Part shown: positions 1-64,000 of the stretch, in pieces
How positions within the stretch are numbered: the stretch's first letter is position 1
How the letters are laid out: every line of letters begins with the position of its first letter
Assembly: GCA_945862245.1 (NCBI GenBank)
Contig: CAMAXN010000001.1
Coordinates: 62,001 to 126,000, forward strand
Reading direction: 5' to 3'
Length of the DNA: 64,000 nucleotides
Origin: Prosthecobacter debontii
GTDB taxonomy: Bacteria > Verrucomicrobiota > Verrucomicrobiia > Verrucomicrobiales > Akkermansiaceae
The notes under the pieces: model-generated
The model's input: the letters and a program-made list of their open reading frames with translations, nothing else
What the model was told of the DNA's origin: nothing
The model's database searches: none
Translations under genes and position numbers: made by a program

Positions 1-65
1 CACAAGAAAAGCGAGGCGGAGCCACCGTTCGGCATTCGCTATTTTCGTCCTGCCGTTACTGAAGC

Positions 66-974
66 CTACGCTCCTTGCATTTCTAGCCAAGGCCGGAAAT
101 CTTCCGGTGGCGGGGCGGTGAAGTGAAGTTTTTTTCCTGAGACGGGGTGGTTGAAGGTAAGCTGCCAAGCGTGGAGCAGTAGGCGCGGGGTGGGGAGTTC
201 GTGCTTTTTCCCGTAGATCGGATCGCCGAGAATGGGTGTGCCGAGGTGGTGCATGTGGACGCGGATCTGGTGGGTGCGGCCGGTGTGGAGGTGGCAGAGG
301 ATGAGGGCGGTCTTCGTGGCAGGATCGGTGGCGAGCGTTTTGTAATCGGTGATCGCGGTCTTGCCGCCGGGCGGGTTGATGACCGCCATTTTTTGGCGGT
401 TGACGGGGTGGCGGCCGATGTGGGTAAAGATGGTGTCCTTTGCCTTCGCCGGGATGCCGTGGGTGACGGCGAGGTAGAGCTTTTCCATGGTGGAGCGCTC
501 GGAAAACTGGGTGGTGAGGGATTGGTGGGCGGTATCGGATTTCGCGACTACGAGGCAGCCCGAGGTGTCTTTATCAAGACGGTGGACGATGCCGGGGCGC
601 TCGACGCCGCCGATGCCGGAGAGCTGGCCTTTGCAGTGGTGGAGGAGGGCGTTGACGAGAGTGCCATCGGGATTGCCGGGGGCGGGGTGAACGACGATGC
701 CGTGCTCTTTGTGAAGGACTAGGATGTGGTCGTCTTCGTAGAGGATATCTAACGGAATGTCCTGCGGTGCGGCGATGTCCGGCACGGCCTCGGGAATGAC
801 GACGGAGATCGAATCGCCGGATTTTACGGAGTCGCGGGGCTTCGCGGGCTTGCCGTTCAGGATAATGTATTGCTCGCGGATGAGAGTCTGGATGCGGGAT
901 CGGGAAAGGTCTGGAAGCTTGGCGGCAAGGTAAGCGTCGAGGCGGTCGTGGGTGTCTGAAACCTCGATATTCAC
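66..974 (-). CDS. rluD: RluA/RluD-family pseudouridine synthase
   Basis: S4-like N-terminus (DRLDAYLAAKLPDLSRSRIQTLI) and catalytic GIVHRLDKDTSG motif. Start reassigned from the 1085 ORF start to GTG at 974, which overlaps the upstream TGA (GTGA). Confidence 0.9.
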   Translation of the reverse strand: MNIEVSDTHDRLDAYLAAKLPDLSRSRIQTLIREQYIILNGKPAKPRDSVKSGDSISVVIPEAVPDIAAPQDIPLDILYEDDHILVLHKEHGIVVHPAPGNPDGTLVNALLHHCKGQLSGIGGVERPGIVHRLDKDTSGCLVVAKSDTAHQSLTTQFSERSTMEKLYLAVTHGIPAKAKDTIFTHIGRHPVNRQKMAVINPPGGKTAITDYKTLATDPATKTALILCHLHTGRTHQIRVHMHHLGTPILGDPIYGKKHELPTPRLLLHAWQLTFNHPVSGKKLHFTAPPPEDFRPWLEMQGA

Positions 975-1639
975 GCGGGTGAGGCGGTCTGGATGAGAAC
1001 CTCCGAGATCGTATGAATATGGTCCGCGGACAGGGAGTTGGGCAGTAGTGCGCTGAGGACGATGCGGCCATTCGGGGTTTCGCAAGGGATGACCTCAAGG
1101 ATCGCGGCGGGGCCGATCTTTACGCGGATGTTTCCGGACACGTGCGAGGCGATTACAAGGTTGCGCGCCATGAAGTGGAATCTTCCGTGGCCGCTTTCAT
1201 CAAAGATCACCTTACCCTCGCGATCTAGGATAAAGATATCGGTGGCTTGGAATTCTTTCGCGAACCAGTCTCGGAAGATAGATAAGCGCTCTAGGTATCG
1301 TGTGCGCGATGGCAAAGAGGGTGAAGGCTCGGAAGTGGGTTGGAAAGGTGAGGCGGCCGGTAACGAGGGATTAGATGAAGTGAGATATTCAAGCGACTGG
1401 GTGACTTGCGGAAGGGTTGGAAAGGGTGGCGTGCGCGGTAGAGGTTGCTGCCCGGATACGGGTGGGGATTCGGTTGGATTGGGGATGGCTGTGGTCAAAC
1501 CACCTGAAGTGAAGCCGATGAATGACGCATCAAAGCCTTGATCTACTGCTGCAACGCGGGCAGGTGCGACTGGGCACAGTAGTTGCTCGGCGAGATGCCG
1601 GACTTCGGAAGGGTCTAGCCATGGATTAATGAGATCCAT
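971..1639 (-). CDS. Hypothetical protein, C-terminal region resembling a roadblock/LC7-like fold
   Basis: 222-aa ORF, translationally coupled to flanking ParA-like and RluD genes; C-terminal half FILDREGKVIFDES...IVLSALLPN. Confidence 0.55.
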   Translation of the reverse strand: MDLINPWLDPSEVRHLAEQLLCPVAPARVAAVDQGFDASFIGFTSGGLTTAIPNPTESPPVSGQQPLPRTPPFPTLPQVTQSLEYLTSSNPSLPAASPFQPTSEPSPSLPSRTRYLERLSIFRDWFAKEFQATDIFILDREGKVIFDESGHGRFHFMARNLVIASHVSGNIRVKIGPAAILEVIPCETPNGRIVLSALLPNSLSADHIHTISEVLIQTASPA

Positions 1640-2433
1640 CAGAGTGGCTGGTAAGTGGCCGTAGCGCGAGATTTTGCCAGCTTGGCTTGCACTTCCGCAC
1701 GAAGTGAATCGAAAACAGCTTCCACTACTTTACCGTTCTCCAGCACTCCCACGGGTAGTCCTTTCGCGCTGGCGCGGATGAATATTTCGTCGCGTGGGAT
1801 GGATGTTTTGAAAAGCATTTCCTCGGGCAATAGATGGCGTAGAGCGGATGCGGCCTCAGTGCTTTCGGCTAGCCCATGCTGTATCATGGTCAGGCACACG
1901 CCGAGAACTTTGAGTTGTGGGTTGATGATGCGCAGGCGGTTGAGCCCTTCCAAGAGCTTTGGCACCGAGCGGATTCCAAGCGGCTCGGCTTGTTGTGGGA
2001 TGATGATTGCGTCGGCGGAGCCAATTATGTCATTGGTGACGCCGAAAAGTCCAGCCGCGGTGTCGATCAGGCAGATGTCGTAATGGCGAGCAGCGACGTT
2101 ACGGAGAAAGGTGCGGACGCGAGCGAGGTGGGATTCGGATGAGCCGTTGCCAGCCTCATAATCACTGGCCTGCCCCGCTGCGACGAGAGCGAACGTTTCC
2201 ATTCGGGTGGGTATGATCATACGCTCCATGGGTATGCCGGGATCGGCGATGAAATCGTAGAAACCGGAGAGCAGGCGCGACTGGCGTGTGAGAGACAGCC
2301 CGACGGAACCCTGAGGGTCGGCATCCACCAATAACGTATTCATTCCGGCACGCGCAAAGGCATGGGCGAGGTTGATAGAAACTGTGGTTTTTCCCACACC
2401 TCCTTTTTGGCTTGAGATGGCGATGCTTATCAC
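1639..2433 (-). CDS. ParA-family ATPase
   Basis: Deviant Walker A SSQKGGVGKTTVSINLA; DADPQGS; LIDTAAG. Confidence 0.92.
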   Translation of the reverse strand: MISIAISSQKGGVGKTTVSINLAHAFARAGMNTLLVDADPQGSVGLSLTRQSRLLSGFYDFIADPGIPMERMIIPTRMETFALVAAGQASDYEAGNGSSESHLARVRTFLRNVAARHYDICLIDTAAGLFGVTNDIIGSADAIIIPQQAEPLGIRSVPKLLEGLNRLRIINPQLKVLGVCLTMIQHGLAESTEAASALRHLLPEEMLFKTSIPRDEIFIRASAKGLPVGVLENGKVVEAVFDSLRAEVQAKLAKSRATATYQPL

Positions 2434-2544
2434 GCTGCGTTTAGAGACTCTTGGTGGAGATTACCGCTGGCAGGACGTAGCGGAAGTCTTTTCTTCTTCC
2501 CTTGGCAAGTAGTATGGAATTATGAATAAAAGCCTAAAGCGCTT

Positions 2545-4713
2545 ATGACTACTTTATTGCAAAAACGTCTTTTTGGTTTCAGTGTAGTTCTCCTTGGCTT
2601 TGAATTATTGGTGGGTTGCGGAGACAAAAAGCCGGTTGAAGATTTAAAGGGAGAGGTAAAAGTTATATCGATGGTGAATTCCGTGGGTGGCTTGCCCGGG
2701 CCGGTTTACGTTTCGCAGGCTGGATCCCCGATCCATTGGCAACCATGGACGAAAGCCAGCTTCAAAATGGCGAATGATTCACGACGTCTCGTCCTCGCCG
2801 TGATAGCCATGCCACAACGGTCAACATTTGTGAACATCCTGGCCGATCTGTATGCGGATGCTGCGATGGTCAACTTGATCAATGCAACCTACGTTCCCAT
2901 TCTGATTGATGGCGATGCAATCCGGGAATTCAAACAATTCACCGCTTTGCTTTGTGCGGAGATGAAGCTGGGCCCGCAATTCCCGCTGATAGTTTGGATG
3001 ACTGCTGAGGGAAATCCTATCGCATGGAAGCCGCTGCCATACGAAAATAAGAGTTCTGCAGCGGAAGTATTCATGAAGTCGCATGACACGGTGGCGAAGA
3101 TGTTTGCGAATGACCCGGATTATGTCTTTAACAACAGTCGCCTAGACCAAGCGGAGCGTCGGAAGAGGATCATGCTTCGTTTAAATGAAGTCGAAACCAG
3201 CAAAGAACCCACCGCCGATGCGCTACGTTCGCTTCGCCAGCTTAACTCGCTTTACGATCCTGTGTCCCGTAACTTCTATGGGCTAGGCGGTTTATTTCCC
3301 GTGGGCGTGCTGGATGTTCTCTCTATGTCAGCTAGAATGGAAGGCCTGCCTGATGAGCAACGCGCCATGTCACTAAAGGTTGTTAACTCCTTACTGGAAG
3401 ACATTTTGGTCAGCCCGATGTTCGACCCGTTAGACGGCAGTGTTTACGATGCTAAGCGTGGTTCGTCATGGTTATTTCCCGTCTACGACTCCCAAAACTG
3501 TTCCAGCCAGGCGCGTGTGGTAATAAGCCTCCTTAACGCATATGAGGCAACCGGTGACAAGCGGGCTCTGGATAGAGCGCTAGGTGTCCTGCGGTTTGTG
3601 GAAGAGAATCACAAGTTGGAATCCGGACTTTTTAGGTTCGGTATAACGTATTCTGGTGATGTGGGAAAGTGGCTATGGTTATACGAAGAAGCGAAAGATA
3701 TCCTAAGTCCTGAGGAATTACCGGTCTGGGTGGCCGCTACCGGCAAGAAGAAGATCGGAAATATTCCTTCCGAACTCGACCCGCAGCGCAAATATTTCAG
3801 GGGCAACAGCATCGCGTTCGCAAAATCTCCTGAGGAAGTCGCGGAATTGCTTGATATTGATTCCACAAAGGTGAAGGTGCTTTTGGAAAGCGCCCGGAAA
3901 AAGCTCCTAAAGGTGAGGAATGAGCGGCTGAAAATGCCTGCGGCAGATAAAGATGAGAACGCTGTCGCGACTTTCAGAATGATCTCTGCTTACGCAGCGG
4001 TTTACCGCATCACCGGACAATCATCTTACCGCGATCTCGCAGTAGAAACCCTGGTGAAGGCCAAAGAAATTTTCACTGCAGGTCCACGCTTGATAGCTTA
4101 CCCGGGTGAGGGTCCAGATAGTCTCTTGGCCGCACGGGCTTTTACATACGGGGTCGCGATAAATGCTGTGCTTGATGTTGAAGCGGTGACCCTAAAAGGG
4201 GACTGGCTGCAATGGGCTGGCGATCTTTTTAGCACCGTATCCGAGGAGTTTTCGACGCAAACCTACATCAAGGAATGTCCGAGTGCCGCAGATCTGACAG
4301 ATTTGCCAATTACAGATTCATTTTTACTTTTTGAAGAATCCACCTTCGGGCTTCTCGCCATTTCGGAGTCGCGGCTGGATGCGCTGGGAATACCGATTGT
4401 GCCGGAATTAAAGGAAAAGCTAAAAGCGTTTCCCATTTCTGCTATTACTTCTCCTGTTATTCACAGCGATGTGCTTCAAGCGGCGTTGATGCGGAATTTT
4501 TCTGTCAGTTATGTGTTTGGCGATGACGCGCCCGAGACCTTGATAGAAGCCTTAGCCAGAAGTCCGTTGCATGGTGTGAACCGCCGCGTGGCTTCGCCCT
4601 CGGATCCGCCAAATTTGATACCGAAACCTGGTGAGGCGATCCGCCTTGCGCATGACGGAGTTGTGAGCCCTGTCAGATCCGCGTCAGATGTCCGTATTCC
4701 TTCAGTGCCATAA
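2545..4713 (+). CDS. Lipoprotein with DUF255/YyaL-like thioredoxin-fold domain lacking CxxC, plus alpha-toroid-like C-terminus
   Basis: Lipobox LLVGCG; RLVLAVIAMPQRSTFVNILADLYADAAMVNLINATYVPILIDGD matches the YyaL/SSP411 layout by eye. Confidence 0.6.
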   Translation: MTTLLQKRLFGFSVVLLGFELLVGCGDKKPVEDLKGEVKVISMVNSVGGLPGPVYVSQAGSPIHWQPWTKASFKMANDSRRLVLAVIAMPQRSTFVNILADLYADAAMVNLINATYVPILIDGDAIREFKQFTALLCAEMKLGPQFPLIVWMTAEGNPIAWKPLPYENKSSAAEVFMKSHDTVAKMFANDPDYVFNNSRLDQAERRKRIMLRLNEVETSKEPTADALRSLRQLNSLYDPVSRNFYGLGGLFPVGVLDVLSMSARMEGLPDEQRAMSLKVVNSLLEDILVSPMFDPLDGSVYDAKRGSSWLFPVYDSQNCSSQARVVISLLNAYEATGDKRALDRALGVLRFVEENHKLESGLFRFGITYSGDVGKWLWLYEEAKDILSPEELPVWVAATGKKKIGNIPSELDPQRKYFRGNSIAFAKSPEEVAELLDIDSTKVKVLLESARKKLLKVRNERLKMPAADKDENAVATFRMISAYAAVYRITGQSSYRDLAVETLVKAKEIFTAGPRLIAYPGEGPDSLLAARAFTYGVAINAVLDVEAVTLKGDWLQWAGDLFSTVSEEFSTQTYIKECPSAADLTDLPITDSFLLFEESTFGLLAISESRLDALGIPIVPELKEKLKAFPISAITSPVIHSDVLQAALMRNFSVSYVFGDDAPETLIEALARSPLHGVNRRVASPSDPPNLIPKPGEAIRLAHDGVVSPVRSASDVRIPSVP

Positions 4714-5081
4714 GCTTGAAAAGTGTACATGCTTTCAGCATAGATCCGACGCAACTTATGATAAAAGAGATTCAAAACCGTATCACACACCGCCTTTTAT
4801 TTTATTCTCTCCGTATTTCCCATTGGTGCCGATATTCTAACGTCCAAGAACGGCGAAAAGATCCAAGGAGTGATCATAAGTAAGAAGTAGCAAATTACAT
4901 AGAGTCGAAGTGTATTTCACTGTTGCGATTTGCGACAAAAAATCTTAGTGATCTTCCTTGAAACGAAGGGAAAAAGGCTTGCCGTACGCAAGCCATGGAT
5001 AAATTATGTATATATACTCGCCTAGGCTAAGAATTGGAAGTATTCGGAAGTCGACGAATCCAATTATATGAATGAATAGTT

Positions 5082-5672
5082 ATGACGGGTAGGACTGCAC
5101 AGCGAAGCCGCAAGACGGCGGAGACGGAGATCGGGCTTGCGATCGGCCTTGATGGGACGGGAGTATCGGAGATTGATACCGGCATCCCTTTCTTCGACCA
5201 TATGCTCACTTTGTTTTCCAAGCATGGGCTGTTTGATCTCAACATCCGTGTAAAGGGCGACATCGAGGTTGATTTTCATCATACCATCGAGGACACCGGC
5301 ATTGTCATCGGCGAGTGCATACGCGAGGCGCTAGGGACCAAGGAAGGCATCCGCCGCTACGGTTGTGCTTACCTACCGATGGATGAGACATTGGTGCGTG
5401 TTGTCGTGGATCTGAGTAACCGCCCGCACCTTGAGTTTCGGGCGCCGGCTGGCACGCCCTCCGCGACGAATATGCCCTTCACTCTTGTCGAGGAATTCTG
5501 CCGCGCGGTTGCTTGCAATCTCCGCGCGAACATCCATGTCGAGTTGCTCTACGGCCGCGACGGCCACCACATCGCCGAGGCGATTTTTAAAGGACTCGCT
5601 CGAGCCCTACGCGAGGCCTGCGAAAAGGATGTCCGTGTTATAGGCATACCCAGCACCAAGGCAGCCCTGTGA
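5082..5672 (+). CDS. hisB: Imidazoleglycerol-phosphate dehydratase
   Basis: GIPFFDHML, DFHHTIEDTGI, GRDGHHIAEAIFK motifs. Confidence 0.96.
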   Translation: MTGRTAQRSRKTAETEIGLAIGLDGTGVSEIDTGIPFFDHMLTLFSKHGLFDLNIRVKGDIEVDFHHTIEDTGIVIGECIREALGTKEGIRRYGCAYLPMDETLVRVVVDLSNRPHLEFRAPAGTPSATNMPFTLVEEFCRAVACNLRANIHVELLYGRDGHHIAEAIFKGLARALREACEKDVRVIGIPSTKAAL

Positions 5673-6283
5673 AAATCGGTCTGGTTGATTACGGCGGCGG
5701 CAACCTACGCAGTGTCCACAATGCCATCCACGACCTAGGACACGATCCTAGAGTCGTTGCCTCGCCGGATTGTTTTGCGGATGTCACCCATATCATCCTT
5801 CCTGGCCAAGGCGAGTTTGGGGATGTTATGGCGCGTCTCAACGAGCGCGGTCTCGCCGCACCACTGCGCGACTGGATCGCCGCCGGGAAGCCCTACTTCG
5901 GTATTTGTGTCGGTTATCAGATTCTGTTCGAGAGCAGCGACGAAGCACCTGACGTAAGCGGTCTGGGCATCGTCAAGGGCCGCTGCGTTCGCTTCAAAGA
6001 CGTGCCCGGTCGCAAGATTCCGCAGATGGGCTGGAACGGAGCGAAGCCCGCGAATCCGGGTTCCCCCTTCTGGAAGGGACTTGGAGCTGAGCCGTATTTC
6101 TACTTCGTCCACTCCTACTACCCTGTTCCTGAGGACGACACTTGGAGCATCTCCGAAACGGATTACGACGGCGAGAAATTTGTGGCGAGCGTGGGCAAGG
6201 GCCAAGTTTTCGCCTGCCAATTCCACCCGGAGAAAAGCCAGGATGCCGGCCTCGCCCTTCTCACGAATTTTCTTTGCTGCTAA
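5669..6283 (+). CDS. hisH: Imidazole glycerol phosphate synthase glutaminase subunit
   Basis: DYGGGNLRSV, GICVGYQILFESS (nucleophile Cys), FHPEKSQ; overlaps the hisB stop. Confidence 0.96.
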   Translation: MKIGLVDYGGGNLRSVHNAIHDLGHDPRVVASPDCFADVTHIILPGQGEFGDVMARLNERGLAAPLRDWIAAGKPYFGICVGYQILFESSDEAPDVSGLGIVKGRCVRFKDVPGRKIPQMGWNGAKPANPGSPFWKGLGAEPYFYFVHSYYPVPEDDTWSISETDYDGEKFVASVGKGQVFACQFHPEKSQDAGLALLTNFLCC

Positions 6284-6328
6284 CGAAGGATCTCGGCACT
6301 CGAACTGCTAAATTATAATCGTTTTTTA

Positions 6329-7306
6329 ATGACCGCAGCAAATAAACTAGGGATCGCCATCATGACTTCAGGCGGCGATTCCGCCGGGATGAATCCCGCC
6401 GTGAAATGCGCCGCCGACTACGCAGCGCAGAGTGGTTATATCCCCTACCTAGTCTATGACGGTCTGCGCGGACTTGTCGCCGACAGCATACATCTCGCCT
6501 CAAGGGAGTTGCTTTCTGGTATGATGCACAAAGGAGGCACCCTCCTCCGGTCCTCCCGATCCCCCGAGTTCTTCGATATTGAGGTGAGGAGAAAAGCCTA
6601 CGAAAACCTGAAAGCGCGTGGCATCGGGAGGCTTATTGTAATCGGCGGCGATGGTTCATTCCGTGCCCTCAACCAGTTTCACTCAGATTTCCAAATTCCC
6701 TTTGCTGGCATACCCGCCACCATCGATAACGACATTGCCGGCACCGACTACTGCCTCGGCGTGGATACCGCTCTCAACGTAATCCGCCAGTCTATCGACT
6801 CCATCCGCGACACCGCCTCTTCTTTCTCGCGTGCCTTCGTCGTCGAGGTGATGGGTCGCCACTGTGGCTATCTGGCACTTACCAGCGCTCTCACTTGTGG
6901 TGCCGAAATCTGCCTGATACCAGAAGTCGAATACAACCTCGACTCGATTGGTGCGCGCATCTCAGCCGAGATCAGCGAAGGGCGCAGCTATATCATCGCC
7001 GTCGTCGCCGAAGGCACGAAAATGGCGGAGTACGTGACGCGTTACATTAACGACTCCATCGGCATGGAGGCGCGCCTGACCGTCCTAGGCCACGTCCAGC
7101 GCGGGGGGTCGCCCACAGTCTATGACCGCATGATGGCTTACCAGTTCGCCATTGCCGCAGTGGACGCGCTCAAGGCCGGGGAGACGAGCTCGATCATGGT
7201 TTACAGGGACGGCACTTACGGGCGAGTCCCTATCGCGGAGGTAGCCAACAGAAAATACAGGATGGATACGGCGCTACTGAAGCTCGCCGCGCCGCTTGCC
7301 TGCTAG
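6329..7306 (+). CDS. pfkA: ATP-dependent 6-phosphofructokinase
   Basis: TSGGDSAGMN, IGGDGSFRA, PATIDNDIAGTD, VEVMGRHCGYLA. Confidence 0.95.
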   Translation: MTAANKLGIAIMTSGGDSAGMNPAVKCAADYAAQSGYIPYLVYDGLRGLVADSIHLASRELLSGMMHKGGTLLRSSRSPEFFDIEVRRKAYENLKARGIGRLIVIGGDGSFRALNQFHSDFQIPFAGIPATIDNDIAGTDYCLGVDTALNVIRQSIDSIRDTASSFSRAFVVEVMGRHCGYLALTSALTCGAEICLIPEVEYNLDSIGARISAEISEGRSYIIAVVAEGTKMAEYVTRYINDSIGMEARLTVLGHVQRGGSPTVYDRMMAYQFAIAAVDALKAGETSSIMVYRDGTYGRVPIAEVANRKYRMDTALLKLAAPLAC

Positions 7307-7328
7307 TAGTGTTTAGCGGTTGACGAGG

Positions 7329-8069
7329 TTATACCATCCGTAGCGGGAAGACCGTCACATTCACCGCTGCCGCGCAGAGTAGGGAAACGGGAGGGGTCTC
7401 GGGTTCGGGAAAAGAGTTGAGGGCGAAGGGGGTGGTGGAACATTTTCCCGCTGGCATGGGCTCGATGAGATAGGGTTTGTGGTGGACACGTCCGCAGTGG
7501 AGATTCCCGCGGGCGTCGGCGGAGAACAGGAGGTAGCGCTCGACGAGGAACCATTCGAGCGAGCCAGCTGGGGCGGGCTGTGGGGTTTGCGGGACTGGGT
7601 AGGTAAAATCCGCAGTGGGCATGGGGGAGGCCATACGGCGGCTTTGGTAGCGGATGATGCCACCTTCGACTGCCGAGGACATTTTTGCGTGCTTATAGGG
7701 GAGGTTGAAAGCGCGCCGGGCGATCACGACGGCGAGCGGCTGGTTGCAATCCAAGGAGAAGAACCAGACGCCAGGGTTGCCTGCATCGTCGTGGACGTAG
7801 GTGCGGAGGTTCAACTCGTGAAACCAGGAGAGCCACGGCAGCGGAGGTAGGCAAACGGGGCGGATGCGCTCCATAAAAAACGGCACGACGCCGAGGTAGG
7901 CCTTGCTTGCGAACGTATCGACGTGAAGGCCAGCAGGCAGGCGGGCGGCGATTAGTTCGGGGTCTGCTTCCCAGTGGAAGAACCCGAGGCCGGCCCAGCG
8001 CTGCTTCATGACTGGGAGGCCTGCGGGTCGTTGCGTTTGGGCGAGGCGTTGTTTCAGGGTGGGAGGCAT
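7329..8069 (-). CDS. DUF2071/YqjF-like protein
   Basis: WAGLGFFHWEADPELIAARLPAGLHVDTF...AYLGVVPFFMERIRP and GVWFFSLD patterns. Confidence 0.8.
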   Translation of the reverse strand: MPPTLKQRLAQTQRPAGLPVMKQRWAGLGFFHWEADPELIAARLPAGLHVDTFASKAYLGVVPFFMERIRPVCLPPLPWLSWFHELNLRTYVHDDAGNPGVWFFSLDCNQPLAVVIARRAFNLPYKHAKMSSAVEGGIIRYQSRRMASPMPTADFTYPVPQTPQPAPAGSLEWFLVERYLLFSADARGNLHCGRVHHKPYLIEPMPAGKCSTTPFALNSFPEPETPPVSLLCAAAVNVTVFPLRMV

Positions 8070-8119
8070 GGTTTTTTGAACCGCAAATGAAGAGTGATAT
8101 CCAGTTTAAGGTTTAAAGT

Positions 8120-9160
8120 TTAGAGTTTAAGGTTTTTTGAGAGAGAGCATGAGTGCGCGGCGAAGCCGGCTCCGAAGGCGGTGAGCCAGAGCGGTTCGGG
8201 GTCGGGGTGGGTGCGGAGGCGTTCCTCGAGTGCGAAGAGGAGGGAGGGGCTCGACATGTTACCATGGCGGCGGAGGACTTCGCGGGTTTCGGTTAGGTGG
8301 AAACTGGGTAAGGCGCTTTCAATGGCCTCGATCACATCGCGTCCGCCGGAGTGAGCGAGTATCTGAGCGGGCTTTTCCGGGAGCCTTGCGTAAAGTATCG
8401 AAACAGCATGGGCGGCAAGCGCGGGTACGCTGCGGTGGAGTTGGTTCTTGAGTTTCCCGGCGGAGTTGACGAAACGGATTTTCTCGCGATCTGCAGGGAC
8501 ATGGTGGGTATCGAAGGAATGGAAACTACGGCAACCCTCGTAGGTGGGTTTGCCGGTAAGGATGGCGGCGGCGGCGCCATCGCCGAAGAGGCAGAGGGAG
8601 ATGAGCACACCAGGGTCGTCATCGATGTAAAAGGCGGCGGAGGAGATTTCCACAGCGACGACGGCGGCGGTGTGGGTGGGGTTTGCGGCGAGGTAGCCAT
8701 GAGCGGCGCGGAGGGCAGGGATGGCCGCGCCGCAGCCGAGGCCGGCGAGATCGCAGAGGTAAGCGTCGGGGCGTAGGCCGATTTTTTCCGCGACGTGGCT
8801 GGAAGGGCCGGGGCAGAGGTAGCCGGTACAGGTGCAGAGAAAAAAAGCGTCGATTTTGTCGGCTGTCAGGCCCGCTTTTTGCAGAGCTTTGGTGAGGGCA
8901 GCCGCGGCTAGTGCGGGGGCGTGGGTCTCGAATGATTTGTTGAGTGTCTGGGTATCTTGTTGGAAGACGTGGGCGAGATCGGCGGCGGTGAACTGGCGGT
9001 GGCCGATGCCGGAGTTACCGTTGGTAAGGATTTTTTCTAACAGGGAAACGGAGCGAGGTTTCAGAGCGCCGAAGCTCGGGTGTGACTGGAGTGCTAGCCA
9101 AGTTTCTGCCTGAGTAAAATTATGTGGCGGGTTGGCGGTGGCGAGGGAGGTAAGAAACAT
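8120..9160 (-). CDS. Type III polyketide synthase (chalcone/stilbene synthase family)
   Basis: Catalytic Cys DLAGLGCGAAIPALR; His ILAHSGGRDVI; Asn RRHGNMSSPSLLFAL. Confidence 0.93.
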   Translation of the reverse strand: MFLTSLATANPPHNFTQAETWLALQSHPSFGALKPRSVSLLEKILTNGNSGIGHRQFTAADLAHVFQQDTQTLNKSFETHAPALAAAALTKALQKAGLTADKIDAFFLCTCTGYLCPGPSSHVAEKIGLRPDAYLCDLAGLGCGAAIPALRAAHGYLAANPTHTAAVVAVEISSAAFYIDDDPGVLISLCLFGDGAAAAILTGKPTYEGCRSFHSFDTHHVPADREKIRFVNSAGKLKNQLHRSVPALAAHAVSILYARLPEKPAQILAHSGGRDVIEAIESALPSFHLTETREVLRRHGNMSSPSLLFALEERLRTHPDPEPLWLTAFGAGFAAHSCSLSKNLKL

Positions 9161-9263
9161 TGAGTGGGGGGAATTGATTATTGATTATTGATTATTGGGG
9201 AATTGCGCCTGAGGCGGGCTGATGGGGAATGGATTCGTGCTCTTTCCAATCAACAATAATCAA

Positions 9264-10265
9264 TCAGCGTATCAGAGTGAGGAGCGGGCGGAGGGGAGCG
9301 TGTTTCAGGAGCATGCGGGCGGCGCTGTGGAAGAGCAGCGGGTGGAGCAGCTTGGCGGAGGTGAGGCGTTTGCGGAAACGTTTGGTGATTTGGCTTTGGA
9401 TGGCTTCGCGGGCTTCGGACCAAGTACGGCTGCCGTTTGCGTACGCGATGAGATGGGGGAGGGCGGTTTCGGCAGTTTGGAAGGCCATGGTCATGCCGTT
9501 GCCGGTGAAGGGAGGGATGATGGAATGTGAATCACCGAGCGAGAGCACGCCGGGCGTGGGGCTTTGCAGGCCGAGTGCGAATCCGGCGACAGCAGTGAAG
9601 GATCCCTCCCTCCACTCCGCTGCCGCGATGCGGTGCGCGAGTTCCGTGTTGCCGTTTTCCGAAAGGTAGGCGGGCAGGAGATCCTCGTGGCGGGCGTTGA
9701 TGGATTTATCGATGCGGAAGAGACCGCAGACATTGTGCCAGTCGTCCTCGACCGGGGTGACGCCGAGGTATCCGCGCGGGCCGCCGTGCATTTCCAAGGG
9801 CGCCTTGGGGCTGATGCCGCGCACATGCGCCTTGAGGCCGATCCAGCCGCCCTTCGCGGGCTTGCGGCCCGCCGTCCAGATCTCGCCGGGGGCGTGGGGG
9901 TTCATTTTGCGACGCGAGCTGGTATGAAGATCCACGCCAAGAGCGGTGGCGGTTTTCTGGAGGCGGTCGTCAAGGAGGTGGCGGGAAATCGCGAGGGCGT
10001 GCTCCGGGAGAAGATTGTCGCGGAGGTGATCGTTTCCTGAAAACCATGCGACGCTGCGGTGGTGCCGGGCGTCGGCGAGGGTTTCGGCGATGCCAAGCGT
10101 TTCCAAGGTTTCCCGCGAGACGCCGGAGATGAACTCGCCGCAGACGCGGTGGCGCGGATAGCTACCCGCCTCGTGGAGCGCGACCGCCACACCGTTTTTT
10201 CGGAGAGCGATGGCGAGGGATAGGCCGGTGAGTCCGCCTCCGGTGATGGTGATCGTTTCGCTCAA
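9264..10265 (-). CDS. FAD-dependent oxidoreductase (geranylgeranyl reductase-like)
   Basis: ITGGGLTGLSLAIALRKNGVAVALHEA dinucleotide fold; RVCGEFISG; SLGDSHSIIPPFTGNGMTMA. Confidence 0.88.
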   Translation of the reverse strand: MSETITITGGGLTGLSLAIALRKNGVAVALHEAGSYPRHRVCGEFISGVSRETLETLGIAETLADARHHRSVAWFSGNDHLRDNLLPEHALAISRHLLDDRLQKTATALGVDLHTSSRRKMNPHAPGEIWTAGRKPAKGGWIGLKAHVRGISPKAPLEMHGGPRGYLGVTPVEDDWHNVCGLFRIDKSINARHEDLLPAYLSENGNTELAHRIAAAEWREGSFTAVAGFALGLQSPTPGVLSLGDSHSIIPPFTGNGMTMAFQTAETALPHLIAYANGSRTWSEAREAIQSQITKRFRKRLTSAKLLHPLLFHSAARMLLKHAPLRPLLTLIR

Positions 10266-10340
10266 GCGCGTGAGCCTAACACGGGGTCGGGGGGACGCTA
10301 TCGGTAAAACCGCCTAGATCAGGGACGGAAAGAATTCGAA

Positions 10341-10370
10341 CCACGGATGGACACGGATAAACACGGATGA
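10341..10370. repeat. Three tandem ~10-bp units (c/acacggatRR) in the intergenic region
   Basis: ccacggatgg acacggataa acacggatga read directly. Confidence 0.7.
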
Positions 10371-10447
10371 GAGTTGTAGGGCAATGAAAACACCAAAAGG
10401 CTAATTTCGCGTTTGAATGGTTCGCTGATCGGTGTATTTTCTCGCTT

Positions 10448-10753
10448 GTGATCAGGAGCTTCGCAGACGCCACCACGTAGAAACTGTTCCTTGGTGAGGA
10501 ACTCAGCAGGAAAGAAACCAACAAGCTCGGCACCCTCAATCCGGTCAAAGCCTTCGAGCGTCTCGCGATTCTCAATGAGGCGGATGAAAAATCCCTCCTG
10601 CGCCTTCCCGCCCTTCACTACCACAGACTCAAAGGAACCCCAAAATACTCCATCGACGCGGACTCCAGGAAATCCCCATGGCGAATCACCTTCCAATGGG
10701 AAAATCAGGAAATGAAAGACGTTGAACTCGTCCGAATCGAAGACACCCACTGA
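10448..10753 (+). pseudogene. higB: HigB/RelE-type toxin with in-frame amber codon
   Basis: Reading from GTG 10448: VIRSFADATT*KLFLGEELSRKETNKLGTLNPVKAFERLAILNEADEKSLLRLPALHYHRLKGTPKYSIDADSRKSPWRITFQWENQEMKDVELVRIEDTH. TAG at 10478-10480. Confidence 0.82.
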
Positions 10754-10764
10754 ATCCCATCCAA

Positions 10765-11094
10765 ATGAAAACGAAACAAATCGCCATAACCCGGGATCCC
10801 CTCAAAATCCCGAAGCCGCTTTCAAACCCCGCCGCCGCCCTGATCCGGGATACCATCGCCCACCACGGCATCACTCAGATCGAGGCCGCGGAAGCCATGA
10901 AAATCAGCAAAGCCCAGCTCAGCGATGTCATCCGCCAGAAAAAAGGAGTGAGTGCCAACCTCGCCCTTCGAGTCCAGCTGTGCTTCGATATTCCCGGTGA
11001 TCTGCTCACCCGCCTCCAGGCGCAGTTTGATTTCCAGAAAGCCTATCACTCCAGAAACAAGGATCTCCGGACGGTAGTCAGGGCTATCGCCTGA
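10765..11094 (+). CDS. higA: HigA-type XRE-family antitoxin
   Basis: HTH AALIRDTIAHHGITQIEAAEAMKISKAQLSDVIRQKKGVSANLALRV, immediately downstream of higB remnant. Confidence 0.87.
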   Translation: MKTKQIAITRDPLKIPKPLSNPAAALIRDTIAHHGITQIEAAEAMKISKAQLSDVIRQKKGVSANLALRVQLCFDIPGDLLTRLQAQFDFQKAYHSRNKDLRTVVRAIA

Positions 11095-11110
11095 ACCACC
11101 CGGCTTCCAT

Positions 11111-11740
11111 TCACTCGCGCCTTTGACATACGAGGCGGATCGCTCCCCGCCAGTCGGTGATTTCGCGGTATACGAAGCCGTGCTGCGGGAGGGCTAGCGT
11201 TTCCGCCAGTTCCCCGGGCTGGAAGCCCGCCTCGATACTGACGCGCATATCGTGGCGGGTGATAGGGTGGATGAAAGGCGCGGCGAGTTTTCCCAACATC
11301 AGCGGCAGGAGGGCGCGGAGGGGTTCGTTAATGAGAAGGGTGTCGAAATCGCGCATCCATGCGCCGAGTTCGCAGAGCTTCGGGTCGGTGAAGTGGTGGA
11401 GGAAAAGATTGGCGATGAGAGTGCCGCCGTGGGCGGGCGGGGCTTGGGCGAAGAGGTCGCCCTGTATCCATTTCACGGAAAGCGGCAGGTGCGCGGGGCG
11501 TGGGGCGAGATCGTAGGCGGTGATCTCGGCTTGTGGAAATTTCCCGGCGAGGCGGGCGAGGAGATGGCCATCGCCCGCGCCGACCTCGGTGATGTGGTGG
11601 GTGTTTTCCGGAATGGCGGAGGCGATCCAGCGCTCATTGCCCATAAAAAAGTTGATGCGGCGGAGGTCGGCGCGGGAGCGCATCGCGCCGGGGTCATCGT
11701 GCGGGAGGTGGTCGAGCAGTTCCGGGGTGAGCTTGCGCAT
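11111..11740 (-). CDS. SAM-dependent methyltransferase (type III PKS-associated)
   Basis: ITEVGAGDGHLLARLA motif I; FLHHFTD. Start placed at MRKLTPELLDHLPHDD (11740). Confidence 0.82.
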   Translation of the reverse strand: MRKLTPELLDHLPHDDPGAMRSRADLRRINFFMGNERWIASAIPENTHHITEVGAGDGHLLARLAGKFPQAEITAYDLAPRPAHLPLSVKWIQGDLFAQAPPAHGGTLIANLFLHHFTDPKLCELGAWMRDFDTLLINEPLRALLPLMLGKLAAPFIHPITRHDMRVSIEAGFQPGELAETLALPQHGFVYREITDWRGAIRLVCQRRE

Positions 11741-11829
11741 GGTGGGATGGTCGGCGAGGCGGGCTGCTGAGGAAAGGGTGGATATGATGAATGCTTTACC
11801 TAGCAGCTTGGTGGTGGAAGATTCACGGC

Positions 11830-13386
11830 ATGGAGCCACGTGAATTCAAGATCGAGGGGGTATGCTATGAGGCGAGGACGCCGCATGAGGATGATTTCCC
11901 GGAAATGATCGCACTGCATAAACGTTGTTTCCCGGCAGGGGTCAACAAGGATGTCACGTGGCGCGAAGATCAACTGGAATCACAACTCCAAATATTTCCA
12001 GACGGGCAGGTGGTGATCGAAAAAGAAGGGAAGATCGTGGGTGTTTCCTCAAGCCTGATCGTGTGGATGGGGCTCGATCCGCTGCGCCACCATACCTACT
12101 ACGGCATCACGGACGATGGCTACTTTTTCAACCACGATGCGCAGGGCGATACGCTTTACGGTACAGAGGTCTATGTCGATCCAGGCGAGCGCGGGCGCGG
12201 GATCGGGGGGTATCTCTACGCGCTGCGGCGGGAGCTTTGCAAACGGCTCAACCTACGGCGTATCTTGGCGGGCGGGCGGCTGTGGCATTTTGACAAGTTC
12301 AGCGACCGTTACACTCCGGAGGAATACGTTTATGCGGTGCAGGACGGGCTGGTGAAGGATGCGGTGCTGGGCTTCCAACTCAAGGAGGGCTTCGTGGTGC
12401 GAGATGTGATGCCGAACTACATCCGAGATCCGAAAAGTAGGAACTTCGCTTCTCTGATTGAGTGGCTGAACCCCGATTACCAGCAGAGCGAGGGAGATGA
12501 CCGGAAAGTTAGAGTGGCCTGCGTGCAATACCAGATGCGGAGGATCGCCGACTTCGATGAGTTTGCGGCACAGGTACGGTATTTCGTTGAAACGGCGGGC
12601 GAGGACTACGGCGCGGATTATGTGCTGTTTCCAGAGTTTTTCTCGGTGCAGCTGCTTTCAGCGATGGAGCCGTATTCCTCCCGAGAAGGGATTAGAAAAC
12701 TGGCGGGGCTGACAACAAAATTTCGCGAATTAATGTCCACCCTTGCCCGCGAGCAAGGGCTGCATCTCATCGCCGGATCACATCCTGTCCTAAAAGAGGA
12801 CGGGAGCCTGCAGAACGAGGCGATGCTGTTCCGCCCGGATGGCACTTTCGTTTCCCAGCCGAAGCTGCACATCACCCCTAGCGAGACGAAATGGTGGGGA
12901 ATCACTGGAGGAAACCAACTTTTGGTCATCCAGACGCCGAAGGCCAAGATCGGCATTCTGATCTGCTATGATGTGGAGTTTCCCGAGGCTGCGCGCTATC
13001 TTGCGGAGCAGGGGGTGGAGATTCTATTTGTCCCTTATTGCACTGACAACCGGCAGGGATACCTCCGCGTCACCAAATGTGCGGCAGCGCGGGCGATTGA
13101 GAACCAAATCTATGTGGTTACGACCGGATTGGTGGGGAATCTTCCCGATGTTCCGGCCATGGACATCCACTATGGCCGTGCGGCGGTGTTCACGCCATCG
13201 GACTTCGAGTTTGCCCGCGACGGCATCCAGGCGGAGGCTGATCCAAACGTTGAAACCATGCTGGTGACCGATCTCGATATCAACGACCTCTACCGCTCCC
13301 GTGAGGCTGGTTCGGTCACCCCGCTGATGGATAGGCGGCGGGATCTATTCGAACTGCGCGTGAACCTCGGCGGGGAGCAGGGCTGA
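11830..13386 (+). CDS. GNAT acetyltransferase-nitrilase (carbon-nitrogen hydrolase) fusion protein
   Basis: GNAT EVYVDPGERGRGIGGYLY; nitrilase VLFPEFFSVQL (Glu), PKLHITPSETKWW (Lys), ILICYDVEFPEAAR (Cys). Confidence 0.9.
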   Translation: MEPREFKIEGVCYEARTPHEDDFPEMIALHKRCFPAGVNKDVTWREDQLESQLQIFPDGQVVIEKEGKIVGVSSSLIVWMGLDPLRHHTYYGITDDGYFFNHDAQGDTLYGTEVYVDPGERGRGIGGYLYALRRELCKRLNLRRILAGGRLWHFDKFSDRYTPEEYVYAVQDGLVKDAVLGFQLKEGFVVRDVMPNYIRDPKSRNFASLIEWLNPDYQQSEGDDRKVRVACVQYQMRRIADFDEFAAQVRYFVETAGEDYGADYVLFPEFFSVQLLSAMEPYSSREGIRKLAGLTTKFRELMSTLAREQGLHLIAGSHPVLKEDGSLQNEAMLFRPDGTFVSQPKLHITPSETKWWGITGGNQLLVIQTPKAKIGILICYDVEFPEAARYLAEQGVEILFVPYCTDNRQGYLRVTKCAAARAIENQIYVVTTGLVGNLPDVPAMDIHYGRAAVFTPSDFEFARDGIQAEADPNVETMLVTDLDINDLYRSREAGSVTPLMDRRRDLFELRVNLGGEQG

Positions 13387-13476
13387 TATGACTGATTTTT
13401 TGCAAAACTTGGCTTGATTCCTTGTGTTTCGCGATTAAAACCCGCCTCCCGCTAGCAATCTCGGGGTCCCTCATAA

Positions 13477-14352
13477 ATGTCCAACTCACTCAAAATCGCC
13501 ATCCCCAAGGGTAGCCTGCAAGAGCCGACCATCGAGCTCTTCAAGAAGGCAGGGTATGAGATTTACGTTTCCTCGCGGGGTCTGCGCCCCGCCTCGAACG
13601 ATGCGGAGCTTGATATTTACCTGATCCGCGCGCAGGAGATTGGGCGCTATCTCGCTCAAGGTTTTATTGACTGTGGCATCACCGGCCTCGACTGGGCTTC
13701 GGAGGGCGGCACGGAATTGGTCGATTTCGCGGAGTTGCCGTATTCCCGTGCTTCCGTGAACCCGACGAAATGGGTGCTTGTCGTACCAGAGGATTCGCCG
13801 ATCAAGACTCCGCAGGATCTCGAAGGGAAACGGATAGCCACCGAGGGCGTGGGAATCACCCAGCGTTATTTAGACAAACTCGGCATCAAAGCGGATGTCG
13901 AATTTTCGTGGGGAGCCACCGAGGTGAAAGTCCCGGATCTCGTGGATGCGATCGTGGATGTCACGGAAACGGGCTCCTCTCTCAAGGCCAACCGCCTGCG
14001 CATCGTAGATACCTTGTTGGTTTCCTTCCCGCACTTTTACTCGAACCCCACCGCGGCCGCCGATCCATGGAAGCGCGCGAAGATGGACAAGATTTCACTA
14101 CTCCTCAAGGCTGCCCTCTGCGCCCGCGACAAGGTTGGCCTGAAGATGAATCTGCCCGCCGCCCGTCTCCCCGAGTTACTCGCGAAACTCCCATCCCTGC
14201 GCCGCCCCACCGTTTCACACCTTTCGGAAGAGGGTTGGGTGGCTGTCGAAACAGTGATTGACGAGTTGCTTGTCAGGGACATGATCCCCGATCTCAAGAA
14301 TCTCGGGGCGGAGGGAATCATCGAATACCCCCTCAACAAGCTCGTCCCGTAA
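13477..14352 (+). CDS. hisG: ATP phosphoribosyltransferase, long form
   Basis: KIAIPKGSLQEPTIELFKKAGY; IVDVTETGSSLKAN; C-terminal regulatory-type domain. Confidence 0.95.
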   Translation: MSNSLKIAIPKGSLQEPTIELFKKAGYEIYVSSRGLRPASNDAELDIYLIRAQEIGRYLAQGFIDCGITGLDWASEGGTELVDFAELPYSRASVNPTKWVLVVPEDSPIKTPQDLEGKRIATEGVGITQRYLDKLGIKADVEFSWGATEVKVPDLVDAIVDVTETGSSLKANRLRIVDTLLVSFPHFYSNPTAAADPWKRAKMDKISLLLKAALCARDKVGLKMNLPAARLPELLAKLPSLRRPTVSHLSEEGWVAVETVIDELLVRDMIPDLKNLGAEGIIEYPLNKLVP

Positions 14353-14385
14353 TTTTTCCACTTAAACACCAACCCCGCACAAACC

Positions 14386-14490
14386 ATGGGCTCCATCAAG
14401 AAACGTCGTAAGACAAAGATTAACAAGCACAAGCGCAAGAAGCGCATGAAGCAGAACCGCCACAAGAAGCGTCTCCGCTACAAGTCCTAG
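14386..14490 (+). CDS. 34-aa AURKAIP1/COX24-domain (mS38/bS22-like) ribosomal protein
   Basis: Translation MGSIKKRRKTKINKHKRKKRMKQNRHKKRLRYKS. Absent from the supplied ORF track because of its length. Followed by a terminator. Confidence 0.88.
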   Translation: MGSIKKRRKTKINKHKRKKRMKQNRHKKRLRYKS

Positions 14491-14523
14491 CCCTCGCGCC
14501 GGGACGGCACTTTTTGATCCACG

Positions 14524-14563
14524 CCGCAAGTCCGCCAAACACGGGCTTGCGGTGTGCTTTTTT
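14524..14563 (+). terminator. Rho-independent terminator
   Basis: CCGCAAGTCCG (14524-14534) pairs with CGGGCTTGCGG (14542-14552), then a T-run at 14558-14563. Confidence 0.88.
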
Positions 14564-14591
14564 AAAACCAATGTGGTAAGCGCAATACAAG

Positions 14592-15389
14592 ATGAGCCTT
14601 CAGGTGGTAGTGAATTTCCGCGTGGTCGACGAGAGCCGCGATTGGGTGGTGGTGGATAAACCCGCACCGCTTATCGTCCACCCCGCAAACAACAAGCCTG
14701 AGCCAACCCTGCTTGGCGGGCTGGAAAACCTCTATTCCTACGAGATTGAGAACGGCGCGTGTCTGGGCATCGTTACGAGGCTCGACCGCGAGACGAGCGG
14801 GCTGGTGCTTGTCGCGAAACACACCGCCGCCGCGCGAGAACTGGGTATGATCTTTGAACGCCGCGAGGCACGGAAGGAATATCTTGCCATCGTGAAAGGC
14901 TGGCCGTCGGATGATAACTGGATATGCGATGCTCCGATCATCCGCGCGGGGGATATCGGCCCATCGCAAATCTGGGTTCGGCAGGTGGCAGATGCGCGCG
15001 GTAAAGAATGTATTACTAGGTTTATAGTAGAACGTAGGTTTATGAGGGATAGGATGGAGTTTTCCGTGGTGCGGTGTTTTCCCGAAACCGGGCGCATGCA
15101 CCAGATTCGAGTCCATCTTGCGGAGAGCGGTTTCCCCATCGCTGGCGACAAGCTCTATTCAAGCGACGGATCGGAATACCTAGAGTGGATGAAGCACGGC
15201 TGGAACGACGGTCTCGCAAAAAGACTGATCTTGCCTAGGCACGCGCTCCACGCGAGTCGATTAGCCATCGGCTGGCTAGGGAAGGAAATCAAATGGGAGG
15301 CGGAACTTGCGCCGGATCTTGCGAATTTTATCGAGGGCAAGCCGGTGGATTTTGCCGAAGGCGTTGTCAACTGGTGCCGAAAGGGGTAA
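14592..15389 (+). CDS. RluA-family pseudouridine synthase
   Basis: GIVTRLDRETSGLVLVAK; GRMHQIRVHL. Confidence 0.92.
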   Translation: MSLQVVVNFRVVDESRDWVVVDKPAPLIVHPANNKPEPTLLGGLENLYSYEIENGACLGIVTRLDRETSGLVLVAKHTAAARELGMIFERREARKEYLAIVKGWPSDDNWICDAPIIRAGDIGPSQIWVRQVADARGKECITRFIVERRFMRDRMEFSVVRCFPETGRMHQIRVHLAESGFPIAGDKLYSSDGSEYLEWMKHGWNDGLAKRLILPRHALHASRLAIGWLGKEIKWEAELAPDLANFIEGKPVDFAEGVVNWCRKG

Positions 15390-15398
15390 GACTGTGCT

Positions 15399-16154
15399 AT
15401 GGCAGATTTGAAAGATATTGTAGCGTTCCTAGATAAGAAGTTAAGGCTTTCCGAGATCAAGGACTATGCGGGCGCAATGAACGGCCTTCAGCTGGAGAAC
15501 GATGGCAAGGTGGAACGTGTGTTTTCCGCGGTGGATGCTTCTCTGGCGGTAGTGGAGGAGGCGGCTGCAGCGGGCGGCGGATTGCTCCTCGTCCATCACG
15601 GGATGTTCTGGCAGGGCGCGCAGCCGATCACCGGCGCGTTTCACCGCAAAATCAGTGCGGCGATTCGCGGCAATCTCGCGATTTATTCGGCGCACCTACC
15701 CCTCGATTGGCATCCCGTCCACGGCAATAACATCCTCCTAGCAAAGGCGATCGGCTTACGGGAAATTTCCCCCATCCTCATAAAAGACGGCTGGCCCACG
15801 GGCGTTGCAGGGCGTTGGGAAGGCAGCCGTAGCGATCTTGTCAAAGCCACTTCAGCAGCCGTGGGGCGTGGCATTACGCTCTGCCCGGGAGGCGGCGATC
15901 AGGTGGGTAAAGTCGCCGTCATCACTGGCGGAGCCGGCTCGGAAGTAGGAAAAATCGCCCAATTAGGCATCGATGCCTTCGTCACCGGTGAGGGACCTCA
16001 CTGGACTTACATAGAGGCGGAAGAGCGCATGATGAATGTGATATACGCAGGTCATTATGCAACGGAGACCTTCGGGGTAAAGAGCTTGGGCGCTCGGATT
16101 GGCAAGCGTTTCGAGGCAACGGCAACCTTCATCAATCGCCTCGGGGGACTCTGA
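15399..16154 (+). CDS. Nif3-like dinuclear metal-center protein
   Basis: AMNGLQLEN, LLLVHHGMFW, AHLPLDWHPVHGNN, VTGEGPHWTY, AGHYATETFGV. Confidence 0.92.
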   Translation: MADLKDIVAFLDKKLRLSEIKDYAGAMNGLQLENDGKVERVFSAVDASLAVVEEAAAAGGGLLLVHHGMFWQGAQPITGAFHRKISAAIRGNLAIYSAHLPLDWHPVHGNNILLAKAIGLREISPILIKDGWPTGVAGRWEGSRSDLVKATSAAVGRGITLCPGGGDQVGKVAVITGGAGSEVGKIAQLGIDAFVTGEGPHWTYIEAEERMMNVIYAGHYATETFGVKSLGARIGKRFEATATFINRLGGL

Positions 16155-16268
16155 ATGATGGAGAAAATAGCAGTGGAGCTGTATCGAAAAAAAACACCTA
16201 AAACATTTTAAAATAAATGTAAGAAATACTTGACGCACCCTGTAATTTAAGAAACAATGTAAACGAAA

Positions 16269-16342
16269 GCGGGCATAGCTTAGTGGTAAAGCGCTATCCT
16301 TCCAAGTTAGACATGCGGGTTCGATTCCCGCTGCCCGCTCCA
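16269..16342 (+). tRNA. tRNA-Gly (anticodon TCC), CCA encoded
   Basis: GCGGGCA...TGCCCGC acceptor stem, CTTCCAA anticodon loop, GGTTCGATTCC T-loop, terminal CCA. Confidence 0.95.
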
Positions 16343-16377
16343 AACGCCACCAAATTTACTAACCAAACCACAATAAT

Positions 16378-16935
16378 ATGAATATCCACTCTGTCCTAAC
16401 AAGTAGAATATCGTCCATCCTTATAGCGCTCAGTTTCTCGCTGGCATCTGCCAAGGGACAGGCCATCACCGCGGCGAATGCGGCGAACGCGGTTGCTGCA
16501 ATTATAGCAAAGGGCGGCTCTCAACAGGTTATTGCCAAGGCCATCGGAGATGCGGTAAAGGCAAATCCAAAAGCCGCTGCAGCGATCACCGCAGCAGCAG
16601 TTGTTGCCGCGCCCCAGTTTGCAGCAGCAATTACCACAGCAGCTGTCACCGCAGCTCCTCAAGCAGCAGCAGCGATTACCACGGCTGCCGTCACCGCAGC
16701 TCCTCAAGCAGCAGCAGCGATCACCACGGCCGCTGTCACCGCAGCTCCTACAGCAGCAGCAGCGATCACTGCCGCTGCCGTCACTGCAGCGCCGCAAGCA
16801 GCTGCGGCGATCACAGCAGCTGCAGCTGCAGGCGTAGCAGCAGTTGTCGTTGTGCCAGCACCACCTGCGGTTGTTCCTCCCGTGATTGAACCACCCGTAG
16901 TTGTAACCACACCTAATCCGCCGCCTAACTTCTAA
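16378..16935 (+). CDS. Secreted Ala-rich protein with six 15-aa tandem repeats
   Basis: Signal-like N-terminus ISSILIALSFSLASAKGQA; repeats such as PQAAAAITTAAVTAA over residues 64-153. Confidence 0.75.
   Translation: MNIHSVLTSRISSILIALSFSLASAKGQAITAANAANAVAAIIAKGGSQQVIAKAIGDAVKANPKAAAAITAAAVVAAPQFAAAITTAAVTAAPQAAAAITTAAVTAAPQAAAAITTAAVTAAPTAAAAITAAAVTAAPQAAAAITAAAAAGVAAVVVVPAPPAVVPPVIEPPVVVTTPNPPPNF
16567..16836 (+). repeat. 45-bp tandem repeat array (6 units) inside the Ala-rich CDS
   Basis: Units of the form cctcaagcagcagcagcgattaccacggctgccgtcaccgcagct read directly. Confidence 0.85.
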
Positions 16936-16986
16936 TAAATAGGAGACAGCGAGATTCCAGTCTCTAAAAATAGTAACTCAATCACC

Positions 16987-18219
16987 ATGCTAATTATTAT
17001 GAAACGTATATTTATACCCTTGTTTTTCTTTACTTTGTCAGCGCCCTGCTATTCTGGGGGATTATATGACACGGGCGTCAAATCTGTGGAGGCATTGCCG
17101 ATCACATGGTCACTTGGTGCCGATACGATTTATGACGATAACGTTCTTGCTGGAAGCTCCACCAGCAAGGATTCGGCGCTCGCTATTAGTCCGAATGTCG
17201 GTTTGTCTTATACTAGTAAGAGCGAACGAACCGCACTTGGAATCGATGGCAATTTAGGACTCATACATTATCTTGATGCGCCGGATTTGCAGGATAAGGA
17301 TACCTATAGCCAATCGAGGATAAATAGTAATTTATACCACAGCTTTGATGAGCGTCTCACATTTAAAAGTCAGAACTACATCGCCAACGAGCTTGAGCCG
17401 GATTATGCCTATGGAATTGCTTCTTCGCGGACTGGCAAAGAGTCCTTGTCTTGGATGAGCCTAAATGCACTAGTCTACAGATGGTCTGAGAAATATTCCA
17501 CTGACACAGGGTTTAAATATAACGCAAATCGTGTAGACCTCACTGGGATAAACAATAGTGATCGAACCACGATTGAGGGATACAATCAGATTCGTTATGA
17601 TCTTTCTGAGCAATCGGTTTTGACTGCTGACTACCGCTTTCTCTCCACAACTGCTACCGGTGTCGCCTCCGATTCAACTGACCAGTTATTCTTGGTGGGT
17701 GTAGATCGTCGCTTTTCAGCAAACTCCATAGGCGTATTCAAAACAGGCCTCCAATATCGTGAAGTCGATCAAGGTGATAATGTCCTTGTGCCCTACTTAG
17801 AAATCGCTTATCAGTCTCAGGTCAACGAAAGTTTTAAATTGGGTGCATTCGTGCGCCACAGCGCCGAGGTTAATGATACGGTTCTTACGGATAATACGGG
17901 TACCTTTGAATACGATGATCGACGTGCGCTTCGGTTTGGTGCTACCTCTAGTTACTCTATTTCATCCGACTTGTCGTTTCTCTCGGGTGTAGATTTGATT
18001 TTCTCGGACTACTTAGAAGGTCGGAATGTAAACACGACCACTGTCGGACCAGACAAATATGAAACCAGCTTCAATGCTTACGTGGGAGTATCCTACAGCT
18101 TGACTGAGTTTCTCAAGGCTAGTATGTACTACAACTTTGCTCAGACAAACACCGACATAAGCGATGCACGTGAATATGTCCGTAACAGGATTTCGCTGGG
18201 CCTCACCGCGGATTTTTAA
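16987..18219 (+). CDS. Outer-membrane beta-barrel protein, exopolysaccharide-associated type
   Basis: Signal peptide, repeated amphipathic strands, C-terminal ...RNRISLGLTADF; upstream of wzc/wza homologs. Confidence 0.78.
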   Translation: MLIIMKRIFIPLFFFTLSAPCYSGGLYDTGVKSVEALPITWSLGADTIYDDNVLAGSSTSKDSALAISPNVGLSYTSKSERTALGIDGNLGLIHYLDAPDLQDKDTYSQSRINSNLYHSFDERLTFKSQNYIANELEPDYAYGIASSRTGKESLSWMSLNALVYRWSEKYSTDTGFKYNANRVDLTGINNSDRTTIEGYNQIRYDLSEQSVLTADYRFLSTTATGVASDSTDQLFLVGVDRRFSANSIGVFKTGLQYREVDQGDNVLVPYLEIAYQSQVNESFKLGAFVRHSAEVNDTVLTDNTGTFEYDDRRALRFGATSSYSISSDLSFLSGVDLIFSDYLEGRNVNTTTVGPDKYETSFNAYVGVSYSLTEFLKASMYYNFAQTNTDISDAREYVRNRISLGLTADF

Positions 18220-18334
18220 ACGTATACGGGTTGTTTGATTTATGAGTCAAGCGCCCACAGTCTCCAAGGCTCTCGTGATCTATCGCATCGCGGGAGTCTT
18301 TTATTTATCTCTTATATAGTAATTTCCTAGCTCA

Positions 18335-20494
18335 ATGTACGAAGCCCCTAAGCAAACGGAACTATCCCAGCATACTACTGATTACTTACAAGTGATCAAG
18401 AACCGTTACGGTGTGATACTGCTCACATTGTTTCTCGTGTTCATGACGTCAGCTGTCATCACATACTTGATGCCCAAAAAATTCGAAAGTTCTGCTACGA
18501 TCGAGGTGAAGCCCCGCGAGCGCACGATTGACCCTCTTGGTGGCATGATGCGGGAAAGCGGTCCGATGATGACTCCGCAATTTTTTGCCACGGAGTTCGA
18601 GAAGATAAAGAGCCGTAACTCTCTTGGAAGGATTATTAATAGCTTAGACCTTACAAGCAAGTGGTCAATGGACTATGAAATGGTTTTAAAAAAATTGAAG
18701 GCTATTGTAGATACCCAAAATATAAGAGGTACCGACCTTATTGAGATTAATGTCCGCGACGAAAGCAAGGAAGACGCGCGAGATATCGCTGCTGAGGTGG
18801 CTCTCTCATACAAGGAATATCGCAATGAACTTGAAAGCAGAACCCAAGAAAGAGGCAACAATGAGATTAGAAAAGCAGTCCGCCAACAGGAGGATAGGGT
18901 AGAAGACCGACGTAAAGTTCTATCAACAATCAGCCGTAATAAAAAGATTATCTATTACGGAGACCCTGAATTGATGAATAAAAGCGGGTTGGACGAAGAT
19001 AATGAGGCGTCATTCGCGCTTTCTCGCTATTCAGAACTGGAAACTGAGAAGTCGCAGTTGGAAACGCAGATTCAAAATCTTCTCAACTATGATAGCGAGG
19101 CTTTACTGATTTACGCGTCCGGGCTGGATCTTCCCGATAACATAATTAAAACCGTCTACCCCGAATACCTTGCATTGAAGCGGGATATCGAAGGTCTGAA
19201 GGCCAGCGGTCTTGGTGATAGGCATCCAATAGTTGTTTCTAACCAAAAGATCATTGATAGGATGAAAGATGACCTCAATGAAGGTGTGGTTAATCTCCGC
19301 ACCCGTTTGCAAGGTCAATTAGACGTGGCTGTCAAAAATTTGGAGAAAGCTATGACTAGAAAGACAGAAACGAAGGACGCCGCTCTAGAGCGCAGCTTCG
19401 ATACTTCTGACTACGTCAATGCAAAGAGAGATTTTGAAACGGATCAGGAGCTGCTCGAACAGATGAAGATCAAACTCATGACTGAGGATATCGCAGCCAG
19501 TATGCCGAATGAGTCCATTGTTATTCATGATCAGCCAGTCATTTCCAATGAGCAAGTCAGTCCGAATGTCATGCTTAATCTGGTTCTAGGTGCGGTTATT
19601 GGTCTGGTTTTCGGTATCGGCATAGCATTCTTTCTCGAGTATCTTGATACTTCGATCAAGTCCATGGAAGAAGTCGAGCTCTACCTGCAACTTCCTGTTC
19701 TAGCAGTCATTCCCCAGAATGTAGGCATTCTACACAAGCAGTTTGGGATGAGCCCCGATGCTGAGGCTTATCGAATTCTTAGGACGAACATCGAATACAA
19801 CCGCAAGAATCCCGAAGATAATGCACTTACAATAATATCAGGTTCCGCTGGTGAAGGGAAATCTACAACTCTCATCAACCTTGCCTACATTTGCGCCCAG
19901 GGAGGCTACACCACTCTGATTATCGACGCCGACCTTCGCCGCCCTACGCTGCATAAATTCTTCGACATCTCTAATAGCGTGGGACTGACCAATTATCTAA
20001 CCACAGAGATGATGCCTGAGGATGTAATCCTCCAGACGCCTGTCGATAACCTGTATTTTATGCCTTCCGGCACTCTTCCCGCAGATGCGGCGGGTATCCT
20101 CAACTCGCGGCGTATGTCTGAGCTGATACTAGAAGTCAAACAGCGCTTCGACATGGTTCTTCTGGATAGCCCGCCGATTTTGGGCATTAGCGACGCTTCG
20201 GTTTTGGTCAACGAGGTAGATCTTACCCTTATGATTATCCAGCACCGAAAACTGCCTAAACACATGCTGGTACGCGTTAAAAAAGCCGTCGAGAATGTTG
20301 GGGGCCGCCTGATTGGTGTGGTTCTCAATAATGTGAATATCTCAAGCGACGGTGCATACCAGTATTATACCAGTTACTATTCCTACTACGCTCCCGCAGA
20401 ATCCCAGATTAGGCCTGCCGTAACCTACGGCACTAACACCACCCCACAGAAAGTTTCGGCTACTTCGAAGTCAAAGGAAAAAGACTTGTATTAG
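18335..20494 (+). CDS. Wzc-like chain-length determinant / BY-kinase
   Basis: Wzz N-terminus; Walker A ISGSAGEGKSTTLINLA; Walker A' TLIIDADLRRP; Tyr-rich tail YQYYTSYYSYYAP. Confidence 0.92.
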   Translation: MYEAPKQTELSQHTTDYLQVIKNRYGVILLTLFLVFMTSAVITYLMPKKFESSATIEVKPRERTIDPLGGMMRESGPMMTPQFFATEFEKIKSRNSLGRIINSLDLTSKWSMDYEMVLKKLKAIVDTQNIRGTDLIEINVRDESKEDARDIAAEVALSYKEYRNELESRTQERGNNEIRKAVRQQEDRVEDRRKVLSTISRNKKIIYYGDPELMNKSGLDEDNEASFALSRYSELETEKSQLETQIQNLLNYDSEALLIYASGLDLPDNIIKTVYPEYLALKRDIEGLKASGLGDRHPIVVSNQKIIDRMKDDLNEGVVNLRTRLQGQLDVAVKNLEKAMTRKTETKDAALERSFDTSDYVNAKRDFETDQELLEQMKIKLMTEDIAASMPNESIVIHDQPVISNEQVSPNVMLNLVLGAVIGLVFGIGIAFFLEYLDTSIKSMEEVELYLQLPVLAVIPQNVGILHKQFGMSPDAEAYRILRTNIEYNRKNPEDNALTIISGSAGEGKSTTLINLAYICAQGGYTTLIIDADLRRPTLHKFFDISNSVGLTNYLTTEMMPEDVILQTPVDNLYFMPSGTLPADAAGILNSRRMSELILEVKQRFDMVLLDSPPILGISDASVLVNEVDLTLMIIQHRKLPKHMLVRVKKAVENVGGRLIGVVLNNVNISSDGAYQYYTSYYSYYAPAESQIRPAVTYGTNTTPQKVSATSKSKEKDLY

Positions 20495-20517
20495 AGAAAA
20501 GCCGCTAAAAAATACTA

Positions 20518-21108
20518 ATGACCAACAAATTTATGAAATACTCAATTATTAAATCTTTGGGCACATGCTTGCTGGCATTTCTTGTTCTCTTCTGCCCTGT
20601 GTTTTCTCAAATTCAGCAGGGGACCGCCTTGCAGATTACGATCCAAGGGGTTCCAAAAGAAGAGCAAACTACGATCAACGGAATGTATCCTGTTTCCGAG
20701 AGCGGCACGATTAACTTGCCATACGTCGGCACCATGCGTGCTGCTGGTCTTAGCCCAGAAGTATTGGCCAGTTCGATCCAGACTGCATATAAAGAGGCTC
20801 AGATATACAATAATCCTACGATTCAGGTTATTTGGACTGCAGAAGGAGCAGGAGTGAGAGAGCAGGTCGTTCATGTGGGTGGTTACGTCAGAAAACCAGG
20901 ACCAGTGCAATTCCAAAGAAACCTCACCATCTGGCAAGCAGTCCAAGCGGCAGGTGGTGCTTCGGAATTTGGAAGCCTAAAGCGTGTCAAGTTATATAGG
21001 GCAGGCAAAATACAAACCTATGATATTGATAACGTCGAATTTAAGCAAATTCGCATGCAGCCAGACGATACGCTGGAAGTGCCAGAGAAAAATCTTTTTG
21101 GAGGCTGA
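20518..21108 (+). CDS. Polysaccharide export protein (Wza-like, SLBB domain)
   Basis: GTINLPYVGTMRAAGLSPEVLASSIQTAYKEA; VHVGGYVRKPGPVQFQRNLTIWQAVQAAGG. Confidence 0.88.
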   Translation: MTNKFMKYSIIKSLGTCLLAFLVLFCPVFSQIQQGTALQITIQGVPKEEQTTINGMYPVSESGTINLPYVGTMRAAGLSPEVLASSIQTAYKEAQIYNNPTIQVIWTAEGAGVREQVVHVGGYVRKPGPVQFQRNLTIWQAVQAAGGASEFGSLKRVKLYRAGKIQTYDIDNVEFKQIRMQPDDTLEVPEKNLFGG

Positions 21109-21146
21109 TCATTTGCTCTCATCAGCAGCGTATTTCACGAAAGGTA

Positions 21147-21836
21147 TTGGTTATTGGTATGAAAAATTATGCCATTTGTCTGTTTTTATCTCTTTCATTG
21201 TTTTGTCAGGTTCGTGGCAGGGAAATTTTACCCGAGCATTTGATTCAAGACCTCGGATCTACGGAATTCACCAGTAGAGAAAAAGCGCACGCAGAATTGC
21301 TAATATGGGCTCTGAAGCATACGCAGGCAGCTACATCTGAGTTTCTCAGGTTATACCGGGAAGATGATGACCCAGAGGTTAGAAAACGGTCCCGGGAAAT
21401 TCTAAAGGAGCTGGCCAATGCCGATTACCTTTCGGATGGGCAAGGTTACCTAGGTATACTGATGCAAGAGCAACCTCTCGAGGTGGGGCCTGATGGCAAA
21501 GCGATGTTTGGCATCAGGATACTTGATGTGATGGAGGGGAGTCCTGCGGAGCAAGCAGATTTTAGGGTTGGTGATGTGATTATTTCACTCGATGGCAAAG
21601 GGTGGGGAGAATTCGGAGCCGTGACGGCGTTCAGCCAATCCGTTGCCGCCAAGAAACCGTTGGCAGAGGTAATCCTGATGATCCGGAAGGCTAAGGGAGA
21701 GCCTTTCCGTGTCAGTGTGAAGCTGGGAAAACGGCCAATACAAGATCTGCAATTCGGAGGCGACCTCGGCCAGCTTGAGCAGCAGGCAAAGGAGCGGCAT
21801 TTCAAGGAATGGCTCAGGAAATTTCAGGAAGATTGA
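21147..21836 (+). CDS. Secreted PDZ-domain protein
   Basis: FGIRILDVMEGSPAEQADFRVGDVIISLDGKGW. Confidence 0.8.
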   Translation: MVIGMKNYAICLFLSLSLFCQVRGREILPEHLIQDLGSTEFTSREKAHAELLIWALKHTQAATSEFLRLYREDDDPEVRKRSREILKELANADYLSDGQGYLGILMQEQPLEVGPDGKAMFGIRILDVMEGSPAEQADFRVGDVIISLDGKGWGEFGAVTAFSQSVAAKKPLAEVILMIRKAKGEPFRVSVKLGKRPIQDLQFGGDLGQLEQQAKERHFKEWLRKFQED

Positions 21837-22436
21837 TTAGATTTGGCTTTCTCCTGCAGCGCGGTTCCGTTCATCGCTGTCAATTTCCCTCCACTTGCCA
21901 GTGACTAGTGATGGGTCCGAAAAGTTACCGATCCCGATGCGGATAAGTCTTAAGGTCGGATGTCCGATGGCGGCTGTCATACGCCTGACCTGACGGTTCT
22001 TCCCTTCCGTAAGAGTGATTCGTATCCAGGTATCGGGGACTTCTTTTCGAAAGCGGACCGGGGGTTCGCGGGGAGGGATCTCCGGACGTTGGCAAAGGAT
22101 TGAGGCCTCGCACGGCAAGCAGCGATGCCCACGGATGATGATGGAGCCTTCGCTAAGGATTTGCATTGCCTCAGGCTTCGGAATGCCTTCCACCTGTACG
22201 AAGTAGGTGCGGGGGTGTGCGTGCCTAGGATTCAGCAGTTTATAATTAAGCCCGGGTTCATCGGAAAGCAAGAGCAAGCCTTCCGAGTCCATATCCAGTC
22301 GACCGAGTGGATAAACTTTTTTGGGAAATCCGAAGTCTGCCAGTGTGCGCTGTTGGGGCCAATCGGGTGTGAATTGGCAAAGAACCCCGTAGGGCTTATG
22401 GAAAGCAATAACCATAGGGAAATGATACGGACGCAA
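21837..22436 (-). CDS. rluE: RsuA/RluE-family pseudouridine synthase
   Basis: FHKPYGVLCQF; YPLGRLDMDSEGLLLLSDEPGLNYKL; GKNRQVRRM. True start probably at MVIAFHKPYG. Confidence 0.9.
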   Translation of the reverse strand: MRPYHFPMVIAFHKPYGVLCQFTPDWPQQRTLADFGFPKKVYPLGRLDMDSEGLLLLSDEPGLNYKLLNPRHAHPRTYFVQVEGIPKPEAMQILSEGSIIIRGHRCLPCEASILCQRPEIPPREPPVRFRKEVPDTWIRITLTEGKNRQVRRMTAAIGHPTLRLIRIGIGNFSDPSLVTGKWREIDSDERNRAAGESQI

Positions 22437-22501
22437 TGTATGCGAAGGAAAAAGGCACCGACGATGAATTCGCCGAAGCCTAGGGGGAATCCTATTTGTT
22501 T

Positions 22502-22822
22502 CTAGGCGAGAGCAAGGAGCTTCGATTTGAGCTGATCCATGGTTACATTCGCACCAACGATTTGATCCTTCACCTCGCCGTTCTTGAAGAAGAGAAGCAG
22601 GGGGATAGACCGAACATTGTATTTCACGGCCAGTTCGCTGGCGTCATCGACATTCACCTTTGCTATCTTCGCTTGGCCTTCTATCTCGTTAGAGAGTTGG
22701 TCAAGGATAGGACCGATCATTTTGCAGGGGCCACACCACTCTGCCCAGAAATCAACCAGCACAGGTTGGTCGGAGTCGATCACTTCGGATTGGAAATTTG
22801 CTTGGGTAACGTTTATCGCCAT
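22502..22822 (-). CDS. trxA: Thioredoxin
   Basis: VDFWAEWCGPCKMIGPIL. Start placed at MAINVTQ (22822). Confidence 0.95.
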   Translation of the reverse strand: MAINVTQANFQSEVIDSDQPVLVDFWAEWCGPCKMIGPILDQLSNEIEGQAKIAKVNVDDASELAVKYNVRSIPLLLFFKNGEVKDQIVGANVTMDQLKSKLLALA

Positions 22823-22937
22823 GCATTTATTCTGAAACCCATTGAACATGACGTCAAGGGCGGGTATGAAAATCTCCACTCATCTATTCATAGGTTATGA
22901 ATGAGGAGCGGAGGGAATTGAATCCAGTAAAGAGAAG

Positions 22938-23015
22938 TTACTGAAGGTTTGCTCCGATGATAGTAAGATAGAGCACTCCGCCTGCAATCAGGGTGTTAAT
23001 TATGCCGATGATCAT
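22938..23015 (-). CDS. Candidate 25-aa hydrophobic peptide
   Basis: MIIGIINTLIAGGVLYLTIIGANLQ* between trxA and the Pro-rich membrane protein gene. Confidence 0.35.
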   Translation of the reverse strand: MIIGIINTLIAGGVLYLTIIGANLQ

Positions 23016-23036
23016 GGTTTTGTGTTGTTGGAATGA

Positions 23037-23570
23037 TTATTCGAGGAGTTGCGACCATTCGCCTTGCTTGTTGTTATCTTCGACGCCGATCCAGATACTT
23101 GAAATTTTGAATTGAATGCCAAGAACAACAAGGGCGGCGGCAAAACCAACACTAGCGAGTATTTTAGCAAACGTCTCTGCTCCAGTTTCATCATCGGGCT
23201 CTTCCTCGGAGGAGAAGGTGGGTTTCTGGGTGGCTGCGAAGCCTCCAGGACTGAGGGGCCTAGTGGGAGGAGTGATTGATACCGTGGCCTTAGGCAGTGC
23301 GATAGAGGCAGCGCCAGCCGTGGTGAAAGGTGTATTGGCGGTCCTTAGCGCGATAGTCGGTGCTCCAACTGGTGCGTTTGTGGTGGCGAGCTTAATGGTA
23401 GGCGCTCCAACCAGCGGAGCTCCTGCGGCGCGCAGTGGGACTGTTGGTGCAGGGGCCGTTGGTTGAATTGGGGTTGGGGCACCCGATGAAGAATCAAACA
23501 GCGGCAGACTTGCAGCGGCAGGAGCCGATGGAACGACGGGAGGAGTGGGTGGGGTTTCGTTTTCGCTCAT
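23037..23570 (-). CDS. Pro/Ala-rich low-complexity protein with C-terminal TM helix
   Basis: Disordered GAPTI-type repeats, then ILASVGFAAALVVLGIQFKISSIWI. Confidence 0.72.
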   Translation of the reverse strand: MSENETPPTPPVVPSAPAAASLPLFDSSSGAPTPIQPTAPAPTVPLRAAGAPLVGAPTIKLATTNAPVGAPTIALRTANTPFTTAGAASIALPKATVSITPPTRPLSPGGFAATQKPTFSSEEEPDDETGAETFAKILASVGFAAALVVLGIQFKISSIWIGVEDNNKQGEWSQLLE

Positions 23571-23663
23571 GCGGTTAATTTTTAGTTGATTAGAAAAGTA
23601 ACGCTAAACACCTTACTCATGTCAAACCTACAAGTTTGTATTTTTTTAGGGAACTCAAAAAGA

Positions 23664-24782
23664 TCAGGTGATAATTCGCTCGAACATCCAGAATAGCCCT
23701 GCCAAGGCTATTAAAATGGAGCCGCCGAGCTGGATTTTATTCGTCCATTTGCGCAACGGCTGCAGGATGATGGTTGCCAGAGCTAGGACGACGAGTTGGG
23801 CGAGCTCGACCCCGACGTTGAAACCGATTAGAGGGATAGCCATATCCTTGCCATCAAGGTTTCCCATTTTTTCCAGCAGAACACCTGCAAAGCCGAGTCC
23901 GTGGAGCAGGCCGAAGCCGAAGACCAGATACAGCCGGGACGGCTTCAGCTTTCGCACGATCAGGTTCTCGATGCCGATCCAAGCGATGCTGGCGGCGATA
24001 AGGATTTCCACCGGGGCCGAGGGCAGTCTGATAAGACCGAATACGGCGAGCGCGAGTGTGATGGAATGAGCTAATGTAAACAGCAGGGATTGTCCGAGAA
24101 GCGGCTTGAGCTTGGGAGCGAGGAGGAAGAGTCCTAGGATGAAAAGCAAGTGGTCGAGTCCGAGGGGAATAACATGGCGAAAACCCGAAATGATCCAGTT
24201 CTCCGTTTGCGCTGTGCGTGTGGGCGTAGCGCTAGGTTTGTTCTCGCCTTCTGGCACTTTCAGCAACACCGACGACATGCCGGATGAGATTGGGAAAACG
24301 GTGGGCATGTTCGTCCCCTCCTCGAAGACGATGTATAGGTCGGACTGGAGATCATCTTTCCACGAGGCCGAGAAATTGCCGGGTCCCGGCAGCGCGGGTA
24401 AGGTGATCTCGGTCTTCATTAGTGCCCAGCCGCCCTCTTCCGGTGGCAGCAGGAGAGGGGCTTTTTCGAAATCGGGAAAGCATATATCCCATTCTAACTC
24501 CTTGCCGTTGTATTCCAGCTTGAGGAGTTTGCGCATCGTCTTTTCCGCCTCGCGCGTGATTCGATCATGCTCCTCGGGAGGCGCGGCCATTACATCTTTA
24601 CGATAAAGTGGTGGAGCGCCCTCCACGCCGCGTGCATCGGGCAGCATGTAAGCAACGTCCAGCAGTCCCTCAAGTTTCCATTTCCCATCTGTCTGAAGGA
24701 GCTCAAGCTCTACTGTATCAATTTGATGGGCGCTTGTCGTGATGGCGCCTAAAAAAAAGATAAAAATAGCACGATTGATCAT
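23664..24782 (-). CDS. HupE/UreJ-family membrane protein
   Basis: GFRHVIPLGLDHLLFILGLFLLAP; TLAHSITLALA; GLLHGLGFAGVL. Confidence 0.9.
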   Translation of the reverse strand: MINRAIFIFFLGAITTSAHQIDTVELELLQTDGKWKLEGLLDVAYMLPDARGVEGAPPLYRKDVMAAPPEEHDRITREAEKTMRKLLKLEYNGKELEWDICFPDFEKAPLLLPPEEGGWALMKTEITLPALPGPGNFSASWKDDLQSDLYIVFEEGTNMPTVFPISSGMSSVLLKVPEGENKPSATPTRTAQTENWIISGFRHVIPLGLDHLLFILGLFLLAPKLKPLLGQSLLFTLAHSITLALAVFGLIRLPSAPVEILIAASIAWIGIENLIVRKLKPSRLYLVFGFGLLHGLGFAGVLLEKMGNLDGKDMAIPLIGFNVGVELAQLVVLALATIILQPLRKWTNKIQLGGSILIALAGLFWMFERIIT

Positions 24783-24802
24783 GGAGGGATTTTAAAACTA
24801 AC

Positions 24803-25102
24803 TCAGAGGGCGAATTTTCCGTCCTCATCTACGCCGTGCCAACCCAAACGGGCGAATGCGCGGAAGATACACTGCACGAGTTCTCCGTTCTCTTCACACT
24901 CTGTATGTTCGATCGTCGCAGATGAACTGAGGCAGCGGTTCGACTCGATGCTGATCACCGATTTGTATCCGTCGAGGTAGATCCAGTCACCCCACGCCTT
25001 CGATTCCAGGCGCGGAACTAGGTTTTCTTTTCTAAGTGCGTCCAACACTTCGTTGAGCGTGCTGGGAGCGGAGGTGTCGGAGATCTGTAGAAGAGTTTCC
25101 AT
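24803..25102 (-). CDS. Hypothetical protein, 99 aa
   Basis: Intact acidic ORF in an otherwise unoccupied gap. Confidence 0.6.
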   Translation of the reverse strand: METLLQISDTSAPSTLNEVLDALRKENLVPRLESKAWGDWIYLDGYKSVISIESNRCLSSSATIEHTECEENGELVQCIFRAFARLGWHGVDEDGKFAL

Positions 25103-25253
25103 TTCGGAGGAAAAGTACTTGTTGGAAATTATGTCAAGCTCTTCATACGGTCTAGGAGGAAATAGAATCTCCTGAGTGAGTCTTGTTTAAGGATGCGTTG
25201 CAGTCTCTCGTTGAGTTAGTAGCTTCATACAGATGCAACATTAAAGCCATCAG

Positions 25254-26627
25254 ATGAGACATCACACGAGAGATCATACGCCATCACGCATTGTCTTGGC
25301 TTTATTTTTCGCCGCCCTTTTGGGAAGCGCATTCGGCAAAGATAAAACCAATATTGTCATCCTTTACGCCGACGACTGGCGTTTCGATACGTTGGGGTGT
25401 GCGGGCAACCCCATCGTAAAGACGCCGAACCTCGACGCGCTTGCGAAAGAAGGCGTCCGATTCACGCACAACTGCGTCACCACCTCGATCTGCGGAGTGA
25501 GCCGTTCCTCCCTGTTAACCGGCCAGTGGATGTCCCGCCACGGCAACCGAGCTTTCAACGCTTTCGGCACCTTGTGGGATGAAACCTACCCCGGCCTGCT
25601 GCGTGATAACGGTTATTGGGTTGGTCAAATCGGCAAGTGGCATAGCGGGGAATTCCCCTCTAAAAAGTTCGATTACGGCACCAGTTATTCTGGTAGGCAT
25701 TGGGTGAAAGACGCCAACGGTGAGCCGATTCATGTCACAAAAAAGAACGAGAACGAAGCCCTTGAGTTCCTCGCCGAGCGTCCGCAGGAAAAGCCTTTCG
25801 TCCTTACTCTCGCCTTCTTCGCGACACACGCTGAAGACCATAACCCAAAACAATTCCTACCCCAACCGGAGAGCATGGAACTCTACAAGAATACCTCCAT
25901 CCCCGTCCCTAAAACCGCCACCGATGCTGCCTGGAAAAAACTCCCACACTTTTTCGACGCAAAGAACGAAGGTCGCAACCGCTGGACATGGCGCTTCGAC
26001 GAGCCCGGCAAATACCAGGAGATGATGCGGAACTACTACCGTCTCGCCACCGAAGTGGACGCCGTTTGCGGTAAGGTCATTGCCGAGCTGAAACGCCAGG
26101 GCATTTACGACAACACCCTTGTCATCTTCACTACCGACAACGGCTACTACCACGGCGAGCATGGTCTCGCCGACAAATGGTATCCCCACCAAGAAAGCAT
26201 CCGCGTCCCTCTCATCATCCGCGATCCTCGTATGTCTGCCGCCAAACGTGGAACTACCAACAATGCTTTCACACTCAACGTGGATCTCGCCCCCACCATT
26301 CTCGCCTCCGCCGGCCTCCCGGCTCCCGCCACGATGCAAGGCCGCGATCTCGCCCCACTCTACCTCACTGACGGCGTGGACGACTGGCGCACCGAGTTCT
26401 TCTACGAGCACCCCACGCTCAAGGATAAGAATTTCATTCCCGCCTCCGAGGCGCTTGTCAGGAAGGATTGGAAATACTTTTTCTGGCCTGAGCACAATCT
26501 CGAGCAACTCTTCCACATCACGGAAGATCCACTTGAGGAAAACGACCTCATCAACGATCCCGCGCAGAAAACTCGCCTCGCTGAGATGCGCACCCGTTTC
26601 AACGAACTCAAAGCCCAGGCGAAATGA
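25254..26627 (+). CDS. Secreted sulfatase
   Basis: [19 protein letters not shown]; sulfatase signature [31 protein letters not shown]. Confidence 0.93.
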
Positions 26628-26645
26628 GGCGTCGTCACCGCTATC

Positions 26646-27173
26646 ATGAACAAACCCACCATGAAACTCCTCGCCCTGCCGCTCATCGCATTCCTCTGCG
26701 GCACACTCCACGCCGCCGAAACCGATCTCATTTTCAAGGACGCCAAGAAGGAACTGGTTCGTCATTCCATGATCGGCGTGCGTGACACCCTCATCTTCTA
26801 TACCTTCGCGGAAAAAAGCGCCGTCCTCGTCTTCCGCATTGATAACAAGGCCGCCCTGCTGCCCGTCTCCGGCACCGTCCATCTCTTCGCCCCCGGCACC
26901 ACGGCGGAGGATCTCGGGAAATGGGTGAACAACCAGCACTCCGACGGCCTTTTCCCCGAAGTCCCCGAGCCGGTCATCACCAACAGGCTCGCCGACGGCA
27001 CGTGCACCGTCACCGCGCGCGAACTCGTGGGCCAGGAAAAGCAGGCCCTCAACGACGACGTCTTCGCCGATTACAAGGTGAAGCTCACCGTCAAGGAACA
27101 CCGCGAGGAGGGGAAATTCCGCATCGCCGCCTTTGAGGATGAGGCGAACGTATTTGTGAAAATCGAAAAGTGA
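26646..27173 (+). CDS. Secreted hypothetical protein between sulfatase genes
   Basis: Signal peptide LLALPLIAFLCGTLHA; compact ORF in the same orientation. Confidence 0.65.
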   Translation: MNKPTMKLLALPLIAFLCGTLHAAETDLIFKDAKKELVRHSMIGVRDTLIFYTFAEKSAVLVFRIDNKAALLPVSGTVHLFAPGTTAEDLGKWVNNQHSDGLFPEVPEPVITNRLADGTCTVTARELVGQEKQALNDDVFADYKVKLTVKEHREEGKFRIAAFEDEANVFVKIEK

Positions 27174-27179
27174 GCGTCC

Positions 27180-27720
27180 ATGAAAGCCCACATTGCCGCC
27201 TATCTCCTCGCCGCTTCTATTCTCCAAGCGGCGGAAAAGCCGAACATCATCGTCATCCTCACTGATGATATGGGCTTCTCCGACCTCGGCTGCTACGGCT
27301 CGTCCATCGATACCCCGCACCTGGACTCGCTCGCCGCCAAGGGCCTCTATCCCCACCAAGCCGGTGTCGGCCATATTTGAAGGACGAGGGCAAGCCCGGC
27401 TACCGCGGCCGGCTCAACGAAAGCTGCGTCACCCTCGCCGAAGCGCTCAAGTCCGCCGGCTTCACTTCCCTCGTAATCGGGTAATGGCATGTCGGCGACA
27501 ACAAAGGGCAGCACTCGCTCGACTGCGGTTTCGACCGCTTCTGGGGCTCGCCCGGCGGCGGCGGATTCTATTTCAAGGAGGCCATAATCGAGAAAAAGCG
27601 CGAGATCTTCCTCAACGCCGAAAAGATCGATCCCCCCGATGACATGTACGTCACCGACGACTTCACCGATCACGCCATCGCTTTCATCGACGAGGCCGTC
27701 ACGGAAATGGACAAGCCCCC
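27180..27720 (+). pseudogene. Decayed sulfatase
   Basis: [19 protein letters not shown]...LDSLAAKGL joined directly to [10 protein letters not shown], so the Cys motif is missing; other frame gives KDEGKPGYRGRLNESCVTLAEALKSAGFTSLVIG*WHVGDNKG...[18 protein letters not shown]. Confidence 0.88.
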
Positions 27721-27869
27721 ATCGTCGCCGCTGCGTTGCGCCTTCGCCTCCCTTTCGGTGGAGGGAGTCGCTGCAGCTGTTTGCGATGACCATCCCCCTG
27801 GCAAACAGATATCAGTCACTTCGCGTTTCCCCTTTCTTTCCGGTACGGGAACGGCTAGTTGCTAGAGCG

Positions 27870-29084
27870 ATGATAGGACTCCTCGGGATCGTGGTACTGC
27901 TTTTGGCTGCTTATGGGCTGTGCGACAACCGCAAGGCGATCCGTTGGCGGACGGTCACGACGGCGCTGGGTTTGCAGCTGCTGATCGGGTGGGTAGTGTT
28001 CGCAGTGCCGGCGGGGCGTGATGCACTCCAATGGCTCAGCAGCGGCGTAACCAATGCGATAGGCGCAGGCAAGGAAGGAGTTGATTTCCTGTTCGGGCCG
28101 CTCACGACGGAAGGGGATAAATCCATCGGTTTCATTTTCGTGTTCCAGGTGTTGCCGATGATCATTTTCTTTTCCTCACTCATCGCCGTGCTCTACCACC
28201 TGAAAATCATGGGACTGGTGATCCGTTTTCTCGGAGGAGGCCTGAAAAAACTGTTGGGCACGAGCCGGGCGGAGTCACTCTGCGCGGCTGCGAATATTTT
28301 CGTCGGGCAGACGGAAGCCCCACTGGTGGTGAAACCGTATATTTCTCGAATGACTTCTTCGGAGCTGTTTGCACTGATGGTGGGAGGGCTCGCGAGTGTG
28401 GCGGGGTCCATCCTCGCCGGTTACGTGGCGCTGGGGGTGGATATCAATTATCTCATCGCTGCCTCTTTCATGGCGGCTCCTGGCGGCTTGCTTTTCGCAA
28501 AACTGATGAAACCCGAGACTGGCACGCCCCAGGAGGGTCAGCTCGACCTTGCGGAGGGCGATGAGAAGCCTGCCAATGTGGTGGACGCGGCTGCGCTAGG
28601 AGCTGGCACGGGTCTGAAACTTGCCCTTAATGTTGGCGCGATGCTGCTGGCATTCATCGGTTTGATTGCGCTTTTGAACATGATGCTGGGGGGTATCGGT
28701 GGATGGTTTGGAAACGGTGACCTCAGCTTGCAGTTCATCCTCGGTTGGTGCTTCGCGCCGGTAGCGTGGCTGATCGGCATGCCTTGGGAGGATGCGGTGA
28801 AAGGAGGTGGCCTGATCGGGCAGAAACTTATCCTCAACGAGTTCGTCGCCTATGTGCAATACATCAAATTGCTTCCTGATTTTTCCCTAAAGTCCCAAGC
28901 GATTGGGGCGGTGGCGCTCTGCGGCTTTGCCAACCTCTCCTCCATCGGCATTCTCCTCGGTGGCCTCGGCAGCATGGCTCCGAACCGCCGCTCCGAGATC
29001 GCGAGGCTAGGTCTGCTGGCGGTCGTGGCAGGGACGTTCTCTAACCTCACAAGCGCTGCAATCGTGGGGCTGTTCGTGGGGTGA
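27870..29084 (+). CDS. NupC-family concentrative nucleoside transporter
   Basis: [64 protein letters not shown]. Start trimmed from 27639 to ATG at 27870. Confidence 0.92.
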
Positions 29085-29195
29085 GGAGAAAAATTCTGTC
29101 GGGGAGAAAAATCCTTGCCATTCTCGGTTTTCCTAGCTTCTTTACTCCCACCTAGGACGGGCTGGCAATGAGCGCTGGCCTCATCCCATACCAAA

Positions 29196-29465
29196 ATGAG
29201 CGTAAAAACAGAACAACTGCCAATCGACCTCAAGTCGTATCAACTCCATGAAGGAGACACCGGAAGCGCACCTTATCAGGTTGCGCTACTCACCCAGCGG
29301 ATTCTCGATCTCACCGAACACCTCAACGCGCACAAGAAGGATTTCGCATCCCGCCGCGGACTCCTGAAAATGGTTTCCCAGCGCCGTAAGCTCCTTGATT
29401 ACGTAAAGGCGAAGAGCGAAGAGAAATACAATAAGCTCATCGGAGACCTCGGCCTGCGCCGCTAA
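29196..29465 (+). CDS. rpsO: 30S ribosomal protein S15
   Basis: [49 protein letters not shown]. Confidence 0.97.
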
Positions 29466-29487
29466 GCCAAAAGAATTTCGCAAAAGC

Positions 29488-29512
29488 AGCCACGGGAGCC
29501 TCTCCCGTGGCT
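29488..29512 (+). promoter_or_regulatory. Hairpin in the rpsO-pnp spacer (terminator or processing site)
   Basis: AGCCACGGGAG-cct-CTCCCGTGGCT, perfect 11-bp stem. Confidence 0.8.
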
Positions 29513-29637
29513 GTATCGCAAAAAGGGTGCGCGTTTTTTGACCGCCCCCTCGGGAAAGTCCCGGAAAAACTGATAGCCCGGATCGCACACGGCGGCCCGG
29601 CTTTGACGCAAGCAACAAGAAGAAAACAAAAAAGAAT

Positions 29638-31800
29638 ATGAACATCCAATCAGTCACGATTGATGTCGGAACGAATCCGATGACCATCGAAACCGGCAAA
29701 CTTGCCAAACTTGCGGACGGTGCCGTTACCGTCCGTTGCGGGGAAACCATCATCCTCGTCACCGCTGTCTCCGCCACCAAGGTGAAATCAGGCCAGACCT
29801 GGTTCCCCCTTTCCGTAGAATACAAGGAGAAGGCCACCGCCGCCGGTGTCTTCCCCGGTGGCTACTTCAAGCGCGAAGGCCGCCCCACCGAAAAGGAAAT
29901 CCTCACCTGCCGCATGACGGACCGCCCGCTGCGCCCGCTGTTTCCGAAAGGCTACCTCTATGAAACGCAGATCGTCGCCATCCTGCTCAGCGCAGACGGC
30001 ATCAACGATTCCGACATCCTCTCGATGAACGGCGCTTCCGCCGCCCTCGCAGTTTCCGACATCCCCTTCGCCGGCCCGATCGGCGCAGTGCGCGTCGGCC
30101 GCGTCGATGGCGAATTCGTCATCAACCCGACCCACGAAGAGCGTGAGGAAAGCGACCTCGACCTCATCTACGTCGGCAACAAGACCGACGTCATCATGAT
30201 CGAAGGCCAGGCCGACGAGCTTCCCGAAGAGGAATTCATCAAGGCCCTCCACTTCGCCCAAGCCGCCGTCCTCAAAATCGTAGAAGCCCAGGAGGAACTC
30301 GTTGCCAAGTGCGGCAAGACCAAGCGCGAGTATGAACTCACGCTCGCCAAGGAACACCTCCTTGAGATCGCCTACGAAATCGCCGGCGACCGCATCGAAG
30401 CCGCGATCTACGCGCCCTCGAAAACCGAGCGCTCCAAGAAAGTCGGTGCCCTCCGCGATGAGGTCGAAAAAGCAATCAAGGAGCGCGCTCCCGAGGCCAA
30501 CGATTTCGACGTCGAGCAAGCCTTCGAATACCTCCAGAAAAAGGCGTTCCGCATCTCCATCATGGAAAAAGGTGTCCGCGCGGACGGCCGTTCCATCGGC
30601 GATCTCCGCCCGCTCTACGGCGAAGTCGGCACCCTGCCGCGCGTCCACGGCTCCGCCATTTTCGCCCGCGGCGAAACACAGGCCCTCGCCATCACCACCC
30701 TCGCACCGGCTGACGAAAAACAACATTTCGACAACTACGCGGGCGGCGAGGACGAGAAGCGTTTCATCCTCCATTACAACTTCCCTCCGTTCTCCGTCGG
30801 TGAGTGCGGACGCATGGGCGGCATCAACCGCCGCGAGATCGGCCACGGCTCCCTCGCCGAGCGCTCGATCGAACCGGTGATCCCCGAGGAATCGGTGTTC
30901 CCTTACGCGATCCGCGTTTCCTCCGAGGTCATGGAGTCGAACGGCTCCACCTCGATGGCATCGGTTTGCGCCGGCACCATGGCTCTTCTCGATGCCGGTG
31001 TCCCGCTCATCCGCCCTGTCGGTGGTATCTCTGTGGGCCTCGTCACGGAAAACAACTCCGATGAATCGATCAAGTCCTACAAGATGCTCCTCGATATCAT
31101 CGGCTCCGAGGATTTCTACGGCGACATGGACTTCAAGCTCTGCGGCACCAGCGAAGGTGTCACCGGCTACCAGCTCGACCTCAAACTCGCCGGCCTTCCG
31201 CTCGCGATGCTCGAGGAAGCCATCCATATCGCCAAGGCAGGCCGCACCAAGATCATTGATAAAATGATCGATTGCATCGCCGAGCCGAAAGAACTCAGCC
31301 CGCACGCACCGCGCATCGTTTCCGTCAAAATCCCCGCAGATCGCATCGGCGAGCTCATCGGGCCAGGCGGCAAGAACATCAAGGCCATCCAGGCCGAGTC
31401 CGGCGCGGAGATCAACATCGAGGACGACGGCACCGTCCACATCTACGCCTCCAAACAAGCCGGTCTCGACCGCGCGAAGGAGATGATCGACCGCATGTTC
31501 CAGGAAATTGAAGTCGGCAAGACCTACACGGGTCGTGTCGTTTCGATCACACAGTTCGGCGCGTTCATGGAAGTGCTGCCCGGCAAGGACGGCCTCGTCC
31601 ACGTCTCCGAGCTGGCCGAAGGCCGCGTGGAGAACGTCGAGGACGTCGTCAAGAAAGGCGATCTCCTCACCGCAAAGTGCCTCGGAGTCGATGAAAAAGG
31701 CCGCGTGAAAATGTCACGCCGCGCCTGGCTCCGCGAAGAGAAAGCTAACGAGGCGCAAGCCAACGGCGCCGTCGAGGAAGTGACCACACCTCTCGTCTGA
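29638..31800 (+). CDS. pnp: Polyribonucleotide nucleotidyltransferase
   Basis: Two RNase PH domains, KH (IGELIGPGGKNIKAIQAESGAEINIEDDG) and S1 (TYTGRVVSITQFGAFMEVLPGKDGLVHVSE). Confidence 0.98.
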   Translation: MNIQSVTIDVGTNPMTIETGKLAKLADGAVTVRCGETIILVTAVSATKVKSGQTWFPLSVEYKEKATAAGVFPGGYFKREGRPTEKEILTCRMTDRPLRPLFPKGYLYETQIVAILLSADGINDSDILSMNGASAALAVSDIPFAGPIGAVRVGRVDGEFVINPTHEEREESDLDLIYVGNKTDVIMIEGQADELPEEEFIKALHFAQAAVLKIVEAQEELVAKCGKTKREYELTLAKEHLLEIAYEIAGDRIEAAIYAPSKTERSKKVGALRDEVEKAIKERAPEANDFDVEQAFEYLQKKAFRISIMEKGVRADGRSIGDLRPLYGEVGTLPRVHGSAIFARGETQALAITTLAPADEKQHFDNYAGGEDEKRFILHYNFPPFSVGECGRMGGINRREIGHGSLAERSIEPVIPEESVFPYAIRVSSEVMESNGSTSMASVCAGTMALLDAGVPLIRPVGGISVGLVTENNSDESIKSYKMLLDIIGSEDFYGDMDFKLCGTSEGVTGYQLDLKLAGLPLAMLEEAIHIAKAGRTKIIDKMIDCIAEPKELSPHAPRIVSVKIPADRIGELIGPGGKNIKAIQAESGAEINIEDDGTVHIYASKQAGLDRAKEMIDRMFQEIEVGKTYTGRVVSITQFGAFMEVLPGKDGLVHVSELAEGRVENVEDVVKKGDLLTAKCLGVDEKGRVKMSRRAWLREEKANEAQANGAVEEVTTPLV

Positions 31801-31841
31801 CAAAGCGGCGGAACTTAACCGCCATGCCAAACCCCATCCTA

Positions 31842-31869
31842 CAGCCGGTGTCCGCAAGGGCATCGGCTG
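31842..31869 (+). terminator. Hairpin with GCAA tetraloop downstream of pnp
   Basis: CAGCCGGTGTCC-GCAA-GGGCATCGGCTG, 12-bp stem with G-T wobbles, followed by a weak T-rich stretch. Confidence 0.72.
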
Positions 31870-31928
31870 TTCGCGTTTTCATCCTGCGGAATCCTCGACA
31901 AGCCCTCACCTCATGCTAGGCTTTGCGT

Positions 31929-32117
31929 ATGGAAAAGCTTGCGATCAAGCGACCCTTGGAATCCGAGGGCATACCGCCCCTCATCGAGAATCCAGAGGAA
32001 GCCATGGAAATCTTCGCGGAGATCCTAAGACGCGGAGCCATGTTTTACACCGACGCAAATGACGCTACACAAGGACATCAGAGAGTTCATCGAATTGTGC
32101 CTCTCTCGGAAAGTTGA
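31929..32117 (+). CDS. Small hypothetical protein overlapping a nucleotidyltransferase remnant
   Basis: MEKLAIKRPLESEGIPPLIENPEEAMEIFAEILRRGAMFYTDANDATQ...; overlaps the 32059 start. Confidence 0.45.
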   Translation: MEKLAIKRPLESEGIPPLIENPEEAMEIFAEILRRGAMFYTDANDATQGHQRVHRIVPLSES

Positions 32118-32280
32118 TTTCCTCCTCGTCGGCGGCTACGCGCTCGCGTTTCACGGCGCACCTCGCTTTACGGAGGACATCGATCTGATGGTGCTCGTAT
32201 CGCCCGAAAACGCAGACAAGCTTTTCGGTGTCATCGAGTCCTTTGGATTCGAAATAAGCGGAATTACCCGTGATGATTTT
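32059..32280 (+). pseudogene. 3'-truncated nucleotidyltransferase (MNT/AbiEii-like)
   Basis: LSRKVDFLLVGGYALAFHGAPRFTEDIDLMVLVSPENADKLFGVIESFGFEISGITRDDF; the NTase fold then stops at the convergent kinase gene. Confidence 0.72.
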
Positions 32281-33598
32281 TCGCATTTTTCGGGATACTT
32301 ACTTCCAGCCTTGCTCCTCCGGTCGGGCTTGGGCTGCGCCCAAAGCTCCAGCCGCAAGTTTCGCAAAGCCGGGTGACCAGCGACAATCCGATTCCGTAGT
32401 TGCCCGGGGAAGCTGGTCCGGGAAATTCGGGAAATCCCTGCCCATCGTCTTGGAAAACTAGGGACACGGATTCCGGATTCGAACGTATAGAGATTTCCAA
32501 AAGCCTGCCGCCGGCATGTTGGAATGCGTTTCCAATCAGGTTGTGGCATAGCACAGTTAGGATCTCGGCATCGGCTTCAAGCATGACCTCGCCATCATTA
32601 TGGATGGAGATTTCCATGGTATGATCGGGGTTGAGTGAGCGAATTTCTGCGGCAACATGCCGAATCAGCTTACCGGCATCCAAGGCTCCTGCCGAGGCGA
32701 GTGGTTTCCGATCTCGAGCCAGAAGCAGGAATGTCTGAACCAAGCGCTCCATCCGCTGGGCAGATCTTCGGATGCGCCCGGAGATACGCTCTAGTGCCTT
32801 GGGTTCTGCCGTCTGATCCAAGAGATCCAACGCGGATTTCATTGTGGCTATGGGTGTCCTGAGTTCATGGCTGCAATCCGTAAGAAAATGGCGTTCCCTG
32901 GTGATCGCTTTCCCGAGCCGATGGCGATAATCGGCCAGAGCGGAGGCAAGCTGGCCGATCTCATCCTCAGGGAAATCAAGATGAAGGCGTGAAGCTCCCA
33001 CCTCGCCGGGATCGTGCATAACCCTGCGAGTCATGACGCGCACCGGCTTCAATGCCCAGCTGGTGATAAGTTGGCTGACACCGAGCGCGATCAGAAAAAG
33101 CAACGCGCTCAGGATCAGCATTCGTTTCCCCGCGCGAGCCGTTTCCTGCTCGCTGACTTCCAGAACACTTAGGTCGGCGAGCACCACCCGGTTGTTTCCA
33201 ACTGAATCCTGCGGCGCAATCCAGAGCCGGAATTCCTGCTCGTAGCCGAGGATCAGCCATAGCCGTAACCGGTCGGAAAACGTGCGTATCCACTCGCTGC
33301 GGGTGAGTTCATCATTCGCAAAGATTTCATGCAGCCCGGGCGCAGACGGGATTTCACGGAGCTGCATTTTGCTTTTGAGGAAATCAGCGTTTGGGTGGGC
33401 GGAGATGCCTTTGGGGAGATCAGGGCCGAATTTTCCCGCAGCAATGTCAGCAGCCGTTTGTGAAAAATACCGATCATGGATTGCATCCTCGGCATCCAAA
33501 AGGATCAGCCAGCCGATGCCGGAAAAAACAAGGATGATCAGTGCCGCGAAGGAAATGATCAGCAAACGGATGCGGGATTCGATCCGGGCCGGTTTCAT
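32264..33598 (-). CDS. Sensor histidine kinase
   Basis: HAMP region; H-box FLTDCSHELRTPIATMKSALDLL; N-box LCHNLIGNAFQHA; DDGQGFPEFP. Confidence 0.93.
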   Translation of the reverse strand: MKPARIESRIRLLIISFAALIILVFSGIGWLILLDAEDAIHDRYFSQTAADIAAGKFGPDLPKGISAHPNADFLKSKMQLREIPSAPGLHEIFANDELTRSEWIRTFSDRLRLWLILGYEQEFRLWIAPQDSVGNNRVVLADLSVLEVSEQETARAGKRMLILSALLFLIALGVSQLITSWALKPVRVMTRRVMHDPGEVGASRLHLDFPEDEIGQLASALADYRHRLGKAITRERHFLTDCSHELRTPIATMKSALDLLDQTAEPKALERISGRIRRSAQRMERLVQTFLLLARDRKPLASAGALDAGKLIRHVAAEIRSLNPDHTMEISIHNDGEVMLEADAEILTVLCHNLIGNAFQHAGGRLLEISIRSNPESVSLVFQDDGQGFPEFPGPASPGNYGIGLSLVTRLCETCGWSFGRSPSPTGGARLEVSIPKNAKNHHG

Positions 33599-34308
33599 GG
33601 TGCGGATCGGCGCGAAGACAGCAGTTGGTAACCGACGCCCCGGTGTGTCAGCAACAATGGTAGCAAATCCGGGGGATCAATCGCCGCCCTCAAAGTGGCG
33701 ATGTGTGTGCGGAGGGCATCGCTGCCGGGCGGTTCATCGCCCCAGAGATGGAATTCCAGGTCCGCGCGCGGAACGATAGCCGGGGCATGCTGCATTAGCT
33801 TTTCAAGAATGGTGAACCCCATTTTAGTAAGCATGAGCGGCTGATGGTCACGGCTCACTTCCCGGGTGGATGCGCACAATTTCAGATCCGCGATGCGCAA
33901 AGTTTTCCCCAGGTTATTGGTGAGTCTGGAAGAACGACGGACCAACGCCTGCAGCCGCGCCAACAATTCAGCCAGCGCAAAGGGCTTCACCAGGTAGTCA
34001 TCCGCTCCTGCCCGGAATCCCCGCAACCGGTCATTCAAGGTGTCCGCAGCGGTGAGCATCAGGACCGGAAGTGCGGGAGAAATCTGGGCGCGAACCCGTT
34101 CGCACAGCTCCAAGCCACCGATCCCAGGCAGCCTCAGATCAAAAATCCCTGCACAATGTTTTCCGCTGATGAGCTGATGCATCGCCAGCGCTCCGTTTGG
34201 CGCGTAGTCCACGCGCCAGCCTTGTCGTTCAAGATAGTCCTGTATGTTTGCGGCGAGATCGGGATCGTCTTCCACGAGCAGGACAGGGAGTGGCGGCACA
34301 TCGCTCAT
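33595..34308 (-). CDS. OmpR-family response regulator
   Basis: VLLVEDDPDLAANI, FDLRLPGIGG phospho-Asp, KPFALAELLAR; winged-helix C-terminus. Confidence 0.94.
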   Translation of the reverse strand: MSDVPPLPVLLVEDDPDLAANIQDYLERQGWRVDYAPNGALAMHQLISGKHCAGIFDLRLPGIGGLELCERVRAQISPALPVLMLTAADTLNDRLRGFRAGADDYLVKPFALAELLARLQALVRRSSRLTNNLGKTLRIADLKLCASTREVSRDHQPLMLTKMGFTILEKLMQHAPAIVPRADLEFHLWGDEPPGSDALRTHIATLRAAIDPPDLLPLLLTHRGVGYQLLSSRRSAP

Positions 34309-34348
34309 CAGGCGGAATCAATCATGAAACGTTGGAGAATTCCAGTTT

Positions 34349-35035
34349 TCAGAACGAATAACGTATGCCAAATAGCGCGGAGTATCCGTTGTAATCCGCA
34401 TCCACCTCCAAGCCGCCGGTCTCCGCTTCCAATGTTGAGCTGCCGGAAAAGTGATACCGCAGTTCGCCGAAAGCGGAGAAGCGCTCGTTGATCGGATAGA
34501 TCGCGCCCACAATGATCTGAGCGGAAGGCACCCAATTGTCCGAGTATTCCTGCTCCACACCGAGCACTGTCATGTCGATGTCCAGCTCCTGCATCGCGCC
34601 GATGCCGAGACCGACGTAAGGACTGATGTTATCGAAGAATCCTTCGCCTGCGCTTTCACTCCTGAAAGTGTAAATTGCATTGAGCATGAGGTTGGTGGAG
34701 GCGAAGTCGCCGTCGTTGACACCGCCAAAGACGCCGCCATCCAGCGTATCCACTTCGTTGCTGCGGTAGAACCACTCGAGTTCCAGAGACCAGGCGGGGG
34801 TCAATTCCTTCCCTATCGCCATACCTGCGAGAAAGCCGCCGCCGTAGGAACCTTCGCTGGTTGCTCCTGCCTGTTTCACGTCACCGCTCGTTAGCCCGTG
34901 GAAGCCGCCGATTACTTCGAGATACATGCCGTCCCAAAGCGTGGCTGCCTTGGCTGACGCTCCGATCAGGAGCCATGTGGTGGCAAGCAATGCTCCGGCT
35001 CTGCGGATGGTCTGATATTGGTGGATCATTTTCAT
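34349..35035 (-). CDS. Outer-membrane beta-barrel protein
   Basis: Signal peptide; SPYVGLGIGAM; C-terminal YSALFGIRYSF. Confidence 0.8.
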   Translation of the reverse strand: MKMIHQYQTIRRAGALLATTWLLIGASAKAATLWDGMYLEVIGGFHGLTSGDVKQAGATSEGSYGGGFLAGMAIGKELTPAWSLELEWFYRSNEVDTLDGGVFGGVNDGDFASTNLMLNAIYTFRSESAGEGFFDNISPYVGLGIGAMQELDIDMTVLGVEQEYSDNWVPSAQIIVGAIYPINERFSAFGELRYHFSGSSTLEAETGGLEVDADYNGYSALFGIRYSF

Positions 35036-35292
35036 ACTGTGTTTGCTGTTTGTAGTTGTTTTATCTCCCCGGTGGTCGTCCCGAGTCGGCATGAAAATGC
35101 ATCGAAGTCGGTTAAATCAGCGCAAATGCCACGTTAAATGACCGTGAAAAACGGCGGGAATCAGCTGTCAAGTTCATCACGTCGCGAACCAGATATTGCG
35201 GCTCTCAGATTGCTTTGGGGAACGATATCGTCCTTTTCGGTTGCCGGGGCGCGGAGGTTTGCTAGTTTTCACCTATTACGTTGGGATAGGTT

Positions 35293-35901
35293 ATGAATGC
35301 ACCTTTGGAAATGCCCGTGCTTGTTTTGAACCGTTTCTGGCAGCCGGTGCATACCTGCTCCGCGCGGAGGGCGGTGCATCTTCTCTGCCTCGGCCATGCT
35401 CAGGTGGTGCAGGTGGAGGGCGAGCAGAAATTCTCTACCCATGATCTCGTATCTTGGATCGGATATTCGAGGGGTATGGGCGGCGAGATGATACACAGCG
35501 TGCGGCTCGCGATCGGGGTTCCCAAGATTATCGTGTTGGCAATCTACGACCGACTTCCGCGTCTTGAGGTGAAGTTTACCCGCCGCAATGTATTCCTCCG
35601 AGACAAGTTCACCTGTCAATATTGTGAGAAGGTTTTGCCGGAATTAAAACTGAACCTCGATCACGTAATCCCCCGCGACAAGGGTGGAAAAACGACGTGG
35701 GAGAATATTGTGACTTCATGCGTGAAGTGCAATACGCGCAAGTCAAACAAGCTTCCCCAAGAGGCGAACATGTATCCCGCAGCTAAGCCTTACGCCCCGC
35801 GCTGGCGTCCGCTCTACGGCCTTCAGGAAAACGGTCTTGGCGACGAGAGTTGGGATCATTTTCTCCACCATGGGAACAAGGACGCATTAAAATCCGCCTG
35901 A
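35293..35901 (+). CDS. HNH endonuclease family protein
   Basis: CQYCEKVLPELKLNLDHVIPRDKGGKTTWENIVTSCVKCNTRK. Confidence 0.9.
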   Translation: MNAPLEMPVLVLNRFWQPVHTCSARRAVHLLCLGHAQVVQVEGEQKFSTHDLVSWIGYSRGMGGEMIHSVRLAIGVPKIIVLAIYDRLPRLEVKFTRRNVFLRDKFTCQYCEKVLPELKLNLDHVIPRDKGGKTTWENIVTSCVKCNTRKSNKLPQEANMYPAAKPYAPRWRPLYGLQENGLGDESWDHFLHHGNKDALKSA

Positions 35902-36909
35902 TCAGTTGCGGCATTTGCGTAGCAAGGTCTCTAGGAAACGAGTAATCTGCTCTAGTGCGTCTCTGTATTCGGATGCCGATAGCACACCTAGATTCGCACG
36001 GCAGCCATTGAGAAGATCCAACGCCGTATCAATCGCGTTTTCCAGAGCGCTTTCATATGCGTTGACCCCAAACAGTTTCGGTAAATCAATTATCTTCTCC
36101 TCAAGGATGTGCTTATTGATAGTTTCGCGTTGGCTCTCGGAGATCGCTTCAAGTAGGTTTAAAATGGGTAAGGTGAGCTTGCCTTTGGCGAGATCAGTCC
36201 CGAGCGTTTTTCCAACCACATCTTCTGATCCGACAAGATCAAGGCAATCATCGTAGATCTGGTAGGCGGTACCGAGTTTCATTCCATAGTCAGCTAGCGA
36301 AGCCTGGTCGCCTTCATTGAGTCCGGAAACAGTGGCGGCGAGGCTGGTGGCAGCCGCGAACAGGGCTCCCGTTTTCATCTCGATCACGCGGAAATATTCT
36401 GCTTTTGAAAGCGTCATGTCGAAGCGACGCTGCGTTTGCAGGATCTCCCCTTGGCAGACCTCGCGGGCGGCGTTACCAACCTTGCGGCAAATGTCGATCG
36501 AGTTAAAATCAGTGGCTAGGGTGAGGGCATGCGAAAAAAGGGCGTCGCCCAGAAGCACGGCGAGAGCGTTACCCCATTTCGCGTTCGCCGTAGGCATGGA
36601 ACGACGGGCGGTCGCACCGTCGATAATGTCGTCATGCACAAGTGTTGCCATGTGTATCAGTTCAATGATCACTCCGATCTTGCGATGGCCTTCGTTCACG
36701 CCGCCAGCAGCACCACCGACAAGGATGGACAGCGCGGGTCGTATCCTTTTCCCAGAGGTATTACAGATGTAGGCGATGTAGGGTTCCACCGCAGAATCGA
36801 AATCCCGCACCTGCCCCCGGATCGCAATTTCCACTTTCTCCAGATCTGGGCGCACGAGTTCGAAGGGAAACTGGCTATTGTTTGGTGAGGTAGCTGTGAA
36901 AGTGGCCAT
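35902..36909 (-). CDS. Polyprenyl (E-type) diphosphate synthase
   Basis: LVHDDIIDGATARR and YQIYDDCLDLVG Asp-rich motifs. Start trimmed to MATFTATSPN. Confidence 0.92.
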   Translation of the reverse strand: MATFTATSPNNSQFPFELVRPDLEKVEIAIRGQVRDFDSAVEPYIAYICNTSGKRIRPALSILVGGAAGGVNEGHRKIGVIIELIHMATLVHDDIIDGATARRSMPTANAKWGNALAVLLGDALFSHALTLATDFNSIDICRKVGNAAREVCQGEILQTQRRFDMTLSKAEYFRVIEMKTGALFAAATSLAATVSGLNEGDQASLADYGMKLGTAYQIYDDCLDLVGSEDVVGKTLGTDLAKGKLTLPILNLLEAISESQRETINKHILEEKIIDLPKLFGVNAYESALENAIDTALDLLNGCRANLGVLSASEYRDALEQITRFLETLLRKCRN

Positions 36910-37071
36910 GGATGAAAAGAATATCCACGGATTCAGCGCAGCGGCAACCCGCATTCGCCAGCCCTGCGACGCTTGGCAAACGCGATTAGGAGAAATGATT
37001 TTCGCTATGAGCAATCAAAATCTATTCCGTTAGATTGACGGTCTCTGCAAGGGAGCTATTGTTGCGTTTGT

Positions 37072-37944
37072 ATGATACAAATCCTTTTAGTTGCCGCGAT
37101 TTTTCTTTGCCCTGTTATGGGTTTGCGGGCGCAACTCACGACTTCGATCAGCATGAATAAGAAGACTTACATGACAGGTGAGCCGGTGATCGCGGAGCTT
37201 GTCGTCACCAATAACAGCGGGCGCGAATTGACCTTAGCCTCCACCCGCGCGCTACCATGGCTAACCTTTGTCATCACAAATACGAAAGGTAACCCTGTGC
37301 CCACCCGCAAGCTCAACGTCTTCGGCGCCATGAAAATCAAGGCGGGCGAGTCCCTTGTAAAGCGTGTGAATCTCAATGAATTTTTCTTTCTTGAAAGCCA
37401 AGGAAACTTTGCAGCTTCGGCGGTTGTTAGGGATCCCACGGGAGCCGTCGAGGGAGCCTCCACGAATCGCTACCTGTTTAACTTAAGTTCGGGAAGACTG
37501 TTCTGGTCTCAGAAAATCGGTGTTGGCAAGAGCAAGGATAAACACACCCGGGAAATAAAGCTGATAACTTTTTCCAACGGCCAAAAAACTCAGCTTTACG
37601 CCCAAATGATTGATGGGCGCACCGGAACATCACTCGCCACTTTTCCGCTTGGTGACGCGCTAATGATTCGCAAACCGACCGTCACCTTGGATGGAAACCA
37701 GCGCATGCACGTGATATTTCTAGGCACCCCATCCATGTGGGTGCATTGCCAAGTCAGCGCCGATGGGAAACTAGTCGGCAGGGATTTCCACCAACTCGCC
37801 GCCAAAGGCGATCCGATACTAATGGCTTATGGTGATGGCTCAGTCCGGGTGGTTAACAGTATTCTCTATGATCCAAAGGTCGTAGAGGCGGAAAGATCAA
37901 GGATACGTAAGGCTACCGACCGTCCTCAAATTCCTCTGGAATAG
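37072..37944 (+). CDS. Secreted hypothetical protein
   Basis: Signal peptide then YMTGEPVIAELVVTNNSGRELTLAST, an Ig-like region. Confidence 0.65.
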   Translation: MIQILLVAAIFLCPVMGLRAQLTTSISMNKKTYMTGEPVIAELVVTNNSGRELTLASTRALPWLTFVITNTKGNPVPTRKLNVFGAMKIKAGESLVKRVNLNEFFFLESQGNFAASAVVRDPTGAVEGASTNRYLFNLSSGRLFWSQKIGVGKSKDKHTREIKLITFSNGQKTQLYAQMIDGRTGTSLATFPLGDALMIRKPTVTLDGNQRMHVIFLGTPSMWVHCQVSADGKLVGRDFHQLAAKGDPILMAYGDGSVRVVNSILYDPKVVEAERSRIRKATDRPQIPLE

Positions 37945-38041
37945 GGCGTTGAATGGTTTATGCTAAAATCCTCAGAATTTCTCTTTACATACAGCCCTAA
38001 TTTATCAACAAATATTAATTATTCTTGTAACTAAATCAATA

Positions 38042-38638
38042 ATGAAAAAATTGATTCTCAACATTTTGCTAGGTCTCGCCGTCACGGTGGTGGTCGATGC
38101 TTACAATTTTCGCACTGTAATTATTGATCCTGGCCACGGAGGCCATGACAAAGGCGGGCAATGGGGTCGCGTTTACGAGAAGCATCTCGCGCTTGATACT
38201 TCTGTTCGCTTGGAGTCACACCTAAGGAAAATGGGCTATAATACTGTTCTCACACGCCGCAGTGATTACTTCGTTTCGCTGCCGGGCAGGATGACGATGG
38301 CAAAAAAATACAGAAATGCGATTTTTGTCAGCGTTCACTACAACTACACTTGGAAGCAACATGTGAGTGGCATCGAAACATTTTACCACAGCAAGCAAAG
38401 CCATAAACTCGCGCAGGATGTGCACCGGGGTGTGATGAGACGGGTGAAAGTCGTTGATCGCGGCGTCAAATATGCCCGCTACTACGTAATTCGGAATACG
38501 AACATGCCTTCGGTCTTGTTCGAGGGTGGTTTTGTCAGCAATTCAAACGAACGTAGCCGGGTGAAGACCGCCTCGTTCCGCGACGCGGTCGCGCGCGGTA
38601 TTGCAGAAGGTGTCCATCGCTTCCGCCAAGGAGGCTGA
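38042..38638 (+). CDS. N-acetylmuramoyl-L-alanine amidase
   Basis: VIIDPGHGGHDKGG; FVSVHYNYTWKQHVSGIETFYH; VLFEGGFVSNSNER. Confidence 0.93.
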   Translation: MKKLILNILLGLAVTVVVDAYNFRTVIIDPGHGGHDKGGQWGRVYEKHLALDTSVRLESHLRKMGYNTVLTRRSDYFVSLPGRMTMAKKYRNAIFVSVHYNYTWKQHVSGIETFYHSKQSHKLAQDVHRGVMRRVKVVDRGVKYARYYVIRNTNMPSVLFEGGFVSNSNERSRVKTASFRDAVARGIAEGVHRFRQGG

Positions 38639-38843
38639 GAGTGTTTCCGATTCCTTTGATGGGCTACATGCCCTCAAGCATTTAAAGCTCAGGGAAAATT
38701 TTTTCAGTTTCAATTCCAGATGAATTAGTCGCAAAGCTCGTCAAGCTTCACTCGGTTGAATGAAAGTCTCGCAGCTGATTTCAAACAAAAAAAACCACCA
38801 GCCCTTTTAGAGATGGCGGTTATAAACTTTGTTTGGATTTGCG

Positions 38844-39829
<986 letters not shown>

Positions 39830-39896
39830 TACGCCGTTGGGTTTGGATGTCACCTAGCCGAAAATAAGTCCGTTTTACGCACTCCAGAGGTCTATA

Positions 39897-40420
39897 TCAA
39901 AGTCCGGTATTGATTACTGCGTGCTCGTCGTAGCGGGCTTGGGTATTTGTTTGGCTATGGATGTAGCCCAGAATCGCTTGCACCGGCACGTTTTTGAGTA
40001 GTCATGTGATCCGAGTGTTCGTTAGCTTATCTCGCGGGTTTTGGATGATGAAATTCGGAGTGATCACTCCATTGCTCGCTTTCTCGATGGCAAATTCGAG
40101 TGCGGCAAACGCATCGCTTATGAATGCTTCCTCTATACGGTAAACTGGGATGTTCACTCTGCCAATTTTTGCTTCGGCAGCTTTGGTTCTGATAGAGACA
40201 GCCTCAATTTTAACCTTTCCTGCACGGAAGCGGGCGTTGACATGCTCCGGAACTAACTGCAGCGCAGCGTGGTAAGCGGTGCTTGCGGTGGTGGGTTTCC
40301 CTGCTTTCTCTGAGGCAAGTCCTCTTTCCGATAATATTCTTCCGCCTTTTCGGCTGCGGTTTGAGCTAAAGCGCTATGCCCTGAGTTAGCCATACCCAAG
40401 AAAGCAATATAGATTTTCAC
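39897..40420 (-). pseudogene. Decayed secreted protein with TPR-like and STN-like segments
   Basis: Translating the minus strand gives VKIYIAFLGMANSGHSALAQTAAEKAEEYYRK / frameshift / GLASEKAGKPTTASTAYHAALQLVPEHVNARFRAGKVKIEAVSIRT...FIIQNPRDKLTNTRIT*LLKNVPVQAILGYIHSQTNTQARYDEHAVINTGL. Confidence 0.75.
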
Positions 40421-40516
40421 GATCACGCAAATTTAAACAAAAAACCGTTGAGAGGCTATAGGATAGTTGGGGAGATTTTTTCCGTAGGTTGAAAAATCGA
40501 ATGGGGTTCCAGAGCT

Positions 40517-41257
40517 TCATGAACGCGTGGACACCGATATGACTTCCTTTAATAATCCGGCCATGACATGGGCGGCGGACGTTCCGGTTTCCAGCACCTC
40601 CTCATGGCTGAGGTTTTTCTGCATCCCTGCTGCCCAGTTCGTGAGGCAAGAGAAGCCAACGACGCGCAATCCGAGCGCACGTGCTTGGATTGCCTCGAGG
40701 ACGGTGCTCATGCCGACAGCATCCGCGCCGATCGTCCGCAGCATTCGTATTTCCGCCGGTGTCTCGTACTGCGGGCCACGCAAACTGGCATAGATCCCCT
40801 CGTTGAGCTTCATGCTTTGGTTTGACGCCGCTGTTCTGAAAGCCGTACGCCATAGCGCGTCATAAGGCTCACTCATATCGATGAAGTTCGCACCAGATAG
40901 CGGGCTTGTGCCAGTCAAATTGAGATGATCGGAAAGCATCATCCACTCGCCTGGTGCGAAGTCCCGGTTCAAGGTGCCTGCCGCGTTTGTAAGGACAAGG
41001 GAGTCCACGCCTTGCTCTGCCATCCAACGCACTCCCGCCGTCACCGCTTCCGCTCCATGACTTTCATAGAGATGCACACGACCCTTCATCAGGATGACAT
41101 CCGTGCCGCCAAGTTTGCCGAAGATGAATTTCCCCGCATGTCCGGGCACGGTGGAAACGGCGAGCCCCGCCTCCGCGAAACTGATCTCGCGGGTGATATC
41201 TACCTCTTCCGCCAATACGCCCAATCCAGATCCCAACACGATTCCAATCATTTCCAT
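40517..41257 (-). CDS. punA: Purine nucleoside phosphorylase
   Basis: GIVLGSGLG; VLTNAAGTLN; RGPQYETPAEIRMLRTIGADAVGMSTV. Confidence 0.93.
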   Translation of the reverse strand: MEMIGIVLGSGLGVLAEEVDITREISFAEAGLAVSTVPGHAGKFIFGKLGGTDVILMKGRVHLYESHGAEAVTAGVRWMAEQGVDSLVLTNAAGTLNRDFAPGEWMMLSDHLNLTGTSPLSGANFIDMSEPYDALWRTAFRTAASNQSMKLNEGIYASLRGPQYETPAEIRMLRTIGADAVGMSTVLEAIQARALGLRVVGFSCLTNWAAGMQKNLSHEEVLETGTSAAHVMAGLLKEVISVSTRS

Positions 41258-41338
41258 CTCTATCTTGATATGCGCCGTTCGTCATGATTTTTTTTCGCTA
41301 ATCGCTAACATTGCTTTGCATCTCCGAATAAATCCCCC

Positions 41339-41794
41339 ATGCTGTGTGTGATGTCAATTATCGCTTGGATCACGGTTTCGTTGCTATTTATTCCGCTCCT
41401 TACCCAGTGTAGTTCTTATTACGCGCCTACTACGCAAGCGGTAACCGGTCCCTTCGACAGTCGTGGCAATTATATCGAGGAATGGGTGGATACTCCAAAA
41501 AAATGGTATCGTCCAACTTCTCCAACGAATCTTCCCAAGCCTACCACTGCACCAAGGTATCCCGCCCTTCCGCAGATTGCCGCGCTCGAGTCACGACCAA
41601 GTCCTTCCGTTTCCACGCCCAAGCCGGCACCCGTCAAACCCAAGCCACAGGTTTTGAAATATTCCGTGAAGAAAGGTGATAGCCTCAGCCGCATTGCCAG
41701 CAGGCACGGAATCGGTCTAAGCTCACTCCGCCGTGCAAACGGGATTTACGGAGATCTCATCCGCCCGGGACAGGTGCTCACGATTCCCAAGTGA
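41339..41794 (+). CDS. LysM-domain putative lipoprotein
   Basis: YSVKKGDSLSRIASRHGIGLSSLRRANGIYGDLIRPGQVLTIPK; Cys near the N-terminal hydrophobic segment (LLTQCSS). Confidence 0.85.
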   Translation: MLCVMSIIAWITVSLLFIPLLTQCSSYYAPTTQAVTGPFDSRGNYIEEWVDTPKKWYRPTSPTNLPKPTTAPRYPALPQIAALESRPSPSVSTPKPAPVKPKPQVLKYSVKKGDSLSRIASRHGIGLSSLRRANGIYGDLIRPGQVLTIPK

Positions 41795-41886
41795 AACGCT
41801 ATTTCTGACCCGACGTGGAGTATTTCCATTTGGCAAGTTCAGGTACCTCGTTAATGTGACAGCACGTAAGAATACTGCGAAATCAT

Positions 41887-44800
41887 ATGAAACACCTGCG
41901 CACCGCACTTTCCGCTGCATTCCTGCTGGCCATTGCCCCTGCCACCTTTGGAGCCGCTGCTTTCCAAGCCTTCGAAGGTGATGGCTTTGATGACTGGCAG
42001 GTGACCGGCACCGCCTTCGGACTCTCTCCGGTCCATGGTAAGTATGATGGGATGAAAACGGATATTAAGGCGTACGCCAACGAAGCCTTCGCGCTTTCCG
42101 CCCACGGCGGTATGGATGCGATCGGGACGTTGACCTCGGCGGAGTTTACCATCACCCAGAACTACATCGCTTTCCTCATAGCGGGCGGCAATCAAGCCAG
42201 TAAAACCTGTGTCCAACTTATTGTGGATGGCAAGGTTGCAATGGAGGCAACGGGAAAGCGCAGCCCCATCTTTCAATCCGTGCAATTCGATGTCACCGAA
42301 CTAAAAGGAAAGAAGGCGCGCTTGCGGGCGGTGGATGATGCCAAGGGCGACTGGGGCTTCATCGCCCTAGATCATGTAATTTTCACCAACAACGCGAATG
42401 ATAAATTCCCTTCTTCTACGAATGGCGGAAAACCTTTTGTAGCGGGACTTGTCTCCACACCCGAGCTGGCCGGGGCAACGATACCAGAAGGCACGATATT
42501 GAAAGTGGCTGCAGATTTTAAAAACCAATCAATCAAATCCCCCACCGCGCTTACCTTTGACGAACAGGGTAATATCTACATTGCGGAAACTCACCGTTTC
42601 CGCCACGGCGTCGAGGACGACCGCAACAACCTTTTCTGGTATCTCGATGACCTCGCCGCAAAAACCACGGATGACCGTCTCAAATTGCACGAGAAGTGGT
42701 ATGAAAAAGTTTCCAAGAAATTCATGACAGAGAAATCTGAAGTAATCCGCCGCCTTTCCGATAGTGATGGCGATGGTTCCTTCGACAAAGTCAACGTGTT
42801 CTCCGATGGCTATAATGACGTGCTCGATGGAACGGGTGCCGGCGTATTTTTCTACGACGGCTCGCTCTATTTCGCCTGCATTCCCAAGATCTACAAGCTG
42901 CGCGACACAGATAACGATGGAGCGGCGGATGAGAAAAAGATCGTGGAAGAAGGCTTCGGCGTGCGGATTTCACTTTCCGGCCATGACCTCAACGGCTTCA
43001 CCCTTGGCCCTGACGGGCGCATTTATGGCACAATTGGCGACCGTGGCTATTCGCTGATCACTAAAGAGGGTAAAGAATATGATTACCCGAATGAGGGTGC
43101 GGCGTTTCGTTTCGAGCCGGACGGCACAGGCTTCGAGGTCTTCCACACCGGCCTGCGTAACCCCAAGGAGATCGCCTTCGATGAACTCGGCGATGCTTTC
43201 AGCGTGGATAATAATTCCGACCAAGGCGACAAGGCGCGCATCGTCTATCTCGTTGAGGGCGGCGAGACCGGCTGGCAGATGGAGCATCAGGCGATGCATA
43301 CCTTCCACCGCAACATCGGCCTTGAGAAGCGCCCGCCGAGCCGCTGGATGAACGAACGGATATGGGAGATGCGCAATGATGAACAGCCCGCCTACATTCT
43401 GCCGCCCTCCGCGTTTCTCAGCGCCGGCCCCTCCGGCCTCACTTACCATCCTGGCACCGGTTTCTTGGAAAGCGAAAAAGGCCGCTTTTTGATCTGCGAT
43501 TACAAAGGCGGCGCGGCCAGCTCCGGCATTTGGTCTTTCGAAATGGAACCCGACGGCGCGGGTATGAAAATGTCCGATGCCCGCCAGTTCAACTGGGGAA
43601 TCGCTGCTACCGATGTGGAGTATTCCTTCGACGGCCGCGTATTCATCACCGATTTCGTTACCGGCTGGCAATCCCACGACGAAGGCCGCCTGCTCTCCAT
43701 CAGCGCGGGCGACAACATGTATCTCCCGGATAAAACCAAAGAGGCCGCGAAGCTTATATCCGAAGGCTTCGATCAACGCGAATCCGCCGAACTTGCGAAA
43801 CTCCTCTCTCACGCCGATTCCCGGGTTCGTCTTCGTGCCCAAGTCGCTTTGACCCGTAAGGCGGATGCCATCGCGGTTTTCAAAAAGGCAACGGAATCCG
43901 AAGATCAAATCGAGCGTATTCACGGCCTCTGGGGGCTTGGCATCATCGCCCGCCGTGGCTCAGTCCCGTCGCCCTCGGGCGAATTCACTACCTTGCCGAA
44001 GAAAGGCCTGCGCGAGGACGCCGCAAACACCATTCTTCCACTTCTAAAGGATCCCGATCCGGAAATCCGCGTCCAAGCGCTGCGATCCATAGCCGAGGGG
44101 CCGCTCTCCGGGAACGCACTGCCATTTGGTGCGCTGCTTTTGGATGATTCTTCGCGCGTCCGCTTCGCTGCGGGCATCGCAATCGGAAAAACTAAGGCGA
44201 TCGGTCACTACTCCGCTGTGCTAGATTTGCTAAGGAAAAACAACAATCGCGACCTGTTTCTGCGCCACGCTGGAATCTACGCGCTCGAGCACATGGCTAA
44301 GAATCCCCGGCAAGTTAGCGCACTTACTTCCGATCCCTCGCCCGCCGTCCGCCTCGCCGCGGTTGTCGCATTGCGTCGGATGAAAAGTATTGAGGTCGCC
44401 CGTTTCGTCAAAGACCCTGACCCCAAGGTCCAAGATGAGGTGATTCGCGCGATTCAGGATCTTGATATGATCGACATGCGCCCATTGGTTGCAGAGTTGT
44501 TAGATGATCTTGGAAACCGCAAATGGTCGGACTTCATGCTGCGCCGCCTGATCCACAACGCCTACCGTGTCGGCACGGCGGAGAATGCTGCCCGCATCCT
44601 TGCTGTCGCCGCGAACAAGTCGCTACCCACCGAAGTCCGCGAGGAGTCCCTGCGGCTGATCGGTATGTGGGAGAAACCTTTCCCCGCCGATCAACTCAGC
44701 GGCCATTGGCGTCCGCTTGAGGCGCGCCCGCTTGATACTCTCAAGCCCGCCCTTAAGAAAGCGTTGCCCGTCCTGCTAAAGTCCGATGGGTTCCTGCTCG

Positions 44801-46413
44801 CTGGTACGCTCGCGCTCGTCGACAAATACGAAATCAATATTGCTTCCTTAGATGACGAATCCCTCAGACTCATCGTTACGAAAGCCGAGCTCTCCGGCGA
44901 TGCCCGCGCCAAGGCCCTGACGATTTACATTCGCCGCGATGGGGAAGGTCTCAACGATTTACTCGCACAGGTAGCAACCGATTCCTCCAATGAACTTGCC
45001 GTTACCGCGCTCGATGAATTGGCGAAGCGCGATCCGCAGGCCGCTCTCGCTACCGTCGAGGCTGCAGCCAGCTCTGACGACGCTTCACGCGTCCAGAAAG
45101 CATGGGGTGTACTGGCCGGCATTCCGGGAGACGGTGCGGCCGCGTTCATCGCCGCCAGCCTTGGGAAACTCAAGGAAGCGAACGGTGTCTCGCTGGGTGC
45201 TATAGAACTCATCGCCGCGGCAAAATCCCGCAAGGAACCCGCCGTCGCCGCAGCGCTCGCAGTTTACGACAAGGCGGTGGCCGAGAACTCAGATCCGCTT
45301 GCGAAATACAACATTTCCCTTGAAGGCGGCGACCCCGTCAAAGGTGCGGCTCTGTTCGGATCACATCCCGTGGGTCAATGCATGCGCTGCCACAAGGCGG
45401 AGGACAAAGCGCACGCTGGAGGTGGGGACGCCGGCCCCAACCTAGCCGGAATTGCGAAACGCCATGATCGCCGTTACCTTCTGGAGTCCATCGTGAACCC
45501 CGCCGCCGTGGTAACTCCCGGTTACGGCATCACCTCGGTCACGTTCAAAAACGGGGCGACTCTCGGTGGATCGATGGTGGCGCAGACCCCAGATCATCTC
45601 GACATCGTTACCCCCGAGAAATTGCTCCGCATCAATCGCACGGACATCGAGTCATTTACTCCGCCGGTTTCCGCGATGCAGCCGATGGGCGATCTCATCA
45701 AGCCCGAGGAGACCCGGGATCTCGTAGCGTGGCTGGACTCGCTCACCAAGGAACAGGAAAAAATACCGGACAGGAAACCGGAGATCGTCGATCCTTCGAA
45801 ACTCCCCGGCACGAAACCGCAGTCGAGCAACAAACCTTTCGAACAGACCCTGATCCCCATCGCGACCGGAGGGGATGCCGCCGCAGAACCCGTCGCGCCC
45901 ATCGATCCGAAACTCGGCGCGCAACAATACATGCTTTGCGGTGCCTGCCACGGCCAGCAGGGCGAAGGCACCGCCGCTGCTCCGCCCCTTGCCGGATCGG
46001 AATGGGTAACCGGCTCGGCGGAGAACCTAATCCGAATCCAGCTCCGCGGCCTCACCGGCCCAATCAAGGTAAAGGGCAAGGAATACAATTTTCCCGTCGG
46101 GATGATGGCCATGGCCTATCAGACCGACGAGCAGATCGCCGCCGTGCTTACGCATGTCCGCTCCAATTTCGGTAACAAAGCCGCCCCCGTGACTGCTATC
46201 GATGTCGCCGCTCTTCGCAGCGAGGTGGGAAAACCACAGCTCATCGTCACAGATTTGATTCAGCCGGAGCTGCCCTCAGTACTGGAAAAGACAGCCGACG
46301 TGAAAGAATCTAAATATCAAAATATGAAATCCTCGTCTGGATTGCCTCCATGGGTATTTACCGGAATTGGTTTTTTCGCCTTAGTCTGTATTGTAGGCGT
46401 ATTCAGGAAGTGA
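41887..46413 (+). CDS. PVC-type membrane-anchored multidomain dehydrogenase-like protein with HEAT repeats and two cytochrome c motifs
   Basis: Propeller-like IYIAETHRFRHGVEDD...DGRIYGTIGDRGYS; HEAT-like DPDPEIRVQALRSIAEGP; CMRCH and CGACH; C-terminal TM WVFTGIGFFALVCIVGVF. Confidence 0.88.
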   Translation: MKHLRTALSAAFLLAIAPATFGAAAFQAFEGDGFDDWQVTGTAFGLSPVHGKYDGMKTDIKAYANEAFALSAHGGMDAIGTLTSAEFTITQNYIAFLIAGGNQASKTCVQLIVDGKVAMEATGKRSPIFQSVQFDVTELKGKKARLRAVDDAKGDWGFIALDHVIFTNNANDKFPSSTNGGKPFVAGLVSTPELAGATIPEGTILKVAADFKNQSIKSPTALTFDEQGNIYIAETHRFRHGVEDDRNNLFWYLDDLAAKTTDDRLKLHEKWYEKVSKKFMTEKSEVIRRLSDSDGDGSFDKVNVFSDGYNDVLDGTGAGVFFYDGSLYFACIPKIYKLRDTDNDGAADEKKIVEEGFGVRISLSGHDLNGFTLGPDGRIYGTIGDRGYSLITKEGKEYDYPNEGAAFRFEPDGTGFEVFHTGLRNPKEIAFDELGDAFSVDNNSDQGDKARIVYLVEGGETGWQMEHQAMHTFHRNIGLEKRPPSRWMNERIWEMRNDEQPAYILPPSAFLSAGPSGLTYHPGTGFLESEKGRFLICDYKGGAASSGIWSFEMEPDGAGMKMSDARQFNWGIAATDVEYSFDGRVFITDFVTGWQSHDEGRLLSISAGDNMYLPDKTKEAAKLISEGFDQRESAELAKLLSHADSRVRLRAQVALTRKADAIAVFKKATESEDQIERIHGLWGLGIIARRGSVPSPSGEFTTLPKKGLREDAANTILPLLKDPDPEIRVQALRSIAEGPLSGNALPFGALLLDDSSRVRFAAGIAIGKTKAIGHYSAVLDLLRKNNNRDLFLRHAGIYALEHMAKNPRQVSALTSDPSPAVRLAAVVALRRMKSIEVARFVKDPDPKVQDEVIRAIQDLDMIDMRPLVAELLDDLGNRKWSDFMLRRLIHNAYRVGTAENAARILAVAANKSLPTEVREESLRLIGMWEKPFPADQLSGHWRPLEARPLDTLKPALKKALPVLLKSDGFLLAGTLALVDKYEINIASLDDESLRLIVTKAELSGDARAKALTIYIRRDGEGLNDLLAQVATDSSNELAVTALDELAKRDPQAALATVEAAASSDDASRVQKAWGVLAGIPGDGAAAFIAASLGKLKEANGVSLGAIELIAAAKSRKEPAVAAALAVYDKAVAENSDPLAKYNISLEGGDPVKGAALFGSHPVGQCMRCHKAEDKAHAGGGDAGPNLAGIAKRHDRRYLLESIVNPAAVVTPGYGITSVTFKNGATLGGSMVAQTPDHLDIVTPEKLLRINRTDIESFTPPVSAMQPMGDLIKPEETRDLVAWLDSLTKEQEKIPDRKPEIVDPSKLPGTKPQSSNKPFEQTLIPIATGGDAAAEPVAPIDPKLGAQQYMLCGACHGQQGEGTAAAPPLAGSEWVTGSAENLIRIQLRGLTGPIKVKGKEYNFPVGMMAMAYQTDEQIAAVLTHVRSNFGNKAAPVTAIDVAALRSEVGKPQLIVTDLIQPELPSVLEKTADVKESKYQNMKSSSGLPPWVFTGIGFFALVCIVGVFRK

Positions 46414-46416
46414 TCT

Positions 46417-46893
46417 TCACCTCACCAAATCCTCTTCATACAGCAACCTGAAGCCGCTGCGGTTGAGAATGCTGGTTGCGAAATCGTAATCCTCCACATG
46501 CATCGCGAGCAGCGCCTTGCCGTCGGGGCCGGGCAGCATCGCATAGGCGAAATCCACGTTTGTTTCGGCGATCATTAAGATATCGAGACACTTGAGCAGA
46601 TCTGGTCCGGCCTCTTTCAGTGCGAGAACCACCAGTTCGCAGCTGGTGTGTGGAATTCCTTTTTCGCAGAAAATTGACTCCGCTAGATCTGGATTGGAAA
46701 GCACAAGCCTCGCGATGGTGGCGTCACGCGAATCCTGCACGCTCAAGCCGATCACCTCAATACGTGAAGATCGCAGAAGCTTTACAAGTGACGCGAGCGC
46801 GCCCACACGGTTCGGCAGCATCACTGAAAACTGCCGCACCGGCGTCCCGTTCTTTGCCACCAGCCCGCCGCCGCTTTCGTATTCCTGATCCAT
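46417..46893 (-). CDS. ACT-domain protein
   Basis: FSVMLPNRVGALASLVKLLRSSRIEVIGLSVQDS and a second ACT-like half. Confidence 0.82.
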   Translation of the reverse strand: MDQEYESGGGLVAKNGTPVRQFSVMLPNRVGALASLVKLLRSSRIEVIGLSVQDSRDATIARLVLSNPDLAESIFCEKGIPHTSCELVVLALKEAGPDLLKCLDILMIAETNVDFAYAMLPGPDGKALLAMHVEDYDFATSILNRSGFRLLYEEDLVR

Positions 46894-46899
46894 CTGTGT

Positions 46900-47265
46900 T
46901 TATCCTTTCGAGCCGCGCAGGCGCAGCGTACGCACTTCGCCGCTGGTGGTTTCTTCGATGACGATCTGACCGGGACGTACGTCGTTCACAATGAATTCGC
47001 GCCCGTCCTCACAATTGAATTTCTGCCCGGGCTTCGCAACGTATCTGCGTCCCGTCGCCGCATCCATGATTTTTGGATCGAAACCTACGTCCACCATTTT
47101 GCGGATTATAGAAATATCGTTGCTTCGCACCGCAGAGAACCATCCCTCTGAACTCATCGTATAACCCGCTTCGCTGATTTCCTTCGCGGCTGCATTAGAT
47201 TTGCTTCGGCAGTCCGATAAGAATAGGACGGCGGCAAAGGCAATCAGTAGCCTTAATAAAAACAT
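46900..47265 (-). CDS. Hypothetical lipoprotein
   Basis: AAVLFLSDCRSKSN lipobox-like start; small intact ORF. Confidence 0.6.
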   Translation of the reverse strand: MFLLRLLIAFAAVLFLSDCRSKSNAAAKEISEAGYTMSSEGWFSAVRSNDISIIRKMVDVGFDPKIMDAATGRRYVAKPGQKFNCEDGREFIVNDVRPGQIVIEETTSGEVRTLRLRGSKG

Positions 47266-47373
47266 ACTGCTTTATACTTTAAATAGCTTAATCATTCAAT
47301 CTTCAATTCAACGTGTGGGAAAAATGAACAAATAGAAGCCAACATGCCGTTTTATGTATTAACTTAAGTAAGA

Positions 47374-47952
47374 ATGTCCGCGATCGAATCCCCCGTCAAA
47401 AGCTCACCCGCCGCCGCCGCATGGCGCGAGTGGTTGGAGGAGCACGCTCCGAAATTGTTCCTTTTTGCCAGAAACCAGACCCGCACCTATCAGGATGCTC
47501 AGGATGTACTCCAGGACGCTATAGTAAAACTTATGGATAAAATCCGCGGCGGTGAGTTCGTGGGAGGACAGGACGCATGGCCGCCATACTTATATGCGAC
47601 CATACGCAGGCTCGCTATCGACCTCTCACGAAAAGACGATCGCCGTAAGCGCCGCGAGGATAATGTTTCCGCCGACCTTGAGGCGGGGCAGTTCGAAGCG
47701 TTCCATCCGTGGTTCGATAGCGAAGGGTGCAACGATGAAACGCGCTTACAGCTTGAGGGTGCACTGAAATCGCTCCCAGATAAATTTTCCGAAGTGATCA
47801 TAATGAAGATCTGGGGCGAGAAAACCTTTGCGGAAATTGGTGAGGTATTAGGAATTTCCCAAAACACGGCAGCCTCCCGGTATCGCTATGGTCTCGAAGC
47901 ATTGAAGCGCGAACTCGGCACAGCCCATCGCAGGGGAGATCTTACCCTTTAA
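47374..47952 (+). CDS. ECF-type RNA polymerase sigma factor
   Basis: AQDVLQDAIVKLMD region 2; LPDKFSEVIIMKIWGEKTFAEIGEVLGISQNTAASRYRYGLEALKREL region 4. Confidence 0.92.
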   Translation: MSAIESPVKSSPAAAAWREWLEEHAPKLFLFARNQTRTYQDAQDVLQDAIVKLMDKIRGGEFVGGQDAWPPYLYATIRRLAIDLSRKDDRRKRREDNVSADLEAGQFEAFHPWFDSEGCNDETRLQLEGALKSLPDKFSEVIIMKIWGEKTFAEIGEVLGISQNTAASRYRYGLEALKRELGTAHRRGDLTL

Positions 47953-47980
47953 GTTCGCACAGGAGAATCAGCAAACCACC

Positions 47981-48640
47981 ATGTCCAAAATGCCTACCAT
48001 CACTGAGCAGGAGCTCAGCAATCTTCAGCCTACAGGCCTCGATGAGGATTTCCTCGCACGTCTCACTGCCTGTGCGGACGGGACAGATCTGAACATCACT
48101 GAGGGTGAGGCTGTGTTTGAGGCACACCTCCGCGCGCTTCGCCCTAGACCAATCCCTGGCACTCTTAAGACTTCTCTTCTCAACGCGCTGGGTGATACGC
48201 CCTTCGCGCTAGATGAGATAATCGTCCTATTCAATAAGCCTTCCTCCGCCTCGGTCATGTCCGGCAAGAAACTCAGTGCTTTCCGGTTCAATGTCGCCGC
48301 CGCCGCTGTTGCACTGCTCGGATCACTCACCGCTTTCCTAATTCCTGAAGGAATCAGAAAAGGCCAAAGTGCTGAAACTGGGGATGCAACCGGATTCGTC
48401 CCCGCACCGATTACTAACACGCCCTCGCAGATCAAAACCGCGCCTTCGCAGATTGCTCCGGCCTCCATCAGTAGCCATACCCGCGATGAGGGAGTGATCT
48501 GGAGCGATAAGAACCAGCCTCACCGTATACTACGCCGCATCTATATGGATCAGGTGCTAACAAAGGATGCCGCTGGCAATTTCTTCCCCGAGCTGCGTCC
48601 GCGTGTGGAATACGTGATCATTCCCGATAAAATTGACTGA
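47981..48640 (+). CDS. Single-pass membrane protein, putative anti-sigma factor
   Basis: Cytoplasmic N-terminus, TM VAAAAVALLGSLTAFLIP, periplasmic tail; directly downstream of the sigma gene. Confidence 0.6.
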   Translation: MSKMPTITEQELSNLQPTGLDEDFLARLTACADGTDLNITEGEAVFEAHLRALRPRPIPGTLKTSLLNALGDTPFALDEIIVLFNKPSSASVMSGKKLSAFRFNVAAAAVALLGSLTAFLIPEGIRKGQSAETGDATGFVPAPITNTPSQIKTAPSQIAPASISSHTRDEGVIWSDKNQPHRILRRIYMDQVLTKDAAGNFFPELRPRVEYVIIPDKID

Positions 48641-48695
48641 TTTTCCGCAAAAACATCTAACATCTACTATGCATATAGTTACTGATACATCAGAC

Positions 48696-49649
48696 ATGAA
48701 AATAAAATTCAGATCTTTTCCCGCCGCACGTATTATTGTTGGCCTTGCTATTTTTCCGTTTGCACTTCTGTCCGCGATTGAGTCGCCGCCTGACACCTCA
48801 AAGCCGCCCGCCGCTATGCTCAGTGCAGAACAGGCAGAGCGTGAATCCGCTGCAAAGCTTCCTTTCTTGGGCCTCTCCACTGCTATCGTTCCGGATATTG
48901 TCGCGGATCATCTCGGCCTTAGGACAGGATCCGGACTCATTGTCCGAAGCATCTCCCCCGACAGTCCTGCAGAGAAGGCCGGACTGTCGGAAAACGAAAT
49001 TATTGTTTCCATCGATGGCACAGTTGTGGGGGATCCAGATGAATTCAGCTCAAGGATACGCAAGTACAAGGCGGGTGACAGCATTGACCTTGGCATCATC
49101 CGCAAAGGTAAACCGCATTCAGTGAAAGTGACCCTATGCGAACGCCCTGCGGAACTTGAAGCACACCTTTCACCAGAACCGTTCATGCAGGGCTCCCCCC
49201 AAGGCCAAGCAGACCTGCGGAAGATGATGGAGCGGAACTTACTTGGATTAGGGATGGATCCATTCGGCATCGCGCCTCACCAGGAGTTCGAGAACACCTT
49301 TCGAATGCTGCGTCAACAGATGAACCGGGCTTTCGATAGCGAAATTCCACCCATAACCCAAGGTGAAGATGGTGGGGTTCATTTCCAACAAAATTCGACG
49401 GTACGCCTGATGGACAATCAAGGTTCTGTGGAGATCAAATCTTCCGAAGGCGACACTCAGGTCACCGTCAGGGACACGGCCAATGCCGTAGTTTGGCAGG
49501 GCCCTTGGAACTCAGACAACGACAAGGAAGCCGCACCGCAGGATGTCCGTGAGAGAATAGACCAAGTGAATGTCGGCTCTGCGAACGGAAAGGGTTTTAC
49601 CTTCCGTTTCGGTAAGTCTAACGGGAAACCCGACACCATCGACAACTGA
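48696..49649 (+). CDS. PDZ-domain protein without a protease domain
   Basis: LIVRSISPDSPAEKAGLSENEIIVSIDGTVVGDPDEFSSRIRKYKAGDSIDLGIIRKG. Start within the 48633 ORF is uncertain. Confidence 0.82.
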   Translation: MKIKFRSFPAARIIVGLAIFPFALLSAIESPPDTSKPPAAMLSAEQAERESAAKLPFLGLSTAIVPDIVADHLGLRTGSGLIVRSISPDSPAEKAGLSENEIIVSIDGTVVGDPDEFSSRIRKYKAGDSIDLGIIRKGKPHSVKVTLCERPAELEAHLSPEPFMQGSPQGQADLRKMMERNLLGLGMDPFGIAPHQEFENTFRMLRQQMNRAFDSEIPPITQGEDGGVHFQQNSTVRLMDNQGSVEIKSSEGDTQVTVRDTANAVVWQGPWNSDNDKEAAPQDVRERIDQVNVGSANGKGFTFRFGKSNGKPDTIDN

Positions 49650-49817
49650 GCCAGAAAAGTTTTTCAGAGCGGAAGAAGGCACACGCGTGCATATTTTCTG
49701 AAGGAGCAAACTCGCTAATTGCTCTGATCGCCTCTCTCCACTTCTTAGCAGGAATACCAATGGTGGCTATTGATAATGGCAAGTTTGGATAAATGAGGAG
49801 CAAAGTGGATGAATCCT

Positions 49818-51668
49818 TCAATGCATATTTTCCATCAAGCTGCCTAGGACTTTCAAAAATTGCGGGTCACCAAGGTTGCCGAGGTGTCCGCCGGTCGGTA
49901 GCCAAACTGCACGATTCCCGAATGTGGATTCCATCCAACGCATGTCTTTTAGGGAGATAAGAAAGTCATTGCGATTACTCATTACATGCACATGACGGTT
50001 CGCACTCAGGGAGCGCTGCATTGAACGAAGCGAGGTTGAGTTCAGTAATTGCTTCTCACTCACCCCTTTCTCCTGCTGCTGAGGTACCAGCCAGTACTTG
50101 AGGTAATCGTCGAAACCGAAGTTCATGAGCTCGTGATATGTATCCTGGCGCCGCCATGTGGAAGCAGGCGTGGAAATGAGATCTGAAGGCGTGCGCCGGT
50201 GTATGCTGTAAAGCGTATCTCGCATCACGGTCCGGAATGCGAAACCCACAAGCAACTGCGATTCATCGGCACTAAATGGTGGCAAGCCTTCAGGGGGGCG
50301 TTGATCGATTAATGCCGCCGCCTTGTGGAGGGCGTTATCGAGTCGTTGGGCGCGCACCGCTTCTGACCAAGATGTTGGCACTGCGTAAAACTCATCAAGT
50401 GTACGGTATGCCTGCCTCAGGTCGACCGGTGGTTGGATTGCGAGGTAGTGGTCGAACTGGACGGATCCCGGTGCATGAGCCGTCTTGGTAGCTGCCAGTT
50501 GCAGTGCGGAAAAACCACCGAGAGAGAATCCTACGAGGATGTGCTTCGTCACATGCCCAGGGTGTTTATTGACAACCGAATCATTGATCGCCGTAAAGGT
50601 GGCGAGAAGATCCGTACGATCTGTCACTGGATTACCCGGCATGGATGAGGAAGATGCACATTCCATGAACTCCGGATGGAATATGCCAGAAATCGTTGCT
50701 ACTGAAAATCCCATATTAAAGATCGCCTCAGCCAGAACCATGGCGTTACCCGACATGCGGTGCGAGCCGATTCCCGGGCTTAGGAAAACCAGAGGGGCCG
50801 GCTGTTTCTGCATCCACGCCTGATAAGGTAATTCCTTGCCCGTATGTGGCAGCCGCACCAGATGTCTTTTCCCGCTTGCGGCAAACCATGGATCGTTGGG
50901 TTTGTATCGCGCCGCCGCCAGCGTTTCCATTGTCGGAAAATCTGGTGTGCCGTGAGGTGTCCAGTCCGGCGATGTTGGGCGCGAGAGATACGGCCACGCT
51001 TGGCGAATTAACTCATAGGAGTCTGATTCGGTGCGCATGATGCTCGCTACCGGCGGGATGATATCGCTCAGTTGGTGTACCCGGGAAGCAATTAGCGCGA
51101 ACTCAAGGTTGGAAACATAAGTTATGGGATCACCAACCACATCCATAGCGCGGGCTGTTGCTGCCACGTTGTCGCTGGGGCCAAGAAATGGCAATACCAC
51201 GAAGGTATCCGGTTGCCAGCCCCAGTGTTGGAATGTCTGGTTGAAGCTCCCCCGGCTACCAGGCAGATTCATGCGATCCGCTACATCGAATAATCCGCCA
51301 ATACCCACGGTCGTATTTGTGAGGAATCTCAATGATTCTTCGCCGGAGTCGTTCCAACGCCCCTGGAGGATCTGGTTCGTGATGCGCAGCGGGCCGGTTA
51401 GGTTATCGTGTAAGCTGCTGATTGACTTCCGCACCGGTTCCGGGATAACGGTTAGGTAAACGTTGGTCGCAGGCTCAAGAACGCCAAGCGTCAAGCCACG
51501 GTTCAGTTCCCAAGTGGCGCGGTTTATCGGCTCGAGTGGGTCGCTTATGTGCTTCCTCGTTTTTGTTTTCACCAAAGAGGTGGGGGCGATTCCTCCGCAG
51601 GATACTGCCAAAACGGCCGATAGCAAAATCATCGGCAATTCCAGCTTATGTGCACTTAAATTACTCAT
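49818..51668 (-). CDS. MlaA (VacJ)-like lipoprotein fused to an alpha/beta-hydrolase
   Basis: N-term DPLEPINRATWELNRG...YLTVIPEPVRKSISSLHDNLTGPLRITNQILQGRW...LPGSRGSFNQTFQHWGW; C-term LVFLSPGIGSHRMSG, nucleophile elbow LVGFSLGGFSAL, candidate NDFLISL Asp and TGGHLGN His. Confidence 0.85.
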   Translation of the reverse strand: MSNLSAHKLELPMILLSAVLAVSCGGIAPTSLVKTKTRKHISDPLEPINRATWELNRGLTLGVLEPATNVYLTVIPEPVRKSISSLHDNLTGPLRITNQILQGRWNDSGEESLRFLTNTTVGIGGLFDVADRMNLPGSRGSFNQTFQHWGWQPDTFVVLPFLGPSDNVAATARAMDVVGDPITYVSNLEFALIASRVHQLSDIIPPVASIMRTESDSYELIRQAWPYLSRPTSPDWTPHGTPDFPTMETLAAARYKPNDPWFAASGKRHLVRLPHTGKELPYQAWMQKQPAPLVFLSPGIGSHRMSGNAMVLAEAIFNMGFSVATISGIFHPEFMECASSSSMPGNPVTDRTDLLATFTAINDSVVNKHPGHVTKHILVGFSLGGFSALQLAATKTAHAPGSVQFDHYLAIQPPVDLRQAYRTLDEFYAVPTSWSEAVRAQRLDNALHKAAALIDQRPPEGLPPFSADESQLLVGFAFRTVMRDTLYSIHRRTPSDLISTPASTWRRQDTYHELMNFGFDDYLKYWLVPQQQEKGVSEKQLLNSTSLRSMQRSLSANRHVHVMSNRNDFLISLKDMRWMESTFGNRAVWLPTGGHLGNLGDPQFLKVLGSLMENMH

Positions 51669-51784
51669 CTACAGCGTTCCAGTTTATGATTCGCTTAAAG
51701 TGAAAGGATACAGATTTTTTTGATAATGGCTGTCACCTGCTTGTCAATTTGCTTCCGGAGCGTAGGCCGGAGGCTGCTGCGTAG

Positions 51785-52070
51785 GAAGCAGATTGTGCCG
51801 TTTACCCTCTTGCTGGAGCGAGTCCAAAGGCGAACTCCTTGGGCGTCTTCATGCTGAGGCTCCGATCACACCCCGCGCCTCGCTCAACGTATAAAATAGC
51901 TCGCGAACAAAGCACTTTCTTTGAAACTTGTCATAGAAGCTCTCGACGTAGCCGTTCTGCCGCAGTAAGCACGAATCAATGTAGAGGATTTTGATGGTTG
52001 TTTCGGTCAGCCCAGACACCTTGGCCGTGCCGAGCTCAGCATGTTCAATACTCAGATCCACGACGGCCAC
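51785..52070 (-). mobile_element. IS3-family transposase (integrase core) remnant
   Basis: IKILYIDSCLLRQNGYVESFYDKFQRKCFVRELFYTLSEARGVI, then in another frame SLSMKTPKEFAFGLAPARG*; internal deletion and frameshift. Confidence 0.85.
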
Positions 52071-52094
52071 AGGGATTTCAGGCCTTGCACAGGA

Positions 52095-53108
52095 TCATTG
52101 GAAAGACGCGGTGCGGGCAAACATCTCGAATTTTTCGCGGTTCGCCTCTACTAAAGAGGCCTCGCCGGTCATCTTGAAAAACCAAGTGACGCCCTCTGCC
52201 TCGAGGATGGCGCCTGAGATAGCCGACTTTTTGCCGTCGAGTAAGGGCTCAGCACTGACTATGTGGGTGACGAGCAGTTTACCCGCCGCACCGTCCATTT
52301 CCACGCCGAGCGCGGGGTCATCAGCGGTGGCAAGGGGCGGCAATTGAACTTGGTCACGCCAACGATTGACGTTATCCAGCACGCTTCCGGAATTTCCGGG
52401 CAGCGGGATCACGGAAACATCGGCGGTCGCTCCGCCCTCACCCTTTACAGCGAAGCTCGCCACGCGCATTGAGCTGCCCTGGCTCACCTCCCAATCCTCC
52501 GGTGCAATGATCTGAATTTCCGGGGATTGGGAAGGGGCGGTAGCGGCTTCTTGCATTTCCACGATGCGAACATTGCTCAGGAATGACATAAATATCTCAT
52601 TGCCTTTTTCGTGTAGCTTGGTGGAGGGGCCGGTGAGTTTGAAAAACCATGTTTCCGAGCTTAGCGAGAGAACAGCGGCTAAGATACCCTCGGCCTCGGT
52701 GGGTGCGTCGTCTGGGTTGAGGTTGAAAAAGAGTATCTCGCGTGAGCTGTCCGTGATCTTTATTGGTTTTCCTTGGACTTGGTCTTTGGGTAGGGCTTTC
52801 ATACTTACTTGTCCGCGCCAGCGGTTCACGTTTGCAGCAAGCCCGCCGCCATCTCCTCCGAGTTTGGAAACCGTTAGTCGTCCGAGCTCCGGAACCAAAT
52901 AGGCGGCCGATAGGAACTCGCCGGTCTCCTCCATTTTCCAATCTGGCAAGGCGCGCCATCTAACGGCATCGGATTGCGTTGATTGATCTTGGCCGGCCGC
53001 ATCTTGGTTATTAGCTTCTACAGGCGCGGGATAGGCGGGCATTTCCTCCTTTTTGCAGGAACAGATCGCGAGGCAAAACAGCAGTGTGTTGACAGAATAG
53101 TTTGGCAT
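52095..53108 (-). CDS. Lipoprotein with two copies of an unknown domain
   Basis: LLFCLAICSCKKEE lipobox; two halves each with NVNRWR(G/D)QV and TWFFK(L/M)TG. Confidence 0.78.
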   Translation of the reverse strand: MPNYSVNTLLFCLAICSCKKEEMPAYPAPVEANNQDAAGQDQSTQSDAVRWRALPDWKMEETGEFLSAAYLVPELGRLTVSKLGGDGGGLAANVNRWRGQVSMKALPKDQVQGKPIKITDSSREILFFNLNPDDAPTEAEGILAAVLSLSSETWFFKLTGPSTKLHEKGNEIFMSFLSNVRIVEMQEAATAPSQSPEIQIIAPEDWEVSQGSSMRVASFAVKGEGGATADVSVIPLPGNSGSVLDNVNRWRDQVQLPPLATADDPALGVEMDGAAGKLLVTHIVSAEPLLDGKKSAISGAILEAEGVTWFFKMTGEASLVEANREKFEMFARTASFQ

Positions 53109-53322
53109 TGTGGCGTTCTGCGGAAAACCTCGCGCGCCATAGGGCATACGTCGAGTATAGATGTGAGAATGGGCGCTGTTAATCCGTTGACTTTCTTCCA
53201 CAGGAAAATTGCAGCAGGTTATGGCCTGATCATCAGAGTCATTCGCGTGGAAGTCTAGACGGAGGCATCTGAGTGGAAGCCTGTAAGAAGGATTCCGCCA
53301 GGATAAACTCTGATCCCTAATA

Positions 53323-54399
53323 TCATTTCATGGAATTACCTGTCATCATCGTCCAGTGGATGCCGGAGATTCCGACACCCAGAGTATCGCCGCCGCCGAA
53401 CATGATGAAGCGGTGTCCGTCCGATCCGAACCAACCCGCGTATGCGGCGGAGTGGCTCGTAGATCCCATGAAAATATTCTCGCCGCCCCCGTTACCAGCG
53501 AAGCCTGCCAGCCGTGCGCGATCCCACGGGCTCTTCTTTTTGGGTACCGGCGATTCGTGGGCGAAGAACCCGAGATTTGACATATCTGAACTGTGTCCCT
53601 TGCACGCATCGGAGAGCTTTTCCTCCATGATTCTAGGGGGTAGCCCAAGGAGTGCACGCTCCTTGTTGAGCAAGTTGGCGAAGTCTTTCATCGCGCTCGA
53701 TGCCCAGCGCCCGAGATCGGAATGAGCTTTCTCCGCTTCCATATGTATTTTCACCTCGTTTATTGTCGCGGCAAGGCGCTCGCGCTGCATTAGTAGATCT
53801 TTTCCCTCCGAGTTTTCTTCTAAGAGAAAGCCCCGCAGATCCCCATCCTCGATCGAAGCGCTTTCCAATCTATCGTCAAATTGCTCCAACTCGCGGGTCA
53901 CTTCCGCAAGTCCTTCTAGCGTGGCATCTACCAAGGAGTCGAATCTCTCCGTGGACGGACCAGCCAATCGGTTCACGCGTTCCCGTAACTTTTCTAAGTC
54001 CTCCATCTCCTCGCGTAGCATCTGCACCTTTTTTCCGTCCTTTTCCCAATCCGTCATGATCAGACTCATCACGCGCTTGCGTTCGGCATCGAGCTCGCCT
54101 GCCAATTCGTGGTGGGAGGCGTAAGGATTGATTACGCTTGAGCGTCCGCGCACCGCTTCTTCGAGCGCTTTGTTATGCTGCTGTTGTGCGAACTCCAGCG
54201 CCCTCTGGTATTGAGGCATGGCATCGGCTCCCATTTGCTTCCAAGATAAATATGCCGCATTCCGTTTGTCCGCCTCGGCGGAGAGCATCCAACGGTTCGC
54301 GACTTTCGTGAAGTCCTGAGGAAGCACGCCCTGGGACTCCTGACCATAAACCGCAAACTGGAGCGAAAAAATGAGAATGAGAGGCAGGAAACCATTCAT
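53323..54399 (-). CDS. Secreted CAP/SCP-domain protein
   Basis: LSDACKGHSSDMSNLGFFAHESP...GGGENIFMG...AAYAGWFGSDGHRFIMFG. Confidence 0.85.
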   Translation of the reverse strand: MNGFLPLILIFSLQFAVYGQESQGVLPQDFTKVANRWMLSAEADKRNAAYLSWKQMGADAMPQYQRALEFAQQQHNKALEEAVRGRSSVINPYASHHELAGELDAERKRVMSLIMTDWEKDGKKVQMLREEMEDLEKLRERVNRLAGPSTERFDSLVDATLEGLAEVTRELEQFDDRLESASIEDGDLRGFLLEENSEGKDLLMQRERLAATINEVKIHMEAEKAHSDLGRWASSAMKDFANLLNKERALLGLPPRIMEEKLSDACKGHSSDMSNLGFFAHESPVPKKKSPWDRARLAGFAGNGGGENIFMGSTSHSAAYAGWFGSDGHRFIMFGGGDTLGVGISGIHWTMMTGNSMK

Positions 54400-54480
54400 G
54401 GCGTGTGGGAGCTGAGTGAACTCTACCCTGTTAGGCGAAGGATTTACTCGCAAATATTTGCGAATCCCACCGTCCGTACT

Positions 54481-55884
54481 TTATGCGTGATGGAGTAGGA
54501 TTGAGTTTGCGGCGAAATGATCGGAGAGGATATCGGAAACTACCACGATGGGCGTGCCGGTGCGGACGAGTTCGAGTTTCCGAAGTTGCTCGGTGGCGCG
54601 CTGGACGGTTTCCTCGATGTTCGATGCATAGGCCATGCGGAATGCACGGACGCCGCGTGTCAGGGAAAGCTGCCGGCACACAGACTCTTTGGGCGTGAAT
54701 ACATAGAATGCATTGGTGCGCGGGCGCATCATCGCGACTTGGTTGGCGAGAACACCGCGACGTGTGAGTACGACGAGGCGGGCGTCAGGCAGGGAGTCTA
54801 CGAGAGTGACTGCGGCGCGGGCAGTTTTTTGCCTTTCATCGCTAAGGATGACGTTCTGCCCGAATCCGTGTCCGCCGGAGCGCTCAATGCGGGACGAAAT
54901 GCGGACTAAGGCCTCGACACAGCGCTCCGGGTAGCGGCCGACGGAAGTTTCTCCGGACAGCATCAGGCAATCCGCTTCTTCGTAGGAGGCGTTCATCACG
55001 TCCGTCACTTCAGCGCGGGTGGGGGTGGGGTTGTTGATCATCGACTCAAGTAGTTGGGTGGCGACGATCACTCGTTTTCCGAGTTCGTGGCAGCGCTTTA
55101 CGATGCGGCGTTGGAGTATGGGTAGATCCTCAAAATCGACTTCGATGCCCAGATCTCCCCGTGCGATCATGATCACATCTGCGGCGCGGATGATGGAGTC
55201 GATGTTGCGTACAGCTTCCTGATCCTCGATTTTTGCAATAATCTGAGCCTCTCCGCCGATGCCTTCCATGGCTTTACGCAGTTCGGCTACGTGGGCGGCA
55301 TCACGGACGAAAGATCCCGCGATGAAATCAGCCCCGCATTCCACGGCGAGGGCGAGATCTTTGTGGTCTTTCTCAGTTAAAGCCGGCAGGTTCAGCCTCA
55401 CACCGGGTAGGTTGATGTGACGGCGGGAGCCCATTGTTCCCGGGGTGCGAACATCGCAAATCATGTTGGTCTCTGAAACCTTCTCGATACGCATCAGCAA
55501 AGTGCCGTTGTCTACGACAAGGGTGTTGCCCGCCTTCACATCACCCATCAGGCCCGGGTAGTTCACGGTGGTGGAGAGAGGTATGGAAGAAGCGATATCG
55601 GCGCGGCGGAACTCCACCTTATCGCCCTCTTTCAGTTCGTAGGGTTCCTCAAGGTCTCCGGTGCGGATTGACGGGCCGGTGAGATCGAAAAGGACGGCAG
55701 TGTATGCGTTACGTTTTTCCGATTCGGCGCGTACATACTTGGTCATTTGCTCTGCCCATTCGTGCTTCGCATGGCTCATGTTAAGGCGTATCACATTGAC
55801 TCCGGCATCAATAAGCTTACCGATCATTTCCTGCGATTCGGTGGCGGGGCCGAGTGTTACGATGAGCTTGGTTTTGAGGGACAT
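54481..55884 (-). CDS. pyk: Pyruvate kinase
   Basis: VIRLNMSHAKHEW; IMIARGDLGIEV; ATQLLESMINNPTPTRAEVTDVMNASYEEADCLMLSGETSVGRYP. Confidence 0.96.
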   Translation of the reverse strand: MSLKTKLIVTLGPATESQEMIGKLIDAGVNVIRLNMSHAKHEWAEQMTKYVRAESEKRNAYTAVLFDLTGPSIRTGDLEEPYELKEGDKVEFRRADIASSIPLSTTVNYPGLMGDVKAGNTLVVDNGTLLMRIEKVSETNMICDVRTPGTMGSRRHINLPGVRLNLPALTEKDHKDLALAVECGADFIAGSFVRDAAHVAELRKAMEGIGGEAQIIAKIEDQEAVRNIDSIIRAADVIMIARGDLGIEVDFEDLPILQRRIVKRCHELGKRVIVATQLLESMINNPTPTRAEVTDVMNASYEEADCLMLSGETSVGRYPERCVEALVRISSRIERSGGHGFGQNVILSDERQKTARAAVTLVDSLPDARLVVLTRRGVLANQVAMMRPRTNAFYVFTPKESVCRQLSLTRGVRAFRMAYASNIEETVQRATEQLRKLELVRTGTPIVVVSDILSDHFAANSILLHHA

Positions 55885-55969
55885 AATGAAAAGGTGCGAA
55901 TCTTTTATTCCTTAGGGATAAACGTCTTGCCTTGCAACCGATATGCGTCAGGCGTTTACAAATATCGGA

Positions 55970-57604
55970 TCAAGCTTGCTCGATGGTTTTTTCCGTAGCG
56001 GCATCGATGACTGCGAAGCGTTCGCGGTTCAAGGTCGGATCGGAGCGGAAGATCAGGCGGCCGGAATGGGAGCGCTCGAGTTCCACGAGGACTTTAGCGT
56101 CCTCTTGTTTGAAGCGGTTGAGGACGTCCGAGTTGACGATGACGATGAGGTCTCCAACTTGGTCACGGCGGCTTTGGATGATCGTATTGAGGCGGCGCTG
56201 AATCTCGATGGACATGGTCATAGGCGTCTTCACGCGACCGCGGCCCTGGCAGTAGGGGCAGGGTTCATACATCGAGTCGCGCAGGGATTCATTGAGGCGC
56301 TGGCGGGTCATTTCCATTAGTCCAATGGCGGAAATCTGGAGTACCTGCGTCTTGGCCTTGTCGCGCTTCAAACGGTCTTTCATGGCCTTGTAAACGGTCA
56401 TCTGATCGCGGCGGTGGCGCATATCGATGAAATCGACGACGACTAAGCCGCCGATGTTGCGTAGGCGGAGTTGTCGAGCGACTTCCTCCGCGGCCTCGGT
56501 GTTGGTTTGGAGGATCATTTTATCGACGTCCTTCGAGCCGCGGTTGCGGCCGGTGTTTACGTCCACGGAGATGAGGGCTTCCGTTTCGTCGATGACAATG
56601 TAGCCGCCGCATTTCAGCCAGACTTGGCGCGAAAATGCTTCATCGATCTGCTTTTGGATGTTGACGTGTTCGAAAATCGGCCGGCTTACGGTCGGGATAT
56701 GGTGGATGCGGCGTTTTGCGCGGCGGGAGATTTTCCCGGCGATTTCGCGGATGAGTTCAGTTGTCTCGGCGTCGTCACAAAGTATTTGATCCACTTCCTC
56801 TGTGAGGAAATCGCGAGCGGTGCGCTCAATAAGGTTTGGCTCTTGGAAGACGCAGCAGGGTGCGGGATTGTTCGCACGTCGCTGGTCGATGGTGTCCCAC
56901 TGTTCTAGAAGCATAGCGAGATCGCGTACGAAGTGGCGGGCGCGGGTGCCTTGAGCAACGGTGCGCATGATGATACCCATACCCTCGGGGACGGATAGCT
57001 TCTGAACGATGTGGCGGAGGCGTAAGCGTTCCTTGGGATCCTCAATCTTACGGGAAATGCCAAACTGTTCAGTCAAAGGCATCAGAACGAGGTAGCGCCC
57101 GGCGAGGGAGATGTTCGTTGTAACGCGCGGCCCCTTGGTACCGATTGGTCCCTTGGAAACCTGGATCATGATTTCCGAGCCGATCGGGTAGATGTCCGGG
57201 ATGTCTTTCGAGCTGATTTTTTTCTGGGTCTTTTTCTTGCCCTCGCGCTCGATCTCCTCGAGGCCGCCGTCGAGAGCCGCGGGAATAGCATCCCAAAAGT
57301 GGAGGAACGCGTTCTTATCGAGGCCGATATCGACGAACATGGCCTTGAGTCCCTGTTCGACGTTTTTAACTCGGCCCTTGAAGATGCCGCCGACAATATT
57401 TTGGTCTCCCTCTCGCTCTACGGTATATTCCTCAAGGATCCCGTCCTCGAGAAGGGCTACTCGGCGCTCGAGTTTCTCGACGTTCACGATGATGGAGTTG
57501 CCTTGCGATGGATCGGCGGAGCCAATCCCTAACATTCTTTTGATTTTTTGGATCACGTTACGGTGTGTTTGTTGAAATTTAACGGTTGGTTTTGTATTTG
57601 CCAA
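55970..57604 (-). CDS. rng: Ribonuclease E/G family protein
   Basis: S1-like N-terminus; GGYIVIDETEALISVDVNTGRNRGSKDVDKMILQTNTEAAEEVARQLRLRNIGGLVVVDFIDM; CPYCQGRGRV. Confidence 0.94.
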   Translation of the reverse strand: MANTKPTVKFQQTHRNVIQKIKRMLGIGSADPSQGNSIIVNVEKLERRVALLEDGILEEYTVEREGDQNIVGGIFKGRVKNVEQGLKAMFVDIGLDKNAFLHFWDAIPAALDGGLEEIEREGKKKTQKKISSKDIPDIYPIGSEIMIQVSKGPIGTKGPRVTTNISLAGRYLVLMPLTEQFGISRKIEDPKERLRLRHIVQKLSVPEGMGIIMRTVAQGTRARHFVRDLAMLLEQWDTIDQRRANNPAPCCVFQEPNLIERTARDFLTEEVDQILCDDAETTELIREIAGKISRRAKRRIHHIPTVSRPIFEHVNIQKQIDEAFSRQVWLKCGGYIVIDETEALISVDVNTGRNRGSKDVDKMILQTNTEAAEEVARQLRLRNIGGLVVVDFIDMRHRRDQMTVYKAMKDRLKRDKAKTQVLQISAIGLMEMTRQRLNESLRDSMYEPCPYCQGRGRVKTPMTMSIEIQRRLNTIIQSRRDQVGDLIVIVNSDVLNRFKQEDAKVLVELERSHSGRLIFRSDPTLNRERFAVIDAATEKTIEQA

Positions 57605-57613
57605 AAACGTGGC

Positions 57614-59803
57614 TCACTCCGTGATAGGAATAGCACGAGGGATGACTCTTCCTTCGCGGTCGGTTTCGAGCGTTATGGTGGGTTTTGGAGAGATAATGGT
57701 GGGCGTGACGCCGATGGGTGTTTTGGGAAGTACTTCGCCGACTTCGTCGCCGGTTTCGCCGATTTCTTCGTCGGGTTTGGCGGATGTTGTTTCACCGCCG
57801 GCAATTTCGGATGCCTCAATGGCGGCGAGGACATCCTTGAGCGGCTCGATGGCCTCGATGGTTGTGAGGTGCCCCTTGTATTCGGTCTGCGGCTTCAGAG
57901 GCAGAAGCATGCCCTTTTCCTTGGCGAAAAGCCCGGTATAAATCGTATTTACAAGCGGCCCGCAGACAGCACCGCCGGAGCTGGAGGCTTGGACGAGGAT
58001 TACGACGGCATACCGCGGCGCATCAAAAGGCGCGTAGGAAATCATCCAAGAATTGTTCGATTTCTTACCATTGTCTGTGGTTTGCGTGGTACCTGTTTTT
58101 GCAGCGATGATGAACTCCTCCATGCGCGCTTTACCCGCAGTGCCTCCCGCTTCGTTAACGGCTTTCCTCATACCTTCTTGGATCATCTTTAGGTCGGATT
58201 CTTTGACGCCGGACTGCAGCAGGTCGACCTTTAGAACCGGGGTGTTGGGGACGAGTACGCTGCCATCCTCAGCGGTGACCTTTTGCACGACGCGGGGTTG
58301 GTAAAACTTTCCGCCGTTGGCGATGGTCACGGTCATGGCAGCCATCTGGACGGGCGTGGCGAGCATATCGCCCTGTCCGATCGACATCATGGCGGTCAAG
58401 GCGGGGGTCATCACTGCACCCGGGCGGGCGGCACGCCATGAGCGAGAGCCGGGCAGGATGCCAGAATCCTCGTTGGGCAGTTCTATCCCTGTTTTTTTGC
58501 CGAAGCCGACGAGAGAGCAGCCATCGACCATTGCCTTCCAGCCCATCGTGTTGGCCATTTTGTTAAAATACGGGTTACAGGAGACTTGGATAGCGTTGGT
58601 CAGACGGAGTGAGCCGTGGCTACCGCCGTTCTTGTTGTAGATCCAGCAGCCTATTTTATGGTTTCCAAAGGGGACGAAGCCATCACAAGTAAATGTGCGA
58701 CCCGCGATGCCATGGACTGCGCCGGCGAGGGCAGTTGCGACTTTCATGGTGGAGCCCGGTTCGAAGGAGGCGATAGCGCGGTTGGTAAAAGGGGAGAGCT
58801 GTGGATTGGAACCATACTCGATGAATTTCTCTCTAGAGATGGAGGGGATGAAGGCATTTGGATCGTAATCCGGGATGGATGCCATAGCGAGCACCTCGCC
58901 GGTGTTTACGTCCATCACCACCCCAGCAGCGCGACCGGCGCGGCGGAGAGTGTTTTCCAAAAGGAACTGGACGCGGGCGTCGATGGATAGCTGGACGCGC
59001 GCGCCGGTGCCGGGCTTTGTGAGATCGAGCATACCGATGTTACGGCCTTTTTCATCCTTGAGAATGGTTTTGCGACCTTCGGGGCCACGCAGGTGCTGGT
59101 CCATGGTGGCCTCGATACCGGCGATACCTTTTTCCTCACCGATATAGTGGTCGAAGGCGAGCTTATCGGCAGAGGAAATATCGCCTTTACCCCACTGCTT
59201 CAGATAACCGAGAATGTGGGAGGCGAGGGTGCCGTAGGCGTATTGACGTTGTGGACGTATGCCGAGAGTAACACCGGGGAACTCGAGGTTGCGCTCCGCT
59301 AGGCGGGCGAAATCCTCGTAGGTGAGATCCACGCGGTAGGTGAAAGGGACAAGACCGCTGTGTGTGATGTAATGGGTGCGCAGATCGGCGGCGTTGTAGT
59401 TTTTGGCAAGGCCTAGCTCTTCGAGCGGCTTGATGGTCCATTCATTAACAATAGCGACGATGTCTTTCTCTTTTTTAGGGCGGGGAAGGCCGCCTTGCAT
59501 GGTGAGGCGGTCGAGGGTGGGCATCTCCTCGTTTTGGAGACGGTATGCCTGCGCGATTTCCTCGAGGTTGAAGGAGATGACGTAGTTGCGCAGGTTGCGG
59601 GCGAGGGGGATACCGTTGCGGTCGGTGATCTCGCCGCGTATGCCGGGCTCGCGGATGGTGACGGTGCGGTTGCCAGGGACGAGCGCTTGAAACTCCTCCT
59701 GGCGCTCGATCTGGAATTCATGGATTCGCGACAACAGGGTGCCGAAGCCAACAAGAACGAAGGCAGTTAGCAAGTAGAGTCGAAGTCGGTAGCGGGGTTC
59801 CAC
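57614..59803 (-). CDS. mrdA: Penicillin-binding protein 2
   Basis: FEPGSTMKV (SxxK), KTGTTQT; dimerisation domain GEITDRNGIPLARN; next to mreD. Confidence 0.93.
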   Translation of the reverse strand: MEPRYRLRLYLLTAFVLVGFGTLLSRIHEFQIERQEEFQALVPGNRTVTIREPGIRGEITDRNGIPLARNLRNYVISFNLEEIAQAYRLQNEEMPTLDRLTMQGGLPRPKKEKDIVAIVNEWTIKPLEELGLAKNYNAADLRTHYITHSGLVPFTYRVDLTYEDFARLAERNLEFPGVTLGIRPQRQYAYGTLASHILGYLKQWGKGDISSADKLAFDHYIGEEKGIAGIEATMDQHLRGPEGRKTILKDEKGRNIGMLDLTKPGTGARVQLSIDARVQFLLENTLRRAGRAAGVVMDVNTGEVLAMASIPDYDPNAFIPSISREKFIEYGSNPQLSPFTNRAIASFEPGSTMKVATALAGAVHGIAGRTFTCDGFVPFGNHKIGCWIYNKNGGSHGSLRLTNAIQVSCNPYFNKMANTMGWKAMVDGCSLVGFGKKTGIELPNEDSGILPGSRSWRAARPGAVMTPALTAMMSIGQGDMLATPVQMAAMTVTIANGGKFYQPRVVQKVTAEDGSVLVPNTPVLKVDLLQSGVKESDLKMIQEGMRKAVNEAGGTAGKARMEEFIIAAKTGTTQTTDNGKKSNNSWMISYAPFDAPRYAVVILVQASSSGGAVCGPLVNTIYTGLFAKEKGMLLPLKPQTEYKGHLTTIEAIEPLKDVLAAIEASEIAGGETTSAKPDEEIGETGDEVGEVLPKTPIGVTPTIISPKPTITLETDREGRVIPRAIPITE

Positions 59804-59806
59804 GGT

Positions 59807-60391
59807 TTAGAAGGATCGGCGTTTGTTTTTTCCTGCTTCCGGATAAAGGGAGTGATCGAAGAGCAGGGCAAGGCGGTAGAGTAGCCAAAAGACGAAGGGT
59901 GAAAATAGCATAGTAAGCAGTGCGGTGAAGGTCATAAGGCGCATGATCGAGCGACTCATGACAATATCCCCGCGCACGAAGGAGATAAGCGCGTAATCGG
60001 CGGCGAGGTAGAGGAAAGTGGCAACACCAGTGAGGAGCGCAGAGAATTGCCATTTACCTGCCCTGAATAAAGGACTGAGTCCTTGCATCAGGAAACCCAT
60101 GCCTGTGAAAAGCAGGATCGAGTATCCGAAGCGCAACGATTCGGTGGGATTCGTATAAACCTCAGGATCGGCCACGATGGTTGCAAGTGAGCAGTGGGCG
60201 TCCCAAAGTATGCCGCCTATGAAAGCGAGCAGAAGCATGGTAGGGGTCGCCACGGAGACGGCGGCGCAGAGAAACACGAGGTGAACGATCAGGAAGCGGG
60301 CGTGGCTAAGCCCCGTGAATGCGGGAACAAACTGCTGCACCAAGAAGGCGATGAGCAGAAGGAAAACGGCGCTGAGATTGAATCGTAGCAA
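59807..60391 (-). CDS. mreD: Rod shape-determining protein MreD-like
   Basis: Multi-TM ORF between mreC and mrdA. Confidence 0.78.
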   Translation of the reverse strand: MLRFNLSAVFLLLIAFLVQQFVPAFTGLSHARFLIVHLVFLCAAVSVATPTMLLLAFIGGILWDAHCSLATIVADPEVYTNPTESLRFGYSILLFTGMGFLMQGLSPLFRAGKWQFSALLTGVATFLYLAADYALISFVRGDIVMSRSIMRLMTFTALLTMLFSPFVFWLLYRLALLFDHSLYPEAGKNKRRSF

Positions 60392-60402
60392 GGTGGGGAG
60401 AT

Positions 60403-61209
60403 TTAGTGTTTTTCAGATAGTACTACGAACACCGTAACCAAGTCGTTCAGATCGACTGCAGGTCTGACCAAGGCTTCGGAATCGAGGGAGCCTCTCTCAA
60501 CTGAGGTGATGGTTCCTACGAGTATGTTAGGCTGGAAAATCCCGCCACGTCCTGTGGTGAACACGCGTTGGCCGGGTTGCAAGGAAGCGTTCTTGGAAAG
60601 AAAGCGGAGGCGGAGGGTGGGGTTGTTATCGAAGTCACCCCGCTGGCCGCTGAGGATGCCCACTTCCGGCGATCCCTCGATGCGTACGGAGACCTGGCAT
60701 TTCTCATCAGTAATGAGCAGAATCGAGGATCGATTTTTGAGAGGGCGGTCGATTAGCCCTACAAGGCCGTCGTTGGAAAGGACGGAGAGCTGGATGCCGA
60801 TGCCGCGATCCTCGCCCGCGTCGATCTCCGCCGTTTGCCACCAAGTAGTAGGATGGCGGCGGATGATGTTCGCCGCAACGACATCGAACTCCGTGATTTT
60901 TTTGAAATTGAGCGCGTGGCGCAGTTCGGCGTTCTCGCGCTCCAGTTCCTTGAATCGGGACTCTATGATGCGGAGCCTGCCGATCTCGCCGCGAATAGTT
61001 GAGAGCTCTGCTTCCAGTTTTTTAGAATGCTTCGTTTCGCGCAACAGATTGCGGGTTTTCGTTTCCAGTGCGGAGCCGGACCTCAGTGTGGGTGAAATGG
61101 CCTTGAAATACGCGACTTGAATCTCCCGTACGACCCGCTCACTGCGCGTGAGCGCCCATGTAGTTCCGGCGAGGAAGAGAAGCAATGCGATGAGGTTGAG
61201 CGGTTTCAT
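60403..61209 (-). CDS. mreC: Rod shape-determining protein MreC
   Basis: Coiled coil then VVAANIIRRHPTTWWQTAEIDAGEDRGI...GLVGLIDRP; GQRVFTTGRGGIFQPNILVGTI. Confidence 0.92.
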   Translation of the reverse strand: MKPLNLIALLLFLAGTTWALTRSERVVREIQVAYFKAISPTLRSGSALETKTRNLLRETKHSKKLEAELSTIRGEIGRLRIIESRFKELERENAELRHALNFKKITEFDVVAANIIRRHPTTWWQTAEIDAGEDRGIGIQLSVLSNDGLVGLIDRPLKNRSSILLITDEKCQVSVRIEGSPEVGILSGQRGDFDNNPTLRLRFLSKNASLQPGQRVFTTGRGGIFQPNILVGTITSVERGSLDSEALVRPAVDLNDLVTVFVVLSEKH

Positions 61210-61245
61210 GGCCGTTGGATTCTCCGGTCAGCGGAGTTCCGGGGC

Positions 61246-62295
<1,050 letters not shown>

Positions 62296-62572
62296 TTAAA
62301 AATGAAACTGTTGGGCGTGTGATCTAATAGGCCTGAATGAGAAAAGTGTCGAAGTTGTCGGTAGACCAATTCGGCCTTTCTGGTTTCCGCAAACGCGGTC
62401 TTTGATGAGGCCGCAAGTATTACCGAACGGGTAGGGAATTAGACTTGGGATCACTCGCTAATGCGTCAAGTAGGAAAGAGAGTTCCACGTAATTGATTCA
62501 AATGTTCCACGAGCGGCGCAGCTTTCGATACGGCGGCCAATGCGGGGTGAGGTATTTCCAGTGTAATCCGGA

Positions 62573-63295
62573 TTACCTACCCTCCGCAAGTCGCTCTGCG
62601 AGTGCCTTAGGGAGCCCGGCTTCGATGATCTTGGCTTGAGTTTTGGCGATATCGTAATCGACGCGTCGGAAGACGACAAGATTGTTCTCCGGGTCGTAGA
62701 TGGCGTAGCAGGCACGCGGATCCCCGTCACGTGGTTGGCCTACCGAACCTATGTTGATGAAATATTTCGCGCTCGGCTCGATGACGACGGCATCGGCGGG
62801 GATTTGGCGAACTTTTTCAGATTTTATATATACCCGGGGAACGTGGGTGTGTCCGTGAAAGCAGAGCTGTGTGAACTGGTAGGAGAAGTTCGATATCGCG
62901 TCGAAACGGTTGGTTACATAGTTCCAATTGACGGGTTGGTCGAGGGTGCTATGGACGATCGTATAGTCGGAGACTTGGCGAACCATTCGCAGGCGCTTGA
63001 GCCAGAGTCGCTGGTCTTCATCGAGTTGGTTGCGAGTCCATTGTAGGGCGGTAGCGGCAACAGGGTTCATGTTTTCGAGAGAATGATCCTCAGATGCGTC
63101 TTGATCATGGTTTCCCTTGACGGTAGGGCAGCCTATATCGCGTATCATATTTAGGCAGGTGACGGGGTCGGCGTTGTAACCAACGACATCACCTAGGCAT
63201 GCATAATCCGTCACACCTTGGGTCGTGGCATCGGCGAGCACAGCTTCGAGAGCCTCAAGATTGGCATGGATGTCACCTAATAGAGCTGTCCGCAT
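62573..63295 (-). CDS. Metallophosphoesterase
   Basis: LLGDIHANLEALEAVL; CLGDVVGYNADP; KGNHDQ; FHGHTHVP. Confidence 0.94.
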   Translation of the reverse strand: MRTALLGDIHANLEALEAVLADATTQGVTDYACLGDVVGYNADPVTCLNMIRDIGCPTVKGNHDQDASEDHSLENMNPVAATALQWTRNQLDEDQRLWLKRLRMVRQVSDYTIVHSTLDQPVNWNYVTNRFDAISNFSYQFTQLCFHGHTHVPRVYIKSEKVRQIPADAVVIEPSAKYFINIGSVGQPRDGDPRACYAIYDPENNLVVFRRVDYDIAKTQAKIIEAGLPKALAERLAEGR

Positions 63296-63338
63296 GGAGG
63301 CAGGAGGAATGAGGGGAAAGATTTGTCTGCTGGTGTGA

Positions 63339-63638
63339 ATGTGTCGAGAAGAATTGGCTACCGGTTATTTTATCCGCAACATCCTTGCACCAAACGCCGC
63401 CATCGAGCCCGGTTACTGCATCCTCCGCGTCACTCTCAAGGACGGCTCGCTCCTCGATGCCTTTTTCGTCAGCGAGGACTGGGGGCCTCTTAGCAACGAT
63501 GACCGATTAAATCGCAGTTTCATATGGGGATGGTTCTCAGATCTGATGAATCTGCCAGTAAATCTACCAGCTTCGGAAACTTATGACAGATCGCACATAA
63601 TACGTAAATTTTTTGATGGATATATCGTACTAATGTAG
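63339..63638 (+). pseudogene. Fragment of a PVC-type heme-binding-region protein
   Basis: TGYFIRNILAPNAAIEPGYCILRVTLKDGSLLDAFFVSED resembles the segment upstream of the end of such proteins (compare RYLLESIVNPAAVVTPGYGITSVTFKNGATLGGSMV in the 41887 gene); no heme motif retained. Confidence 0.6.
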
Positions 63639-63723
63639 TTAACCACACCATTCTGAGCGGTTTGCATTCTGTGCCGAGAAGTTCTAGATCAATGGGAAAA
63701 ATTTCCCTATTGTGCGGCAGCCC

Positions 63724-64000
63724 ATGAATCTCCGGGAACTCGGCTGGACCACTGAACTTGAAACCTTTTTCGCGCCCTATCGCGAAAAAGGTTGGGTTGC
63801 CGCGCGCCTGATTCGCGAGACTTCAATCAATTTTTCCGCCTTGCTCGATGGCGGGGAGGAGATTCACTGTATCCTCTGCGGACGGCTTTGGAATGCGGCG
63901 GTTGTGGATTCCGATCTGCCTGCCGTGGGGGATTGGGTCGCGATCGAAGAAGGTGACGATGACAACCCGCACGTGATCCGCGCACAGCTGCCGCGTCGGA
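63724..64000 (+). CDS. rsgA: Ribosome biogenesis GTPase RsgA, truncated by the window edge
   Basis: NLRELGWTTELETFFAPYREKGWVAARLIRE...VVDSDLPAVGDWVAIEE. Confidence 0.85.
   Translation, partial: MNLRELGWTTELETFFAPYREKGWVAARLIRETSINFSALLDGGEEIHCILCGRLWNAAVVDSDLPAVGDWVAIEEGDDDNPHVIRAQLPRR

Follow-up and report, generated by a model that had tools for sequence, protein, structure and literature searches.

A natural MlaA-MlaY fusion in Verrucomicrobiales, a likely one-polypeptide version of the MlaYZ lipid-asymmetry pathway

Here, we describe a gene of Prosthecobacter debontii that joins an MlaA domain and an MlaY-type alpha/beta-hydrolase domain in one protein of 616 amino acids. It lies in a window of 64,000 nucleotides, which is the whole stretch of DNA that was analysed. 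We consider it likely (probability about 0.8) that this gene packs the MlaYZ pathway of outer-membrane lipid asymmetry into one polypeptide. MlaYZ of Pseudomonas aeruginosa was reportedly described by Guest et al. in PNAS in 2023 (doi 10.1073/pnas.2302546120). The MlaA paralogue MlaZ is proposed to extract mislocalised outer-leaflet phospholipids and hand them to the lipase MlaY (PMC11131202, PMC12569750, PMC10474453). Evidence for MlaY itself is mainly genetic in these papers, and in P. aeruginosa that has lost MlaY, sphingosine no longer induces cardiolipin breakdown (PMC11977310). A full-text literature search, with the primary MlaYZ paper outside its coverage, found no report of a fused MlaA-MlaY form. 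Thus, MlaYZ is already known and the fused form appears new, an earlier mention being possible.

Architecture of the fusion protein

The fusion gene occupies positions 49818..51668 on the minus strand (stop codon included), starts with ATG, and is unbroken along its full length; its architecture is conserved. The original prediction, which was made from the sequence alone, had read this stretch as one uninterrupted frame with an MlaA/VacJ domain at the N-terminus and a serine-hydrolase-like domain at the C-terminus, and the analysis bears out all three points.

The protein begins with a signal peptide (51597..51668, minus strand) ending in a lipobox-like LAVSC motif, in which Cys24 is the candidate lipidation site. 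Most fusions of the same family retain this cysteine in an alignment of 18 fusions. In E. coli, the residue at position +2 steers lipoprotein sorting (the +2 rule), and the glycine that follows Cys24 fits sorting to the outer membrane. One fusion from elsewhere (L018, from genome G051) has a signal peptide that lacks the lipobox cysteine (LSLIGGLQAQTS), so that the fusion is probably not lipidated in that family.

The MlaA domain spans residues 42-225 (50994..51545, minus strand). It matches Pfam family PF04333 with E=1.3e-47 and 162.4 bits, against a cut-off of 25, over profile positions 2-188 of 195, and solved MlaA structures in the PDB match it with E-values down to 2.9e-12. It is followed by a linker of residues 226-266 (50871..50993, minus strand), delimited by the domain boundaries, in which AlphaFold2 predicts one helix (244-254). 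The hydrolase domain comprises residues 267-615 (49824..50870, minus strand). Here the separate profile searches proposed with the original prediction gave an unequal result. The MlaA match is strong, while hydrolase matches fall below the Pfam threshold for the whole protein (Abhydrolase_6, E=3.6e-4) and barely pass it when the domain is searched alone (26.5 bits, cut-off 26.3). All of these are generic alpha/beta-hydrolase matches, which rules out assignment to a known Pfam or NCBIfam lipase family. Because the C-terminal matches are so weak, structure modelling was required.

The full-length AlphaFold2 model (18 homologues; pLDDT 81.8, pTM 0.80) recovers both folds. Foldseek aligns it with MlaA structure 5nuo (E=7.6e-7, TM 0.78 by target length, rmsd 3.2), so that the MlaA ring fold is present in the predicted model, and also with many alpha/beta-hydrolases, monoglyceride lipases first. 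Modelled alone, the hydrolase domain is predicted with high confidence (pLDDT 93.2, pTM 0.92), and the structures closest to it include monoglyceride lipases, the membrane phospholipase A 6i8w, and assorted esterases. Substrate specificity cannot be read from this modelled fold.

The original prediction had also picked out the predicted catalytic residues correctly: Ser382 in the GFSLG elbow (50523..50525), Asp568 in SNRNDF (49965..49967), and His595 in GGHLGN (49884..49886), all on the minus strand, as the nucleophile, acid, and base. They are invariant in the 18 aligned fusions and also in 23 hydrolase sequences. The strand order of the model places Ser382 at the nucleophile elbow, Asp568 past a late core strand, and His595 past the last. 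The final glycine of GxSxG is likewise invariant among the 18 fusions, as are G299, H303, and R304, which are presumed to be oxyanion loop residues. Between core strands E407-411 and E560-565, the model has a mostly helical insertion (residues 417-560; 49989..50420, minus strand), which is probably a cap or lid above the active site.

Relationship to MlaYZ and its separate-gene form

Outside Verrucomicrobiota, the hydrolase has a gene of its own, and a second mlaA gene follows directly downstream. A genome scan found the match split in this way in a gammaproteobacterial MAG, a MAG labelled Spirochaeta, Pseudomonas sediminis, and Colwellia; at these loci a hydrolase of about 430 amino acids abuts the downstream mlaA or overlaps it by a few bases. 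When a hydrolase-only profile was run against an even, unbiased sample of 291 genomes from the Pseudomonas class, seven genomes gave matches, two of them degraded or fragmentary. In six of the seven, mlaA lies directly downstream, and the contig of the seventh stops about 250 bases past the gene. The MlaA linked to a hydrolase is usually an extra copy, since nine of ten hydrolase-bearing genomes tested hold two or three MlaA copies (G487 has one). In a plasmid collection, all five records inspected, from P. aeruginosa, three Skermanella species, and one Fusobacterium, have the hydrolase directly upstream of mlaA; the P. aeruginosa pair is annotated as an alpha/beta fold hydrolase followed by a VacJ family lipoprotein. 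On the large Skermanella plasmids (L193, L194, L196), the pair sits between an RND efflux permease with a hypothetical gene and a TamB-domain gene, which makes a lipid-handling operon possible. The Fusobacterium vincentii record (L195, NZ_CP084075.1), labelled a plasmid and 2.1 Mb long, places a pair in Fusobacteriota.

We take the hydrolase-mlaA pair of P. aeruginosa to be PA3238/PA3239, recognised by its neighbour genes. The residues published as the active site of MlaY, Ser187, Asp388, and His415 (PMC11977310), coincide exactly with the conserved Ser, Asp, and His in the P. aeruginosa hydrolase, and this fit of the numbering confirms the identity of the pair as MlaY/MlaZ. The fusion residues Ser382, Asp568, and His595 align with the same three positions. 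Furthermore, the fusion hydrolase family matches the MlaY family over 336 columns (hhalign Prob 100, E=1.2e-50), the fusion hydrolase matches P. aeruginosa MlaY directly (BLASTP E=1e-27, 27% identity over 342 columns), and the MlaA half matches MlaZ (E=6e-19). An MlaY-type hydrolase is thus paired with an MlaA-family partner in both cases, fused here and as neighbouring genes elsewhere. On the evidence of the matching triad and the match between hydrolase families, the protein appears, from its sequence, to be a natural MlaZ-MlaY fusion with the domain order reversed.

In the best tree, the fusion MlaAs form a clade (100/100) separate from that of the hydrolase-linked MlaZ proteins (100/99). 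This topology favours independent pairing of MlaA with the hydrolase on two occasions, but the AU test allows a single joint clade (p=0.159). Because the hydrolase belongs to the MlaY family and the MlaA half is not specifically MlaZ in the tree, the protein is best called an MlaA/MlaZ-MlaY fusion, in reversed order relative to the operon.

The original prediction had proposed that extraction and deacylation are coupled in one polypeptide, uniting a job split between Mla and PldA in E. coli. The idea of coupling is supported by an experimentally studied counterpart, MlaYZ of P. aeruginosa; since the fused hydrolase is homologous to MlaY, MlaYZ is a better comparison than Mla plus PldA. Both systems combine an MlaA-family extractor with an MlaY alpha/beta-hydrolase bearing the same Ser/Asp/His, with hand-over and degradation proposed. 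They differ in that MlaYZ is encoded by two genes in the order mlaY-mlaZ, and in that MlaYZ cells also carry canonical MlaA/MlaC, whereas the fusion genomes lack MlaC and PldA. PldA (OMPLA) resembles the fusion in its presumed outcome, the breakdown of surface phospholipids, but is a beta-barrel (PF02253), a fold unrelated to that of the fusion hydrolase. MlaY has been termed a PldA homologue (PMC11977310); contrary to this, we find that MlaY-family proteins are alpha/beta-hydrolases with no PLA1 (PF02253) match. The Arc3 phospholipase-defence genes, from a paper that includes a vacJ strain (PMC8926400), proved unrelated to the fusion.

Distribution and Mla gene content in Verrucomicrobiales

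A search of related genomes for the same fusion, suggested with the original prediction, shows that it recurs. Among the source genome and its relatives it is present in 20 of 59 genomes, 18 of them from the same genus; the gene is truncated by a contig end in one relative (G008) and its frame is broken in another (G010). Across the order, 28 of 282 genomes, each at least 90% complete, encode the full-length fusion, and named carriers include Akkermansiaceae and Verrucomicrobiales MAGs (L032-L036). The only fusion from family f3 in the tree (G253, L149) nests with moderate support among those of family f1, and this placement suggests acquisition by horizontal transfer.

The original prediction noted that the window holds no mlaBCDEF genes. 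A search of the source genome, which is 94.9% complete, for MlaC, MlaE, and MCE (MlaD) proteins found no MlaC (PF05494) and no MlaE. Its single MlaA is the fusion, and its only MCE (MlaD) protein is of PqiB type, with three MCE domains, in an apparent pqiA-pqiB-pqiC-like cluster of which the MCE part was examined. No PldA (PF02253/PLA1) was detected in any of the 59 genomes, nor any match to this family within the fusion protein.

We show that stand-alone mlaA and the fusion differ sharply in their association with mlaC. Among genomes of the order, mlaC is present in 42 of 43 with a stand-alone mlaA and in none of 27 with the fusion only, a pattern that is phylogenetically clustered, with nearly all stand-alone cases in one family, so that the tests are not independent. 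The one exception (G259) holds only an mlaA fragment; in the other 42, mlaC shares a contig with the mlaA match at a gap of no more than 249 bp. In the sole genome with both forms (G243), the stand-alone mlaA adjoins mlaC and the fusion lies on a different contig. An apparent stand-alone MlaA without MlaC in G209 was rejected, as its reading frame leaves the contig end and is of fusion type. Thus, the fusion is the form of MlaA found without MlaC. It also does not depend on MlaE, which nine of the 20 fusion genomes in the set of 59 lack.

No conserved gene neighbours were found around the fusion, which stands alone. In the window, a frame just upstream at about 51850-52060 (minus strand) reads RQNGYVESFYDKFQRKCFVRELFYTLSEARGV and looks like the remnant of the end of an IS3-type transposase. 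Convergent with the fusion gene is a set of genes in a single direction (47374-49649): a sigma-70/ECF-type sigma factor (47374-47952) with a small gene downstream of it, and a gene for a PDZ-domain protein (48633-49649). Farther out are a PVC-typical protein of 1508 amino acids with DUF7133, HEAT repeats, and cytochrome c domains (41887-46413), and a protein of 376 amino acids (53323-54453) that has a CAP domain at its C-terminus and is charged and coiled-coil-like over a long N-terminal part.

Proposed mechanism and its alternatives

The MlaA domain is shared with canonical Mla (MlaA, MlaC, MlaBDEF), as is, presumably, the step of extraction at the outer membrane. We propose that the lipid would then go to the fusion's own C-terminal MlaY-type serine hydrolase, not to the shuttle MlaC, that the hydrolase would deacylate it in the periplasm, and that the breakdown products would be recycled or lost. 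The domains, the triad, homology, and distribution are direct results of the analysis; we infer the topology, lipid hand-over, phospholipid substrate, deacylation, and product fate. In E. coli, the periplasmic base of MlaA is the docking site for MlaC, and the C-terminal tail of MlaA past about residue 227 recruits the shuttle (PMC10719372). The lipase joins MlaA after about residue 225, roughly at the site of this tail, and the hydrolase stands where the shuttle would be in a genome without MlaC or MlaE; on the simplest view, the lipid that MlaC would otherwise take goes to the lipase. Loss of the acidic MlaC-recruiting tail was considered as a marker of hydrolase-linked MlaA. It is not diagnostic, because the tail is missing both from hydrolase-linked gammaproteobacterial MlaAs and from verrucomicrobial MlaAs that coexist with MlaC.

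The absence of MlaC and PldA, together with a source genome that has no MlaE and no MlaD except the PqiB-type protein, suggests that the fusion probably works by itself as a sink for lipids. Bacteria that carry it probably destroy stray outer-membrane phospholipids on site and do not return them. We see even odds for the broader view that, in part of Verrucomicrobiales, a single, self-contained extract-and-destroy protein has taken over from the Mla shuttle and PldA, with no MlaC and, in species such as this one, no Mla transporter; MlaA-MlaY pairing would then occur in two separate lineages. The hand-over from MlaZ to MlaY in Pseudomonas was a proposal, and the fusion in MlaC-less genomes provides independent evolutionary evidence for direct transfer, as well as a one-gene system in which to study MlaC-independent MlaA function.

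An unlikely alternative is that the MlaA half uses another transport partner, such as a PqiB- or MCE-type bridge, with the hydrolase limited to trimming or repairing lipids as they pass, for instance in the role of a lysophospholipase or acyltransferase. The PqiA/PqiB/PqiC-like cluster retained in the source genome, MlaE in 11 of the 20 fusion genomes, and the monoglyceride lipases among the nearest folds are compatible with such a role; against it, the other nine genomes lack MlaE, none of the 20 has MlaC, and the surroundings of the fusion hold no conserved transport gene. Less probable still is a substrate other than phospholipid (a lipid A acyl group, a lipoprotein acyl group, or an imported ester), with MlaA serving as an anchor or receptor. 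The unspecific alpha/beta-hydrolase fold would accommodate this, yet the hydrolase is homologous to, and shares its active site with, an enzyme needed for sphingosine-induced cardiolipin breakdown (PMC11977310), and it is tied to MlaA in two different gene arrangements. That two unrelated genes were joined by chance or by an artefactual read-through can be dismissed: assembly errors do occur in genome bins and the frame is broken in G010, but the identical architecture recurs across dozens of independent assemblies (the 28 genomes of the order and separate named genomes), the fusions form one well-supported clade, and purifying selection acts on both domains (comparison of the window gene with a 74%-identical relative gives a dN/dS of about 0.10 for MlaA and 0.15 for the hydrolase, at a dS of about 1), which excludes the missed stop weighed in the original prediction.

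Canonical Mla is largely proteobacterial, with MlaA, MlaB, and MlaC sparse elsewhere (PMC10665443). Our results show that the presence of MlaA alone does not mark the Mla transport pathway as complete, a point of importance to annotation and to surveys based on PF04333. In another genome (G045:C81:14090-14719), an MlaE permease domain lies within an open frame of 802 amino acids, possibly another Mla fusion.
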